A stretch of DNA of 46,120 bases. Origin: Pseudomonadota bacterium. Its GTDB lineage: Bacteria; Pseudomonadota; Gammaproteobacteria; Xanthomonadales; Rhodanobacteraceae. A model generated the notes under the pieces. That model ran no database searches. It had not been told where the DNA came from and worked only from the letters and a program-made list of their open reading frames with translations. Below are positions 1 through 46,120 of this stretch, piece after piece (the first letter of the stretch is position 1; the number at the start of each line of letters is the position of its first letter). The DNA lies in the NCBI GenBank assembly GCA_029561145.1, contig JAKQJM010000039.1, positions 1 through 46,120 of the forward strand. Reading direction: 5' to 3'. A program made the position numbers and the translations under genes.

Positions 1-3000
1 CCAGCCGACCACGGCCCAGGCCAGCCACAGCGCCCAGAACAGCATGACGACGTTGTAGACCCAGAGCGGCAGCGAGATCACGCTGGCCGTCGGCAATGCA
101 TCGCTGCTGCGATCGGCAAACCATTGCAGGTGGTTGGCCCACGAGCCATTGCCCTGCACGACCATGTCCGGACTGCCGAGCAGGCCGTTGCGGATGCTCT
201 CGAACAGGCAGACCAGTGCAATCAGGGTAAGCAGGGCGAGGCCGAGCTGGGCCAGGTTGAATTTCCAGTTCGTTGCCGGTGCGCCATGCGCGCGCCAGTC
301 GAGTGCGAAAAGCCAGCCGACGACAACGAGCAGGGCCAGCCACGAGAAAGTCGAGAAGCCGAGCACGAGCAACAGCCAGTGGTGGAATCGCAAGCTGCCC
401 TTGCGCCAGCGCGACAGCAGCCAGGCCAGCACGATCGCGACCAGCAACTCGCCCCAGAACAGCACGGCAGGGCCCACCGCAGGTCCAAATGCAGCAAGCA
501 GCCAACGGTCACCCGGCAGATTGACCACGAGCGCGATATTCGCAGCCGGCAGACCCAGCGCGATTTCCGGCGTAGCGATCGTGACGGTCATTTCATCGTT
601 GTCGCGGAAACGCACTTCGTATTTCTGCGCACCCGGGACGAGCGGAAGGCTGAGCCGCCCATCGAACGTGCGTGCGCCGATCGCCGCGCCGTCCCGGCTG
701 ACGCCAAGCAGTTCGGCGTCCTTCGGCAGGCGGATCACCTGTTCGCCGCCCTGGCTCGCGCGCAGGTCGAACTGGAGCACATGGCTGCGTGCGCGCAATC
801 CGAAGTCACTGGTCAAGGTCAACGAGTCGATCGCACGTGTCGCTCCTTCGACCGCCACCGGTTTGCTCACCTGCAGGGTCAGCACTTCACCGGGAAGCGG
901 ATGGAATTCGAACTCGTGATAGTCACCACCCGTGGCACTCGCCGGCGAAGGCGTTTCCGGCACGCCACTGAAATCGACATGCCAGGTCGGACCAGCGACG
1001 ATGCGCCAGACTTCGGCATGACCGCCGAGGTCCGGCGCTGTCAACACCAGCGTATCGGTCCGCTCGAGCGTGCTGTTCCAGCCCGCCTGATTCTCGCGAT
1101 CGGCCAGCGCAAGCGTGAGCTTGCCTTCGCGCACCTTGAGGCCGGGTGTCGACACGTGTTCTCCGGCTACCGTCGGCAGCTCGACCGTAAATCCGCCGTC
1201 GAGCGGGGCGAGTCGTTCGACCGTGTTGTCGATGCTCCATTCGAGGTCGAGGTTCAGCACGCGTTCGACGCGGACAAAAGGCGGGAATCGCTGCGCCGTC
1301 GTCGCCACCGACTGGCCGTCGCCCGATCGCGCACGCACGAGGGTCAGCGTTTCGGTCAGCAGGCGGTCGTCGGCGATGCCGCTGGCTTGCCACCCGTCCG
1401 TGCTGACCTGCAGGCGCTCGGGTGACATCGGAAATGCCAGCGCGACGCGATCGCCGATCACGCTGAAGGCGATCTCGACCCGATGCACGCCGCGCTCGAT
1501 CGCGATCCACGATTTGCCCTCCCGGCTGACAACGGCATCGCTGGCCGAGCCATCGATGCTGATCGTGTCGTCGGCCAGTGATTTCGCATCGCCAGGGATC
1601 GCTACCGCAACGTGATCAAGCGTATGGATCTCGAGCATCACACGCAGGGTGTCGGCGCTGAGCAAGACCTCGGCATTCGCGATCGTCGTGCATTGAGGTG
1701 CGCAGCGCGGCGGTTCGACGAGTCGAGCCTTCAGCTCCTGCAACAAGGCATCGGGCGGATAGTCCTGTGCCTGCGCGACCGGCGCGGCAAGCATCGACAG
1801 GCTCAGCAGGACCGCTCCGGCGCGCGCCATCGATGCCGTTGGACTCCAGCGCCAGCGCGTGTCGCGCAGCAATCGCCACAACAGCAATCCAAGCATGCCG
1901 ACCAGAATCACGCGCAGCAGTCGCACCTGCCACGGCGAGGCGATCAGCAGGCGCACTTCCTGGTCCGGCAGCACGGGGCCGCTCCAGCTCAACTGGTACC
2001 GATTGCCGAGTTGCCAGCCCGGCTCACCCGAGCCGGTCTGCACGATCGTCGACTTGCTGTAACGGTTGTTGATCCTTGCCCGATTCTCGTTTCTGGCCTG
2101 GGACGCCGACTTGCGGCTGATCAACGAACCCGAAACCGTGACGCTGTCCAGCCGCTGCGACTCGTCGGCCTCCGCGGTGGCAGGCGGCGCCGGCGGCGGC
2201 AGAGCCATCTGCGCGATCGGCGCGGCGGCATTGTCATAGACCTGGCCGAGGCCGGCGCCATCGGAGTTCAGGTTGGGCCCAAACCACGAACTGGACGATT
2301 CGAGTTGCGGATACAGCGCCGCGCGCAGTTGCCCGGCCGCAAACGGCAATGCAACGATCAGCAGGAGCACGCTTGCGGCAAGACGCAAGGCGACGGCGAC
2401 GCGGGACAACCGGCTCTCCGGCAGCGCGCGTGCGAGCAGGGCGATGACGAGCACGACCAGCAGGATCCAGAGCGGCGATCCGGATTCCTGATAACCGAGC
2501 AGCAGGTACACCGCCGTGATCGCGCCGCCGATCCAGCCGAGCAGGCGCGAGGCGACGAGGATGATGATCGCGACGAGGAATACATCGAGCAGGGTCCAGC
2601 GCGACATCCAGCTTCCGCTGGCCTGGTCGCTGCCGGGCGCGGCGATCAGGCGATAGCCGTAAGGCAGGTGCAAGGTCGTGGATACCTGGTCGAAGACCTG
2701 CTGCCAGCCGCCTACCGGCATCGAACCACCGGCCGAGTCGATGCGCACGCCGGCGCTGAGGTCGACGCCTGGATTGCGCCACTCGACGCCACTCCAGCCG
2801 GCCTGCGCTCCCTGCGTGATCAGCAACGCTTCATCGCTGCTGCCGGTGACTTGCGCGCGCTGCAAATGGAACGGGGCGGCGAGATCGAAGCGCCAGTCGC
2901 CCTGCATCCGACCGCTGATGCGATCGCGCGCGAACCAGCCGTCGCCTGAGAAATCCAGCCAGGCTTCGCGTTGCAGGTTCAAACGGTTCGCAACATTCTC

Positions 3001-4008
3001 GTCGAGTCCGCGCGAACGCTGCTCGATGGCGAGTGCATCGCCGTCATTCATCGCAAAGGCAGGAAGGCTGTTCCATGCGTCCGGCACGTCGGCCTGGCGC
3101 GGATCCACCTGCACGGTTCCGCTGATGCTCGTCACGCGCAGGGACGGGACGGATTCGAAACTCCAGATTTCCTGTTCCGCCCAGTGTTCGGGCAGGCGCG
3201 CGACCAGTTTATCGAGCGGCACCGAGGCACGCGCCGACAGGCCTATCGTGTTGCTGCCCGGCTGCACCTGCACATGCAGCTTGCCCTCGTCATCGAGTCG
3301 GGCTGGCCATTGCTGGCTAACCAACGCCATCGGAACAAACCCGTCCGGCAACGCGGGACCGATCACTTCCTCGCGCGCCTGTCCCGATGCATAGATGCGG
3401 ATCTCGGTCTGCAACTCACCCGGGATACCGTCCGTGAACTTGCGGAACACGCGCAGATCCATGCTGTCGGCCTCGACCGTCGTCGCCTTGCCGCGCCCGA
3501 GCGTCAGTTGTTCGCCCGACCGCTGCAATGGCGCCACCCGCTTGCCATCGACCAGCAGCGTGACCAGGGCGATTCGTTCCGGAATCCGCAAGGCTTGCGG
3601 GCGCTCGGACCACGTCATGCGAGCGCGCACATCGTGTACGCCGCGGGCAAGCCACAGGCTGGGGCCGCCCCGGTCGACCACCGGCACCGCCTTGCCGTCG
3701 ACGCTGACCTGTTGCGGCCAGTGTTCATGGCTTCCGGGCAAGGGCACCCAGGCGTCGATCTCGACCTGCCAGCGTTGGCGCAAGCTTGCACCCTGCGCAT
3801 CCGCGACGATGGCGAGGCTACCGGGCCATAGGCACGCAAACTCGTCGACCCCCGACCCGGCGGTTCCGGCGATCAGCGGACAGGCCCGGAACTCCTGGTC
3901 CTTCAGCACCCAGTCGTGCCAGGCGTCGAGATCGGCAGGCGTGGCGGCAGGCGCGGCCTGCGCCGCAGCGGCGACAACCAGGGCCAGCAAGACGATCAAT
4001 GCGCGCAT
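1..4008 (-). CDS. Very large multi-domain membrane protein, unknown function (3' end outside window)
   Basis: Reading leftwards from an ATG at 4008, the frame stays open for 1336 codons and runs off the window edge, so the C-terminus is missing. GGAG lies 7 nt before the ATG, and the N-terminus (MRALIVLLALVVAAAAQA) is a clear signal peptide. Residues ~25-460 look beta-rich and extracytoplasmic. Hydrophobic helices follow near 470-560. A proline-rich linker leads to an LDSVTVSGSLISR segment (about 619-631) resembling the start of a TonB-receptor plug. More helices lie near 700-745, then a second beta-rich region, then four strong helices (about 1185-1336) at the window edge. It is third in a minus-strand run behind a VIT/vWA gene and a DUF5706 gene, 92 bp after the latter. 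I do not recognise the family; a cell-envelope role is inference. Confidence 0.85.
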   Translation of the reverse strand, partial: MRALIVLLALVVAAAAQAAPAATPADLDAWHDWVLKDQEFRACPLIAGTAGSGVDEFACLWPGSLAIVADAQGASLRQRWQVEIDAWVPLPGSHEHWPQQVSVDGKAVPVVDRGGPSLWLARGVHDVRARMTWSERPQALRIPERIALVTLLVDGKRVAPLQRSGEQLTLGRGKATTVEADSMDLRVFRKFTDGIPGELQTEIRIYASGQAREEVIGPALPDGFVPMALVSQQWPARLDDEGKLHVQVQPGSNTIGLSARASVPLDKLVARLPEHWAEQEIWSFESVPSLRVTSISGTVQVDPRQADVPDAWNSLPAFAMNDGDALAIEQRSRGLDENVANRLNLQREAWLDFSGDGWFARDRISGRMQGDWRFDLAAPFHLQRAQVTGSSDEALLITQGAQAGWSGVEWRNPGVDLSAGVRIDSAGGSMPVGGWQQVFDQVSTTLHLPYGYRLIAAPGSDQASGSWMSRWTLLDVFLVAIIILVASRLLGWIGGAITAVYLLLGYQESGSPLWILLVVLVIALLARALPESRLSRVAVALRLAASVLLLIVALPFAAGQLRAALYPQLESSSSWFGPNLNSDGAGLGQVYDNAAAPIAQMALPPPAPPATAEADESQRLDSVTVSGSLISRKSASQARNENRARINNRYSKSTIVQTGSGEPGWQLGNRYQLSWSGPVLPDQEVRLLIASPWQVRLLRVILVGMLGLLLWRLLRDTRWRWSPTASMARAGAVLLSLSMLAAPVAQAQDYPPDALLQELKARLVEPPRCAPQCTTIANAEVLLSADTLRVMLEIHTLDHVAVAIPGDAKSLADDTISIDGSASDAVVSREGKSWIAIERGVHRVEIAFSVIGDRVALAFPMSPERLQVSTDGWQASGIADDRLLTETLTLVRARSGDGQSVATTAQRFPPFVRVERVLNLDLEWSIDNTVERLAPLDGGFTVELPTVAGEHVSTPGLKVREGKLTLALADRENQAGWNSTLERTDTLVLTAPDLGGHAEVWRIVAGPTWHVDFSGVPETPSPASATGGDYHEFEFHPLPGEVLTLQVSKPVAVEGATRAIDSLTLTSDFGLRARSHVLQFDLRASQGGEQVIRLPKDAELLGVSRDGAAIGARTFDGRLSLPLVPGAQKYEVRFRDNDEMTVTIATPEIALGLPAANIALVVNLPGDRWLLAAFGPAVGPAVLFWGELLVAIVLAWLLSRWRKGSLRFHHWLLLVLGFSTFSWLALLVVVGWLFALDWRAHGAPATNWKFNLAQLGLALLTLIALVCLFESIRNGLLGSPDMVVQGNGSWANHLQWFADRSSDALPTASVISLPLWVYNVVMLFWALWLAWAVVGW

Positions 4009-4100
4009 GGACAACTCCGTGGTGGCGATTCCGGTATCGGTGCAACGCGCTTGGCGAACGCGCGGGGTTGCGCAGGATCTCGCTGCTCGCGCAGCACTTC

Positions 4101-4652
4101 TCAGTGCGTCAGCAGGCGCCAGCCCTGTTCGAGACACGCAAGAATGAACCCGGTCAGGAAGAACAGGTAGCTGTATCGCAGGTAGCGGTACTTGTGATGC
4201 GAGAGATAGATGCCCAGCGAGTAGATGTCTTCAGCCCAGGTCTTGTACGGCGTGCCGTCGGGCATCAGCACCCGATTGATCTCGGTGAGATAGCGCTCGC
4301 GTGGAAGTTCGGCGAAATGACCGAAGAAGAGGATATTGAAATTCGGCGGAAGCTCGCCCTCGCGCAGGCGGATCGGCCGGTACTTGGGCAGCACGGCCAG
4401 GATCGCGAGCAGCAAGGCGACGAGGGTGAATCCGGCCAGGATCAGCACCGAGACACGCAGTTCCGGATCCGCGAGGCGACCGAGTGAAAGGGTCAGCACG
4501 ATCGAGGATACCGTGATGATGATGTTCGCCTTGGTATCCGCCATCGCCGACAACTGCACGTGGTGCTGCTGTGCCGTGCGCAGGACATTGTCGGCGGTAT
4601 TGCGCTCGGGTATGTCGGCATAGCTCAAGGGAGGTCGCGGAGCGTCACTCAT
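4101..4652 (-). CDS. DUF5706 / PycTM-like three-helix membrane protein
   Basis: 183 aa. The N-terminal half has the sequence VQLSAMADTKANIIITVSS running into a hydrophobic helix (about 43-60). This [AS]D-x-KAN-I motif at the start of the first helix is typical of the DUF5706 family, renamed Pycsar effector domain because members act as membrane effectors in cyclic-nucleotide anti-phage defence. A second helix lies at about 67-89 and a third at about 157-178, with a soluble loop between. Length and topology fit PycTM. There is no nucleotide cyclase gene next to it, so a Pycsar role is not shown; it sits between the VIT/vWA gene (137 bp upstream) and the giant membrane protein gene (92 bp downstream). 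The family call rests on motif recall, not a search. Confidence 0.7.
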   Translation of the reverse strand: MSDAPRPPLSYADIPERNTADNVLRTAQQHHVQLSAMADTKANIIITVSSIVLTLSLGRLADPELRVSVLILAGFTLVALLLAILAVLPKYRPIRLREGELPPNFNILFFGHFAELPRERYLTEINRVLMPDGTPYKTWAEDIYSLGIYLSHHKYRYLRYSYLFFLTGFILACLEQGWRLLTH

Positions 4653-4789
4653 CGATGCGGGTCCGTGGCGAAAGCTGGCGGCATCTTAACCCGTAAGATT
4701 TGCCGGGCGGTGGACCGGAAAGACGCTCCGGCCACCACTGCAAACCGTATTGACCCGGACATCGCGGCTCAAGCCGCCGAAAGCGGAAA

Positions 4790-7786
4790 TCAATCGTGCC
4801 GGCCGACTTCGAATTCGCCGACGAGCACGGTTTCCTGACGATCCTGCAGGCGCAGGATGGTCGATTGCGCATTGGCCTTCGGCGTGCCGAATCCGCTGGT
4901 CAAGGCCAGACGCAAGGTCACGCTGCCTGAAACCAGTTGCTGGCGATTGCCGTAGTAGTTGGCTTCGACCTTGTATTTGCCCGGGATTGCCGATTTCAGC
5001 ATGAACTCCTCGGGCCCGTAACCCGATGTGAGATCCGCCGACATGCGTCCGCCCTGGCGGGTCAGGCGATTTCCGTAGTAGGCGCGCTCGCCATTCGGAT
5101 CGGTCACCCAGAGGTCCATGTCGGAGTTGTCCGCATCCCAGTTCAGGACCACGCGCAGATCGACCGGGAGATTGCGCAGCAGGCGTTCATCGAATCGCGA
5201 GACATCGATCTCGCCCCCATGCATCGCGATCAAGGCATTCATTTCGGTCAGCGCGATCAGGCCGATTTCGGCGAAGCGACCATCCCACTCGCGTCGCGCG
5301 ACCTCGTACAGCGCATCGGCGGCCTTCTGGTACTCGCCGATATCCGCATAGGCGAGTCCGAGATCACGGAAGGACTGCGGCTCGAACGGCGCCAGGTCGC
5401 GCACCTGCTCGAACAACGGCACCGCGAGTTCAGGCTTGCCCGCCTGCAGGAGCCGGTAGCCGAGGATGCGCAGGATCGCGCGGTTCTCGAGATCCATCTC
5501 GGCCAGGTTCGACAGGACGCGCAAGGCCAGCGTTGCCTGCCTGCGTTCGAACAGCAGGTCAGCCGCATCGAGGTAGTAGGCGCTGCTGTTGATCCAGTCG
5601 GCACGCTCGTCGAGATAGATCGGGTAAAGGTCGTCAGCTGACGCTTCACGCAAGCGCGCGAGATACGGCGCATCCGGCGTCCATTTCTTCAGGCCGATGC
5701 GAATTGGCGTCACCGCATCCGGGGATCCGGCCGCAACGCGCTTGTCGGCGTCGTCCGCTTTTCCGGAAGCCGATGCCATGACCGAATCCGCCGCACCGGC
5801 AGCCAATTCCATCGGCGCAGCATCCGCAGGAAGAGGCGGCGAAGCCGCTGCGGGTCGGGGCGCAGCCGTTTCCTGACGCATCGCGCGGGCTTCCGGTTCT
5901 GCATTGCCCGTCTGCATGGACAGCACGTGCGGTTCTCGCGACTTCGGAAAATCACGCGTCCACCAGGCCACCTTGTTGCTGTACTCGCGGACGATCTGCT
6001 GCAGATGGGCGTCGAGGCGCTCGCGCTCGCTGCGTGCGTTCGTCGCCCTCAACGCGTCGTAACGCGCGCGCAGCGACGCAGGGGGCTCGATGTCGTGACT
6101 GAGATAGTCGGCGACGTCATCGAGGACGATCAGCGAGGTCTCGCGCGTCAGCAGGCCGAAGGCAAGGCCAAGCCGGCATATCTCGGCGCGATTGCGCGTG
6201 GAATCCTCGTCCAGGCGATCGATCTTCATGCGCGCCCATTGCCGCGCGACCAACGGGATTTCCGCGGAGTCCGTCGACCACGCGCTGTCCTTGCCGATCG
6301 CCACGGCAACGGCACGCAGGCGTCCGTCGGGCTCGACCAGTTTCACTTCCAGCCTGGCCGGCAGCTCTCCGCGGAAGCGGCCGGTGATGCGCAGCCGACC
6401 GTGCGCGATGGCCTGTTCGTCGACCAGCAGTTCGCCATCACCATCCGCACCGAGCGCTGCCACCCCGGTGCGATCCTGCAGCAATGCATCGATGGCGACC
6501 TGGCGATCCCCGACCAGGTCGATCAGCGCTCCGCGACCCGGACCAGCACCGGCGCGCGCGATCCGGCGCAACAGGCTGCGGTTCGCCGATGCGGAGGCGA
6601 GCACCGGGTAAATGCGTGCAGCGTGGTTTCCGACCGATGCGGATTCACGACGCGCACCGTAATTGGCGAGGCCGTCGCTGAACACGAGAATTTCCTTGAT
6701 GCCCGCATCGAACTGCCAGCCATCGAGATTGCTGGCGCCGTCGTAGCGCGTCTCCTGCAATGCGCTTTTCAGGGCACTCCAATCGCCATCGGTGATCGCG
6801 AATGTCCGCGCCGGCTCAGCCACGTCGCGGACCTCGATCAACTTGACCGACCCAGTGCCCATCGCATGGAAGTACGCGTCGAGCAGTGCAAATTCGGCGG
6901 CATGGTCGCGCAGGCGTCCGGACAGCGAACTGTCCCAGACGATGCCGACCTGCCCTGGAATCCTGCGCATCGAATGGCGCACGCTGACTGGCGCATCGAA
7001 CTGCAGCCAGCTCTCGCCGCGCCAGCGCTGCACGTTCGCCGCGACCGCGCCCGATCCGGCATTGCGATCGGGAATCGTGATCTCGACCCAGCCGCGTTGA
7101 TCGAAGTCGTCGCGCTCGATCCCGCCGCGATACCAGTTGCCGCGCGCCTGCAGATCGATCACCGCACCGTCCGGCAGCGAGGCAAGCGGCGCGCCTGACG
7201 GCGATGACACCAGGACGTCCAGCGAGAACCTGGGCAACGCCTTCGCGTGGGCCAAGGCGAGCCGGTAGCGATACCGACCTTTCGATGCGTCGAGCCGCTC
7301 ACTGTAGTGGACGACGACGCGCCGCGTGCCATGCGCAGGCAACGGATAGACGCGCAGGCGGAAATTCTCGCCGGCAGTCGTTTCAAGCAGGGCCGGATCG
7401 ACGCGACGACGGATCACCTCCTCGAACACTTCCTTGCCCTTGGCCTTTTCGACAGGCACTGCTTCACGCAGTTCGCCGCCGATGTCGAGGGCGAATCCAT
7501 CGATTTCCTGCCCGGCCAGCAACGGAAACTGCAGCTCGCCTTCGAGCACCCGGTCATTCGGATTGGCGAACAGCATCTCGACGCGCGTGCGCGCCATGCC
7601 GGACATGATTTCAGTGCGCAACTGCAACGATCGCAACTCGATCGGCCCGGCGACAGGCCCTGCATCGATGCGGATCGCGGGCGGCAAGGGCGGTGCATCA
7701 ATCGCGATCGTCCGCGATTGAGCCTGCGCCGAGCCGAGGAGGAGCAGCAACGAATACAACGCGCGAGTCGCAATCGATGGGTTCAT
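4790..7786 (-). CDS. Secreted VIT / vWA-like / TPR / DUF2135 protein
   Basis: 998 aa from the ATG at 7786; another in-frame ATG at 7795 is possible, and the frame extends further upstream without support. The N-terminus (SLLLLLGSAQA) is a signal peptide. Residues ~40-170 are a VIT domain (inter-alpha-trypsin-inhibitor type; VEKAKGKEVFEEVIRRR and the HGTRRVVVHY strand are characteristic). A vWA-like domain follows with a DxSxS metal site (DSSLS from Asp285) and an ILVFSDG strand. A low-complexity Ala/Pro linker leads to TPR-like helices (about 745-830) and a C-terminal DUF2135 domain (about 870-940, DADNSDMDLWVTDPNGE). VIT and vWA modules usually mediate protein-protein contacts outside the membrane. 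It is first in the run with the DUF5706 and giant membrane protein genes. Partner and substrate are unknown. Confidence 0.9.
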   Translation of the reverse strand: MNPSIATRALYSLLLLLGSAQAQSRTIAIDAPPLPPAIRIDAGPVAGPIELRSLQLRTEIMSGMARTRVEMLFANPNDRVLEGELQFPLLAGQEIDGFALDIGGELREAVPVEKAKGKEVFEEVIRRRVDPALLETTAGENFRLRVYPLPAHGTRRVVVHYSERLDASKGRYRYRLALAHAKALPRFSLDVLVSSPSGAPLASLPDGAVIDLQARGNWYRGGIERDDFDQRGWVEITIPDRNAGSGAVAANVQRWRGESWLQFDAPVSVRHSMRRIPGQVGIVWDSSLSGRLRDHAAEFALLDAYFHAMGTGSVKLIEVRDVAEPARTFAITDGDWSALKSALQETRYDGASNLDGWQFDAGIKEILVFSDGLANYGARRESASVGNHAARIYPVLASASANRSLLRRIARAGAGPGRGALIDLVGDRQVAIDALLQDRTGVAALGADGDGELLVDEQAIAHGRLRITGRFRGELPARLEVKLVEPDGRLRAVAVAIGKDSAWSTDSAEIPLVARQWARMKIDRLDEDSTRNRAEICRLGLAFGLLTRETSLIVLDDVADYLSHDIEPPASLRARYDALRATNARSERERLDAHLQQIVREYSNKVAWWTRDFPKSREPHVLSMQTGNAEPEARAMRQETAAPRPAAASPPLPADAAPMELAAGAADSVMASASGKADDADKRVAAGSPDAVTPIRIGLKKWTPDAPYLARLREASADDLYPIYLDERADWINSSAYYLDAADLLFERRQATLALRVLSNLAEMDLENRAILRILGYRLLQAGKPELAVPLFEQVRDLAPFEPQSFRDLGLAYADIGEYQKAADALYEVARREWDGRFAEIGLIALTEMNALIAMHGGEIDVSRFDERLLRNLPVDLRVVLNWDADNSDMDLWVTDPNGERAYYGNRLTRQGGRMSADLTSGYGPEEFMLKSAIPGKYKVEANYYGNRQQLVSGSVTLRLALTSGFGTPKANAQSTILRLQDRQETVLVGEFEVGRHD

Positions 7787-7936
7787 GGAGTACATGCCGA
7801 TGAGGGAGAGAGGCAAACGTTTCCGTTGCCGGATTCTCCAACGCGGAGGTGTCGCTGCCGGGGTCGAGCACGCGCGAAACGGCCCGGATTCCGCGAGCTC
7901 GGCGGCCGGGGCAATCGTCGGGATTGGAGAGTCGAG

Positions 7937-7976
7937 AAAAAAGTGGGCGGCGGGTTCGGGGAGGAACCCGCCGCCC
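7937..7976 (-). terminator. Rho-independent terminator of the candidate small RNA
   Basis: A perfect 13-bp inverted repeat (7945-7957 with 7964-7976) has a 6-nt loop and is followed on the minus strand by AC and six T. It lies upstream of the VIT gene start and 445 bp before oxyR on the other strand, so it ends no visible protein gene. Confidence 0.8.
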
Positions 7977-8060
7977 GGGACGACGTCGTGGGGAGGGGAG
8001 GTACGACGCCGTCCTGACAGTCGGGTGACGGGCAGCACTGGCTGCGATGCATCACCCTGG
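7937..8060 (-). ncRNA. Candidate small RNA with C-rich hairpin loops
   Basis: Three stems follow each other on the minus strand. Hairpin 1 (8057-8023) pairs GGGUGA with UCACCC and CAGC with GCUG. Hairpin 2 (8013-7979) has an 11-bp stem closed over the 13-nt loop ACCUCCCCUCCCC; its single non-Watson-Crick pair is G-U on the minus strand but would be A-C on the plus strand, which favours a minus-strand RNA. Hairpin 3 (7976-7945) has a perfect 13-bp stem with loop CUCCCC and is followed by T6, an intrinsic terminator. C-rich loops are complementary to Shine-Dalgarno sequences, a design known from Xanthomonas sX13 and alphaproteobacterial CCUCC-loop RNAs. No homology to these is claimed, and the 5' end is not defined. 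Confidence 0.55.
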
Positions 8061-8420
8061 AGAACGCACCCCTGATCTGGGGATGACTTCCCGGGCCACA
8101 AGGGCTGCGACATTCCGTCGCGCGGATGAGGCCCGCAGGATCGAAGAACACCGGCGGAGACGTACCCATATCGAGATCACACTGGGTCGGGAAATGGGCC
8201 ATCTCGAAGTTTTCAGTCGAAATCGCGACCTCGAGACCGGGTTCAGGGAACTTGCCGTCGACATTCGGCCTCTGCAAACACGGATCTGCGCGACATTGGG
8301 CGGGAAATGCTCATGCGCGCCATCGCCAGGCCGTGGCGCGACTTGCAGCGTCCGAATGTCAATCGATCCGATTTGTTGTCAACATCCACACAATCGTCAT
8401 AGCCGACAGGTGGCCATTCG

Positions 8421-9329
8421 ATGAACCTCCGGGACCTGAGATATCTGGTCGCTCTTGCCGAGCACAAGCATTTTGGTCGAGCCGCCGAAGCGTCCTTTGT
8501 CAGCCAGCCCACGCTGTCGACCCAGATCATGAAGCTCGAAGGTGAACTGGGCGTTTCCCTCGTCGAGCGCACGCCGCGCAAGGTCCTGCTGACCGAAGTC
8601 GGCAGGGAAATCGTGCAGCGCGCGCGCGAGGTCCTCAACGAAGTCGAGCAGATCAAGCTGATCGCGCGACGTACGCTCGATCCTGAATCCGGAACGCTGC
8701 GACTCGGCATTTTCCCGACCCTGGGACCCTACCTGCTGCCGCATGTCGTGCCGCAGATCCGCGATCGCTTTCCTCGCCTGGAGTTGCTGCTGATCGAGGA
8801 AAAGACGGAAGTCATCCTGCGCCAGTTGCGCGAAGGTCGCCTCGATGCAGGCATCCTCGCCCTGCCCCTCAACGACCAGCAGTTGCACTGCGAATTCCTG
8901 TTCGAGGAACCGTTCGTCGTAGCCGTTCCCGAGGGCAACAGCCTCACCGAACACCGTTCGCTTGATCTCGACGATCTCGCCGAACAGAGCGTGCTGCTGC
9001 TCGAGGATGGCCACTGCCTGCGCGACCAGGCCCTCGAGGTCTGCCAACTGGCCGGTGCCAGCGAGAAATCGGGCTTTCGCGCGACCAGTCTCGAGACCTT
9101 GCGCCAGATGGTCGCGGCGAACGTCGGCATCACCTTGCTGCCGATGCTCGCGGTCAAGCCGCCCGTGCCGCAGGTCGCGCACGTGCGCCTGATCCCTTTC
9201 CGTGGCGACGCACCGAGCCGACGCATTGCGATGGTCTGGCGCAAGAGTTCGGCGGTGGGTGGCTTCCTGCGCGCGTTTTCAAGCCTGTTCCGCAACCTGC
9301 CAAAAGGCCTTTTCGAGCCCCCGAAGTAA
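8421..9329 (+). CDS. oxyR: Hydrogen-peroxide-sensing LysR-type regulator OxyR
   Basis: 302 aa. The N-terminal winged helix-turn-helix (about 1-60, MNLRDLRYLVALAEHKHFGR...SQPTLS) and the substrate-binding domain (about 90-300) are those of the LysR family. The decisive feature is LLEDGHCLRDQALEVC: the two cysteines fall at residues 199 and 208, the same numbers as in E. coli OxyR, where they form the regulatory disulfide on oxidation by H2O2. Length agrees with E. coli OxyR (305 aa). AGGTGG lies before the ATG. It stands alone; the genes to its left are on the other strand, and a candidate small RNA lies in that gap. Confidence 0.97.
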   Translation: MNLRDLRYLVALAEHKHFGRAAEASFVSQPTLSTQIMKLEGELGVSLVERTPRKVLLTEVGREIVQRAREVLNEVEQIKLIARRTLDPESGTLRLGIFPTLGPYLLPHVVPQIRDRFPRLELLLIEEKTEVILRQLREGRLDAGILALPLNDQQLHCEFLFEEPFVVAVPEGNSLTEHRSLDLDDLAEQSVLLLEDGHCLRDQALEVCQLAGASEKSGFRATSLETLRQMVAANVGITLLPMLAVKPPVPQVAHVRLIPFRGDAPSRRIAMVWRKSSAVGGFLRAFSSLFRNLPKGLFEPPK

Positions 9330-9495
9330 CCGCCGCCTTCATCTGGCGGAATCACGGCAAGGCTGCAATGCCACAGGAACGGCGCCGTCGACCATCCGTG
9401 CACGAATGGCGCTGATTTGAGAATACCGGCCTTATCAGCTAGCGTGGCCGGATGCCGGCGTGGAAACGCGCGGGCGCCCACTTGATGGAGTCGTC

Positions 9496-9912
9496 GTGAA
9501 CAGCAATACCTCGCAAATCACCTTGTCCAGCCTCGATCTCGAACGCATCGAGGAACTGCTCGAGCTTCCGCTCTATCGCAACTTCGTTGGCGCTGACGCG
9601 TTGCGCAGCGAGCTTGCCCGCGCCGAGATCGTGGAACCGGACCAGGTGCCGGCCGATCTCGTGACAATGAACTCGGTGGCTCGCGTCGAGGACGTGGTTA
9701 CCGGCGAATCGCACGAACTCACCCTGGTCTACCCGCGCGAAGCGGACGGCTCGCCAGGCAAGGTGTCCGTGTTCGCGCCGGTCGGCAGCGCGATGCTTGG
9801 TTTGCGGGTCGGCCAGTCGATCGAATGGCAGGTGCCGGCCGGACGCAAGTTGCGCCTGCGTGTCACCGCCATCGCCTACCAGCCCGAGGCCAGCGGACAC
9901 CTGCATCGCTGA
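9496..9912 (+). CDS. rnk: Rnk-type GreA/GreB-family regulator
   Basis: 138 aa from a GTG at 9496, chosen because GATGGAG lies 5 nt upstream; an earlier in-frame GTG at 9460 lacks such a site. The N-terminal helical hairpin (LSSLDLERIEELLELP) and the C-terminal FKBP-like GreA/B domain (about 55-135, SVARVEDVVTGESHELTLVYP and VGSAMLGLRVGQSIEW) match Rnk, which in E. coli is 136 aa, binds RNA polymerase and affects nucleoside diphosphate kinase levels. The N-terminal hairpin is short, as in Rnk, rather than the long coiled coil of GreA. It ends 27 bp before a terminator shared with metB. Confidence 0.92.
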   Translation: MNSNTSQITLSSLDLERIEELLELPLYRNFVGADALRSELARAEIVEPDQVPADLVTMNSVARVEDVVTGESHELTLVYPREADGSPGKVSVFAPVGSAMLGLRVGQSIEWQVPAGRKLRLRVTAIAYQPEASGHLHR

Positions 9913-9939
9913 GCGCAGCGCCCAAGTCGACGCAATCCG

Positions 9940-9965
9940 AAAAGGCCTGGAATTCCGGGCCTTTT
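9940..9965. terminator. Bidirectional terminator between rnk and metB
   Basis: AAAAGGCC (9940-9947) pairs with GGCCTTTT (9958-9965) around a 10-nt loop. A and T tracts on both sides allow it to work for rnk (plus) and metB (minus), which converge here. Confidence 0.8.
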
Positions 9966-9978
9966 CAGCATTGGCGAC

Positions 9979-11166
9979 TCACGCTACCGAGGCCTTGTGC
10001 CCGGCGGATGCGAAATGCGCGCGAGCGAGCGCCGCTTCGATGTCACGGACGAGATCGGTTTCGTCCTCGATGCCTACCGACACGCGCAGCAGGCCGTCCG
10101 CGATACCGGCTCGACGACGCGCTTCTGGCGCCATCGCCGCGTGCGTCATGCCGGCCGGATGGCAAATCAGGCTTTCGACACCCCCCAGCGATTCGGCAAG
10201 GGTGAAATGGCGCAGTCCCTCGACAAAGCTCTGCGCCGCCGCCTCGCCCCCTTCAAGCTCGAAGCTGAGCATTGCGCCAAAGCCCGATTGCTGGCGCTTC
10301 GCCAACGCGTGGCCGGGATGGCTGGCCAGGCCAGGATAGTGGACGACCCGCACGGCCGGATGCGCGTCCAGCAGCCCGGCCAGCACGCCCGCGTTCGCCT
10401 CGTGCACGGCGAAACGCGCCTTCAGCGTGCGCAGGCCACGCAAGGTCAGATAGCTGTCGAAAGGCGCGCCCGACAGACCGAGGCAATTGCACCACCAAGC
10501 GAGCTTTTCGCCGAGCGCCGCCTCACGCCAGAGCACGGCACCGCCGACAACATCGGAGTGCCCGTTGATGTACTTGGTCGTCGAGTGGACGACGACATCG
10601 GCATTGAACTGAAACGGTTGCTGCAGCAACGGGGACAGAAACGTGTTGTCGACCGCAGCCAGGGCGCCGACGGCATGCGCGGACTCGACGACGTGACGGA
10701 TGTCGGTGATGCGCAACAGCGGGTTGGACGGCGTCTCGATCCAGACCAGCTTCGGTCGTTCAGCCAGCGCAGCCGCGAGCGCCTGCGGGTCGTGGAAATC
10801 GACAAATACCACGCGATACTGGCCGCGGCCCGCCTGTGCATTGAACAGGCGCCATGTCCCGCCGTAGCAGTCGTGCGGCGCAACCAGCAGGTCGCCAGGG
10901 TCGAGCAAGGCGGCGACCAGCGTGACCGCTGCCATGCCGGTTGCCGTGATCGCGCAGCCTTGTGCACCTTCGAGTTCGGCCAGTGCCGCGGCAAGCGTGT
11001 CGCGCGTGGGATTTCCGGAGCGCGTGTAGTCGTATTGGCGCTTCGTCCCAAAGCCGGCAAAACTGAAATTGCTCGACAGGTAGAGGGGCGGCATCACCGC
11101 ACCGAAGGTCGGGTCGCCATCGACGCCGGATCGCACGGCCGTGGTGGCAGGAAGCGGCGCGCTCAT
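9979..11166 (-). CDS. metB: Cystathionine gamma-synthase / O-succinylhomoserine (thiol)-lyase
   Basis: 395 aa. A cytosolic PLP enzyme of the Cys/Met metabolism family that joins an O-acylhomoserine to cysteine, giving cystathionine for methionine synthesis. The PLP lysine lies in HSTTKYINGHSD at Lys198, the same number as in E. coli MetB. YDYTRSGNPTRD, ETPSNPLLRI and AVDNTFLSP are family signatures. Its ATG overlaps the stop of metX by 4 bp, so the two are translationally coupled and under the same riboswitch. Pairing with MetX supports a synthase role rather than a lyase (MetC), though sequence alone does not strictly separate these. Confidence 0.93.
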   Translation of the reverse strand: MSAPLPATTAVRSGVDGDPTFGAVMPPLYLSSNFSFAGFGTKRQYDYTRSGNPTRDTLAAALAELEGAQGCAITATGMAAVTLVAALLDPGDLLVAPHDCYGGTWRLFNAQAGRGQYRVVFVDFHDPQALAAALAERPKLVWIETPSNPLLRITDIRHVVESAHAVGALAAVDNTFLSPLLQQPFQFNADVVVHSTTKYINGHSDVVGGAVLWREAALGEKLAWWCNCLGLSGAPFDSYLTLRGLRTLKARFAVHEANAGVLAGLLDAHPAVRVVHYPGLASHPGHALAKRQQSGFGAMLSFELEGGEAAAQSFVEGLRHFTLAESLGGVESLICHPAGMTHAAMAPEARRRAGIADGLLRVSVGIEDETDLVRDIEAALARAHFASAGHKASVA

Positions 11167-12152
11167 GCCACAGCCTCCGTGATCAGGGCGTCATGCAGGA
11201 CGCGGGCGATCGCGCCTTCCTCCTTGAGGAACGCGTCGTGTCCGAACGGCGATGAGATGTTCCTCAGCCGGGCGTGGCTGCCGATGCGGCGCACGAAATC
11301 CCCCGCCAGCGAAACCGGCACGAGCAGGTCCTCGGCTATCGCGACGATGGTCGTCGGCGCGAGGATCGATCCGGGATCGCCCTGATGATGATCGAGCGAC
11401 CGAGACAGGCAAAGGAAGCTCGACGCGCTGAAGCGCGTCAGGAAACGCTCGCCATGCGCGGCGAGCCAGCTGAGCACGCCACTCGACGGATCGGATTCGC
11501 CAAACTGGCTTTCGAGCCCGATCGGCGTGCGATAGCCGAGAACGGCAAGCTGGCGCGCGCGCGCCAGGGCGCTGCGGCGATCCTGTGCGGTCCGCGCCGA
11601 TTCGATGCCAGCGCGCTGCAAGGTGCGCAAGGCCAGCGCCCAAGGACTTGCCCGATGCGCCGCACCGATCACGATCAGGCGCGCGAGTCGGCTGCCGAGG
11701 AGGCTGGCCAGATGCTGGCCGACGCAGCCACCATAGGATGAGCCGACCACGGCATCGACCTGGGCCAGGCCCAGGTGGTTGAGCAACAGCAGGATGGCGT
11801 TGGCCTGATCGAGGCTGTCGATCGGCACGAACTCGTCGTCGTTGCGCGGACCCGTGGAGGCGTCCGAGCCACCGATCCAGTCGACCGAGATCAGGCGATG
11901 ACGCCGCGGATCAAGGGCCAGCCCCGGCCCACACTGCGCGGCCCACCAGCCGGCAAGGTCGCGCCCGGCGGAAATTCCACCGAGAACGACGACCGCAGGC
12001 GCGTGCGGCTCGCCCCAGCACTGCCAGGCGAGCACACCGCCATCGAGTTGCAGCCCGCAAGCCAGATTGAATCCATGCAGACGAAGTACGCCGCGCTTGA
12101 ACGCAGGAGAGACGTCCGCAGACGCCGGATTGCTGATCCTGATTGCCGTCAT
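11163..12152 (-). CDS. metX: MetX-type homoserine O-acyltransferase (probably O-succinyltransferase)
   Basis: 329 aa from the ATG at 12152, preceded by GAAGAGGG; an upstream GTG at 12176 is in frame but poorly placed. It is an alpha/beta-hydrolase: the nucleophile elbow GSSYGG places the catalytic serine at 139, an acid loop AIAEDLLVP and a His in FGHDAF follow near the C-terminus. It activates homoserine for metB, directly downstream. In Lysobacterales this MetX branch is reported to use succinyl-CoA (MetXS); I cannot determine acyl specificity from residues here. A SAM-I riboswitch occupies its leader and met-box-like repeats its promoter. Confidence 0.92.
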   Translation of the reverse strand: MTAIRISNPASADVSPAFKRGVLRLHGFNLACGLQLDGGVLAWQCWGEPHAPAVVVLGGISAGRDLAGWWAAQCGPGLALDPRRHRLISVDWIGGSDASTGPRNDDEFVPIDSLDQANAILLLLNHLGLAQVDAVVGSSYGGCVGQHLASLLGSRLARLIVIGAAHRASPWALALRTLQRAGIESARTAQDRRSALARARQLAVLGYRTPIGLESQFGESDPSSGVLSWLAAHGERFLTRFSASSFLCLSRSLDHHQGDPGSILAPTTIVAIAEDLLVPVSLAGDFVRRIGSHARLRNISSPFGHDAFLKEEGAIARVLHDALITEAVA

Positions 12153-12208
12153 GACACCCTCTTCCGTTGCGAACACGGAGGAGCGGCATTCCGCCGGACG
12201 GAACGCAG

Positions 12209-12309
12209 CTCATCTCCCGGGACGATTCCCGCTGGAGTTGGCACCGTCAGCGACATCGCTGTGGTTGCCTCGGCATCAAAGGGCCAGTCCCTCCGCCGAT
12301 CTCGATGAA
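12209..12309 (-). promoter_or_regulatory. SAM-I (S-box) riboswitch controlling metX-metB
   Basis: Reading the minus strand from 12309: P1 left arm UUCAUC pairs with GAUGAG (12214-12209). P2 is UCGGC/GCCGA and encloses the S-box core GGAGGGACUGGCCC, with GGCAACC just after. P3 is CAGCGA/UCGCUG, followed by the conserved junction GGUGCCAACUCC. P4 is CGGGA/UCCCG. All hallmark blocks of the family occur in order and at usual spacing. Between aptamer and start codon, CUCCUCCG could pair with the Shine-Dalgarno region GAAGAGGG, and there is no clear terminator, so translational control is likely (inference). High SAM should switch metX-metB off. Confidence 0.92.
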
Positions 12310-12319
12310 CGGCGTGGAC

Positions 12320-12361
12320 TTTAACTTCGTCAAGTTTGGACGTCAAGACGTATAGACGTCT
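12320..12361 (-). promoter_or_regulatory. metX promoter with three contiguous met-box-like 8-mers
   Basis: On the minus strand, TTGACG (-35), a 17-nt spacer and TAAAGT (-10) place transcription start just before the SAM-I aptamer. Three 8-mers abut at 12361-12338: AGACGTCT, ATACGTCT and TGACGTCC. The first equals the consensus MetJ met box; the others match at 7 and 6 of 8 positions. The third overlaps the -35 hexamer, as expected for a repressor site. Whether a MetJ-like repressor exists in this genome cannot be seen here. Confidence 0.6.
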
Positions 12362-12373
12362 ATTTCAATCTGA

Positions 12374-12892
12374 TCAATCGTAGACGACCACGGAATGCAG
12401 GGGGCTCGCTCGACTCCAGCGCGATCGTCCCTTCAGCGCAGCGAGCTCGATGACCACGGCCGCCCCGACGATCTCCCCGCCGCCTTGTGCCACGAGGTCG
12501 ACCGCCGCTGCGAGGGTGCCGCCGGTCGCGAGCACGTCGTCGACGATCAGCACGCGTTCTCCCGCCCGCAAGGCGTCCGCATGCATTTCAAGGCGATCGT
12601 TGCCGTATTCGAGGGCATATTCGACGCCGATTCTGGCCCCCGGCAGCTTTCCAGGCTTTCGTAGCGGAACAAGCCCGCAACCCAGCGCCAGAGCGGCCGC
12701 TGCGCCGAAAATGAAACCGCGCGCCTCGATCCCGCAGATGCGCGTGATGCCATGGCCGCGGAACGGATCGACCAGTTGCCCGATCGCCGCGGCGAATCCC
12801 TCGGCATCGCCCATCAGCGGAGTCAGGTCCTTGAAGTCGATGCCGGGCTTCGGGAAATCCGCGATGTCACGGATCCATCGATTGATGTTCAT
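12374..12892 (-). CDS. apt: Adenine phosphoribosyltransferase
   Basis: 172 aa, the usual length for Apt. It converts adenine and PRPP to AMP in cytosolic purine salvage. The PRPP-binding signature is [13 protein letters not shown] (about 113-125). The N-terminal [20 protein letters not shown] and the [12 protein letters not shown] segment are characteristic of Apt rather than other type I phosphoribosyltransferases. Its ATG overlaps the stop of the EamA transporter gene by 4 bp, so the two are cotranscribed. It ends 13 bp before the metX promoter repeats. Adenine is released when SAM-cycle by-products are broken down, so the neighbourhood may be functional, but that is only suggestive. Confidence 0.96.
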
Positions 12893-13806
12893 GCATCCCC
12901 CTTGGTTGCAGCAGGCGCGCCCGCTCCGGCGCGGTAGGAGCCGATGAAGATACCCAGCATCGACAGGACGATGCCGACCCAGTCCGTTGCCCCGGTCAAC
13001 CGGTTGAACAGGATCACATCAAGCACGAATGAAAGTGCCGGCTGCAGGAGCAGAAGCAAGCCGATCGTCGATGCGGGCAGATTCGGCATCGCACGCAGCA
13101 GCAGGATCCAGCCGAACACCTGGCCGATCAAGGCGAGCCCGATCAATGACCACCAGGACTGCGCGTCAGGCAGGGCCAGGCTCTCGTCTTCGATGAAGAC
13201 GATCAGGCCGAGGATTGCGGCGCAGAGCAGGGACAGTACGCAAAGCAACTGCGCAGGCTGCAGTTGGACCCGACCGCTGCGCTGCGCATGACGTGTCGAC
13301 AGCATGTAGACCGCATAGGCCACGCCAGTGAGCAGGCCGAGGAGGATGCCGAGCCGATAGGCGTCGCCGAGGCTCGACCAGTCGATGCCGACGAGCAGGT
13401 ACAGCCCGGCGAACGCGAGTGCCACGCCGCCGAGGAAACGCAAGCCGAGATGCTCCCGGTAAACCAGCCAGCCGGCCAGAGCCATGACGAAGACCTGGAA
13501 GTTGCCGAGCAGGGTTGCCAATCCGGGACCGACCAGCAGGATGCTCCGATGCCAGAGCATGAGGTCGAGCGCGAAAGCCAGCGCCGGCAGCAGCAACCAG
13601 AACAGATCGCCGATCCGCACACGCTGCCAGCGACGCAACGCAACGAGGCCGACCAGCAGGATCAGGCCACCAAACGCCATGCGATAGAACGCGGAAACGG
13701 TCGGCCCGACATGCGCCAGCTTGACGAAAATGCTGGTCGTGCTGATCAGCGCGGCGCCACCGACCATCTGGATCAGGGCAAGGCGTGGCAGGGCGGTACG
13801 GCTCAC
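12889..13806 (-). CDS. EamA/DMT-family transporter
   Basis: 305 aa with about ten hydrophobic helices forming two EamA repeats (about 10-140 and 155-290), the layout of drug/metabolite transporters. [23 protein letters not shown] in the first repeat and the [14 protein letters not shown] helix in the second are typical. It is an inner-membrane carrier of unknown substrate; amino acids or their analogues, purines and drugs are all possible. The gene overlaps apt by 4 bp and follows a DUF2007 gene after 39 bp, all on the minus strand. Confidence 0.88.
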
Positions 13807-13845
13807 GCCGCGCGTTCCATCAGGTCGTGGCTCCGGGCTATCGGC

Positions 13846-14118
13846 TCAGCGCGCCGCAAGCGTCGGCAGGTCGAAGAAGCGGCCATCGGTCGGGTCCACC
13901 TCGGCGCGCAGGGCCGCATCGATCTCGCCGACGATCGGCTGCGCCTTTTCGATGTCGATGTTCGCCACCATCACGTTGACCAGGCCCGAAACCGGCAGTT
14001 CGCCCATGCCCCCGGTCAGGAATTCACCGTTTACGAAGGCCATTATTCCGGCGTCCTCGAGTGCGACCTTGACCAGATTGGCGTCGATGATCGTGGCGGC
14101 TCGGTAGACGATCTGCAT
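13846..14118 (-). CDS. DUF2007 small protein
   Basis: 90 aa. The start MQIVYRAATIIDANLVKVALEDAGI followed by AFVNGEFLTGG fits DUF2007, a small alpha/beta domain annotated as a putative prokaryotic signal-transducing protein and often found as an isolated gene. No signal peptide or membrane helix is present. It is probably the first gene of the run with the EamA transporter and apt. Its biochemical role is not established. Confidence 0.85.
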   Translation of the reverse strand: MQIVYRAATIIDANLVKVALEDAGIMAFVNGEFLTGGMGELPVSGLVNVMVANIDIEKAQPIVGEIDAALRAEVDPTDGRFFDLPTLAAR

Positions 14119-14270
14119 GGCGGCTGGTCCGGGGGCAATGAGCCATGGTAACCAAGCTTTACGATTCCCGCGCCAATCATCGCGTTAAAGCGCTATGATC
14201 CGCGCGCAACTGTCCCCGGTGCAGGATCGCGCCTGGCGGATGGCAGGGGGCGCAACGCAGACGCAGACCA

Positions 14271-14636
14271 GTGAAGGCCTGCGTTTTTCTTGTCGATGGA
14301 TCACCCCCTGCAGGCCCGATCGATTTGATCAGCAAGAGCTTCCCGGAAGACGTCTTTGCCGAACGCATCCGCGAGTGCCTGCTCGAGTTGCTGGTCGAGC
14401 GTGGCCCGGGCCGCACGATATGCGTCAGCGAAGCCGCACAGACGCTGGCCCTGCGCATCGGCTACCACTGGCATGACCTCATGCGACCTGTGCGCACGAT
14501 TGCGGCCGGGCTGACCGAAGATGGATTGATCGAAGCCTTGCAACACGAGGAAGTCGTCGATATCCGCGTCGCCCGGGGCCCGGTTCGCCTGCGCCTGCGC
14601 GCCTTGCCCGGTCAGCGCAACGCCCAGATGGGTTGA
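14271..14636 (+). CDS. DUF3253 protein
   Basis: About 121 aa from a GTG at 14271; no clear ribosome site marks the start, and a TTG at about 14322 is an alternative. The domain (about 29-112) contains LLVERGPGRTICVSEAAQTL, HWHDLMRPVRTIAAGL and ARGPVRLRLR, the DUF3253 signature. The family resembles a winged-helix fold, but no function is established. It stands alone, divergent from the DUF2007 gene; glnS follows 177 bp downstream. Confidence 0.75.
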   Translation: MKACVFLVDGSPPAGPIDLISKSFPEDVFAERIRECLLELLVERGPGRTICVSEAAQTLALRIGYHWHDLMRPVRTIAAGLTEDGLIEALQHEEVVDIRVARGPVRLRLRALPGQRNAQMG

Positions 14637-14813
14637 AGGCGGGGATCCGAGATCCGGGCTGGGGGAGTCGAAAGCGCCACGGCTTGTTTCGGGACTCACC
14701 GACGCGTGATCCCGCTCCCGATGTCCCGAACGCCTCATCCCGCATCCCCAATCCGGCCCCCAGCAGTTAAACTTGCCGATTGACCATCTGGCGCCTCGCG
14801 CGGATCCATCGGC
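14637..14813. other. Intergenic segment with GC-rich degenerate repeats before glnS
   Basis: The segment contains GGATCCGAGATCCGGG (imperfect tandem GATCCG units) and, in inverted orientation, two copies of GCTGGGGG (about 14658-14665 and 14758-14765). No gene is visible. Similar short GGGAT/CCCGCATCCCC-type sequences are common between genes in this bacterial order. The glnS promoter should be in the last 60 bp. Confidence 0.4.
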
Positions 14814-16541
14814 ATGACAGAAGCGACCACCCCGACCAATTTCATCCGCCAGATCGTCGCTGCCGACAAGGCCAGCGGCAAGCACGCCGGCAAGGTGATC
14901 ACCCGTTTCCCGCCCGAGCCGAATGGCTACCTGCACCTCGGCCACGCCAAGAGCATCTGCCTCAATTTCGGCATCGCCCGCGACTACGCGGGCACCTGCA
15001 ATTTGCGTTTCGATGACACCAATCCGGCGCGCGAGGACATCGAGTTCGTCGAGGCCATTCGCGAGGACGTTCGCTGGCTCGGCCTGGAATGGGCCGAACA
15101 ACGGCATGCCTCGGACTATTTCGAGGTGTTCTATCGCTGCGCGCTGAAATTGATCGCGGACGGCAAGGCCTATGTCTGCGATCTCGATGCCGAGGAGGTG
15201 CGCGCCTATCGCGGCACGCTGACCGAACCGGGGCGCAATTCACCCTACCGCGAGCGAACGGTTGCCGAAAACCTCGATCTTTTCCAGCGCATGCGTGCCG
15301 GCGAATTCGAGGACGGCGCGCGCACCCTGCGCGCGAAGATCGACATGGCCTCGGGCAACATCAACCTGCGCGATCCGGCGATCTACCGCATCCGCAAGCA
15401 GGCCCACCAGAACACCGGCGATGCCTGGCCGATCTATCCGATGTACGACTACGCGCACTGCATTTCCGACGCGGTCGAAGGCATCACGCATTCGCTGTGC
15501 ACGCTGGAGTTCGAGGATCACCGACCGCTGTATGACTGGTGCCTCGACCAGATCAACCTGCCCGCCCACCCGGAACTGGCCGAATCGATCGTCGCCGCGG
15601 GCCTCAGCTACGCGCCAAGTCGACCGCAGCAGATCGAGTTTGCGCGCGGCAACCTCGATTTCACCGTGATGAGCAAGCGCAAGCTGATGGCCCTGGTCCA
15701 GGACAGGCTGGTCGACGGCTGGGACGATCCACGCATGCCGACCCTGACCGGCGCGCGCCGTCGCGGATTCCCGGCTGCCGCGATCCGGCTGTTCTGGGAA
15801 CGTGCCGGCATCAGCAAGCAGAATTCGGTCATCGAGTACGGCGTGCTCGAGGGTTGCGTGCGTGAAGTGCTCGATGCCACGGCCGCGCGTCGCATGGGCG
15901 TGATCAATCCGCTGCGGCTCGTCCTGCAGAATCTCGCCGATGACCACATCGAAGTGCTGGATTTCCCGAATCACCCGAAGGACGAGGCGTTTGGTCGTCG
16001 CAACGTGCAGTTCTCGCGCGAACTCTGGATCGAGCGTGACGATTTCCTCGAAGAGCCGATCAAGGGATTCCATCGCCTCGTTCCTGGCGGGGAAGTGCGC
16101 CTGCGCGGCGCCGGCATCATCCGTTGCGACGAAGTCGTCAAATCCGCCACGGGTGAAGTCATCGAACTGCGCTGCACGCTCGATGCCGATACCCGTCCCG
16201 GCGGCAGCGGCGCCGACCGCAAGGTCAAGGGAACCATTCATTGGGTCGATGCGCGCTCGGCCGTCGCCGCCGAAGTTCGCCTGTACGATCGCCTGTTCGA
16301 TGTCGCCGATCCTGACGACGACACGGATGGCAAGACCTATCGCGATCACCTGAATCCCGGATCACGCCGGATAATCCGCGCGTGGCTCGAGGCAGGGCTC
16401 GCCGGGGCGGCCCGGGAATCGACCTGGCAGTTCGAACGACTCGGCTACTTTGTCGCGGATCGGCACGACCACGCAGCCGCAGCGCCGGTCTTCAATCGCG
16501 TCGTGACCTTGCGCGACACCTGGGTCAAGCCGGCCAAGTGA
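14814..16541 (+). CDS. glnS: Glutamine-tRNA ligase
   Basis: 575 aa, a class Ib aminoacyl-tRNA synthetase that charges tRNA-Gln. The HIGH-type motif is in PPEPNGYLHLGHAKS (about 36-50) and the KMSKS-type motif is VMSKRK. Residues from about 340 to the end form the beta-barrel anticodon-binding domains (LRLVLQNL, HPKDEAFGRR). The conserved NFI start (TNFIRQIVAADKASGKH) supports the chosen ATG. The stop overlaps the GTG of the next gene by 4 bp, so the deaminase is coupled to glnS. Confidence 0.98.
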   Translation: MTEATTPTNFIRQIVAADKASGKHAGKVITRFPPEPNGYLHLGHAKSICLNFGIARDYAGTCNLRFDDTNPAREDIEFVEAIREDVRWLGLEWAEQRHASDYFEVFYRCALKLIADGKAYVCDLDAEEVRAYRGTLTEPGRNSPYRERTVAENLDLFQRMRAGEFEDGARTLRAKIDMASGNINLRDPAIYRIRKQAHQNTGDAWPIYPMYDYAHCISDAVEGITHSLCTLEFEDHRPLYDWCLDQINLPAHPELAESIVAAGLSYAPSRPQQIEFARGNLDFTVMSKRKLMALVQDRLVDGWDDPRMPTLTGARRRGFPAAAIRLFWERAGISKQNSVIEYGVLEGCVREVLDATAARRMGVINPLRLVLQNLADDHIEVLDFPNHPKDEAFGRRNVQFSRELWIERDDFLEEPIKGFHRLVPGGEVRLRGAGIIRCDEVVKSATGEVIELRCTLDADTRPGGSGADRKVKGTIHWVDARSAVAAEVRLYDRLFDVADPDDDTDGKTYRDHLNPGSRRIIRAWLEAGLAGAARESTWQFERLGYFVADRHDHAAAAPVFNRVVTLRDTWVKPAK

Positions 16542-17101
16542 ACGATCACGATCGCATCGAGCTGATCCTGCCGGACTGGATCGACCGGGATATCGACTTC
16601 GCGCGTCGCTACCACGATGACGAGTCGCGTATGGGACTCGCGATCGGCCTGGCCCGTCGCAACGTCGAACTCGGCAGCGGCGGTCCGTTTGGCGCGGCGA
16701 TCTTCCGCAGCGATGGCGAACTGGTCGCAGCGGGCGTCAATCGCGTCGTGCCCCAACAATGCTCTGTCGCGCATGCCGAGATGATGGCCTTCATGAGCGC
16801 GCAGAAGCGCCTCGGTCGGTACCGCGTGAATGACGATGGTGAAAAATACATACTCGCGACCAGCGCCCAACCTTGCGCCATGTGCTACGGCGCAAGCTTC
16901 TGGGCCGGTATCGATGCGCTCGTCATCGGTGCGCGCGCCGAGGACGTGATGGAACTCAGCGCGTTCGACGAAGGCCCGCTGCCGGCCGACTGGATCGGCG
17001 AACTCGGGAAGCGCGGCATCGAAGTGCGCCGCGATGTCCTTCGCGATCAGGCACGCGGCGTGTTCGAGCTGTATCGTTCGAGCGCCGGCGCAAGCTATTG
17101 A
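16538..17101 (+). CDS. Nucleoside/nucleobase deaminase (cytidine deaminase-like fold)
   Basis: 187 aa from a GTG at 16538 overlapping the glnS stop (GTGA). The zinc and catalytic residues are HAEMMAF and PCAMCYG, the H-A-E and P-C-x-x-C motifs of the deaminase superfamily. The sequence after the second motif (WAGIDALVIGARAEDV) fits the guanine deaminase / TadA-like branch. The substrate is uncertain; guanine or cytosine are the likeliest. Cytosolic, no signal peptide. The next gene starts 25 bp downstream, so glnS, this gene and rlmM probably form one transcript. Confidence 0.88.
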   Translation: MNDHDRIELILPDWIDRDIDFARRYHDDESRMGLAIGLARRNVELGSGGPFGAAIFRSDGELVAAGVNRVVPQQCSVAHAEMMAFMSAQKRLGRYRVNDDGEKYILATSAQPCAMCYGASFWAGIDALVIGARAEDVMELSAFDEGPLPADWIGELGKRGIEVRRDVLRDQARGVFELYRSSAGASY

Positions 17102-17126
17102 GTCCGTCGAACGTGACGCTGCGTTC

Positions 17127-18194
17127 ATGACTGTCGCGGCACGCAGCTTCCTCGCCTACTGCCGTCCCGGTTTTGAAGGCGAATGCGCGCAGGAACTCGC
17201 CGCGCACGACTCCATTCTCGCCACAGGCGGATTCGCACGCAGCCAGCGCAGCAGCGGCTACGTCGAATTCGTGCTGCCGGATGCGGAGGCGGCGAAGCGT
17301 TTCGCCGAAGCGGTGCACTGGCGTGAGCTCGCCTTCGCGCGCCAGCTGTTGCGGGTGAAGGCAAGGATCGATGGCCTGCCGCGCGAAGACCGTCTTGCCG
17401 TGCTGATGCCGGCAATCCGTGCCGGCGGTCGCCGCTATCGCGATGCATGGATCGAGTCGCCGGACAACGACGCGGCGCGCGAGCTGGCCGGCCTCTGCCG
17501 GTCGCTCAACAATGCCTTGATCGCCGCGCTGAAGCGCGAGGGCCTGATCGACCCGCAATCGCCCTGGCGGTTGCATGTCTGCCTCACGGATGCGCAGACA
17601 GCCTTCGTCGCCGATGCCGACATCGCGAAAACCTCGGCCTGGCCCGGCGGCATACCGCGCCTGCGTTTTCCGTCCGCGGCACCCAGCCGCTCGACGCTCA
17701 AGCTCGAAGAGGCCCTGCTGACCCTGCTCGATGCCGATGAGCGGGAACGCTGGCTCAAGCCCGGCATGAGTGGCGTCGATCTCGGTGCGGCACCGGGCGG
17801 CTGGACCTGGCAACTCGTGCGCCGCGCGATCCGCGTGACTGCGGTCGACAACGGTCCGATGGACCAGGCGCTGATCGATTCGGGCATGGTCATCCATCTG
17901 CGCGAGGATGGTTTCCGCTATCGACCACCGAACCCGGTCGACTGGCTGGTCTGCGACATGGTCGAGCAACCACGACGCGTCGCGGCGCGCATGGCCGAAT
18001 GGCTGGCCGGAGGCTGGTGTCGCTTCGCCATCTTCAACCTCAAGCTGCCGATGAAGAAGCGCTATGACGAGGTTCAGCTGTGCCGCGATACGGTCGAACA
18101 AGCCGTCGCGGCAGCAGGTCGGCACGTCGAATGGCGTGCTCGCCAGCTCTACCACGATCGCGAAGAGATCACGGTTTTTTCCCGCCTGCACTGA
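17127..18194 (+). CDS. rlmM: 23S rRNA (cytidine2498-2'-O)-methyltransferase RlmM
   Basis: 355 aa from the ATG at 17127 (E. coli RlmM is 366 aa). The N-terminal THUMP-containing part (about 1-190, FLAYCRPGFEGECAQELA) binds RNA. The C-terminal Rossmann methyltransferase has the SAM motif GVDLGAAPGGWTWQL, then VDNGPMD and LVCDMVEQP. FAIFNLKLPMKKRYDEV carries the catalytic lysine region. It 2'-O-methylates C2498 of 23S rRNA. Upstream in-frame starts exist but would run into the deaminase gene. Confidence 0.96.
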   Translation: MTVAARSFLAYCRPGFEGECAQELAAHDSILATGGFARSQRSSGYVEFVLPDAEAAKRFAEAVHWRELAFARQLLRVKARIDGLPREDRLAVLMPAIRAGGRRYRDAWIESPDNDAARELAGLCRSLNNALIAALKREGLIDPQSPWRLHVCLTDAQTAFVADADIAKTSAWPGGIPRLRFPSAAPSRSTLKLEEALLTLLDADERERWLKPGMSGVDLGAAPGGWTWQLVRRAIRVTAVDNGPMDQALIDSGMVIHLREDGFRYRPPNPVDWLVCDMVEQPRRVAARMAEWLAGGWCRFAIFNLKLPMKKRYDEVQLCRDTVEQAVAAAGRHVEWRARQLYHDREEITVFSRLH

Positions 18195-18297
18195 GCACGC
18201 AGGCCGGATCCGGGCGCTGGTCCTCATGCCGTGAAACATCGGTGTAAGACCGCGCCGCCAAAATTCCAGGTCGTTTCACTCCAGCGGGGTTAGTTCG

Positions 18298-21081
18298 ATG
18301 CACCGATCCACGATAAATCTCATTGCGGGCATTCTGCTCGCGACAAGCGCCAGCGCCGCGCATGCCGCGGTGGTCATCAGCCAGGTGTATGGCGGCGGCG
18401 GCAACAGCGGCTCGGTCTATACCAACGATTTCATCGAGTTGTTCAACGCGGGCAGCGCGCAGCAAAACCTGAATGGATGGGCAGTGCAGTATGCCGCGGC
18501 GACCGGCACGTCATGGCAGGTGACCAACCTCGGCAACGTCAACCTGCAGCCTGGGCAGTACTATCTCGTCCAGCAGGCCGCAGGCACCAGCGGGACGACG
18601 CCGCTGCCGACTCCGGATGCGACCGGAAACGTGCCGATGCAGGCATCCAACGTCAAGGTCGCACTGACCAGTACGACGACAGCGCTCGCGGGCGCTTGTC
18701 CGAATGATGCCAGCGTCGTTGATTTCACCGGTACCGGAACGGCGAATTGCCCGAACCCTGCCGGTGCGATGTCGGCCATCAACGCCGCCATCCGCAAGAC
18801 CGGCGGCTGCACGAACAGCGGCAACAACACCAACGATTTCGCTATTGCGGCGGCGACCCCGCGCAATACCTCGAGTCCCACCGCACAATGCCCGAGCTCA
18901 GGCATTCCCGCGATCAGCGTCGCCAATATCGCGCTGGCGGAAGGCAATACGGCCAGCACCCCGTTCCAGTTCACCGTGCAGCTGAGCGAACCGGCCCCGA
19001 CCGGCGGCATCACGTTCAACTACGCGACTGCGGATGGAACAGCCATCGCCGGCACCGACTATGTGGCCGCCAGCGGCAGCGGATCGATCGCACCGACGCA
19101 AAGCTCGACCACGATCACGATCAGCGTGATCGGGAACGCCACTCCACAAGGCGATCGCAGCTTCGCGCTCAACCTCAGTGCAGTCAGTGGTGCCGTTCCG
19201 GCCACCGTGGCCGCGACCGCAACCATCCAGGATGACGACATCGGCACCTATGCAATTCACGACATCCAGGGCTCCGGTGCCAGCTCGCCGATCGACGGAC
19301 AACGCATCCACGCCGTGGGCAACATCGTCACGGCAGTCGGTCCGGCCGGCTTCTTCATGCAGGCCAGGGACACGGCGGTCGATGCCTCTGCCCTGACTTC
19401 GGAAGGTATCTACGTATTCACGAGTTCGACGCCGACCGTACTGGTCGGCACCGAAGTGGATCTCACCGCCAATGTCGTCGAGTACTTCGGCATGACCGAA
19501 CTCAACGCGGTCAGTGGCCTGGTCGCGGTCTCGACCGGCAACCCGCTGCCCACACCAGTCACTTTTGACGCCAGCACACCGTCGCAGGACGTCAATGCGC
19601 TGAGTTGCGGGACGACCAATTTCGAATGCTTCGAGGGCATGCGCGTGCAAATCGGCAACGGCATCGTCGCGCGCGCCAACCCGTATTTTGCGAGCGACAA
19701 CTATGCCCAGGTCTTCGTTTCCGCATCGGGCACGCGTTCGCTGCGCAGTCCGGGAACGCTCTATCCGCTCGCGCCGGGCGCCGGCAACCCCGCTGCGGGC
19801 ATGTTCAACGGCAATCCGCACATCTTCGAATTCGACGCCGATGCGCTCGGTGCTGTGCCGTTGAACACGGCGATCACGGGCGGCACACGCTTCAGCGCGA
19901 CCGGCGTGCTCGCCTACAACTTCGGCGACTACGAAGTCTGGCCAACCAACTATGCGGTGACCGAGGCCAACGTGATCCCGCGCCCGGTCAAGCCGGGCCA
20001 GCTCGGCAAGGAATTGCGCATCGGCAGCTTCAACGTGCTTCGCCTGTGCGACACGATCGCGAACACGACGTTCGAATGCGGCGATGGCGGAGAGCCCGAT
20101 GCGAACGCATTGGCCCTCAAGGTGTCGCGCCTGTCGGATCATGTGCGCAACGTGCTCAATACGCCCGATATGCTCGGCGTCATCGAAGTCGAGAACATCA
20201 CGGTCCTGCAGATGCTCGCCGACAAGATCACGAGCGATTCCGGAATCACCTATACGGCCTACCTCGCGGAAGGCAATGACGGCGGCGGCATCGACGTCGG
20301 CTACCTGGTCCGCGCCGACCGCATCAGCAACGTCGTGATCACCCAGCTCGACAAGAACGAGACCTGGGTCGATCCACGCGACGGCCTGATGCACGAACTG
20401 CATGACCGTCCTTCGCTGAAGCTCGAAGGCACGTTCGACGGCCTCGCGTTCGCCACGATCGTGGTCCATCCGAAATCGCGCAGTTGCGTCGATGCACCGA
20501 CCGGTGCGAACTGCACCCAGGCCGATGTCGATCGCAATCGCCTGAAGCGCTTCACCCAGGCGCGCTCGATCGCAACGCGCGTGCAACAGGAGCAGGTCGC
20601 GCAGCCGAACCGACCACTGCTCGTGATCGGCGATTTCAACGACTACCAGTTCAGTGACGGCTTCGTGCATATCACCGGCCTCATCGAAGGTCGCTACGAC
20701 GATGCCGCCAACGTGATCGATCTGGGCGGCCCCAACATCGTCAATCCGCCGCTTTGGGATGCCGTGCATTCGCTGCCCGCCAATGAACAGTATTCGTTCC
20801 TGTTCACCGAGCAGTTCGGCGAGATCCTCGGCTATGCGCCGAGCGGGTCGTTCGACAAGGGACGTGACGTGCCGATCATGCAGGTACTCGATCACGCCCT
20901 GCTCAATGACCCGGCCCGGGCCTGGTTCGCAGGGTTCGAGTTCGGACGCGCCGATCTCGATGCGGCGGACGCCGATGAGCGGACGAGCACGACTTCGATC
21001 GGCGTCTCGGACCACGACGGTCTCGTCGTCCGGCTCGCTACCGACCGCATCTTCGCCGACAATTTCGACGGCCCCCGCTAA
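18298..21081 (+). CDS. Secreted ExeM/NucH-like nuclease with LTD, Calx-beta and EEP domains
   Basis: 927 aa with a signal peptide (AGILLATSASAAHA). Residues ~25-150 resemble a lamin-tail domain (VVISQVYGGGGNSGS...DFIELFN). A Calx-beta module follows (about 205-310, EGNTASTPFQFTVQLSEPA...TATIQDDD), then an OB-fold-like segment (YAIHDIQGSG...GFFMQA). The endonuclease/exonuclease/phosphatase domain (about 580-910) has LRIGSFNVLR, VIEVEN, GDFNDY and SDHDGLVV, giving the expected metal and catalytic Asn/Glu/Asp/His residues. This order matches ExeM-type extracellular DNases, whose roles include DNA scavenging and biofilm turnover. It ends with DRIFADNFDGPR, a motif also present inside the protein at 33022-35901. 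Confidence 0.9.
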   Translation: MHRSTINLIAGILLATSASAAHAAVVISQVYGGGGNSGSVYTNDFIELFNAGSAQQNLNGWAVQYAAATGTSWQVTNLGNVNLQPGQYYLVQQAAGTSGTTPLPTPDATGNVPMQASNVKVALTSTTTALAGACPNDASVVDFTGTGTANCPNPAGAMSAINAAIRKTGGCTNSGNNTNDFAIAAATPRNTSSPTAQCPSSGIPAISVANIALAEGNTASTPFQFTVQLSEPAPTGGITFNYATADGTAIAGTDYVAASGSGSIAPTQSSTTITISVIGNATPQGDRSFALNLSAVSGAVPATVAATATIQDDDIGTYAIHDIQGSGASSPIDGQRIHAVGNIVTAVGPAGFFMQARDTAVDASALTSEGIYVFTSSTPTVLVGTEVDLTANVVEYFGMTELNAVSGLVAVSTGNPLPTPVTFDASTPSQDVNALSCGTTNFECFEGMRVQIGNGIVARANPYFASDNYAQVFVSASGTRSLRSPGTLYPLAPGAGNPAAGMFNGNPHIFEFDADALGAVPLNTAITGGTRFSATGVLAYNFGDYEVWPTNYAVTEANVIPRPVKPGQLGKELRIGSFNVLRLCDTIANTTFECGDGGEPDANALALKVSRLSDHVRNVLNTPDMLGVIEVENITVLQMLADKITSDSGITYTAYLAEGNDGGGIDVGYLVRADRISNVVITQLDKNETWVDPRDGLMHELHDRPSLKLEGTFDGLAFATIVVHPKSRSCVDAPTGANCTQADVDRNRLKRFTQARSIATRVQQEQVAQPNRPLLVIGDFNDYQFSDGFVHITGLIEGRYDDAANVIDLGGPNIVNPPLWDAVHSLPANEQYSFLFTEQFGEILGYAPSGSFDKGRDVPIMQVLDHALLNDPARAWFAGFEFGRADLDAADADERTSTTSIGVSDHDGLVVRLATDRIFADNFDGPR

Positions 21082-21105
21082 ACCCGATCCGATCCGGGCT
21101 TCATG

Positions 21106-21134
21106 AAAAAGGCCGCGCGATTCAATCGCGCGGC
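21106..21134 (-). terminator. Rho-independent terminator of rsmI
   Basis: GCCGCGCGATT (21112-21122) and AATCGCGCGGC (21124-21134) form a perfect GC-rich inverted repeat; T5 follows on the minus strand (21110-21106). It lies 14 bp past the rsmI stop. On the plus strand it could also end the nuclease transcript, though the T tract there is interrupted. Confidence 0.85.
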
Positions 21135-21147
21135 ACTTCTGCTTTGC

Positions 21148-21984
21148 TCAGCCGCTTGAAGTCGCGTAGAGCTGCTTGCGCGGCGCTCCGGTGATCGCGG
21201 CGGCCATGCGCGCCGCACGTGCGGGTGGCAGTTCCTCGCAGAGCAATGCGAACACGCGGCGTCCCTCGGCCAGGGTTGCGTCGGCATCCTCGCCACCGGC
21301 GCCTGCGACCAGCACGACGAATTCGCCGCGTTGCTGGTTCGCATCGGCGTGTAGCCGACGCAGGATTTCAACCGCACTACCCGAGAGCACGGTCTCGAAC
21401 ACCTTGGTCAGCTCGCGCGCGACCACGACGTGGCGCTCGGCGCCAAACACGCTGGCCACGTCATCGAGCATGGCCACGATGCGATGACTCGATTCGTAGA
21501 AGATCAGGGTGCGGGTATCGGCAACCAGTTCGCCGAGCCGCTCCCTGCGCGCTGCGGCCTTTGCCGCGAGGAATCCCTCGAAAACGAAACGGTCGCTTGG
21601 CAATCCGGCGACCGAGAGCGCAGCGATCGCCGCGCAGGGGCCGGGTACCGGGCTCACCTCGATGCCCGCTTCGCGCGCTGCACGCACGAGCCGGAAGCCC
21701 GGGTCGCTGATCAGCGGCGTTCCGGCATCGGAGATCAACGCGACATCGCCGCCACGCCGCAGGCCTTCGACGAGTCGCGCGACCTGTTCGCGCTCGTTGT
21801 GTTCGTGCAAGGCCACGGCCTGCGCGCGACTACCCACGCGCGCCAGCAGAGGACCGCTGTGTCGCGTGTCTTCCGCCGCGATCAGGGCCGCGCCACGGAG
21901 CACCTCGGCAGCTCGTGCCGAAAGATCGTCAAGATTGCCTATCGGTGTTGCGACTACCCAGAGACGCCCAGCCTGCTCGTTCAT
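21148..21984 (-). CDS. rsmI: 16S rRNA (cytidine1402-2'-O)-methyltransferase RsmI
   Basis: 278 aa, a SAM-dependent tetrapyrrole-methylase-fold enzyme. LWVVATPIGNLDDLSARA at the N-terminus, AEDTRHSGPLL, LISDAGTPLISDPGF and VPGPCAAIAALSVAGLP are the family's signatures. It 2'-O-methylates C1402 in the 16S rRNA decoding centre. It is divergent from lpoA, as yraL is from yraM in E. coli, with a 138-bp spacer that must hold both promoters. Confidence 0.97.
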   Translation of the reverse strand: MNEQAGRLWVVATPIGNLDDLSARAAEVLRGAALIAAEDTRHSGPLLARVGSRAQAVALHEHNEREQVARLVEGLRRGGDVALISDAGTPLISDPGFRLVRAAREAGIEVSPVPGPCAAIAALSVAGLPSDRFVFEGFLAAKAAARRERLGELVADTRTLIFYESSHRIVAMLDDVASVFGAERHVVVARELTKVFETVLSGSAVEILRRLHADANQQRGEFVVLVAGAGGEDADATLAEGRRVFALLCEELPPARAARMAAAITGAPRKQLYATSSG

Positions 21985-22122
21985 TGCCTGATTCCGGTCG
22001 CTGATGCCGCGAGAATAGCGGACCCTGGTGCGCCTCGTGGATTCCCCACTCCGTCATCCTGTGCGTCCGCCGGGCCGCCGCGCCTGCCTTCCGGGCTATC
22101 ATCTGCCCACCTCATCGCGAAA

Positions 22123-23949
22123 ATGTCGCCCATGCCTGTGCCTGTGTCGTCCGTGAGATCCATCAAGTATCTGGTGCCATTGCTGACCTTGCTGCTTGCC
22201 GCCTGCGCGACCACCGATGTCGCCGTGCGCAGCGGTACGTCCGCAGGCAATCATGCCGAGCAGCTCGCATCTGACGGAGAGCTCGATGCCGCCGCGCAGG
22301 AATTTCTCGCCCTTGCCGACGGCAGCAATGGTGCTGACAGCGCCCATTACCGATTGCGTGCGGCCGAGGTGTTGCGGGAAACCGGCGATCTCGATGCCGC
22401 GGCGCAGGCAATCGAGGCCATCCGGCGCAAGCGCCTGAGCGGAGACGAACCGCTGCGACTCGATCTGATCGATGCTGAAGTCGCGCTCAAGCGCGGCGAT
22501 GCGCAACGCGCTTCGGCCTTGCTGGCAGCCAGCGAAGAGTCGATCCCGCCCGGGTTGCGTGTGCGCGTGCTCGAGCTGCGCGCGCGCGCGGCCGCTGCCA
22601 GTGGCGACCGTTTTGCCGCGGCACGGATTCGCGCGCAGCTCGACAGCGAGCTGGGCGGCCACGACCGCGACACCAATCGCGAACAGATCATCGAGACGCT
22701 GGGTGCACTCGACGATGCAAGCCTGAAGGCTCGCGCCGGTTCGCTGCGTCCGGATGATTCGCTGCTGCCATGGATCGAACAGGCATTGCGCCTGCGTGGC
22801 CAGACGTTGCCACGCGAGGTACCCCGTCCGCAGCGTCCGGTCGGCACCCTGATTCCCGATTCCAGCAACGGCATGCAGCGCGAAGGTTTCAACGAGGTCC
22901 GCCAGGTCGCCGTGATCCTGCCGCTGTCGGGGCAGGTTGCCGGTGTTTCGCAATCCATCCTCGATGGCTTTTTTGCCGCGTACTTCTCCGACGACAGTGG
23001 CGCGCGCCCCTTGCTGCGCACCTACGACGCCGGCAAGACGCCGCAGGATGCGATTGCCGCCTACCAGCAGGCCGTCGCCGACGGCGCCGGATTCGTCGTC
23101 GGGCCCTTGCTGCGCGAGGCTGTCGGCGAGCTGTTTCGCCAGTCGCTGCCGGTGCGCGTGCTCGCGCTGAATCATCCGGATACCGGCGAAGTTCCTCCCG
23201 CAGGCAGTGCGGAATTCGGCCTGCTGCCCGATGCCGAAGGCGCGCAAGCCGCCGAACGCATGCTCGACCTCGGCATCCTGCAGGCAGCGATCATCGCAGC
23301 CGATACCGATTGGGCCGAGCGGGCGACGCGTGCATTCCGCGCCCAGTTCGAGGCGCGCGGCGGCACGATCAGCGGTGAGGCGCGTGTTCGCGAAGGCGAG
23401 TTCAACTACCGGACCGCCATCCTGCAGGCCGCGCAGAAGATCGCCGACGTGAGTGCTCCCGAAGGCACTGGCCGGATCGCGCAGCCCGGCACGGGCATCT
23501 TCATCAGCATGCGACCGCAACAGGCCCGCTTGCTGCTTCCGCAACTCAAGCTTGGCGGAATCAATGCGCCGGTGTTCGCGACTTCCCATGTCAATTCCGG
23601 TGAAGTGAATCCGAGTCTCGACCGTGACCTGGACGGTGTCGAGTTCTGTGATGCGACCTGGCTGTTCTCACCGGTCCCGGGCCGACCGGATCGCAACGAG
23701 ATCTCGCGCGATCTTTCGAGCGCGAGCGGACTCGGCGCGCGCCTGTTCGCGTTCGGCATGGATGCCTACGCCCTGTTGCCGTTCATGGACTGGTTGCTCG
23801 CCCATCCGGATACCTACCTCGATGGTGCGAGCGGCCAGCTTGCAGTCGACAGCTTCGGACGCATCCATCGTCTGCTGGCCTGGGCGCGCTTCAGCGACGG
23901 CGTGGCCAGGCCTTCGCAGGGCGCGCTCAGTCCGTTGACGGTGCCCTGA
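22123..23949 (+). CDS. lpoA: Outer-membrane lipoprotein LpoA, penicillin-binding protein activator
   Basis: 608 aa from the ATG at 22123 (a second ATG at 22132 is equally possible). The lipobox LAAC puts the lipidated cysteine at residue 28. The N-terminal part (about 40-230) is helical and TPR-like. From about 265 (VRQVAVILPLSGQVAGVSQSI) it is a periplasmic-binding-protein-like domain typical of LppC/LpoA. In E. coli LpoA reaches from the outer membrane to stimulate the class A PBP1A. The next gene, yraN, starts 7 bp after its stop. Confidence 0.93.
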   Translation: MSPMPVPVSSVRSIKYLVPLLTLLLAACATTDVAVRSGTSAGNHAEQLASDGELDAAAQEFLALADGSNGADSAHYRLRAAEVLRETGDLDAAAQAIEAIRRKRLSGDEPLRLDLIDAEVALKRGDAQRASALLAASEESIPPGLRVRVLELRARAAAASGDRFAAARIRAQLDSELGGHDRDTNREQIIETLGALDDASLKARAGSLRPDDSLLPWIEQALRLRGQTLPREVPRPQRPVGTLIPDSSNGMQREGFNEVRQVAVILPLSGQVAGVSQSILDGFFAAYFSDDSGARPLLRTYDAGKTPQDAIAAYQQAVADGAGFVVGPLLREAVGELFRQSLPVRVLALNHPDTGEVPPAGSAEFGLLPDAEGAQAAERMLDLGILQAAIIAADTDWAERATRAFRAQFEARGGTISGEARVREGEFNYRTAILQAAQKIADVSAPEGTGRIAQPGTGIFISMRPQQARLLLPQLKLGGINAPVFATSHVNSGEVNPSLDRDLDGVEFCDATWLFSPVPGRPDRNEISRDLSSASGLGARLFAFGMDAYALLPFMDWLLAHPDTYLDGASGQLAVDSFGRIHRLLAWARFSDGVARPSQGALSPLTVP

Positions 23950-23956
23950 TCGATCG

Positions 23957-24310
23957 ATGCGAACGACTGGCGCACTGTTCGAGGATCTCGCTCTCGCCCA
24001 TGCCGAACGATCGGGTCTGCAACTTCTCGCGCGCAATTTCAATTGCCGCTACGGCGAACTTGACCTGATCCTGCGTGAGCGCGACGTCGTCGTCTTCCTC
24101 GAAGTGCGCTACCGTCGTTCGCAAGGCTTCGGCGGTGCGCTCGATTCGGTCGGTGCGGGCAAGCGCGATCGCCTGATCAAGGCGGCCAGCGTGTATCTGC
24201 AGGGCCGGCCGGACCTGGCCCGGCAAGCCTGCCGGTTCGATGTGATGGCGTTCAGCGGGACTGCGCAGAATCCACTGATCGACTGGCAACGCAACGCCTT
24301 TGAAGCTTGA
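23957..24310 (+). CDS. yraN: YraN family (UPF0102) nuclease-like protein
   Basis: 117 aa, usual length. RNFNCRYGELDLILRERDVVVFLEVRYR carries the conserved E-[LI]-D-L-I and F-x-E-V-[RK]-x-R core of the family, which has a Holliday-junction-resolvase/restriction-endonuclease-like fold. GRPDLARQACRFDVMAF near the C-terminus is also conserved. Function is not established. It lies between lpoA (7 bp) and the BON lipoprotein gene (10 bp), as in the E. coli yraMNOP cluster. Confidence 0.93.
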   Translation: MRTTGALFEDLALAHAERSGLQLLARNFNCRYGELDLILRERDVVVFLEVRYRRSQGFGGALDSVGAGKRDRLIKAASVYLQGRPDLARQACRFDVMAFSGTAQNPLIDWQRNAFEA

Positions 24311-24320
24311 GGATTCAACC

Positions 24321-24914
24321 ATGCGATCCATCGTTCGATCGATTACCGTCTTGATCCTGCTGATTGCGCCGCTGCTCAACGGCTGCATTGCCGTTGTCGC
24401 TACCGGTGCCGTGGCCACCGGATCGACCGTGCATGACCGGCGCGGCTTCGGTACCGTGGTGCAGGACAAGCGCATCCAGCTTGGCGCCTATGACACGATC
24501 AACAAGGACAAGGAACTCGTACTCCGCAACCGCGTGATGATCGCGGTCTACGGTGGCGTGATGTTGTTGATGGGCGAAGTGCGCACACCCGATCTCAAGC
24601 AGCGCGCCGAGCAGACCGTCAGCGGCTTCGAAGGCGTGACCCGGATCGCCAACGAGATCGACGTGCGTGAACCCGAGGGGTTCTGGTCGCGGCGCAACGA
24701 CAACAAGATCACCGCGCGGGTCAAGCTCGCCCTGCTCGACGCGAGCAGCGTGCCGGGCTTCGATGCCACGCGGGTCAAGGTCAGCACGGCCCATCGCACG
24801 GTGTACCTGATGGGCCTGCTCAGCCACGAGGAGGACGAGATGGTCACCGAGATCGCACGCAACGTCCCCGGGGTGGAACGCGTGGTCAAGCTGTTCGAGT
24901 ATCGTGGCGATTGA
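24321..24914 (+). CDS. dolP: Two-BON-domain outer-membrane lipoprotein (DolP/YraP type)
   Basis: 197 aa from the ATG at 24321, preceded by GAGGA; an upstream in-frame ATG at 24300 is poorly placed. The lipobox LLNGC gives Cys22. Two BON domains follow: about 45-115 (VYGGVMLLMGEVRTPDLKQ...GVTRIANEI) and about 125-195 (HRTVYLMGLLSHEE...GVERVVKLFEY). E. coli DolP is a phospholipid-binding lipoprotein that supports outer-membrane integrity and the BAM complex. Position behind lpoA-yraN supports this identity; diaA, which separates them in E. coli, is absent. Confidence 0.88.
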   Translation: MRSIVRSITVLILLIAPLLNGCIAVVATGAVATGSTVHDRRGFGTVVQDKRIQLGAYDTINKDKELVLRNRVMIAVYGGVMLLMGEVRTPDLKQRAEQTVSGFEGVTRIANEIDVREPEGFWSRRNDNKITARVKLALLDASSVPGFDATRVKVSTAHRTVYLMGLLSHEEDEMVTEIARNVPGVERVVKLFEYRGD

Positions 24915-25024
24915 ATCCTGCATTGCGGATCAGCATCGGCGGACGGACCGTCGATTTCGCTGCTGTCGAATGCGACGGGAATTGTGCGGAAACCCTTCCG
25001 GCTGTTCGATGACGCGATAGCCTC

Positions 25025-26401
25025 ATGAAATTGTCAAACCCGACACTCGCATCCTTGCAGGCGATATTTCCTGCGGATGCGTTGAGCACCGATGCCGCCG
25101 AACGCGCGGTCTATGCCTACGACAATTCGCGGCGTGAGGCGATTCCCGATGCCGTCGTTTTTCCGACGACGCATGAGCAGGTCGTCGCCCTGGTCGGATT
25201 GTGTCGCGATCAGCGCATTCCGTTGACTGCTCGTGGACGCGGCACGAATACGACCGGCGCCAGTGTTCCGGTTTGCGCCGGTATCGTGGCCAGCTTCGAG
25301 CGCATGAACCGCATCCTGCGCATCGATCCGGACAACCGCCTGGCGATCGTCGAACCCGGAGTCCTGAATGCCGATCTGCAGGCCGCATTGAAGCCGCAGG
25401 GATTCTTCTGGGCGCCCGATCCGACCTCGGCTCCGTATTGCTCGATCGCCGGCAATATTGCCTGCAATGCCGGTGGTCCGCGCGCGGTGAAATACGGGGC
25501 GACGCGCGAGAACGTGCTCGCGCTGCGAGCCGTCAATGGTCGCGGCGAGGCGTTTCGTTGCGGCAAGCCGACCAGCAAGGGCGCCACCGGCTACGACCTG
25601 ACCCGCCTGCTGATCGGATCGGAAGGCACGCTCGCAATCATCACCGAAGCCACGCTCCGGCTGACTCCGCTGGCGTCCGGCAAGCGCACCTTGCGCGCCA
25701 CCTACGTCGACATCACCGCTGCGGCTGCCGCCGTCGCACGGATCATGGCGCAGCCGGTGACACCCTGCGCCCTCGAATACCTGGATGGCGAAGCGCTGCG
25801 ACTCGCACGCAACCATGTCGGCGAATCGATCCCGGATGCCGGTGCGATGCTGATCATCGAGGTTGATGGCGATCCCGATACCCTTGCCACCGCGATCGAT
25901 GCAATCAGCCGGGCTGCCAGTGGAACCGGCCTGATCGAACTGCACGCCGCGCACGACGCCGACGAGGTGGCCCGGCTCTGGGCAGCGCGCAAGGCGCTGT
26001 CCCCTGCGCTGCGCACGCTCGCCCCGAACAAGATCAACGAGGATGTGGTCGTTCCGGTCAGCCGGGTACCGGAGCTGGTCGCCGGCCTGAAGCAGATCTC
26101 GACGCGCCATGCGATACCGATCGTCACGTTCGGCCATGCCGGCAACGGCAATATCCACGTCAACCTGCTCTACCGCCCCGAGGATCCGGTCCAGTCGGCG
26201 AATGCCCCGGCATGCCTGTCCGAGGTCTTCGATCTGGTCTTCGCGCTCGATGGAGCCCTTTCCGGCGAGCACGGCATCGGCCTCGCCAAGCGCGAATTCA
26301 TGCCGCGCGCGGTCGATCCGGTTGCGCTCGATCTGATGCAACGGATCAAGGCGCAGTTCGATCCCGAGGGCATACTCAATCCCGGCAAGCTGCTGCCCTA
26401 G
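25025..26401 (+). CDS. FAD-linked oxidase of the D-lactate/glycolate dehydrogenase (GlcD/Dld) family
   Basis: 458 aa. The N-terminal FAD-binding domain (about 35-215) has PLTARGRGTNTTGASVPV, IACNAGGPRAVKYG and LLIGSEGTLAIITEATL. The C-terminal FAD-oxidase domain (about 215-455) has VTFGHAGNGNIHVN (metal-binding His), SGEHGIGLAKREFM and the terminal FDPEGILNPGK. This is the family of D-lactate dehydrogenase (cytochrome), GlcD and D-2-hydroxyglutarate dehydrogenase, which pass electrons from 2-hydroxy acids into the respiratory chain. Substrate cannot be fixed from sequence alone. No glcE/glcF or lactate permease genes are adjacent. Confidence 0.92.
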   Translation: MKLSNPTLASLQAIFPADALSTDAAERAVYAYDNSRREAIPDAVVFPTTHEQVVALVGLCRDQRIPLTARGRGTNTTGASVPVCAGIVASFERMNRILRIDPDNRLAIVEPGVLNADLQAALKPQGFFWAPDPTSAPYCSIAGNIACNAGGPRAVKYGATRENVLALRAVNGRGEAFRCGKPTSKGATGYDLTRLLIGSEGTLAIITEATLRLTPLASGKRTLRATYVDITAAAAAVARIMAQPVTPCALEYLDGEALRLARNHVGESIPDAGAMLIIEVDGDPDTLATAIDAISRAASGTGLIELHAAHDADEVARLWAARKALSPALRTLAPNKINEDVVVPVSRVPELVAGLKQISTRHAIPIVTFGHAGNGNIHVNLLYRPEDPVQSANAPACLSEVFDLVFALDGALSGEHGIGLAKREFMPRAVDPVALDLMQRIKAQFDPEGILNPGKLLP

Positions 26402-26531
26402 AGCCGGGATTCTGGATTTGCAGTGACAGGCAACCTGCCTGCCCGTCAGAGTGTGATAGCCTGACCGGGACGCAACATGTCAACAACGCAAGATAATCAT
26501 TGTAAATTTTTTAATACGGAGATTTGCGCCA

Positions 26532-27467
26532 ATGCACAACCTGAAGTTCACTTCCAGATTTTTGCTTGCCGCCATCGCCGGCGCTGTTGCTGCTGCCGGA
26601 AGTGATTCGGCGCTGGCCTCCGAGCCGACCGGCAACCCCGCAGTGGATTGTCCCGCGCTGGCCAACAGCCTGCTTCGCGAACCCGCCTGGTACGCCGCCG
26701 ACTGCAGGGGCTACTATCCGAGCCGCCCATCACAAGTCGTCAAGCATGCCGAGTCGCCCCTGGTGAACGGCGATCCCGCATTCCAGCTGGATCTTCGGGC
26801 CAACCCGAATGTGTTCAACGAGTTCGCGCTTCCCAACGCCAATGCGCCAAGCAACGCTCCGACGACGACGCTCGATTCGTTCGCCCTCGAGCATGACAAT
26901 GCCACGGGCGTGCTGTGGGCCATTGAAAACGTGACGCTGGCGCTTGGCCAGGTCAACAAGGCCACCGGCGCCTTCACCGCGGGTCCGACCGTAACCGGCA
27001 TAACCGGCAATGTGACCGGTCTTGCCTTCGTTGACTCCAATTCCACGTTCTACGTGTCGGCAGGTGATGGCACCGCGTCAACGATCTATTCGCTCGACAA
27101 GACCACCGGGGTCGCCACGGCAATCGGTGCGACCGGTACGGCGCTGATGATCGATATCGCCATCAACAATGCAGGTCAGATGTATGGCCACGACATCGGC
27201 ACCGACTCCATCTATTCGATCAATACCTCGACCGGGGCTGCGACCTTGATTGGCCCCACCGGTGTCCTCGCCAATTTTGCCCAGTCGATCGACTTCGACA
27301 AGAGCACCGGCGTCCTTTACGCCTGGATCTACGAAGGCGCTGGCGTCAACCGCTTCGCCACCATCGACCTGGCCACCGGCACAGCCACGACGGTTTCAAC
27401 CCCGACCAACCAGGAGTTGGAGGGGGCGTTGACACCGGTCAGCCTGCAAAGCTTCAGCGTCGACTGA
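26532..27467 (+). CDS. Secreted DUF4394-like beta-propeller protein
   Basis: 311 aa with signal peptide (FLLAAIAGAVAAAGSDSALA). The mature part carries repeated [ST]-[IL]-[YD]-x-[IL]-[DN]-x-[TS]-TG strands (VNKATGAF, YSLDKTTGVATAIG, YSINTSTGAATLIG, FDKSTGVLYAW, IDLATGTATTV), each about 45 residues, the look of a DUF4394 or related propeller. No catalytic motif is visible. The upstream DNA is AT-rich (GTAAATTTTTTAATACGGAG), with CGGAG as the ribosome site. A strong terminator follows, so it is probably a single-gene transcript. Exported; function unknown. Confidence 0.75.
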   Translation: MHNLKFTSRFLLAAIAGAVAAAGSDSALASEPTGNPAVDCPALANSLLREPAWYAADCRGYYPSRPSQVVKHAESPLVNGDPAFQLDLRANPNVFNEFALPNANAPSNAPTTTLDSFALEHDNATGVLWAIENVTLALGQVNKATGAFTAGPTVTGITGNVTGLAFVDSNSTFYVSAGDGTASTIYSLDKTTGVATAIGATGTALMIDIAINNAGQMYGHDIGTDSIYSINTSTGAATLIGPTGVLANFAQSIDFDKSTGVLYAWIYEGAGVNRFATIDLATGTATTVSTPTNQELEGALTPVSLQSFSVD

Positions 27468-27490
27468 TGCTTGCCTGATTGCCGCAGTTG

Positions 27491-27520
27491 CAAAAAGGCG
27501 CCCCGAGGGTCGCCTTTTTG
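27491..27520. terminator. Bidirectional terminator
   Basis: CAAAAAGGCG (27491-27500) and CGCCTTTTTG (27511-27520) are exact inverted copies around a loop that can itself pair CCC with GGG. It serves the DUF4394-like gene (plus) and pgpA (minus), which converge here. Confidence 0.9.
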
Positions 27521-27585
27521 TTTCAGGAAATTTGATGGGCGGGGATCTCGATGGCTTTTACCCCCGGCGCGCCTGAGTCTGCCAA

Positions 27586-28095
27586 CTACAAACCGGGACC
27601 TGCCCGATCCAGGAACAGCAGAACGCCCAGTACCAACCCCGCCAGCATCCCGGCGAAAGCGTCATCCAGCATCACGCCGAATCCACCCTTCACGCTTCGA
27701 TCCGCCCACGAACAGGGCCAGGGCTTGATCACGTCGAACGCGCGGAACAGCAGGAACCCTGCGAGCAACCAGAGCCAATGCGCAGGCCACATCAGCAAGG
27801 GCAGCCAGGCAATCCACTGGCCGACGAATTCATCCCAGACGATCACGCCGGGATCACTGATCCGCAATCGGTCGATGACCACATCCGATGCCCATATGCC
27901 AATGAGGAACGCCGTCACGATGAGCGCCACCACCCCGGCGATCGGCAATTCGCGCATCGCCAGCCACGGCAGCAACGCTGCCGCCGAGCCTGCCGTACCC
28001 GGCGCAAATGGACTGAAGCCTGAACCGAACCCGCTGGCGATCCAGCCCGCGGGATGACCGAGTACCGCACGACGTTGCTGCGCATCGAGTTTCAT
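27586..28095 (-). CDS. pgpA: Phosphatidylglycerophosphatase A
   Basis: 169 aa from the ATG at 28095, which overlaps the thiL stop by 4 bp. It dephosphorylates phosphatidylglycerophosphate to phosphatidylglycerol in the inner membrane. Family motifs are GFGSGFSPFAPGTAGS near the N-terminus, ISDPGVIVWDEFVGQW in the centre (Asp/Glu likely binding Mg) and RAFDVIKPWP...VMLDDAFAG near the C-terminus, with four membrane segments. Last gene of the ribH-nusB-thiL-pgpA run, a common gammaproteobacterial order. Confidence 0.96.
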   Translation of the reverse strand: MKLDAQQRRAVLGHPAGWIASGFGSGFSPFAPGTAGSAAALLPWLAMRELPIAGVVALIVTAFLIGIWASDVVIDRLRISDPGVIVWDEFVGQWIAWLPLLMWPAHWLWLLAGFLLFRAFDVIKPWPCSWADRSVKGGFGVMLDDAFAGMLAGLVLGVLLFLDRAGPGL

Positions 28096-29075
28096 GTGAA
28101 ATGCTCCCATCCCTTCGCTGCCACGTGCTTGCGCTGGCCATTCCGGTCGAGCACATGGACACCTGCTCCGGCGATCGCGCGGCCGATCCGGGAAACACGG
28201 CATCCGGTTTCCGCCATGCTCGCGAGCATCGCGGCGACGTTTGCCTCGGCGATCGTGAACACGAGCTCGTAGTCATCGCCACCGCCCATCTGCAATTCGC
28301 GGCAAACGCCTGTATCAAACTGGTCGAACAATGCGCTCGACCCCGGCAGGCAATCTTCGCCGATCTCGAACCCGACCGCGCTGGCTGCCGCGATGTGGCC
28401 GAGATCAGCCAGCAGACCATCCGACACATCAATGCAGGCGCTGGCCAGAGCGCGCAACGCGATACCAGCGGCAATGCGAGGGCTCGGTCGATGGAGGCGG
28501 GCGACCAGAAAATCGCGATCAGCATGATCAATCGATCCGCTTTCCAGCGAGCTCGCGCCAACGTGCTGCAGGCAACGCAATCCGCCTGCCGCGTCGCCCA
28601 GGGTCCCGGTCACGTACACGACGTCACCGATCCGCGCGCCGCCACGACGCATGGCACGCCCCGCCGGCACGAATCCATGCACGGTCAGGGTGATCGTCAA
28701 TGGACCGCTCGTCGTGTCGCCACCGATCAGGGCAAGCTCATGCTGCGCGGCGAGTTCGGCGAAACCCTCGGCGAAGCGCGCGACGAAATCGGGATCGGCT
28801 GAAGGCAGCGTGATCGCGAGCGTTGCCCATGCAGGCGCGGCACCCATGGCGGCCAGATCGCTCAGATTGACCGCAAGGGACTTCCAGCCCAGATCAGCGG
28901 CCCCTGTCTCAAGCGGGAAATGCACGCCGGCAACCAGCGTGTCGGTGCAGATCACGAGTTCGTGCCCTGCCGGCACCTCGACCACGGCAGCGTCATCGCC
29001 AATGCCGACGCGCACGTCGGCGCGCGGCCAGGCACAACGCCGCTTGAGGATTTCGATGAGCTGGAATTCGGCCAT
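28092..29075 (-). CDS. thiL: Thiamine-monophosphate kinase
   Basis: 327 aa from the ATG at 29075. It phosphorylates thiamine monophosphate to the active cofactor. RVGIGDDAAVVEVPAG and CTDTLVAGVHFPLETGAADLGWKS are the ATP/Mg-binding signatures of the PurM-like kinase family. LALIGGDTTSGPLTITLTV and IDVSDGLLADLGHIA continue it. It starts 34 bp after nusB and overlaps pgpA by 4 bp. Confidence 0.96.
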   Translation of the reverse strand: MAEFQLIEILKRRCAWPRADVRVGIGDDAAVVEVPAGHELVICTDTLVAGVHFPLETGAADLGWKSLAVNLSDLAAMGAAPAWATLAITLPSADPDFVARFAEGFAELAAQHELALIGGDTTSGPLTITLTVHGFVPAGRAMRRGGARIGDVVYVTGTLGDAAGGLRCLQHVGASSLESGSIDHADRDFLVARLHRPSPRIAAGIALRALASACIDVSDGLLADLGHIAAASAVGFEIGEDCLPGSSALFDQFDTGVCRELQMGGGDDYELVFTIAEANVAAMLASMAETGCRVSRIGRAIAGAGVHVLDRNGQRKHVAAKGWEHFT

Positions 29076-29109
29076 CTCGGCGCTGCTGTCGCGGCCCGGC
29101 TGCGACGGC

Positions 29110-29571
29110 TCAGCGACCTCTGCCGCGATACTCGACGTCCCGCCACTGCCCGGCCAACTTGTCGAGCACACCGTTGACGTAGGTATGGCCCTGGTCGGCA
29201 CCGAAGCGCTTGGTCACCTCAAGCGCTTCATTGATGATGACGCGATACGGCACATCGGGCCGATGGCGAAGCTCGTAGGCCGCGATGCGCATGACAGCGC
29301 GCTCGATCGGATCGACTTCGGATATCTCGCGGTCGATGTGCTGGCGGATGCCCGCATCGAGTTCGACCAGGTTCTTCTCGACGCCGCGCAGCAGATCCTC
29401 GAAGTACTCGAGATCGGCGATTTCCATGTCCTGTTCGTGGCGAAACTGCTCGATCACCTGGATCATGCGATTGCCGCCGACCTGCCAGGCATAGATCGCC
29501 TGCAGTGCGCGCCGGCGAGAACGCGAACGCGCAGCGAGATCGACGCCTTCGGGGCGATGCGGATGATTCAC
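29110..29571 (-). CDS. nusB: Transcription antitermination factor NusB
   Basis: 153 aa from a GTG at 29571 that overlaps the ribH stop (GTGA). The family core is [17 protein letters not shown] at the N-terminus and [15 protein letters not shown]...[18 protein letters not shown] at the C-terminus. NusB binds boxA RNA with NusE (S10) in rRNA antitermination. Upstream in-frame starts exist but lie inside ribH. The coupling to ribH is typical of Proteobacteria. Confidence 0.96.
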
Positions 29572-30032
29572 AAAATTCTCCAGAGATCGACCATTTCCAG
29601 CGCCGCCAGCGCGACTTCCTCGCCCTTGTTGCCATGTTTGCCACCGGCGCGCGCCTCGGCGTCGGCATGCTGCTCGACGGCGAGTACGCCATTCAACACC
29701 GGAAGACGAAACTCGACGGCGACGCGCATCAGGCCTTGCGAACATCCGTCGGCCACCTGTTCATAGTGGCGCGTATCGCCGCGCACCACACAGCCGAGCG
29801 CAAGGATTGCTGCGTGACCTGGGGACGCCGCCAGCTTCGCGGCTGCCACCGGAATTTCCCACGCGCCCGGCACGCGGACCAGATCGATCGCCTGCTCGGC
29901 CACGCCATGGTCAATCAAAGCCCGGCGCGCGCCCTCGACCAGGGCATCGACAATGCGCGGGTTCCACCGACTCGCGACGATGGCAAAGCGGGATTCAACA
30001 TGGGCGCGGACGGTACCGCTGAAGACGGCCAT
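29568..30032 (-). CDS. ribH: 6,7-dimethyl-8-ribityllumazine synthase
   Basis: 154 aa. It condenses the ribityl-aminouracil with dihydroxybutanone phosphate in riboflavin synthesis. [49 protein letters not shown] and [11 protein letters not shown] mark the active-site loops. AGGA precedes the ATG. No ribBA, ribC/E or ribD lies in the window, and no FMN riboswitch is visible in front of it. Confidence 0.97.
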
Positions 30033-30570
30033 CGGATCCTGGTCATGGAAAGGAGCGACGGCCGACAGCAGCCGTCAAGGGCGCGCAGTCTAACGGACGA
30101 ACGCACTGATCCAAAACGTGAACCGTGGCACCGGGCCAGGCGCAATCGGCGTGACGGGCCGGGTCATGGCGACCGAGTGCCCCTCGACGGCAATCGCCCG
30201 CAATCGGACGACGATCAGTTCTCGAAGTCGAACAGGCTGGCCCGCGCGCGCGGATTCACGTGCAATCGCTTCGACGCCATCCTTGCCGACGGCTCGGAAG
30301 GCGGGTTGATGGCAGGGCATTCGCCCGAGCACGAGCGACCTGCGAGCACGTCTGCAGGCGCGACTCCGGCTGCTCGATCCGGCCACAGGATCGGGCGGGC
30401 GGGCGAAGTCGCCGGATGGGCAGACCTGCCCGACTTCTCCATCGAAGCCGGCGTGCGCGGCAAAGTTGGCCGTTGCCGGCCCGGCCTTGCTACCCTGCAA
30501 AACCGGCGGCGCCCATGTATCATGCGCACCCGTTTCATCCATCCATCCGCATTGAAGGATATATGACGCT
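30033..30570. other. 538-bp gap between ribH and metK
   Basis: No reading frame gives a convincing protein; frames across it are arginine/alanine/serine-rich. A hairpin GACGGC/GCCGTC lies near 30065-30084 without a T tract. A -10-like TATCAT (30518-30523) and a weak dyad CATCCGCATTGAAGGATA (30544-30561) precede metK. An FMN riboswitch core was looked for and not seen. Confidence 0.5.
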
Positions 30571-30574
30571 ATGA
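30544..30574 (+). promoter_or_regulatory. metK leader: weak dyad, Shine-Dalgarno and 3-codon micro-ORF
   Basis: GAAGGA (30554-30559) is the likely ribosome site but lies 11 nt before the metK ATG and only 3 nt before another ATG at 30563. That ATG opens ATG-ACG-CTA-TGA, whose stop overlaps the metK start. The dyad CATCCGCATTGAAGGATA spans the same site and has the ATC-N10-GAT spacing of the ahcY/metF repeat. Confidence 0.4.
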
Positions 30575-31770
30575 GCAGCACTCTGTTCACCTCCGAATCG
30601 GTTTCCGAAGGTCATCCCGACAAGGTTGCCGACCAGATTTCTGACGCCGTACTCGACGCCATCCTGCTGCAGGACAAGCGCGCGCGCGTCGCCTGCGAAA
30701 CGCTGGTCAAGACCGGCGTCGCGATCGTGGCCGGAGAGGTCACCACCAGCGCATGGATCGACCTCGAAGCATTGACCCGCAAGGTCATCCTCGACATCGG
30801 CTATGACAGCTCGCAGGTCGGTTTTGATGGAGAAACCTGCGGCGTGCTCAACCTGATCGGCAAGCAGTCGCCCGACATCAACCAGGGCGTCGACCGCAAG
30901 AAGCCGGAAGAGCAAGGTGCCGGCGACCAGGGCCTCATGTTCGGCTACGCGACCAACGAAACGAAGGATTTCATGCCGGCGGCGATCCACTATTCGCACC
31001 GCCTCGTCGAGCAGCAGGCCAAGGTCCGCAAGAAGAAGAATTCACCCCTGCCGTGGCTGCGGCCGGATGCGAAGTCGCAGGTCACCTTGCGCTATGAGGA
31101 CGGCAAGGCAGTCGCCATCGATGCAGTGGTGCTGTCGACCCAGCACGATCCTTCGGTCAGGCAGAAGGATCTGGTCGAGGCTGTGCGCGAACACATCCTC
31201 AAGCCCGTGCTGCCCGCCAAGTGGCTGCACAAGGGCACCAAGTTCCATATCAATCCGACCGGAAAGTTCGTCATCGGCGGCCCGGTTGGCGATTGCGGTC
31301 TGACCGGACGCAAGATCATCGTCGATACCTACGGTGGCTGGGCGCGTCATGGCGGCGGCGCTTTCTCGGGCAAGGATCCGTCCAAGGTCGATCGCTCGGC
31401 CGCATACGCCGCGCGCTACGTGGCCAAGAACATCGTTGCCGCCGGCATTGCCGATCGCTGCGAAGTACAGGTCAGTTATGCGATCGGCGTGGCCGAACCG
31501 ACTTCGATCTCGGTGACCACGTTCGGCACCGGCAGGATCAGCGACGAGAAAATCGAGAAGCTGATCCGCAGGCACTTCGACCTGCGCCCGTACGGCATCA
31601 TCAAGATGCTCGACCTGGTCCACCCGATGTACCAGCGGACCGCCAGCTATGGGCATTTCGGGCGGACGCCGGAGCTGGTCAAGCTTGCCAATGGCGAGAC
31701 GTTCACGGCGTTCTCGTGGGAGAAGACCGACAAGGCCGAAGCCCTGCGCGCGGATGCCAAGCTGAAGTAA
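30571..31770 (+). CDS. metK: S-adenosylmethionine synthase
   Basis: 399 aa. It makes SAM from methionine and [23 protein letters not shown] at the N-terminus, [16 protein letters not shown], and [19 protein letters not shown] are the ATP/Mg-binding signatures. It supplies the ligand sensed by the SAM-I riboswitch in front of metX and the methyl donor whose product AhcY removes. A hairpin follows the gene. Confidence 0.98.
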
Positions 31771-31785
31771 CGCCCACCTTGAGGA

Positions 31786-31807
31786 CCCGCCGGAATCATC
31801 CGGTGGG
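31786..31807 (+). terminator. Possible terminator after metK
   Basis: CCCGCCGGA pairs with TCCGGTGGG around ATCA, with one G-U pair. Only TTCC follows, so efficiency is doubtful. Confidence 0.45.
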
Positions 31808-31897
31808 TTCCCGACCATCGACGCATGCAGTAGGCTTCACGGCCTATCGGCATGGCCACGCACAGCGCTTGCATGCCTCCCTCCACAGGAACACGGC

Positions 31898-32941
31898 ATG
31901 CCCACCATCGGAATTTTCCGGGCCTTTGCGCCCCGTATCTGCACCCTTCTGATCACAGCCCTGCTGATCGCCGCGAATTCGGCCGTTGCGGCGCCCGCTG
32001 AAGCACCATTCTCCCTGCTGTATTCACCCGAGACGCGCCTCGTTCTCGGCGAAGTGACCGAAATCAACCCTGCCGGCCGCATCGTTTTCAAGCGGATCCG
32101 GGTTTTCGACAAGTCGACGGATGTACCTGAACTCGTCGACGTGATCGTCGGCGAAACCGAGCTGGCCAGCGTTCGGCTCGGCGAGACCTACGTCGTCGGA
32201 TACTCGTTGTTCCATCACGACCGCAAAGCCGGCGGCGTAGCCCCGAACCGCAAGGGCGCGATCCTCATCACGAGTGTGGGACTCGAACCCGCGCTGTTCC
32301 GGGACGCGCCGGTCATTCGCAAGATCCTTTCGCTGGCCGACAGCGAGCACGGACGCGAGTCGAGACAAATGCGGCGTCTGCTGATCGACGCCTTGTCCGG
32401 CAGCAATCGTCCCTTGCAACTGCTCGCCGCAGGTCAGCTGGCCTATGACATCGAACTTTGCGAACGCCTCGATTCGCGTGATCGCGACGTCATCGCGCGC
32501 GTCGGCCTTGCAAGCGGGACCGACAATCGCGTGCGCGGCCTGCTGATTTCGGCGGCAGCCACCCGACCCGGCGAACTGGGCAACTGGTCGGGCGATGCGA
32601 TCCGGGAGGTACTGGCGTCTACGCCTGTGGGCGGATATCCTTCCGGGGCCATGGACCCTACCGGTCTCGTGCTTCTTGCGTTTGCCGAAGCACATGTCGA
32701 AGGCGTCCAGGTCCCCCTTGGATCGGTGACCCGATGGTTGCGCAGCCCGCATCGGCTGCTCGTGGAGAAGTCCCGCGTGTTGCTCGGGGCGAAATTTCCA
32801 GCCGATGCGAAGAAAGCACTGGAGGAGGCGCGGGACGACCCTACGCTGATCCAGGAGACACGAACCTATATCGACGATCAGTTGCGCCAATTCGAACGGC
32901 AGGACGCCGGATCCGGGGCGCAGCAGCAGGGACCCGGTTGA
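31898..32941 (+). CDS. Exported protein of unknown function
   Basis: 347 aa with signal peptide (LLITALLIAANSAVA). The first 110 mature residues look beta-rich (LVLGEVTEINPAGRIVFKRIRVF...ETYVVGYSLFHH). From about 145 to the end it is helical with HEAT-like repeats (MRRLLIDALSGSNRPLQLLAAGQL and similar). The C-terminus is Gln/Gly-rich. CACAGGAA precedes the ATG. I do not recognise a family. It is preceded by metK and followed by another exported protein gene after 80 bp. Confidence 0.7.
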   Translation: MPTIGIFRAFAPRICTLLITALLIAANSAVAAPAEAPFSLLYSPETRLVLGEVTEINPAGRIVFKRIRVFDKSTDVPELVDVIVGETELASVRLGETYVVGYSLFHHDRKAGGVAPNRKGAILITSVGLEPALFRDAPVIRKILSLADSEHGRESRQMRRLLIDALSGSNRPLQLLAAGQLAYDIELCERLDSRDRDVIARVGLASGTDNRVRGLLISAAATRPGELGNWSGDAIREVLASTPVGGYPSGAMDPTGLVLLAFAEAHVEGVQVPLGSVTRWLRSPHRLLVEKSRVLLGAKFPADAKKALEEARDDPTLIQETRTYIDDQLRQFERQDAGSGAQQQGPG

Positions 32942-33021
32942 TCGCTGTTTGACCGAGGGGCTGAACGCGGCCCGTCGTTGAAGTGCAAGAACGACCCGTA
33001 TCTTGATGAGGAGCCTTCAAC

Positions 33022-35901
33022 ATGCTTTTGCGATTCCGATCGATCACGCTTGGCGCGGCCGCGCTGCTCGCGTGTAGCGCCCAGGCCGCGAGCCCGGCCC
33101 CCGATGTGTTTCACGCCGTCCGTTTCGATGTCTCCCGCCCGATGCGCGACATCATCCGCGATCTCCCGCCCAACCAGGGCAGCGAGAACGAGGTGGACTA
33201 CATTCCGAACATCTTCATCAAGCCGACCAGTCCCGCCAACGCCTGGACCGTGCCTGACTATTCGCACGTTCAGACGGCGCCGACCGGCACGCCGGCACCG
33301 GCACTCGGCGTTGCCTTCGATGCGATCGGCAATCCGACCGCTTGCGGCGGATGCATTCCGCCCGATACGAACGGCGATGTCAGTGACCAGCACTTCATCC
33401 AGTGGGTCAACAGCAAGTGGGCGATCTACAACAAGTCGACCGGCGCGGTCGTGCAGGCGCCAGTCGCCGGCAACTCGTTCTTTGCCGGCTTCGGCGGCAA
33501 ATGCCAGACGACGAATTCGGGTGACCCGATCGCACTCTGGGATGCCAGGGCCAAGCGTTGGGTGATGAGCCAGTTCGTGACCACCGCACCATTCGCCCAG
33601 TGCGTGGCGGTTTCGGCGACCTCCGATCCACTCGGCGCCTACTACCGCTACGAGTTCAATTGGCCGAACTTCGGCGACTACCCGCACATGGGCGTGTGGA
33701 CCGAGGAAAATGCACAGCAGAATGCCTACCTGCTGACCACGCACGAATTTTCGCCTGCTTCGGCCTTCCTCGGCGCTGCGCTGATCGCGATGCAACGCGA
33801 CAAGATGCTGGTCGGCGATCCCACCGCTGCGATGGTGCGTTTCCCCGGCTTCGACGCCTACGGCGTCCAGGCCATCCATCTGAGTGGATTGAATCCAGCT
33901 CCCGGTGGCTCCTGCCCGACGTTCGTCCACTTCGACTTCAGCGCCACCAACTACCGGTTCTGGGACATGTGCCTGAACTGGACGACGCCAGCCAGTTCGA
34001 CCATCTCCTCGCCGAACACGGTGGCCGGAGCTCCGTTCTTCCCGTACTTCGATGACATTCCGCAGCTCGGAACGACCGGAGTGCTGGATTCGTTCGGCTC
34101 GAACACGATGTACCGCGCAACTGCGCGCGCATTCTCGAAGGACGCGCCGACCCGCATCTCACTGGTCATCAATCATGTCGTCCAGGGCAGCGCGTTGAAT
34201 GCCGGCGTCCGCTGGCTGCATTTCAACCTGAAACCCGCCGTCGAGCCGATCGGCGTCACCGACCGCATCTTCGGCGACGGTTACGAGGGCACCCCGCTGC
34301 CGGCCATCGTGCCGCAGACCGTCATGACCAAGACCCTGATCGACGAAGGCATCTACGCCCCGGCCGACAGCCAGCATCGCTGGATGGGTGGCATCGCGAT
34401 CGACGACAGCCTGAACATCGGCCTCGGCTTCTCGAAGTCGAGCGCGACGATCAACCCGCAGGTCATGTACACCGCACGTAAGGCCACCGACGCGCCTGGA
34501 CTCATGCGCGACGAACAGACCTGCACCGCCGGCATCGCCAATGGTTCGCAGACCGATGCCGCCGGGCGCTGGGGCGACTACTCGTCGATGAGCGTCGATC
34601 CGGTCGACCAGTGCACGTTCTACTTCACGACCGAGTACTACGCGACCTCGTCGGCCCGCAACTTCAGCACGCGCGTCTGCTCGTTCAAGTTCCCGGACTG
34701 CGGAACGCCGGAGTTCCTGCTGGTCAACGAATCGCCGAAGCGCGTTGAACTGTGCGGCGCGACGGCAAGCGGTGATCCGACCTGGACCCTGCGTGCGGGC
34801 GTCCTCAACGGATTCACCGGAGCAGTCAGCCTGACCGGCCTCAGCGTACCGGCCACCACGACGGCGAACTTCTCGGTCAACCCGATCAACGCACCAGGCA
34901 GCAGCGTGTTGACCCTCGCTGGCGGTGCCGCGCTGACCAGCGGTGAGTACAGCTTTGCCGCGCAGGGCCAGAGCGGCGCCCTGATCCGTACCTCGAGCCT
35001 CGAGCTCGGCGTGTCGACTGCTGCGGCCGGAGCACCCAGCCTGGTCGCCCCTGCCAACAACGCGACCGGCATCAAGATCCTTCCGACCTTGAGCTGGAAT
35101 GCGGTGGCGGGTGCCCTCACCTACAACGTGCAGGTCTCCACGAACGTCGGCTTCACCAACATCGTTGCCAGCGCCACAGTCTCCGGAACAAGCTGGAAAG
35201 TCAGCACCGCTCTGAACCAGAGCACGCAGTACTTCTGGCGTGTCACTCCGAGCAACTATTGCGGTGCCGGTGCGACGTCGCCTGTGTTCGCCTTCACGAC
35301 GGGCCTCATCGGACAGTGTCCGAGCGGCACGACGATCTCGACCGTGTTCCAGGACACTTTCCAGGGCGGCGTCAACGGTTGGACCACGACCGGTACGGGC
35401 GCTTCGAACTGGGCCCAGGTGGCTGCGCCAGCCAATACCGGCCTGTCGACCACGGTCTGGGGCATCATCAACAATCTGACGACCAGTGATCGCGGTCTCG
35501 TCTCGCCGACCATCAACATTCCGGCCGGTGCGCAGGAAGCCTTCCTGACCTATCAGACCTATCACAGTTTCGAAATTGACGGTCCGACCGGATGCTGGGA
35601 CAACGGCACGATCGATATCAAGGCGGGCGCCGGCGCGTTCACCTATATCCAGAACAGCCGCCTGTACACCGATCCGTATGACGGCCTCGTCTCGGCCGGT
35701 GAGGCCAATGCCGGCGCTCAGGGCTGGTGCCATGCTCCGATTTCGGTGCCGGTGACTCCGAAAGTGTCGGTCGTCGATCTCGAAGGGTTCGCAGGCCAGG
35801 CGGTGCAACTGCGCTTCCGCGCCGTGAGCGACTCGAACACAGGTGCAGCAGCGCCGAATGGGTTCTACATCGACAACCTGAAAGTCGAGGTTTGCCAGTA
35901 A
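33022..35901 (+). CDS. Large secreted protein with FN3-like and C-terminal jelly-roll domains
   Basis: 959 aa with signal peptide (SITLGAAALLACSAQA). Residues ~90-410 form a beta-rich region with WDARAKRWVMSQF and FGDYPHMGVWTEE, possibly a propeller. A motif DRIFGDGYEG stands at 414-423. A second beta-rich part follows to about 560. Residues ~668-762 are a fibronectin-III-like module (APANNATGIKILPTLSWNAV...YFWRVTP). Residues ~770-959 resemble a jelly-roll (FQDTFQGGVNGWTTTGTGAS...NGFYIDNLKVEVC) as found in secreted proteases and adhesins. Cysteines are frequent. No catalytic motif is visible; an adhesive or binding role is inference. A strong terminator follows. Confidence 0.8.
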   Translation: MLLRFRSITLGAAALLACSAQAASPAPDVFHAVRFDVSRPMRDIIRDLPPNQGSENEVDYIPNIFIKPTSPANAWTVPDYSHVQTAPTGTPAPALGVAFDAIGNPTACGGCIPPDTNGDVSDQHFIQWVNSKWAIYNKSTGAVVQAPVAGNSFFAGFGGKCQTTNSGDPIALWDARAKRWVMSQFVTTAPFAQCVAVSATSDPLGAYYRYEFNWPNFGDYPHMGVWTEENAQQNAYLLTTHEFSPASAFLGAALIAMQRDKMLVGDPTAAMVRFPGFDAYGVQAIHLSGLNPAPGGSCPTFVHFDFSATNYRFWDMCLNWTTPASSTISSPNTVAGAPFFPYFDDIPQLGTTGVLDSFGSNTMYRATARAFSKDAPTRISLVINHVVQGSALNAGVRWLHFNLKPAVEPIGVTDRIFGDGYEGTPLPAIVPQTVMTKTLIDEGIYAPADSQHRWMGGIAIDDSLNIGLGFSKSSATINPQVMYTARKATDAPGLMRDEQTCTAGIANGSQTDAAGRWGDYSSMSVDPVDQCTFYFTTEYYATSSARNFSTRVCSFKFPDCGTPEFLLVNESPKRVELCGATASGDPTWTLRAGVLNGFTGAVSLTGLSVPATTTANFSVNPINAPGSSVLTLAGGAALTSGEYSFAAQGQSGALIRTSSLELGVSTAAAGAPSLVAPANNATGIKILPTLSWNAVAGALTYNVQVSTNVGFTNIVASATVSGTSWKVSTALNQSTQYFWRVTPSNYCGAGATSPVFAFTTGLIGQCPSGTTISTVFQDTFQGGVNGWTTTGTGASNWAQVAAPANTGLSTTVWGIINNLTTSDRGLVSPTINIPAGAQEAFLTYQTYHSFEIDGPTGCWDNGTIDIKAGAGAFTYIQNSRLYTDPYDGLVSAGEANAGAQGWCHAPISVPVTPKVSVVDLEGFAGQAVQLRFRAVSDSNTGAAAPNGFYIDNLKVEVCQ

Positions 35902-35926
35902 CCCAACGGTTACAGTGTCCGATGAG

Positions 35927-35954
35927 AACGGGCCGCCTTGTGCGGCCCGTTTTC
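35927..35954 (+). terminator. Rho-independent terminator
   Basis: AACGGGCCGC (35927-35936) and GCGGCCCGTT (35942-35951) form a perfect 10-bp stem with loop CTTGT, followed by further T. It ends the 33022-35901 gene and faces the converging SDR gene. Confidence 0.88.
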
Positions 35955-35957
35955 ATT

Positions 35958-36701
35958 TCACCTGGCCTGCGCCAACGCCACCGCATCCGCACCCGCGGGA
36001 AACCGCAGCTGGCCCGTCGTGTCCTGCACCGCCCGCCATACCGCGTCGGCGACATCGGTTTCGTGCGTGGTCATCGTCACGTTCGTGAAACCGGCGAACA
36101 CTTTCTCCGCAAACGCCGCGTATGCCGGCGGCACCAGGCCTTGCATGCGCTCGCCGCCATTGGCCGCGAACGCCGTCGTCGGGCCGTAACCAGGCAACAC
36201 CAGCTTCGTGCGGATACCGAACGGTTCCAGTTCGAACGCCAGCGACGCGGTAAACGCATCGACCGCCGCCTTGCTTGCCGCATACGCGGCCGCGAGCGGC
36301 ATGCGCGCCAGCGTCACGCTGGAAGTGACATTGACCAGCACGCCACCGCCACGCACGCGCAGCCGTGGGATCGCCGCATGGCAAACAGCCATCGCGCCGA
36401 AGGTATTGGTGGCGAACACCTCGCCCACCATCCCCATCGGCATGGCCTCGAACGCACCGACCACGCCAATGCCGGCGTTGTTGACGATGACGTCCAGGTC
36501 GCCGGCGGCATCGAACGCGGCGCGGATGCTGGCCACATCGGTGACGTCGAGCGCCAGCAGCTGCAGGTTCGGCGAGGCCGGGAACAGCTCGGGACGCGGC
36601 GTGCGCATCGTCGCGACGACGCGCCAGCCCTGGGCGAGGAAGTGGCGGGCGGTGGCCAGGCCGTAGCCGGACGAGGTACCGGTGATGAGGATCGACTTCA
36701 T
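35958..36701 (-). CDS. Short-chain dehydrogenase/reductase
   Basis: 247 aa from the ATG at 36701, preceded by AAGGAG. A classical SDR: the NAD(P) glycine motif TGTSSGYG (about 7-14), NNAG (about 80), a catalytic Ser in NVTSSVT, and the Tyr/Lys pair in YAASK. NADP preference is plausible from ATMRTPRP after the second strand but not certain. Substrate unknown. It is divergent from an AraC-type gene 92 bp away, a common arrangement in which the regulator controls the SDR. Confidence 0.9.
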   Translation of the reverse strand: MKSILITGTSSGYGLATARHFLAQGWRVVATMRTPRPELFPASPNLQLLALDVTDVASIRAAFDAAGDLDVIVNNAGIGVVGAFEAMPMGMVGEVFATNTFGAMAVCHAAIPRLRVRGGGVLVNVTSSVTLARMPLAAAYAASKAAVDAFTASLAFELEPFGIRTKLVLPGYGPTTAFAANGGERMQGLVPPAYAAFAEKVFAGFTNVTMTTHETDVADAVWRAVQDTTGQLRFPAGADAVALAQAR

Positions 36702-36792
36702 GGCGGAACTCCTTGGTTGGGGGTCCAGCTTGCCGGCTGTCATCAGGACGAACTACGCTTCAGAATCCTGTTTTTGTTTGCGAGCGTCCGGA

Positions 36793-37713
36793 ATGGCCGA
36801 TCCCCTGTCCGAAGTGATCCAGCGGCTGCAGCCCCAGGCCGTGTTCTCGCGAACCATCGAGGGCGCCGGCGACTGGGCCGTGCGCTACGGCGCCTTCGGC
36901 CAGCCCGCTTTCACCGTGATCCTGGCGGGCGAGGCTCGCCTGGCCGTGGACGGGCATGCGCCACTCGACCTGCACGCGGGGGACTTCGTACTGCTGCCGG
37001 CAACACCTGGCTTCACCCTGTCCGGCGGTGCCCCAATCCCACCGGTGCGGCTGGACCCACAAGCCGACGCCGTCGTCGTCGACGACCGACCGCTGCGCCA
37101 CGGACGCCTCGGCGGCGACGCCGACTTCGTCTCGCTCGGCGGCTGGTTTGAATTCACCACACCCGACGCCGGCTTGCTGGTATCCCTGCTGCCCGGCCAG
37201 GTCCACGTGCGCGGCGTCGACCGCCTGACCCGTCTGGTGCACTTGTTGCGCGAGGAAGCCACCGACACGCGACCTGGTCGCGAGCTGATGCAGGCCCGAC
37301 TCGTGGATGCGCTGCTGATCGAAGCACTGCGCAGCCATGCCGATGCGGCCAACGCTACGCCCGGCCTGCTGCGCGGACTCGCGGATCCGCGGATCGCAGT
37401 GGCGCTGCAACGAATGCATGCACAGGTGGGACACCCGTGGACGATGGCGGCGCTGGCGAAAGAAGCGGCGCTGTCGCGGTCGGTATTCTTCGAGCGGTTT
37501 ACGAAGGCGGTGGGTGTGCCGCCGATGGAGTATTTGCTGGGGTGGAGGATGACGGTGGCGAAGGAGTTATTGAGACGAGGGAACGTGGCACTAATGGATG
37601 TTGCCACGCGAGTCGGGTATCAATCGGTGAACACATTCACCACTGCATTCAGGCGGACAAATGGAAAACCACCGCGGCGATTCGTCAATGAAATTCATCC
37701 AAGTAAATTTTGA
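36793..37713 (+). CDS. AraC-family regulator with N-terminal cupin
   Basis: 306 aa from the ATG at 36793. The N-terminal cupin-like sensor (about 5-180; FTVILAGEARLAVDG, DLHAGDFVLLPATPGF) is of the type found in regulators of oxidoreductase genes. The C-terminal double helix-turn-helix (about 200-303) has WTMAALAKEAALSRSVFFER and VGYQSVNTFTTAFRR, then KPPRRF. It is divergent from the SDR gene, which is its likely target (inference). The last ~100 bp are lower in GC than the rest, and the stop overlaps the end of the next ORF on the other strand by 19 bp. Confidence 0.9.
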   Translation: MADPLSEVIQRLQPQAVFSRTIEGAGDWAVRYGAFGQPAFTVILAGEARLAVDGHAPLDLHAGDFVLLPATPGFTLSGGAPIPPVRLDPQADAVVVDDRPLRHGRLGGDADFVSLGGWFEFTTPDAGLLVSLLPGQVHVRGVDRLTRLVHLLREEATDTRPGRELMQARLVDALLIEALRSHADAANATPGLLRGLADPRIAVALQRMHAQVGHPWTMAALAKEAALSRSVFFERFTKAVGVPPMEYLLGWRMTVAKELLRRGNVALMDVATRVGYQSVNTFTTAFRRTNGKPPRRFVNEIHPSKF

Positions 37714-37925
37714 TTTCGGCGGTACTCAAGATAGTCATCGAGCTTGGAGCTAGGAGACCTGTGCAGCTTTGCCGGCAGCCCTAGATGAAGCCTTTCCTCA
37801 ACTGACAAAACACCTGCCACCAGCATGTCCCCGACACCATCAAAGCTGATCAAGCCAGCGTCGAAAAGCGCATCTAGGAGGTCAGCAGTCAAGTCTTGTT
37901 TTGCCACATCACTCTTCCAGATCAC
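37695..37925 (-). CDS. Small orphan protein in lower-GC DNA
   Basis: 76 aa from a GTG at 37925; the frame is closed by a stop shortly upstream, and the only ribosome-site candidate, AGGA, is too far away. The sequence is acidic and helical (LTADLLDALFDAGLISFDGV...LSVEERLHLGLP) and ends YLEYRRNQNLL. Composition is balanced and unlike out-of-frame translations elsewhere in the window. The DNA is visibly less GC-rich than its neighbours. It could be a remnant of a transferred segment or a small immunity-type protein; neither is shown. It overlaps the AraC gene tail to tail. Confidence 0.45.
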   Translation of the reverse strand: MIWKSDVAKQDLTADLLDALFDAGLISFDGVGDMLVAGVLSVEERLHLGLPAKLHRSPSSKLDDYLEYRRNQNLLG

Positions 37926-37991
37926 GCCGCACGATATTGTCCTGTCTCAGTAAAACTGGCGCCGAGAATTCATTAACAGCATATATCCCTT

Positions 37992-38013
37992 CATCGCGAA
38001 TAAGCGATATACT
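37992..38013 (+). promoter_or_regulatory. ahcY promoter with inverted-repeat operator
   Basis: CATCGCGAATAAGCGATA (37992-38009) is an inverted repeat ATCGC-N6-GCGAT. Its right end overlaps a -10 hexamer TATACT (38008-38013). The same module, 18 of 22 positions identical, precedes metF at 40864-40885. A repressor covering the -10 would fit. The cognate factor is not known from sequence; an SAH/homocysteine-responsive regulator such as SahR is a candidate. Confidence 0.65.
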
Positions 38014-38028
38014 TCGCGCCCTCTCGCT

Positions 38029-38110
38029 GCCGAGGGGCGCTGCAGGTCAGTTCCATCATGGAACCGGACACAGGCTCGGCATGCGTTTCCCTTCCAACCG
38101 CGCCCGCCCC
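38029..38110 (+). promoter_or_regulatory. SAH riboswitch of ahcY
   Basis: The P1 arms GCCGAG (38029-38034) and CTCGGC (38075-38080) flank the conserved GGGGCGCTGC and CAGG blocks of the S-adenosylhomocysteine riboswitch. An internal hairpin GTTCCA-TCA-TGGAAC lies between. The second helix forms between GGGCGC (38035-38040) and GCGCCC (38100-38105), as in the family's pseudoknotted fold. It lies directly before ahcY, the usual target; SAH binding should raise ahcY expression. The ribosome site GGAG follows before the ATG. Confidence 0.92.
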
Positions 38111-38130
38111 AATGCAACGGAGCGAACCGC

Positions 38131-39558
38131 ATGAATGCCGTCGTAAAGAATCCAGCCAACACCGACTACAAAGTCGCCGATATCAGCCTGGCCGAGTGGG
38201 GCCGCAAGGAACTCGACATCGCCGAGCACGAGATGCCGGGTCTGATGTCGATCCGCAAGAAGTATTCCGCTGCCAAGCCGCTCAAGGGCGTGCGTGTCAC
38301 CGGCTCGCTGCACATGACCATCCAGACGGCCGTGCTGATCGAGACGCTCAAGGACATCGGCGCCGACGTGCGCTGGGCTTCCTGCAACATCTTCTCGACG
38401 CAGGACCACGCCGCCGCCGCAATCGCCAAGACCGGTACGCCGGTATTCGCGTGGAAGGGCGAGACGCTCGAAGAGTATTGGGACTGCACGCTCGACGCAG
38501 TGACGTTCCCGGGCGGCAAGGGTCCGGAGCTCGTTGTCGACGACGGCGGCGACGTCACCCTGCTGATCCACAAGGGCTACGAGCTCGAGAAGGGCTCGGA
38601 CTGGGTCAACACCCCGTCGGGCTCGCACGAAGAGCAGATCATCAAGAACCTGCTCAAGCGCGTCGCGAAAGAACGCCCCGGTTTCTGGACCAATGTGGTC
38701 AAGGACTGGAAGGGCGTGTCGGAAGAAACGACGACCGGCGTGCACCGCCTGTACCAGATGGTCGAGGCCGGCAACCTGCTCGTCCCGGCGATCAACGTCA
38801 ACGACTCGGTCACCAAGTCGAAGTTCGACAACCTCTACGGCTGCCGCGAATCGCTGGCCGACGGCCTCAAGCGCGCGATGGACGTGATGCTGGCCGGCAA
38901 GGTCGCGGTCGTCTGTGGTTATGGTGACGTCGGCAAGGGTTCGGCGCACTCTCTGCGTGCGTACGGCGCCCGCGTCGTGGTCACCGAGATCGATCCGATC
39001 AACGCGCTGCAGGCGTCGATGGAAGGCTTCGAGGTCAACACCGTCGAAAGCACGCTCGGCCGCGGCGACATCTACGTCACCACGACCGGCAACAAGGACG
39101 TGCTGACGCTCGAGCACATGTCGAAAATGAAGGACCAGGCGATCGTCTGCAACATCGGCCACTTCGACAACGAGATCCAGGTCGACAAGCTCAATGAATC
39201 GGGCGCCGTGCGTCTGAACATCAAGCCGCAGGTCGACAAGTACACCTTCGCCAACGGCAACGCGATTTACCTGCTCGCCGAAGGCCGCCTCGTGAACCTC
39301 GGCTGCGCCACGGGCCACCCGAGCTTCGTGATGTCGAACTCGTTCTCGAACCAGACGCTCGCGCAGATTGACCTGTGGGCGAACAAGGACACGTATGAAG
39401 CCAAGGTCTACATCCTGCCGAAGAAGCTCGATGAGGAAGTCGCGCGCCTGCATCTGGAAAAGATCGGCGTGAAACTGACCACGCTGACCGCCGACCAGGC
39501 CGCGTACCTCGGCGTTGACGTCGACGGGCCGTACAAGCCCGAGCACTACCGCTACTGA
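38131..39558 (+). CDS. ahcY: Adenosylhomocysteinase
   Basis: 475 aa. It hydrolyses SAH to adenosine and homocysteine with tightly bound [34 protein letters not shown] (substrate site), the NAD Rossmann motif [20 protein letters not shown] and the C-terminal [11 protein letters not shown] are diagnostic. The length is that of the bacterial/plant form with the extra insertion. Controlled by the upstream riboswitch and operator; a terminator follows. Confidence 0.98.
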
Positions 39559-39586
39559 GCGATGGTCGGGGCAATGTGACAAACGG

Positions 39587-39613
39587 AACGGGCGCCGCGA
39601 GGCGCCCGTTTTG
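39587..39613. terminator. Terminator of ahcY, shared with the GGDEF gene
   Basis: AACGGGCGCC and GGCGCCCGTT form a perfect 10-bp stem with loop GCGA and a following TTTT. The stem arms carry AA and TT ends, so it can serve both converging genes. Confidence 0.88.
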
Positions 39614-39623
39614 CTTCAAGCCT

Positions 39624-40805
39624 TCAGGCCGATGGCTCCGGCAGCACCGATCCGGTGGGTGCGCGGTTCGACGGATCCGGCCGGCTGTTCTCGCTGGCAC
39701 GCTCGGTGCGGTTGCGACCGGACAATTTGCTGCGATAGAGCGCGGCATCCACTTCAAGATAGAACGCATCCGCATCGGCATGCCGGGACGGATCGAAACC
39801 GCCGCAGCCGATACTGACCGTCAGGGTCGCCTGGGCGACCCCGAAAACCAGCGGTGCCGCTTCGAGATCCGTGCGGAAGCGCTCGGCGCGCTCAAACGCC
39901 TCGCCGCGATCCGCATCGAGCACGACCCCGAACTCCTCGCCTCCCAACCGGACGACAACATCGTCCGGCCGATCGAAGTGCGCCTGCAGGCGTTGCGCGA
40001 GTGCAATCAGGCAGGCGTCACCCGCTGCATGCCCGAAGCTGTCGTTGATGCGCTTGAAATGATCCACGTCGATGATCAGCATCGAGGCCCGACTGCCGTT
40101 TCGTGCGCGCTGCAACGCACGCGCGAGTGACTCGGTGAACGCGCGCCGGTTGGCAATGCCGGTCAGGCTGTCGATCAGGCTCTGCTTCTCGAACTGGTCG
40201 CGCTGTTTGCGCAGATCCTCCTCGAGCTCAAGCCGCGTCCGGTACTCGCGATAGCTGCGCATGAGGACCAACAGCATGTAGATCATGTACACGGCCCACA
40301 TGATCGCGACACCAGGCCCGACATGGACCCACAGCAACACCAGGCTCGGCAACATGACCGATGCGATTGCGACGGCTCCCGGGACCCGCCGCATGCACAT
40401 CGAATGCGCGAGAGCCATGCCGAATGCACCGGAAAAAAGTACGGCGACGAGCGGGGCCGGCTCCGGCAGGTTGAGAAAGGACCACGCGCTGAAAGTGCCC
40501 CAGCAGAATGTCGTCACGAGAATCAGGAACCAGATCGCCAGCAAGTTGCGCCTTGTCTCACGGTCATCGGGATTCGGCGTCACGCGCAATGACAATCGGG
40601 CGATCGCAAGCAAAATGAAGAATGCGGTGACGATCACGGCTTCGCCGACGTGCTCCCGGGTCGTGACGACGAAGGCCAGCCCGGTCGCGATCGGATAGAA
40701 GAACCCGCCAAGACGCGCGCGCTCGAGGGTTTCGCGCATTTCCTGCAGCAACAGATTGCGTGCGCCGGGCGTGGCGGGTGCGGGGATGAACTCGGCGATC
40801 GGCAT
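39624..40805 (-). CDS. Membrane-anchored diguanylate cyclase (GGDEF)
   Basis: 393 aa from the ATG at 40805; an ATG at 40862 would add 19 residues but abuts the metF operator. The N-terminal ~200 residues hold six or so hydrophobic helices, a sensor of unrecognised type. A short coiled coil (YRTRLELEEDLRKQRDQFEK) leads to the GGDEF domain (about 225-370) with LTGIANRRAF, IDVDHFKRINDSFGH and the active-site loop RLGGEEF. RPDD lies five residues before GGEEF, so the c-di-GMP inhibitory I-site is intact. It should make c-di-GMP. The signal is unknown. Confidence 0.92.
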   Translation of the reverse strand: MPIAEFIPAPATPGARNLLLQEMRETLERARLGGFFYPIATGLAFVVTTREHVGEAVIVTAFFILLAIARLSLRVTPNPDDRETRRNLLAIWFLILVTTFCWGTFSAWSFLNLPEPAPLVAVLFSGAFGMALAHSMCMRRVPGAVAIASVMLPSLVLLWVHVGPGVAIMWAVYMIYMLLVLMRSYREYRTRLELEEDLRKQRDQFEKQSLIDSLTGIANRRAFTESLARALQRARNGSRASMLIIDVDHFKRINDSFGHAAGDACLIALAQRLQAHFDRPDDVVVRLGGEEFGVVLDADRGEAFERAERFRTDLEAAPLVFGVAQATLTVSIGCGGFDPSRHADADAFYLEVDAALYRSKLSGRNRTERASENSRPDPSNRAPTGSVLPEPSA

Positions 40806-40863
40806 GCCGCGCAGTAAGCCATGATCGGGGCCTGCGCGCGAGGGGGCGCTTGTTATGTACATC

Positions 40864-40885
40864 TATCGCGATGAAGCGATAAACT
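40864..40885 (+). promoter_or_regulatory. metF promoter with inverted-repeat operator
   Basis: TATCGCGATGAAGCGATA (40864-40881) is a perfect TATCGC-N6-GCGATA inverted repeat overlapping a -10 hexamer TAAACT (40880-40885). Position relative to the -10 is the same as at ahcY. Confidence 0.65.
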
Positions 40886-40912
40886 AAAGCCTTTCCCGAA
40901 CCGGCCCACGGA

Positions 40913-41734
40913 ATGACTGAGATCAGCTTCGAATTCTTTCCGCCCAAGACGGATGAACAGCGCGACACGCTCGAAAGTACCGTGCTCCAGCTGAAATCGA
41001 AGGCTCCCGAGTACGTATCGGTGACCTTCGGCGCCGGCGGTTCGACCCTGAACCATACCGTCGATGCGGTGCGCGGGCTGGGCAGTCGCCATGCGCTGGA
41101 GGCAGCGCCGCACCTTTCCTGCATGGGCGGGTCGCGCAGCGAGATTCGCGCGCTGCTCGAGGACTATATCGAGCTCGGCGTGAATCGCATCGTCGCGCTG
41201 CGTGGCGACCTGCCTTCGGGCATGGCCAGCATCGGCGACTTCCGCTATGCCAGCGAGCTGGTCGAATTCATCCGCAGCGAGACCGGCGACCGTTTCCGCA
41301 TCGAGGTCGCCTGTTACCCGGAAGTCCATCCGCAGGCCAATGACGCGCTCGCGGACCTCGACAATTTCAGGCGCAAGATCGAAGCCGGCGCGAACGGCGC
41401 GGTCACGCAGTACTTCTACAACACCGATGGCTACTTCCGTTTCGTCGACGCGGTTCGCGCACTCGGTGTCGACGTGCCGATCGTCCCGGGCATCATGCCG
41501 ATTGCCAACTTCAGCCAGTTGCGGCGCTTTTCCGACATGTGCGGTGCCGAGATCCCGCGCTGGCTGTCGAAGCGCCTGGCAGCCTTCGGCGACGACGCTG
41601 CCGCGATTCGCGAATTCAGCGCCGACGTGGTCGCCGAGCTGTGCCGGAAACTGATCGCCGGTGGTGCGCCGGGGCTGCATTTCTACACGCTCAACCGGGC
41701 GAAACCCACGTTGGCCATTCTCGAACGGCTGTAG
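40913..41734 (+). CDS. metF: 5,10-methylenetetrahydrofolate reductase
   Basis: 273 aa. An FAD enzyme that makes 5-methyl-THF, the methyl donor for methionine synthase. MTEISFEFFPPKTDEQRD carries the catalytic-site Glu-Phe-Phe-Pro-Pro motif; SVTFGAGGST, GVNRIVALRGD and NGAVTQYFYN are conserved TIM-barrel strands, and LHFYTLNRAKPTLAIL closes it. Its promoter carries the same operator as ahcY. No metH or metE is in the window. Confidence 0.97.
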   Translation: MTEISFEFFPPKTDEQRDTLESTVLQLKSKAPEYVSVTFGAGGSTLNHTVDAVRGLGSRHALEAAPHLSCMGGSRSEIRALLEDYIELGVNRIVALRGDLPSGMASIGDFRYASELVEFIRSETGDRFRIEVACYPEVHPQANDALADLDNFRRKIEAGANGAVTQYFYNTDGYFRFVDAVRALGVDVPIVPGIMPIANFSQLRRFSDMCGAEIPRWLSKRLAAFGDDAAAIREFSADVVAELCRKLIAGGAPGLHFYTLNRAKPTLAILERL

Positions 41735-41763
41735 ATCGCTCGCGTCGCCGGTTTTCGGTCTGG

Positions 41764-43437
41764 TCAGGCATTCGCGGCGAGGTGCACCCCGGCCACTGCT
41801 CGCCCGGACGGATCCGCGGCGTTCGCGAAGGCCGGATCCCAGGCAATTGCCGCCGGTGACGAGCAGGCGATCGACTTGCCGCCCGGTATCGTCTCCGCGC
41901 AGGCCGTGCCCGGGAAGTGCTGTTCGAAGATGCTGCGGTAGAAATAGCCTTCCTTGGTGGCCGGCGGATTGAGCGGGAAGCGTTTCGATGCGGCCGCGAA
42001 TTCGCGATCGCTGACCTGGGCTTCGGCATGTGCCTTGAGCCCGTCGATCCAGCCATAGCCGACGCCATCGCTGAACTGCTCTTTCTGTCGCCACAGGATG
42101 GCTTCGGGCAAGGCGCCCGCGAACGCCTCGCGCAACACCGCCTTCTCGATGCGACCGTTGCCGGCCATCTTGAATTTCGCATCCATGCTCATCGCGACGT
42201 CGAGGAATTCGAGATCGAGAAACGGCACGCGCGCCTCGACGCCCCAGGCCATCATCGACTTGTTCGCGCGCGCGCAATCGTACAGATGCAGGGCATCGAT
42301 CTTGCGCACGGTTTCCTCGTGGAATTCACGCGCGTTCGGCGCCTTGTGGAAATACAGGTAGCCGCCAAAGATCTCGTCCGAACCTTCGCCCGAGAGCACC
42401 ATCTTGACGCCCATCGCCTTGATCCTCCGGCCCAGCAGGTACATCGGCGTCGACGCGCGGATCGTCGTCACGTCATAGGTCTCGACATGTCGGATCACTT
42501 CGGGCAAGGCATCCAGACCTTCCTCGAACGTGTAGCGGAAGCCGTGGTGCACGGTTCCGAGCGATTCCGCCGCGATTTCGGCAGCGGCCAGATCCGGCGA
42601 GCCCTCGAGACCGATCGCGAATGAATGCAAGCGCGGCCACCATGCTTCGGAGGCATCGTCTTCCTCGACGCGGCGACGCGCGAAGCGGGCAGCGCATGCC
42701 GCGACCAGCGAGGAATCAAGCCCGCCGGAAAGCAGCACGCCGTAGGGCACGTCGGTCATCATCTGTCGATGCACGGCCGCCTCGAACGACGCACGCAGTA
42801 CCTCGGGCGCCACCGTGACGCCCTCGGTCGCTGCGTGGTCGCGCCAGGGCTTGACGTAGTAGCGGCGGAGCTCGCCGCTGGCACTGTCGAAGACATGGCC
42901 GGGCGGAAACGCCGAGATGTCCGCGCAGACTCCGACCAGCGCCTTCATTTCCGAAGCCACCCAGAGCCGCCCTTCCCGATCGTGTCCCCAGTACAGCGGA
43001 CAAACCCCGATCGGATCTCGTGCAATCACGACGCATCCTGCGGCACGGTCCCACAGGGCGAAGGCAAAGATGCCGTTGAGTCGACGCACACACTCCGCAC
43101 CCTCGGCGCGATACAGCGCATTGATCACCTCGCAGTCCGAACCGGTCTGGAATGCGTAGTCCTGGCTCAGGTCCTGCTCGAGCTCACGATGGTTGTAGAT
43201 CTCGCCGTTCACCGCGAGCACGAGGTTTCCATCGGACGACCGGATCGGCTGCGCACCGCCCGCGGGATCGACGATCGCAAGACGCTCGTGCACAAGGATC
43301 GCACCGGCATCGACATGCACGCCGCTCCAGTCCGGGCCACGATGCCGCTGGCGCTGCGAGAGTTCCAGCGCGACGCGGCGCAAGTTGATGAGATCATCGC
43401 CTGCCTGCAGCCCGAAGATGCCGAGAATCGAACACAT
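41764..43437 (-). CDS. asnB: Glutamine-hydrolysing asparagine synthase B
   Basis: 557 aa, E. coli AsnB length. The N-terminal Ntn-amidotransferase begins MCSILGIFGLQ, with Cys2 as nucleophile after Met removal; RGPDWSGV, VNGEIYNHREL and GSDCEV bind glutamine. The synthase domain has the ATP loop LLSGGLDSSLVA and VLSGEGSDEIFGGYLYFHKAP. It converts aspartate to asparagine. AGGAG lies before the ATG. A terminator-like hairpin about 65 nt upstream of the ATG could act as an attenuator. Confidence 0.97.
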   Translation of the reverse strand: MCSILGIFGLQAGDDLINLRRVALELSQRQRHRGPDWSGVHVDAGAILVHERLAIVDPAGGAQPIRSSDGNLVLAVNGEIYNHRELEQDLSQDYAFQTGSDCEVINALYRAEGAECVRRLNGIFAFALWDRAAGCVVIARDPIGVCPLYWGHDREGRLWVASEMKALVGVCADISAFPPGHVFDSASGELRRYYVKPWRDHAATEGVTVAPEVLRASFEAAVHRQMMTDVPYGVLLSGGLDSSLVAACAARFARRRVEEDDASEAWWPRLHSFAIGLEGSPDLAAAEIAAESLGTVHHGFRYTFEEGLDALPEVIRHVETYDVTTIRASTPMYLLGRRIKAMGVKMVLSGEGSDEIFGGYLYFHKAPNAREFHEETVRKIDALHLYDCARANKSMMAWGVEARVPFLDLEFLDVAMSMDAKFKMAGNGRIEKAVLREAFAGALPEAILWRQKEQFSDGVGYGWIDGLKAHAEAQVSDREFAAASKRFPLNPPATKEGYFYRSIFEQHFPGTACAETIPGGKSIACSSPAAIAWDPAFANAADPSGRAVAGVHLAANA

Positions 43438-43502
43438 GGATGATCACTCCTGGATTGTCATTGTCGAAATCGCCTGCATTGCAGACATTCATGCCGCGCA
43501 AT

Positions 43503-43538
43503 ACGCAAAAGGCCCGCTCAGTGGCGGGCCTTTTGCGT
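43503..43538. terminator. Terminator-like palindrome in the asnB upstream region
   Basis: ACGCAAAAGGCCCGC (43503-43517) and GCGGGCCTTTTGCGT (43524-43538) pair perfectly over 15 bp around TCAGTG. The GC core with flanking A4/T4 looks like the other intrinsic terminators in this window. It lies between two divergent genes, where no gene ends, so it may be an asnB leader attenuator or end an unseen short transcript. Confidence 0.75.
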
Positions 43539-43638
43539 GTGTATCGTGTGAAATCGTCAGCGCACGCCAGCCCCGGTTGTCGAGTGCGTATTATTGTTCG
43601 TGCGGCTCACGGAACCGGCCACGAAAGATTCGGAATGG

Positions 43639-44301
43639 ATGAACGCGATGATCATGTCCGGCATCAGAGCAGATCGTTTTGCGCGTGGCAAGTCGGTCGT
43701 GCGCGAAATCCGCTTGCGCGTGAAACCATTCCTCCTGCTGCTGGCCATCCTCCATCCCGGTGAGTCGGCCTTCGCCCAGGCCGGACGCATCCATCGCTGC
43801 ATCGGCAGCAACGGCGAGCCGACCTATTCCGACCGGAAATGCGACGGCCCTGCCCTGCCTTCGACTGCAACGTCGGCATCGACCGCGGACGCGAGCGCAC
43901 AGGACGCGACGTCGATCGTCCCGGGTTCAGGCATGCAGACCTGTCCCACGTCGCCGGAGGATTTGCGCAACCGGGCCGTCAGCGCGTTCAAGCTGCGCAG
44001 CGGAGTCGGCTTTTCGGGCCTGTTCCTGTGGGACGGCTTTGCCCAGGCATCTTCGTTGACACCGTTGCGCGAACTCGCGCAGCTGATGTCGGGCGCACTG
44101 ATCTCGATCGATCTCGATACGGTCAGCGAGCATGCGCAGGATCAGGTGTATCCGGATCTGCCACGTCGCCCGGCCGGCGCGGTCGATACCGAGCTGGTCG
44201 TCCGCACGGTCGCCGAGCGGGAGCGTCAGGTTCCCTACGAATCAATCAGCCGTTTTGGCCTGATCGAACATTCCGGTTGCTGGTGGCTGCGCCTGCCCTG
44301 A
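43639..44301 (+). CDS. Exported DUF4124-like protein of unknown function
   Basis: 220 aa from the ATG at 43639; in-frame ATGs at 43648 and 43654 are alternatives. A hydrophobic export signal (FLLLLAILHPGESAFA) ends before AGRIHRCIGSNGEPTYSDRKC, which fits the short DUF4124 motif (Y-x-C-x-[ND]-x-x-G-x-x-x-Y-S-D-x-x-C) found at the start of many small periplasmic proteins in this group. A Ser/Thr/Ala-rich linker follows. The rest (about 105-220) is not recognised. TATTAT at 43589-43594 is a possible -10. Confidence 0.75.
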   Translation: MNAMIMSGIRADRFARGKSVVREIRLRVKPFLLLLAILHPGESAFAQAGRIHRCIGSNGEPTYSDRKCDGPALPSTATSASTADASAQDATSIVPGSGMQTCPTSPEDLRNRAVSAFKLRSGVGFSGLFLWDGFAQASSLTPLRELAQLMSGALISIDLDTVSEHAQDQVYPDLPRRPAGAVDTELVVRTVAERERQVPYESISRFGLIEHSGCWWLRLP

Positions 44302-44383
44302 TCGACCCGTGCCGATGGCGCCCGGATCGCCCGACAGGGACGGGGCGGGTATCATGGGCGGCTACCCACCCAGGAATTCCACC

Positions 44384-45304
44384 ATGGCTGCGAACTATCC
44401 CGAGTTCATCTGGCAGAACGGCAAGATCAAGCCCTGGGCCGAAGCAACGGTTCATGTCATGGCGCATGCGCTGCACTATGGATCTTCGGTGTTCGAGGGC
44501 ATCCGCAGCTACGAGACACCGAACGGCCCGGCGATCTTTCGTCTCGGCGACCATCTCAAACGCCTGTACATGTCGGCCAGGATCTACGACATGGCGATGC
44601 CGTACACGATCGACGAGCTGGCGGCCGCCTGTCGCGAAGTCATCCTGAAGAATGGGCTGACCAAGGCCTATCTGCGCCCCGTCGCGTTCCGTGGCCTCGG
44701 TGGATTCGGGCTTTCCGCCGAAACCCCGACCGATGTCGCCGTGGCGAGTTGGGAAATGGGACCGTATCTTGGCCCTGGCGTGCTCGAGGCCGGCATCGAT
44801 GCCTGTGTTTCGAGCTGGCAGCGTATGGCGCCGAACACGATCCCGGCGGGCGCCAAGGCGGGCGGAAACTATCTCTCGGGGCAATTGATCGCGCGCGAGG
44901 CGCGTCGACTCGGATTCGGTGAAGGCATCGCTTTGGCCTCGACCGGGCTGCTCAGCGAAGGTGCTGGTGAAAACCTGTTCCTCGTGTTCGACGGCCAGTT
45001 GCACACGACGCCCGCCAGCGCGGCCATCCTCAACGGCATAACGCGGCATACCTTGATCACGCTCGCCCGTGCCAACGGGATCGAGGTCATCGAGCGCGAC
45101 ATGCCGCGCGAATATCTCTACCTCGCCGATGAGATCCTCATGTGCGGCACGGCGGCCGAAGTCACGCCGATCCGCTCGGTCGACGGCAAGCCGGTCGGCG
45201 AAGGCAAGGCCGGTCCGGTCACGCGTCGTATGCAGGATCTGTATTTCGGCCTGTTCTCGGGCAAGACCGAGGACCGCTGGAACTGGCTCGATCCGGTCGC
45301 CTGA
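44384..45304 (+). CDS. ilvE: Branched-chain amino acid aminotransferase
   Basis: 306 aa from the ATG at 44384, preceded by AGGAA (E. coli IlvE is 309 aa); upstream in-frame ATGs lack support. A fold-type IV PLP enzyme: HALHYGSSVFEGIRSYET near the N-terminus, the PLP lysine in AGAKAGGNYLSGQL (Lys158), STGLLSEGAGENLFLV, and DEILMCGTAAEVTPI. It catalyses the last step of valine, leucine and isoleucine synthesis. It follows the DUF4124-like gene by 82 bp and converges with the histidine kinase gene. Confidence 0.96.
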   Translation: MAANYPEFIWQNGKIKPWAEATVHVMAHALHYGSSVFEGIRSYETPNGPAIFRLGDHLKRLYMSARIYDMAMPYTIDELAAACREVILKNGLTKAYLRPVAFRGLGGFGLSAETPTDVAVASWEMGPYLGPGVLEAGIDACVSSWQRMAPNTIPAGAKAGGNYLSGQLIAREARRLGFGEGIALASTGLLSEGAGENLFLVFDGQLHTTPASAAILNGITRHTLITLARANGIEVIERDMPREYLYLADEILMCGTAAEVTPIRSVDGKPVGEGKAGPVTRRMQDLYFGLFSGKTEDRWNWLDPVA

Positions 45305-46120
45305 TCAGGATCGTTCGTCGAAGCGCAGGGTGGCGACCGCGCCGCCCTGTGGGCGCGGGGCAAGCGAAACCTTCCAGCCGTAGAGTTCGCAGAGCCGGCG
45401 CACGATGGCGAGTCCAAGACCGGCACCCTTGACCAGGGTCGTACCGCGCTCGCCGCGCTCGAACAAGCGTTCGGCATCCTCGGCCGCGATGCCAGGACCG
45501 GTGTCTTCGACCGCGACGCGCCCGTGCCCGACGATCACGGTGACTTCGCCCTGCTGGGTGTACTTGAACGCATTGCTGATCAGGTTGGTCAGGGCCACCG
45601 CGACCACCGAGGACGGCGCGGCCGCGAACAAGGGCTGCTCCACGTCGAGACGCACCGAAACCGGCTTCGTGCCGAGATGGGGACGGCTGATATCGATCAC
45701 CTGTTCGACGACATGCGCCACGTCGGTGGTCTCGCCGTCGGCAGGCGCCTGGCGTTCACTGCGCGAAAGCAGGAGCAATGCGTCGGTCAGTTCAGTCGTC
45801 TGTCGCACCGCGCGCTCGATCCGATGCAGTCGCTCGCGCGCCTTGTCCGGAAGATCCTGGCCCATCAGCAACTCGGTCGTCGTCGCGATCACGGCCAGCG
45901 GTGTGCGCAGCTCGTGGCTGACATCGGCGTTGAACTCGCGATCGCGTTCGACCAGGCGGGTCAGACGCGCGGCATAGTCATCCAGCGCGAGGGCTAGCTC
46001 ACCGACCTCGTCGTTGGCGAAGCGGGGCGCCATCGGTTCGTACTTTCCCGTCTTGCGCAACTCGCGCAGGCGACTGGCAAGTCCGGTGACCGGACTCATC
46101 ACGCGCGACGACAGCCACAA
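45305..46120 (-). CDS. Sensor histidine kinase, C-terminal part (5' end outside window)
   Basis: The frame runs from the right window edge to a stop at 45305 (272 codons), so the sensor and upstream membrane segments are missing. Visible are the end of a HAMP domain (RVMSPVTGLASRLREL...NDEVGELALALDDYAARL), the HisKA dimerisation domain with H-box FNADVSHELRTPLAVI, and the HATPase domain with N-box NLISNAFKYT, G1 EDTGPGI and G2 GAGLGLAIV. It should autophosphorylate on the H-box His and pass the phosphate to a response regulator, presumably encoded to the right. The stop is 3 bp from that of ilvE. Confidence 0.93.
   Translation of the reverse strand: MWLSSRVMSPVTGLASRLRELRKTGKYEPMAPRFANDEVGELALALDDYAARLTRLVERDREFNADVSHELRTPLAVIATTTELLMGQDLPDKARERLHRIERAVRQTTELTDALLLLSRSERQAPADGETTDVAHVVEQVIDISRPHLGTKPVSVRLDVEQPLFAAAPSSVVAVALTNLISNAFKYTQQGEVTVIVGHGRVAVEDTGPGIAAEDAERLFERGERGTTLVKGAGLGLAIVRRLCELYGWKVSLAPRPQGGAVATLRFDERS

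Follow-up and report, generated by a model that had tools for sequence, protein, structure and literature searches.

The DNA analysed here (the window) is a contig of 46,120 nucleotides from a bacterium of the family Rhodanobacteraceae. We infer that this genome (G000) and its nine genus relatives belong to Dokdonella. The plus strand carries oxyR at 8421-9329, which encodes a LysR-type regulator scoring 320.7 bits against the NCBIfam OxyR model PRK11151, just below the cut-off of 329. On the minus strand, at 4790-7786, is a gene for a VIT-domain/TPR/DUF2135 protein, recognized by its Pfam domains, with the start at 7786 chosen by eye. Between these genes, upstream of the VIT gene, lies a predicted small RNA of about 132 nt at 7937-8068 on the minus strand, whose 5' end is placed from a promoter motif only. 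That a small RNA beside oxyR is real appears to us highly probable. Two riboswitches also occur in the window: a SAM riboswitch (RF00162, 84.9 bits) at 12207-12311 on the minus strand, with two ORFs of that strand downstream of it (11163-12176 and 9979-11166) that resemble methionine-biosynthesis genes when their sequences are read, and a SAH riboswitch (RF01057, 45.3 bits) at 38026-38112 on the plus strand.

The minus strand of 7930-8090 folds with -82.7 kcal/mol (z -6.8), and none of 200 shuffled sequences was as stable. The plus strand of this interval also folds well, though less so (z -4.0, 0/200 shuffles as stable); the predicted transcript at 7937-8068 has a z of -7.8. A preliminary description made from the sequence had proposed three consecutive minus-strand hairpins, and these are present at 8057-8023, 8014-7978 and 7976-7945. 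The 5' hairpin (8023-8057) has no C-rich loop. Hairpin I (7978-8014) has 12 pairs, compensatory changes at three of them, and the loop ACCUCCCCUCCCC at 8002-7990. Hairpin II (7945-7976), found by both folding and the terminator scan, is the terminator stem; it has 13 pairs, one of them compensatory, and the loop CUCCCC at 7963-7958, and is followed at 7937-7942 by the T6 of an intrinsic terminator. Both loops, the T6 and the middle stem's single imperfect pair, a G-U on the minus strand, are just as that description gave them.

The terminator of the RNA was the sole terminator-like site in 7700-8500; the scan alone is weak evidence because shuffled sequences gave 0.7 sites on average. No sigma-70-type promoter was found by a scan of 7700-8500. 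It had also been stated that no protein frame explains the terminator. This was too simple, since the minus-strand ORF 4790-8113 is open across the RNA, but coding is indeed a poor explanation: the VIT protein resembles its relatives only from 47 residues inside the start at 7786 onward, and single-base insertions and deletions occur within the RNA in relatives.

Searches first by DNA similarity and then with a covariance model, R1, made from nine RNAs (eight of them from Dokdonella), located the RNA in 10/10 Dokdonella genomes, as one strong copy each and with oxyR adjacent in each. The stems and C-rich loops, whose loss from close relatives had been named as the outcome that would speak against the RNA, are kept in all ten, and the covariance-model search that had been advised recovered stems with compensatory changes. 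The predicted length ranges from 109 to 132 nt with three predicted hairpins in each genome; the 5' hairpin of the other nine members differs partly in sequence, and a proper T-run is missing from three of the ten (G001, G005 and G008). Covariation was assessed in a nine-sequence Dokdonella-type alignment without G008 and G009, whose second stem was misplaced by MAFFT and both of which are found by R1. In this alignment 96.7% of the cells are paired, and 10 cells show changes on both sides of a pair compared with 3.6 in shuffles, none of 500 being as high. Neither the count of pairs showing such changes (4; 63/500 shuffles) nor that of pair types (377/500) is out of the ordinary. The loops remain C-rich while the stems covary. 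Outside the genus, R1 gave strong matches among 197 family genomes in three genomes of one other genus (G034, G207 and G126), and all 13 RNAs adjoin oxyR and/or ahpC. The DNA search of 60 relatives gave one match under E 0.001 outside the genus (G034, 1.2e-4), and the others among the matches listed were mostly short and chance-like.

The gene order is oxyR (divergent), ahpC, RNA, ahpD in G002, G003, G004, G006, G007 and G034; in G207, ahpC, RNA and ahpD could be followed as far as the contig end. The product of ahpC in these relatives is an AhpC-TSA peroxiredoxin with 155.5 bits to TIGR03137 AhpC, below the cut-off of 272, and that of ahpD is an AhpD-family protein with 191.5 bits against a cut-off of 191.95. 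The VIT gene comes after ahpD in G002 and G006. The placement between oxyR and the VIT operon given in the preliminary description is correct as to the divergence from oxyR, but the usual site in ahpC-bearing relatives is between ahpC and ahpD. Its suggestion of a link to oxidative stress gains from this synteny, which ties the RNA to peroxide-defence genes.

In the window itself, ahpC is reduced to a 72-nt remnant of its 5' part at 8198-8269 on the minus strand (its 72 nt match the ahpC region of G006 with 72% identity, E 2.6e-6), ahpD is missing, the RNA is kept and the VIT gene follows it. The remnant aligned on the same diagonal with five of the six ahpC loci compared at E up to 0.001, four of these matches being weaker than that of G006; the G034 ahpC locus gave no match. 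Among 12 genomes checked for ahpC (the ten genus members, G034 and G126, with G207 left out), six (G000, G001, G005, G008, G009 and G126) have no close ahpC, their best matches reaching 34-38% identity, and all six retain the RNA. No other single observation argues as strongly for a function of the RNA's own as its intact state beside the decayed ahpC. Judged from these sequences, the RNA seems to have arisen inside the peroxidase operon and to have outlived the loss of the peroxidase genes.

The sigma-32 consensus consists of CTTGAA, a spacer of 13-14 nt and CCCCATNT. Upstream of the RNA, at 8075-8102 on the minus strand, is an RpoH (sigma-32)-type motif, CTTGTG-N14-CCCCAGAT. It is the only match to CTTGNN-N13/14-CCCCANNT on both strands of the 46-kb window, where 0.10 matches are expected and 8 of 100 shuffles contain at least one. 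The pattern [C/G]TTG-N2-N14-CCC[C/T]A stands upstream of the RNA at constant spacing in 10/10 genus loci (for L006 the script gave a spacing of 15, and 14 also fits its sequence), and the motif columns have a mean top-base frequency of 0.88 versus 0.58 for their surroundings. The -35 element varies: the window has CTTGTG and not CTTGAA, G003 and G004 have GTTGAA, and G007 has CCCTACAT. The whole genome of the window contains 11 exact matches compared with 3 for a reversed-pattern control; one is directly before dnaK, with the same spacing, one before the RNA and one before a glutamate-cysteine ligase gene. The last (L221, G000:C77:17460-17487) lies 29 nt before the ligase frame, which was recognized by TIGR01436 with 79.8 bits over an 80-residue piece. 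The strict motif precedes dnaK in 9/9 genus genomes where dnaK was found, but groES in only 2/10, or 6/10 when CTTGAA-N14 and one deviation in CCCCA are allowed; it occurs in 262 of 20,000 random 250-nt segments. A stricter RpoH pattern gave three matches in the ten genomes, two at the RNA and one before a small membrane-protein-like gene. Outside the genus, the RNA loci of G034 and G126 yielded no RpoH-type motif upstream, and that of G207 only a longer-spaced variant. Because the motif keeps a constant spacing in the genus, is better conserved than its surroundings and recurs at dnaK, the RNA is likely to be served by a heat-shock-sigma promoter.

A related RNA, with two hairpins, sits at the corresponding site in further oxyR loci. 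We surveyed the best 80 of 208 named oxyR loci with a structural descriptor, a hairpin with a C-rich loop and then a terminator. It matched 23 of these 80 loci, within 1.1 kb of oxyR and on the divergent strand (in L108 the match paired hairpin II with a further terminator), and matched once over the remainder of the 968,159 bases, both strands counted. Together with ten loci chosen by eye, five of which are also R1 matches, the RNA is found in 33 of the best 80 of 208 loci, with Luteibacter, Dyella, Rhodanobacter, Pinirhizobacter, Dokdonella, two Lysobacter and MAGs as hosts. Thirteen of the 33 have no ahpC. R1 applied to the same best 80 of 208 loci at E up to 1 gave 31 matches, 21 of them at the syntenic place and strand; the other 10 lie elsewhere, two being the opposite strand of strong ones. 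This wider family was missed by R1 in the 197 family genomes and was revealed by the named oxyR loci.

A second model, R2, was built from 21 of the 33 RNAs, leaving out seven of Dokdonella type and five odd ones. The 21 aligned non-Dokdonella RNAs show 43 both-side changes versus 13.7 in shuffles (0/500 as high), and 2-9 when the pairing partners are slid; the pair types are not unusual (92/500 shuffles). Their hairpin II has no C-rich loop and is a plain terminator. Of 233 family genomes, 81 gave an R2 match, one in each case, and the best 30 of the 81 all adjoin oxyR, 15 in the order ahpC-RNA-ahpD and 15 without ahpC. The presence in the family is partly circular because the species behind R2 belong to the family that was searched; this does not apply to the occurrence as a single copy in each genome. 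Across 369 genomes of the class, R2 gave six weak matches, none near oxyR. R2 does not detect the Dokdonella form (0/10 genus genomes), and the two forms are therefore linked by their place, their architecture and weak R1 scores. In another family of the class, a look-alike (L215, G376:C8:68143-68214; 35.9 bits to R2) has a C-rich-loop hairpin followed by a terminator; by eye it lies apparently just past the end of an unrelated gene and is possibly another 3'-UTR RNA of similar style.

Ten RNA-only loci of Rhodanobacter and Dyella have, between oxyR and the RNA, the sequence ATAG-N7-CTAT, which we take to be the OxyR box, together with a promoter element, AACAATCAATTG. This element was derived from the same loci, and in the best 80 of 208 it is present with up to two mismatches in 10/13 RNA-only loci (nine Rhodanobacter and one Dyella), 9/20 with ahpC and RNA (18/20 with three mismatches), 4/7 with ahpC only and 2/40 with neither. 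Of the RNA-only loci without it, L106 and L108 carry an RpoH-type motif, like the window, and L110 has the element at three mismatches. The ATAG-N7-CTAT box occurs in 11/13 RNA-only named loci and does not discriminate, because 24/40 loci with neither RNA nor ahpC have it too, as oxyR autoregulation would give. The window has no such box in the 130 nt before oxyR; a decayed counterpart of the ahpC-side element is present at 8369-8380 on the minus strand, as a best match with four mismatches. On a tree of OxyR with 86 rows (17 RNA-only, 22 with ahpC and RNA, 7 ahpC-only and 40 with neither), the RNA-only rows are clustered and their state requires six changes, at least three of them forced on well-supported branches; the tree is poorly resolved (21/83 inner branches starred) and does not separate gain from loss. 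The RNA is not indispensable, since 40 of the 86 rows have neither ahpC nor RNA. The labels of L119, L140 and L162 are unsure because contig ends cut these loci short, and L140 and L162 are among the rows with neither. One locus with neither, L167, keeps the divergent element (one mismatch), a T-run terminator and a poor C-rich hairpin, possibly a decaying copy.

OxyS of E. coli is encoded divergently from oxyR. The RNA of the window shares this orientation, and in Rhodanobacter it lies directly behind a promoter element near the ATAG-N7-CTAT box; as read from the sequences, the RNA-only loci with the divergent promoter element have an OxyS-like layout. However, the structure is unlike that of OxyS and the Dokdonella promoter motif is of RpoH type. 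No Rfam OxyS match was found in the window at gathering or at E up to 10, and OxyS membership is rejected.

The loops of the CcsR RNAs are C-rich. Oxidative stress is reported to induce CcsR1-4 of Rhodobacter sphaeroides, which derive from the ccaF1 3' UTR behind an RpoHI/RpoHII promoter (PMC8625941, PMC10253847, PMC8307010); ar14 RNAs bear CCUCCUCCC anti-Shine-Dalgarno loops (PMC10746234), and SmelA075/099 have similar loops (PMC3927594). sX13 is described as always downstream of polA and constitutive, with C-rich loops through which it represses mRNAs that carry G-rich motifs close to their translation starts, independently of Hfq (PMC3771888). The window RNA resembles CcsR1-4 in 3'-UTR logic and in the RpoH-type promoter, present here as the sequence motif at 8102-8075 that dnaK supports. 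It resembles ar14/cuckoo in the anti-Shine-Dalgarno loops, and sX13, a small RNA of Xanthomonadales, in stable stems and apical C-rich loops. In contrast to CcsR, its host gene is ahpC and not a DUF1127 gene, it is present in one copy, and its identified neighbours are oxyR, ahpC, ahpD and VIT; CcsR and ar14 are moreover alphaproteobacterial, and the window RNA has no over-cut-off match. It differs from sX13 in its place at oxyR/ahpC, its two C-rich loops and its RpoH-type motif. Tandem pairs of neighbouring sX13-like matches were seen in some genomes of the family, at G087:C69:11431-11555 and 11830-11956, G014:C1:3178482 and 3178748, G072:C46:127355 and 127474, and G065:C4:56413 and 56643; G087:C69:11830-11956 alone among the eight exceeds the cut-off. 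Among the titles listed in searches of open-licence papers, none dealt with a small RNA encoded at ahpC or oxyR in these bacteria.

Could the RNA be a relocated member of one of these families, sX13 or the alphaproteobacterial ar7 and ar14 "cuckoo" RNAs? The loops are of the same type, and Rfam gives sub-threshold matches on the correct strand, with 36.8 bits for ar7 (RF02342), 35.8 for ar14 (RF02344) and 25.6 for sX13 (RF02232). Every score is below gathering (60, 58.8 and 50 bits, respectively), so that the conserved minus-strand RNA reaches no Rfam cut-off. The identical CCUCCUCCC in three hairpins that marks ar14 is also lacking, as the RNA has the two C-rich loops ACCUCCCCUCCCC and CUCCCC, and it lies beside oxyR rather than polA. 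The same genome has a separate sX13 of 51 bits (L059) beside its DNA_pol_A gene, and in the loci of 11 relatives Rfam at cut-off found no family except two tRNAs, neither on the RNA. Strict membership in sX13, ar7 or ar14 is refuted, and a relocated member is very improbable. A strong double terminator of GC-rich DNA that regulates nothing, or a VIT-gene leader, is only slightly less so. The VIT frame is open across the RNA and one of the 24 descriptor matches is away from oxyR, as such a reading would have it; but the loops persist as C-rich while the stems covary, the promoter motif is conserved, and in 7/10 genus members there is no VIT match within 13.8-16 kb around the RNA.

A more serious rival, though still unlikely in our judgement, is a cis-acting element of ahpC-ahpD, an intercistronic terminator or stabilizer that sets the AhpC:AhpD ratio and in which the C-rich loops are incidental. 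It agrees with the position between ahpC and ahpD in the seven genomes named above (the six with the full order and G207) and in 15/30 of the best 30 R2 loci, with the terminator of the RNA, and with the plain terminator form of hairpin II in the 21 aligned non-Dokdonella RNAs. Against it, the RNA is kept without adjacent ahpC/ahpD in the window, G001, G005, G008, G009 and G126, and 15/30 of the best 30 R2 loci have no ahpC. It also has its own promoter motif in Dokdonella, and hairpin I, which is unnecessary for termination, has retained its C-rich loop.

We consider it probable that the locus encodes a stress-induced, trans-acting anti-Shine-Dalgarno small RNA, about 110-130 nt long, that originated in the OxyR-linked ahpC operon. 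This reading as a stress-induced translational repressor combines the loops of sX13/ar14 type, the stress-promoter and 3'-UTR logic of CcsR, and the place of OxyS. We regard anti-Shine-Dalgarno repression in trans as its most likely mode of action. The Dokdonella RNA would be transcribed from its own sigma-32-type promoter and stop at its own terminator; where ahpC is present, it is probably also part of an ahpC-ahpD transcript from the oxyR-divergent promoter. Its two rigid hairpins would expose the C-rich loops; by pairing with G-rich ribosome-binding sites, these may reduce the translation of several mRNAs, as has been shown for sX13.

Beyond this, we tentatively suggest, as a possibility somewhat short of probable, that Rhodanobacteraceae have an independent counterpart of OxyS. 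An intercistronic or 3'-UTR RNA of the oxyR-divergent ahpC-ahpD operon would have been freed several times by deletion of ahpC and so come to lie directly behind the OxyR-box promoter, as in Rhodanobacter and Dyella marensis. In Dokdonella the RNA would have acquired a sigma-32 promoter along with another anti-Shine-Dalgarno loop, its control moving from the peroxide to the heat-shock regulon. If this is true, bacteria distant from E. coli own an oxyR-encoded small RNA that acts by anti-Shine-Dalgarno loops. The family would then present a natural series, with the RNA within ahpC-ahpD, alone under the former ahpC promoter, equipped with a heat-shock promoter, or lost, and this series would make the birth of a free-standing small RNA from an mRNA directly testable in cultured species.
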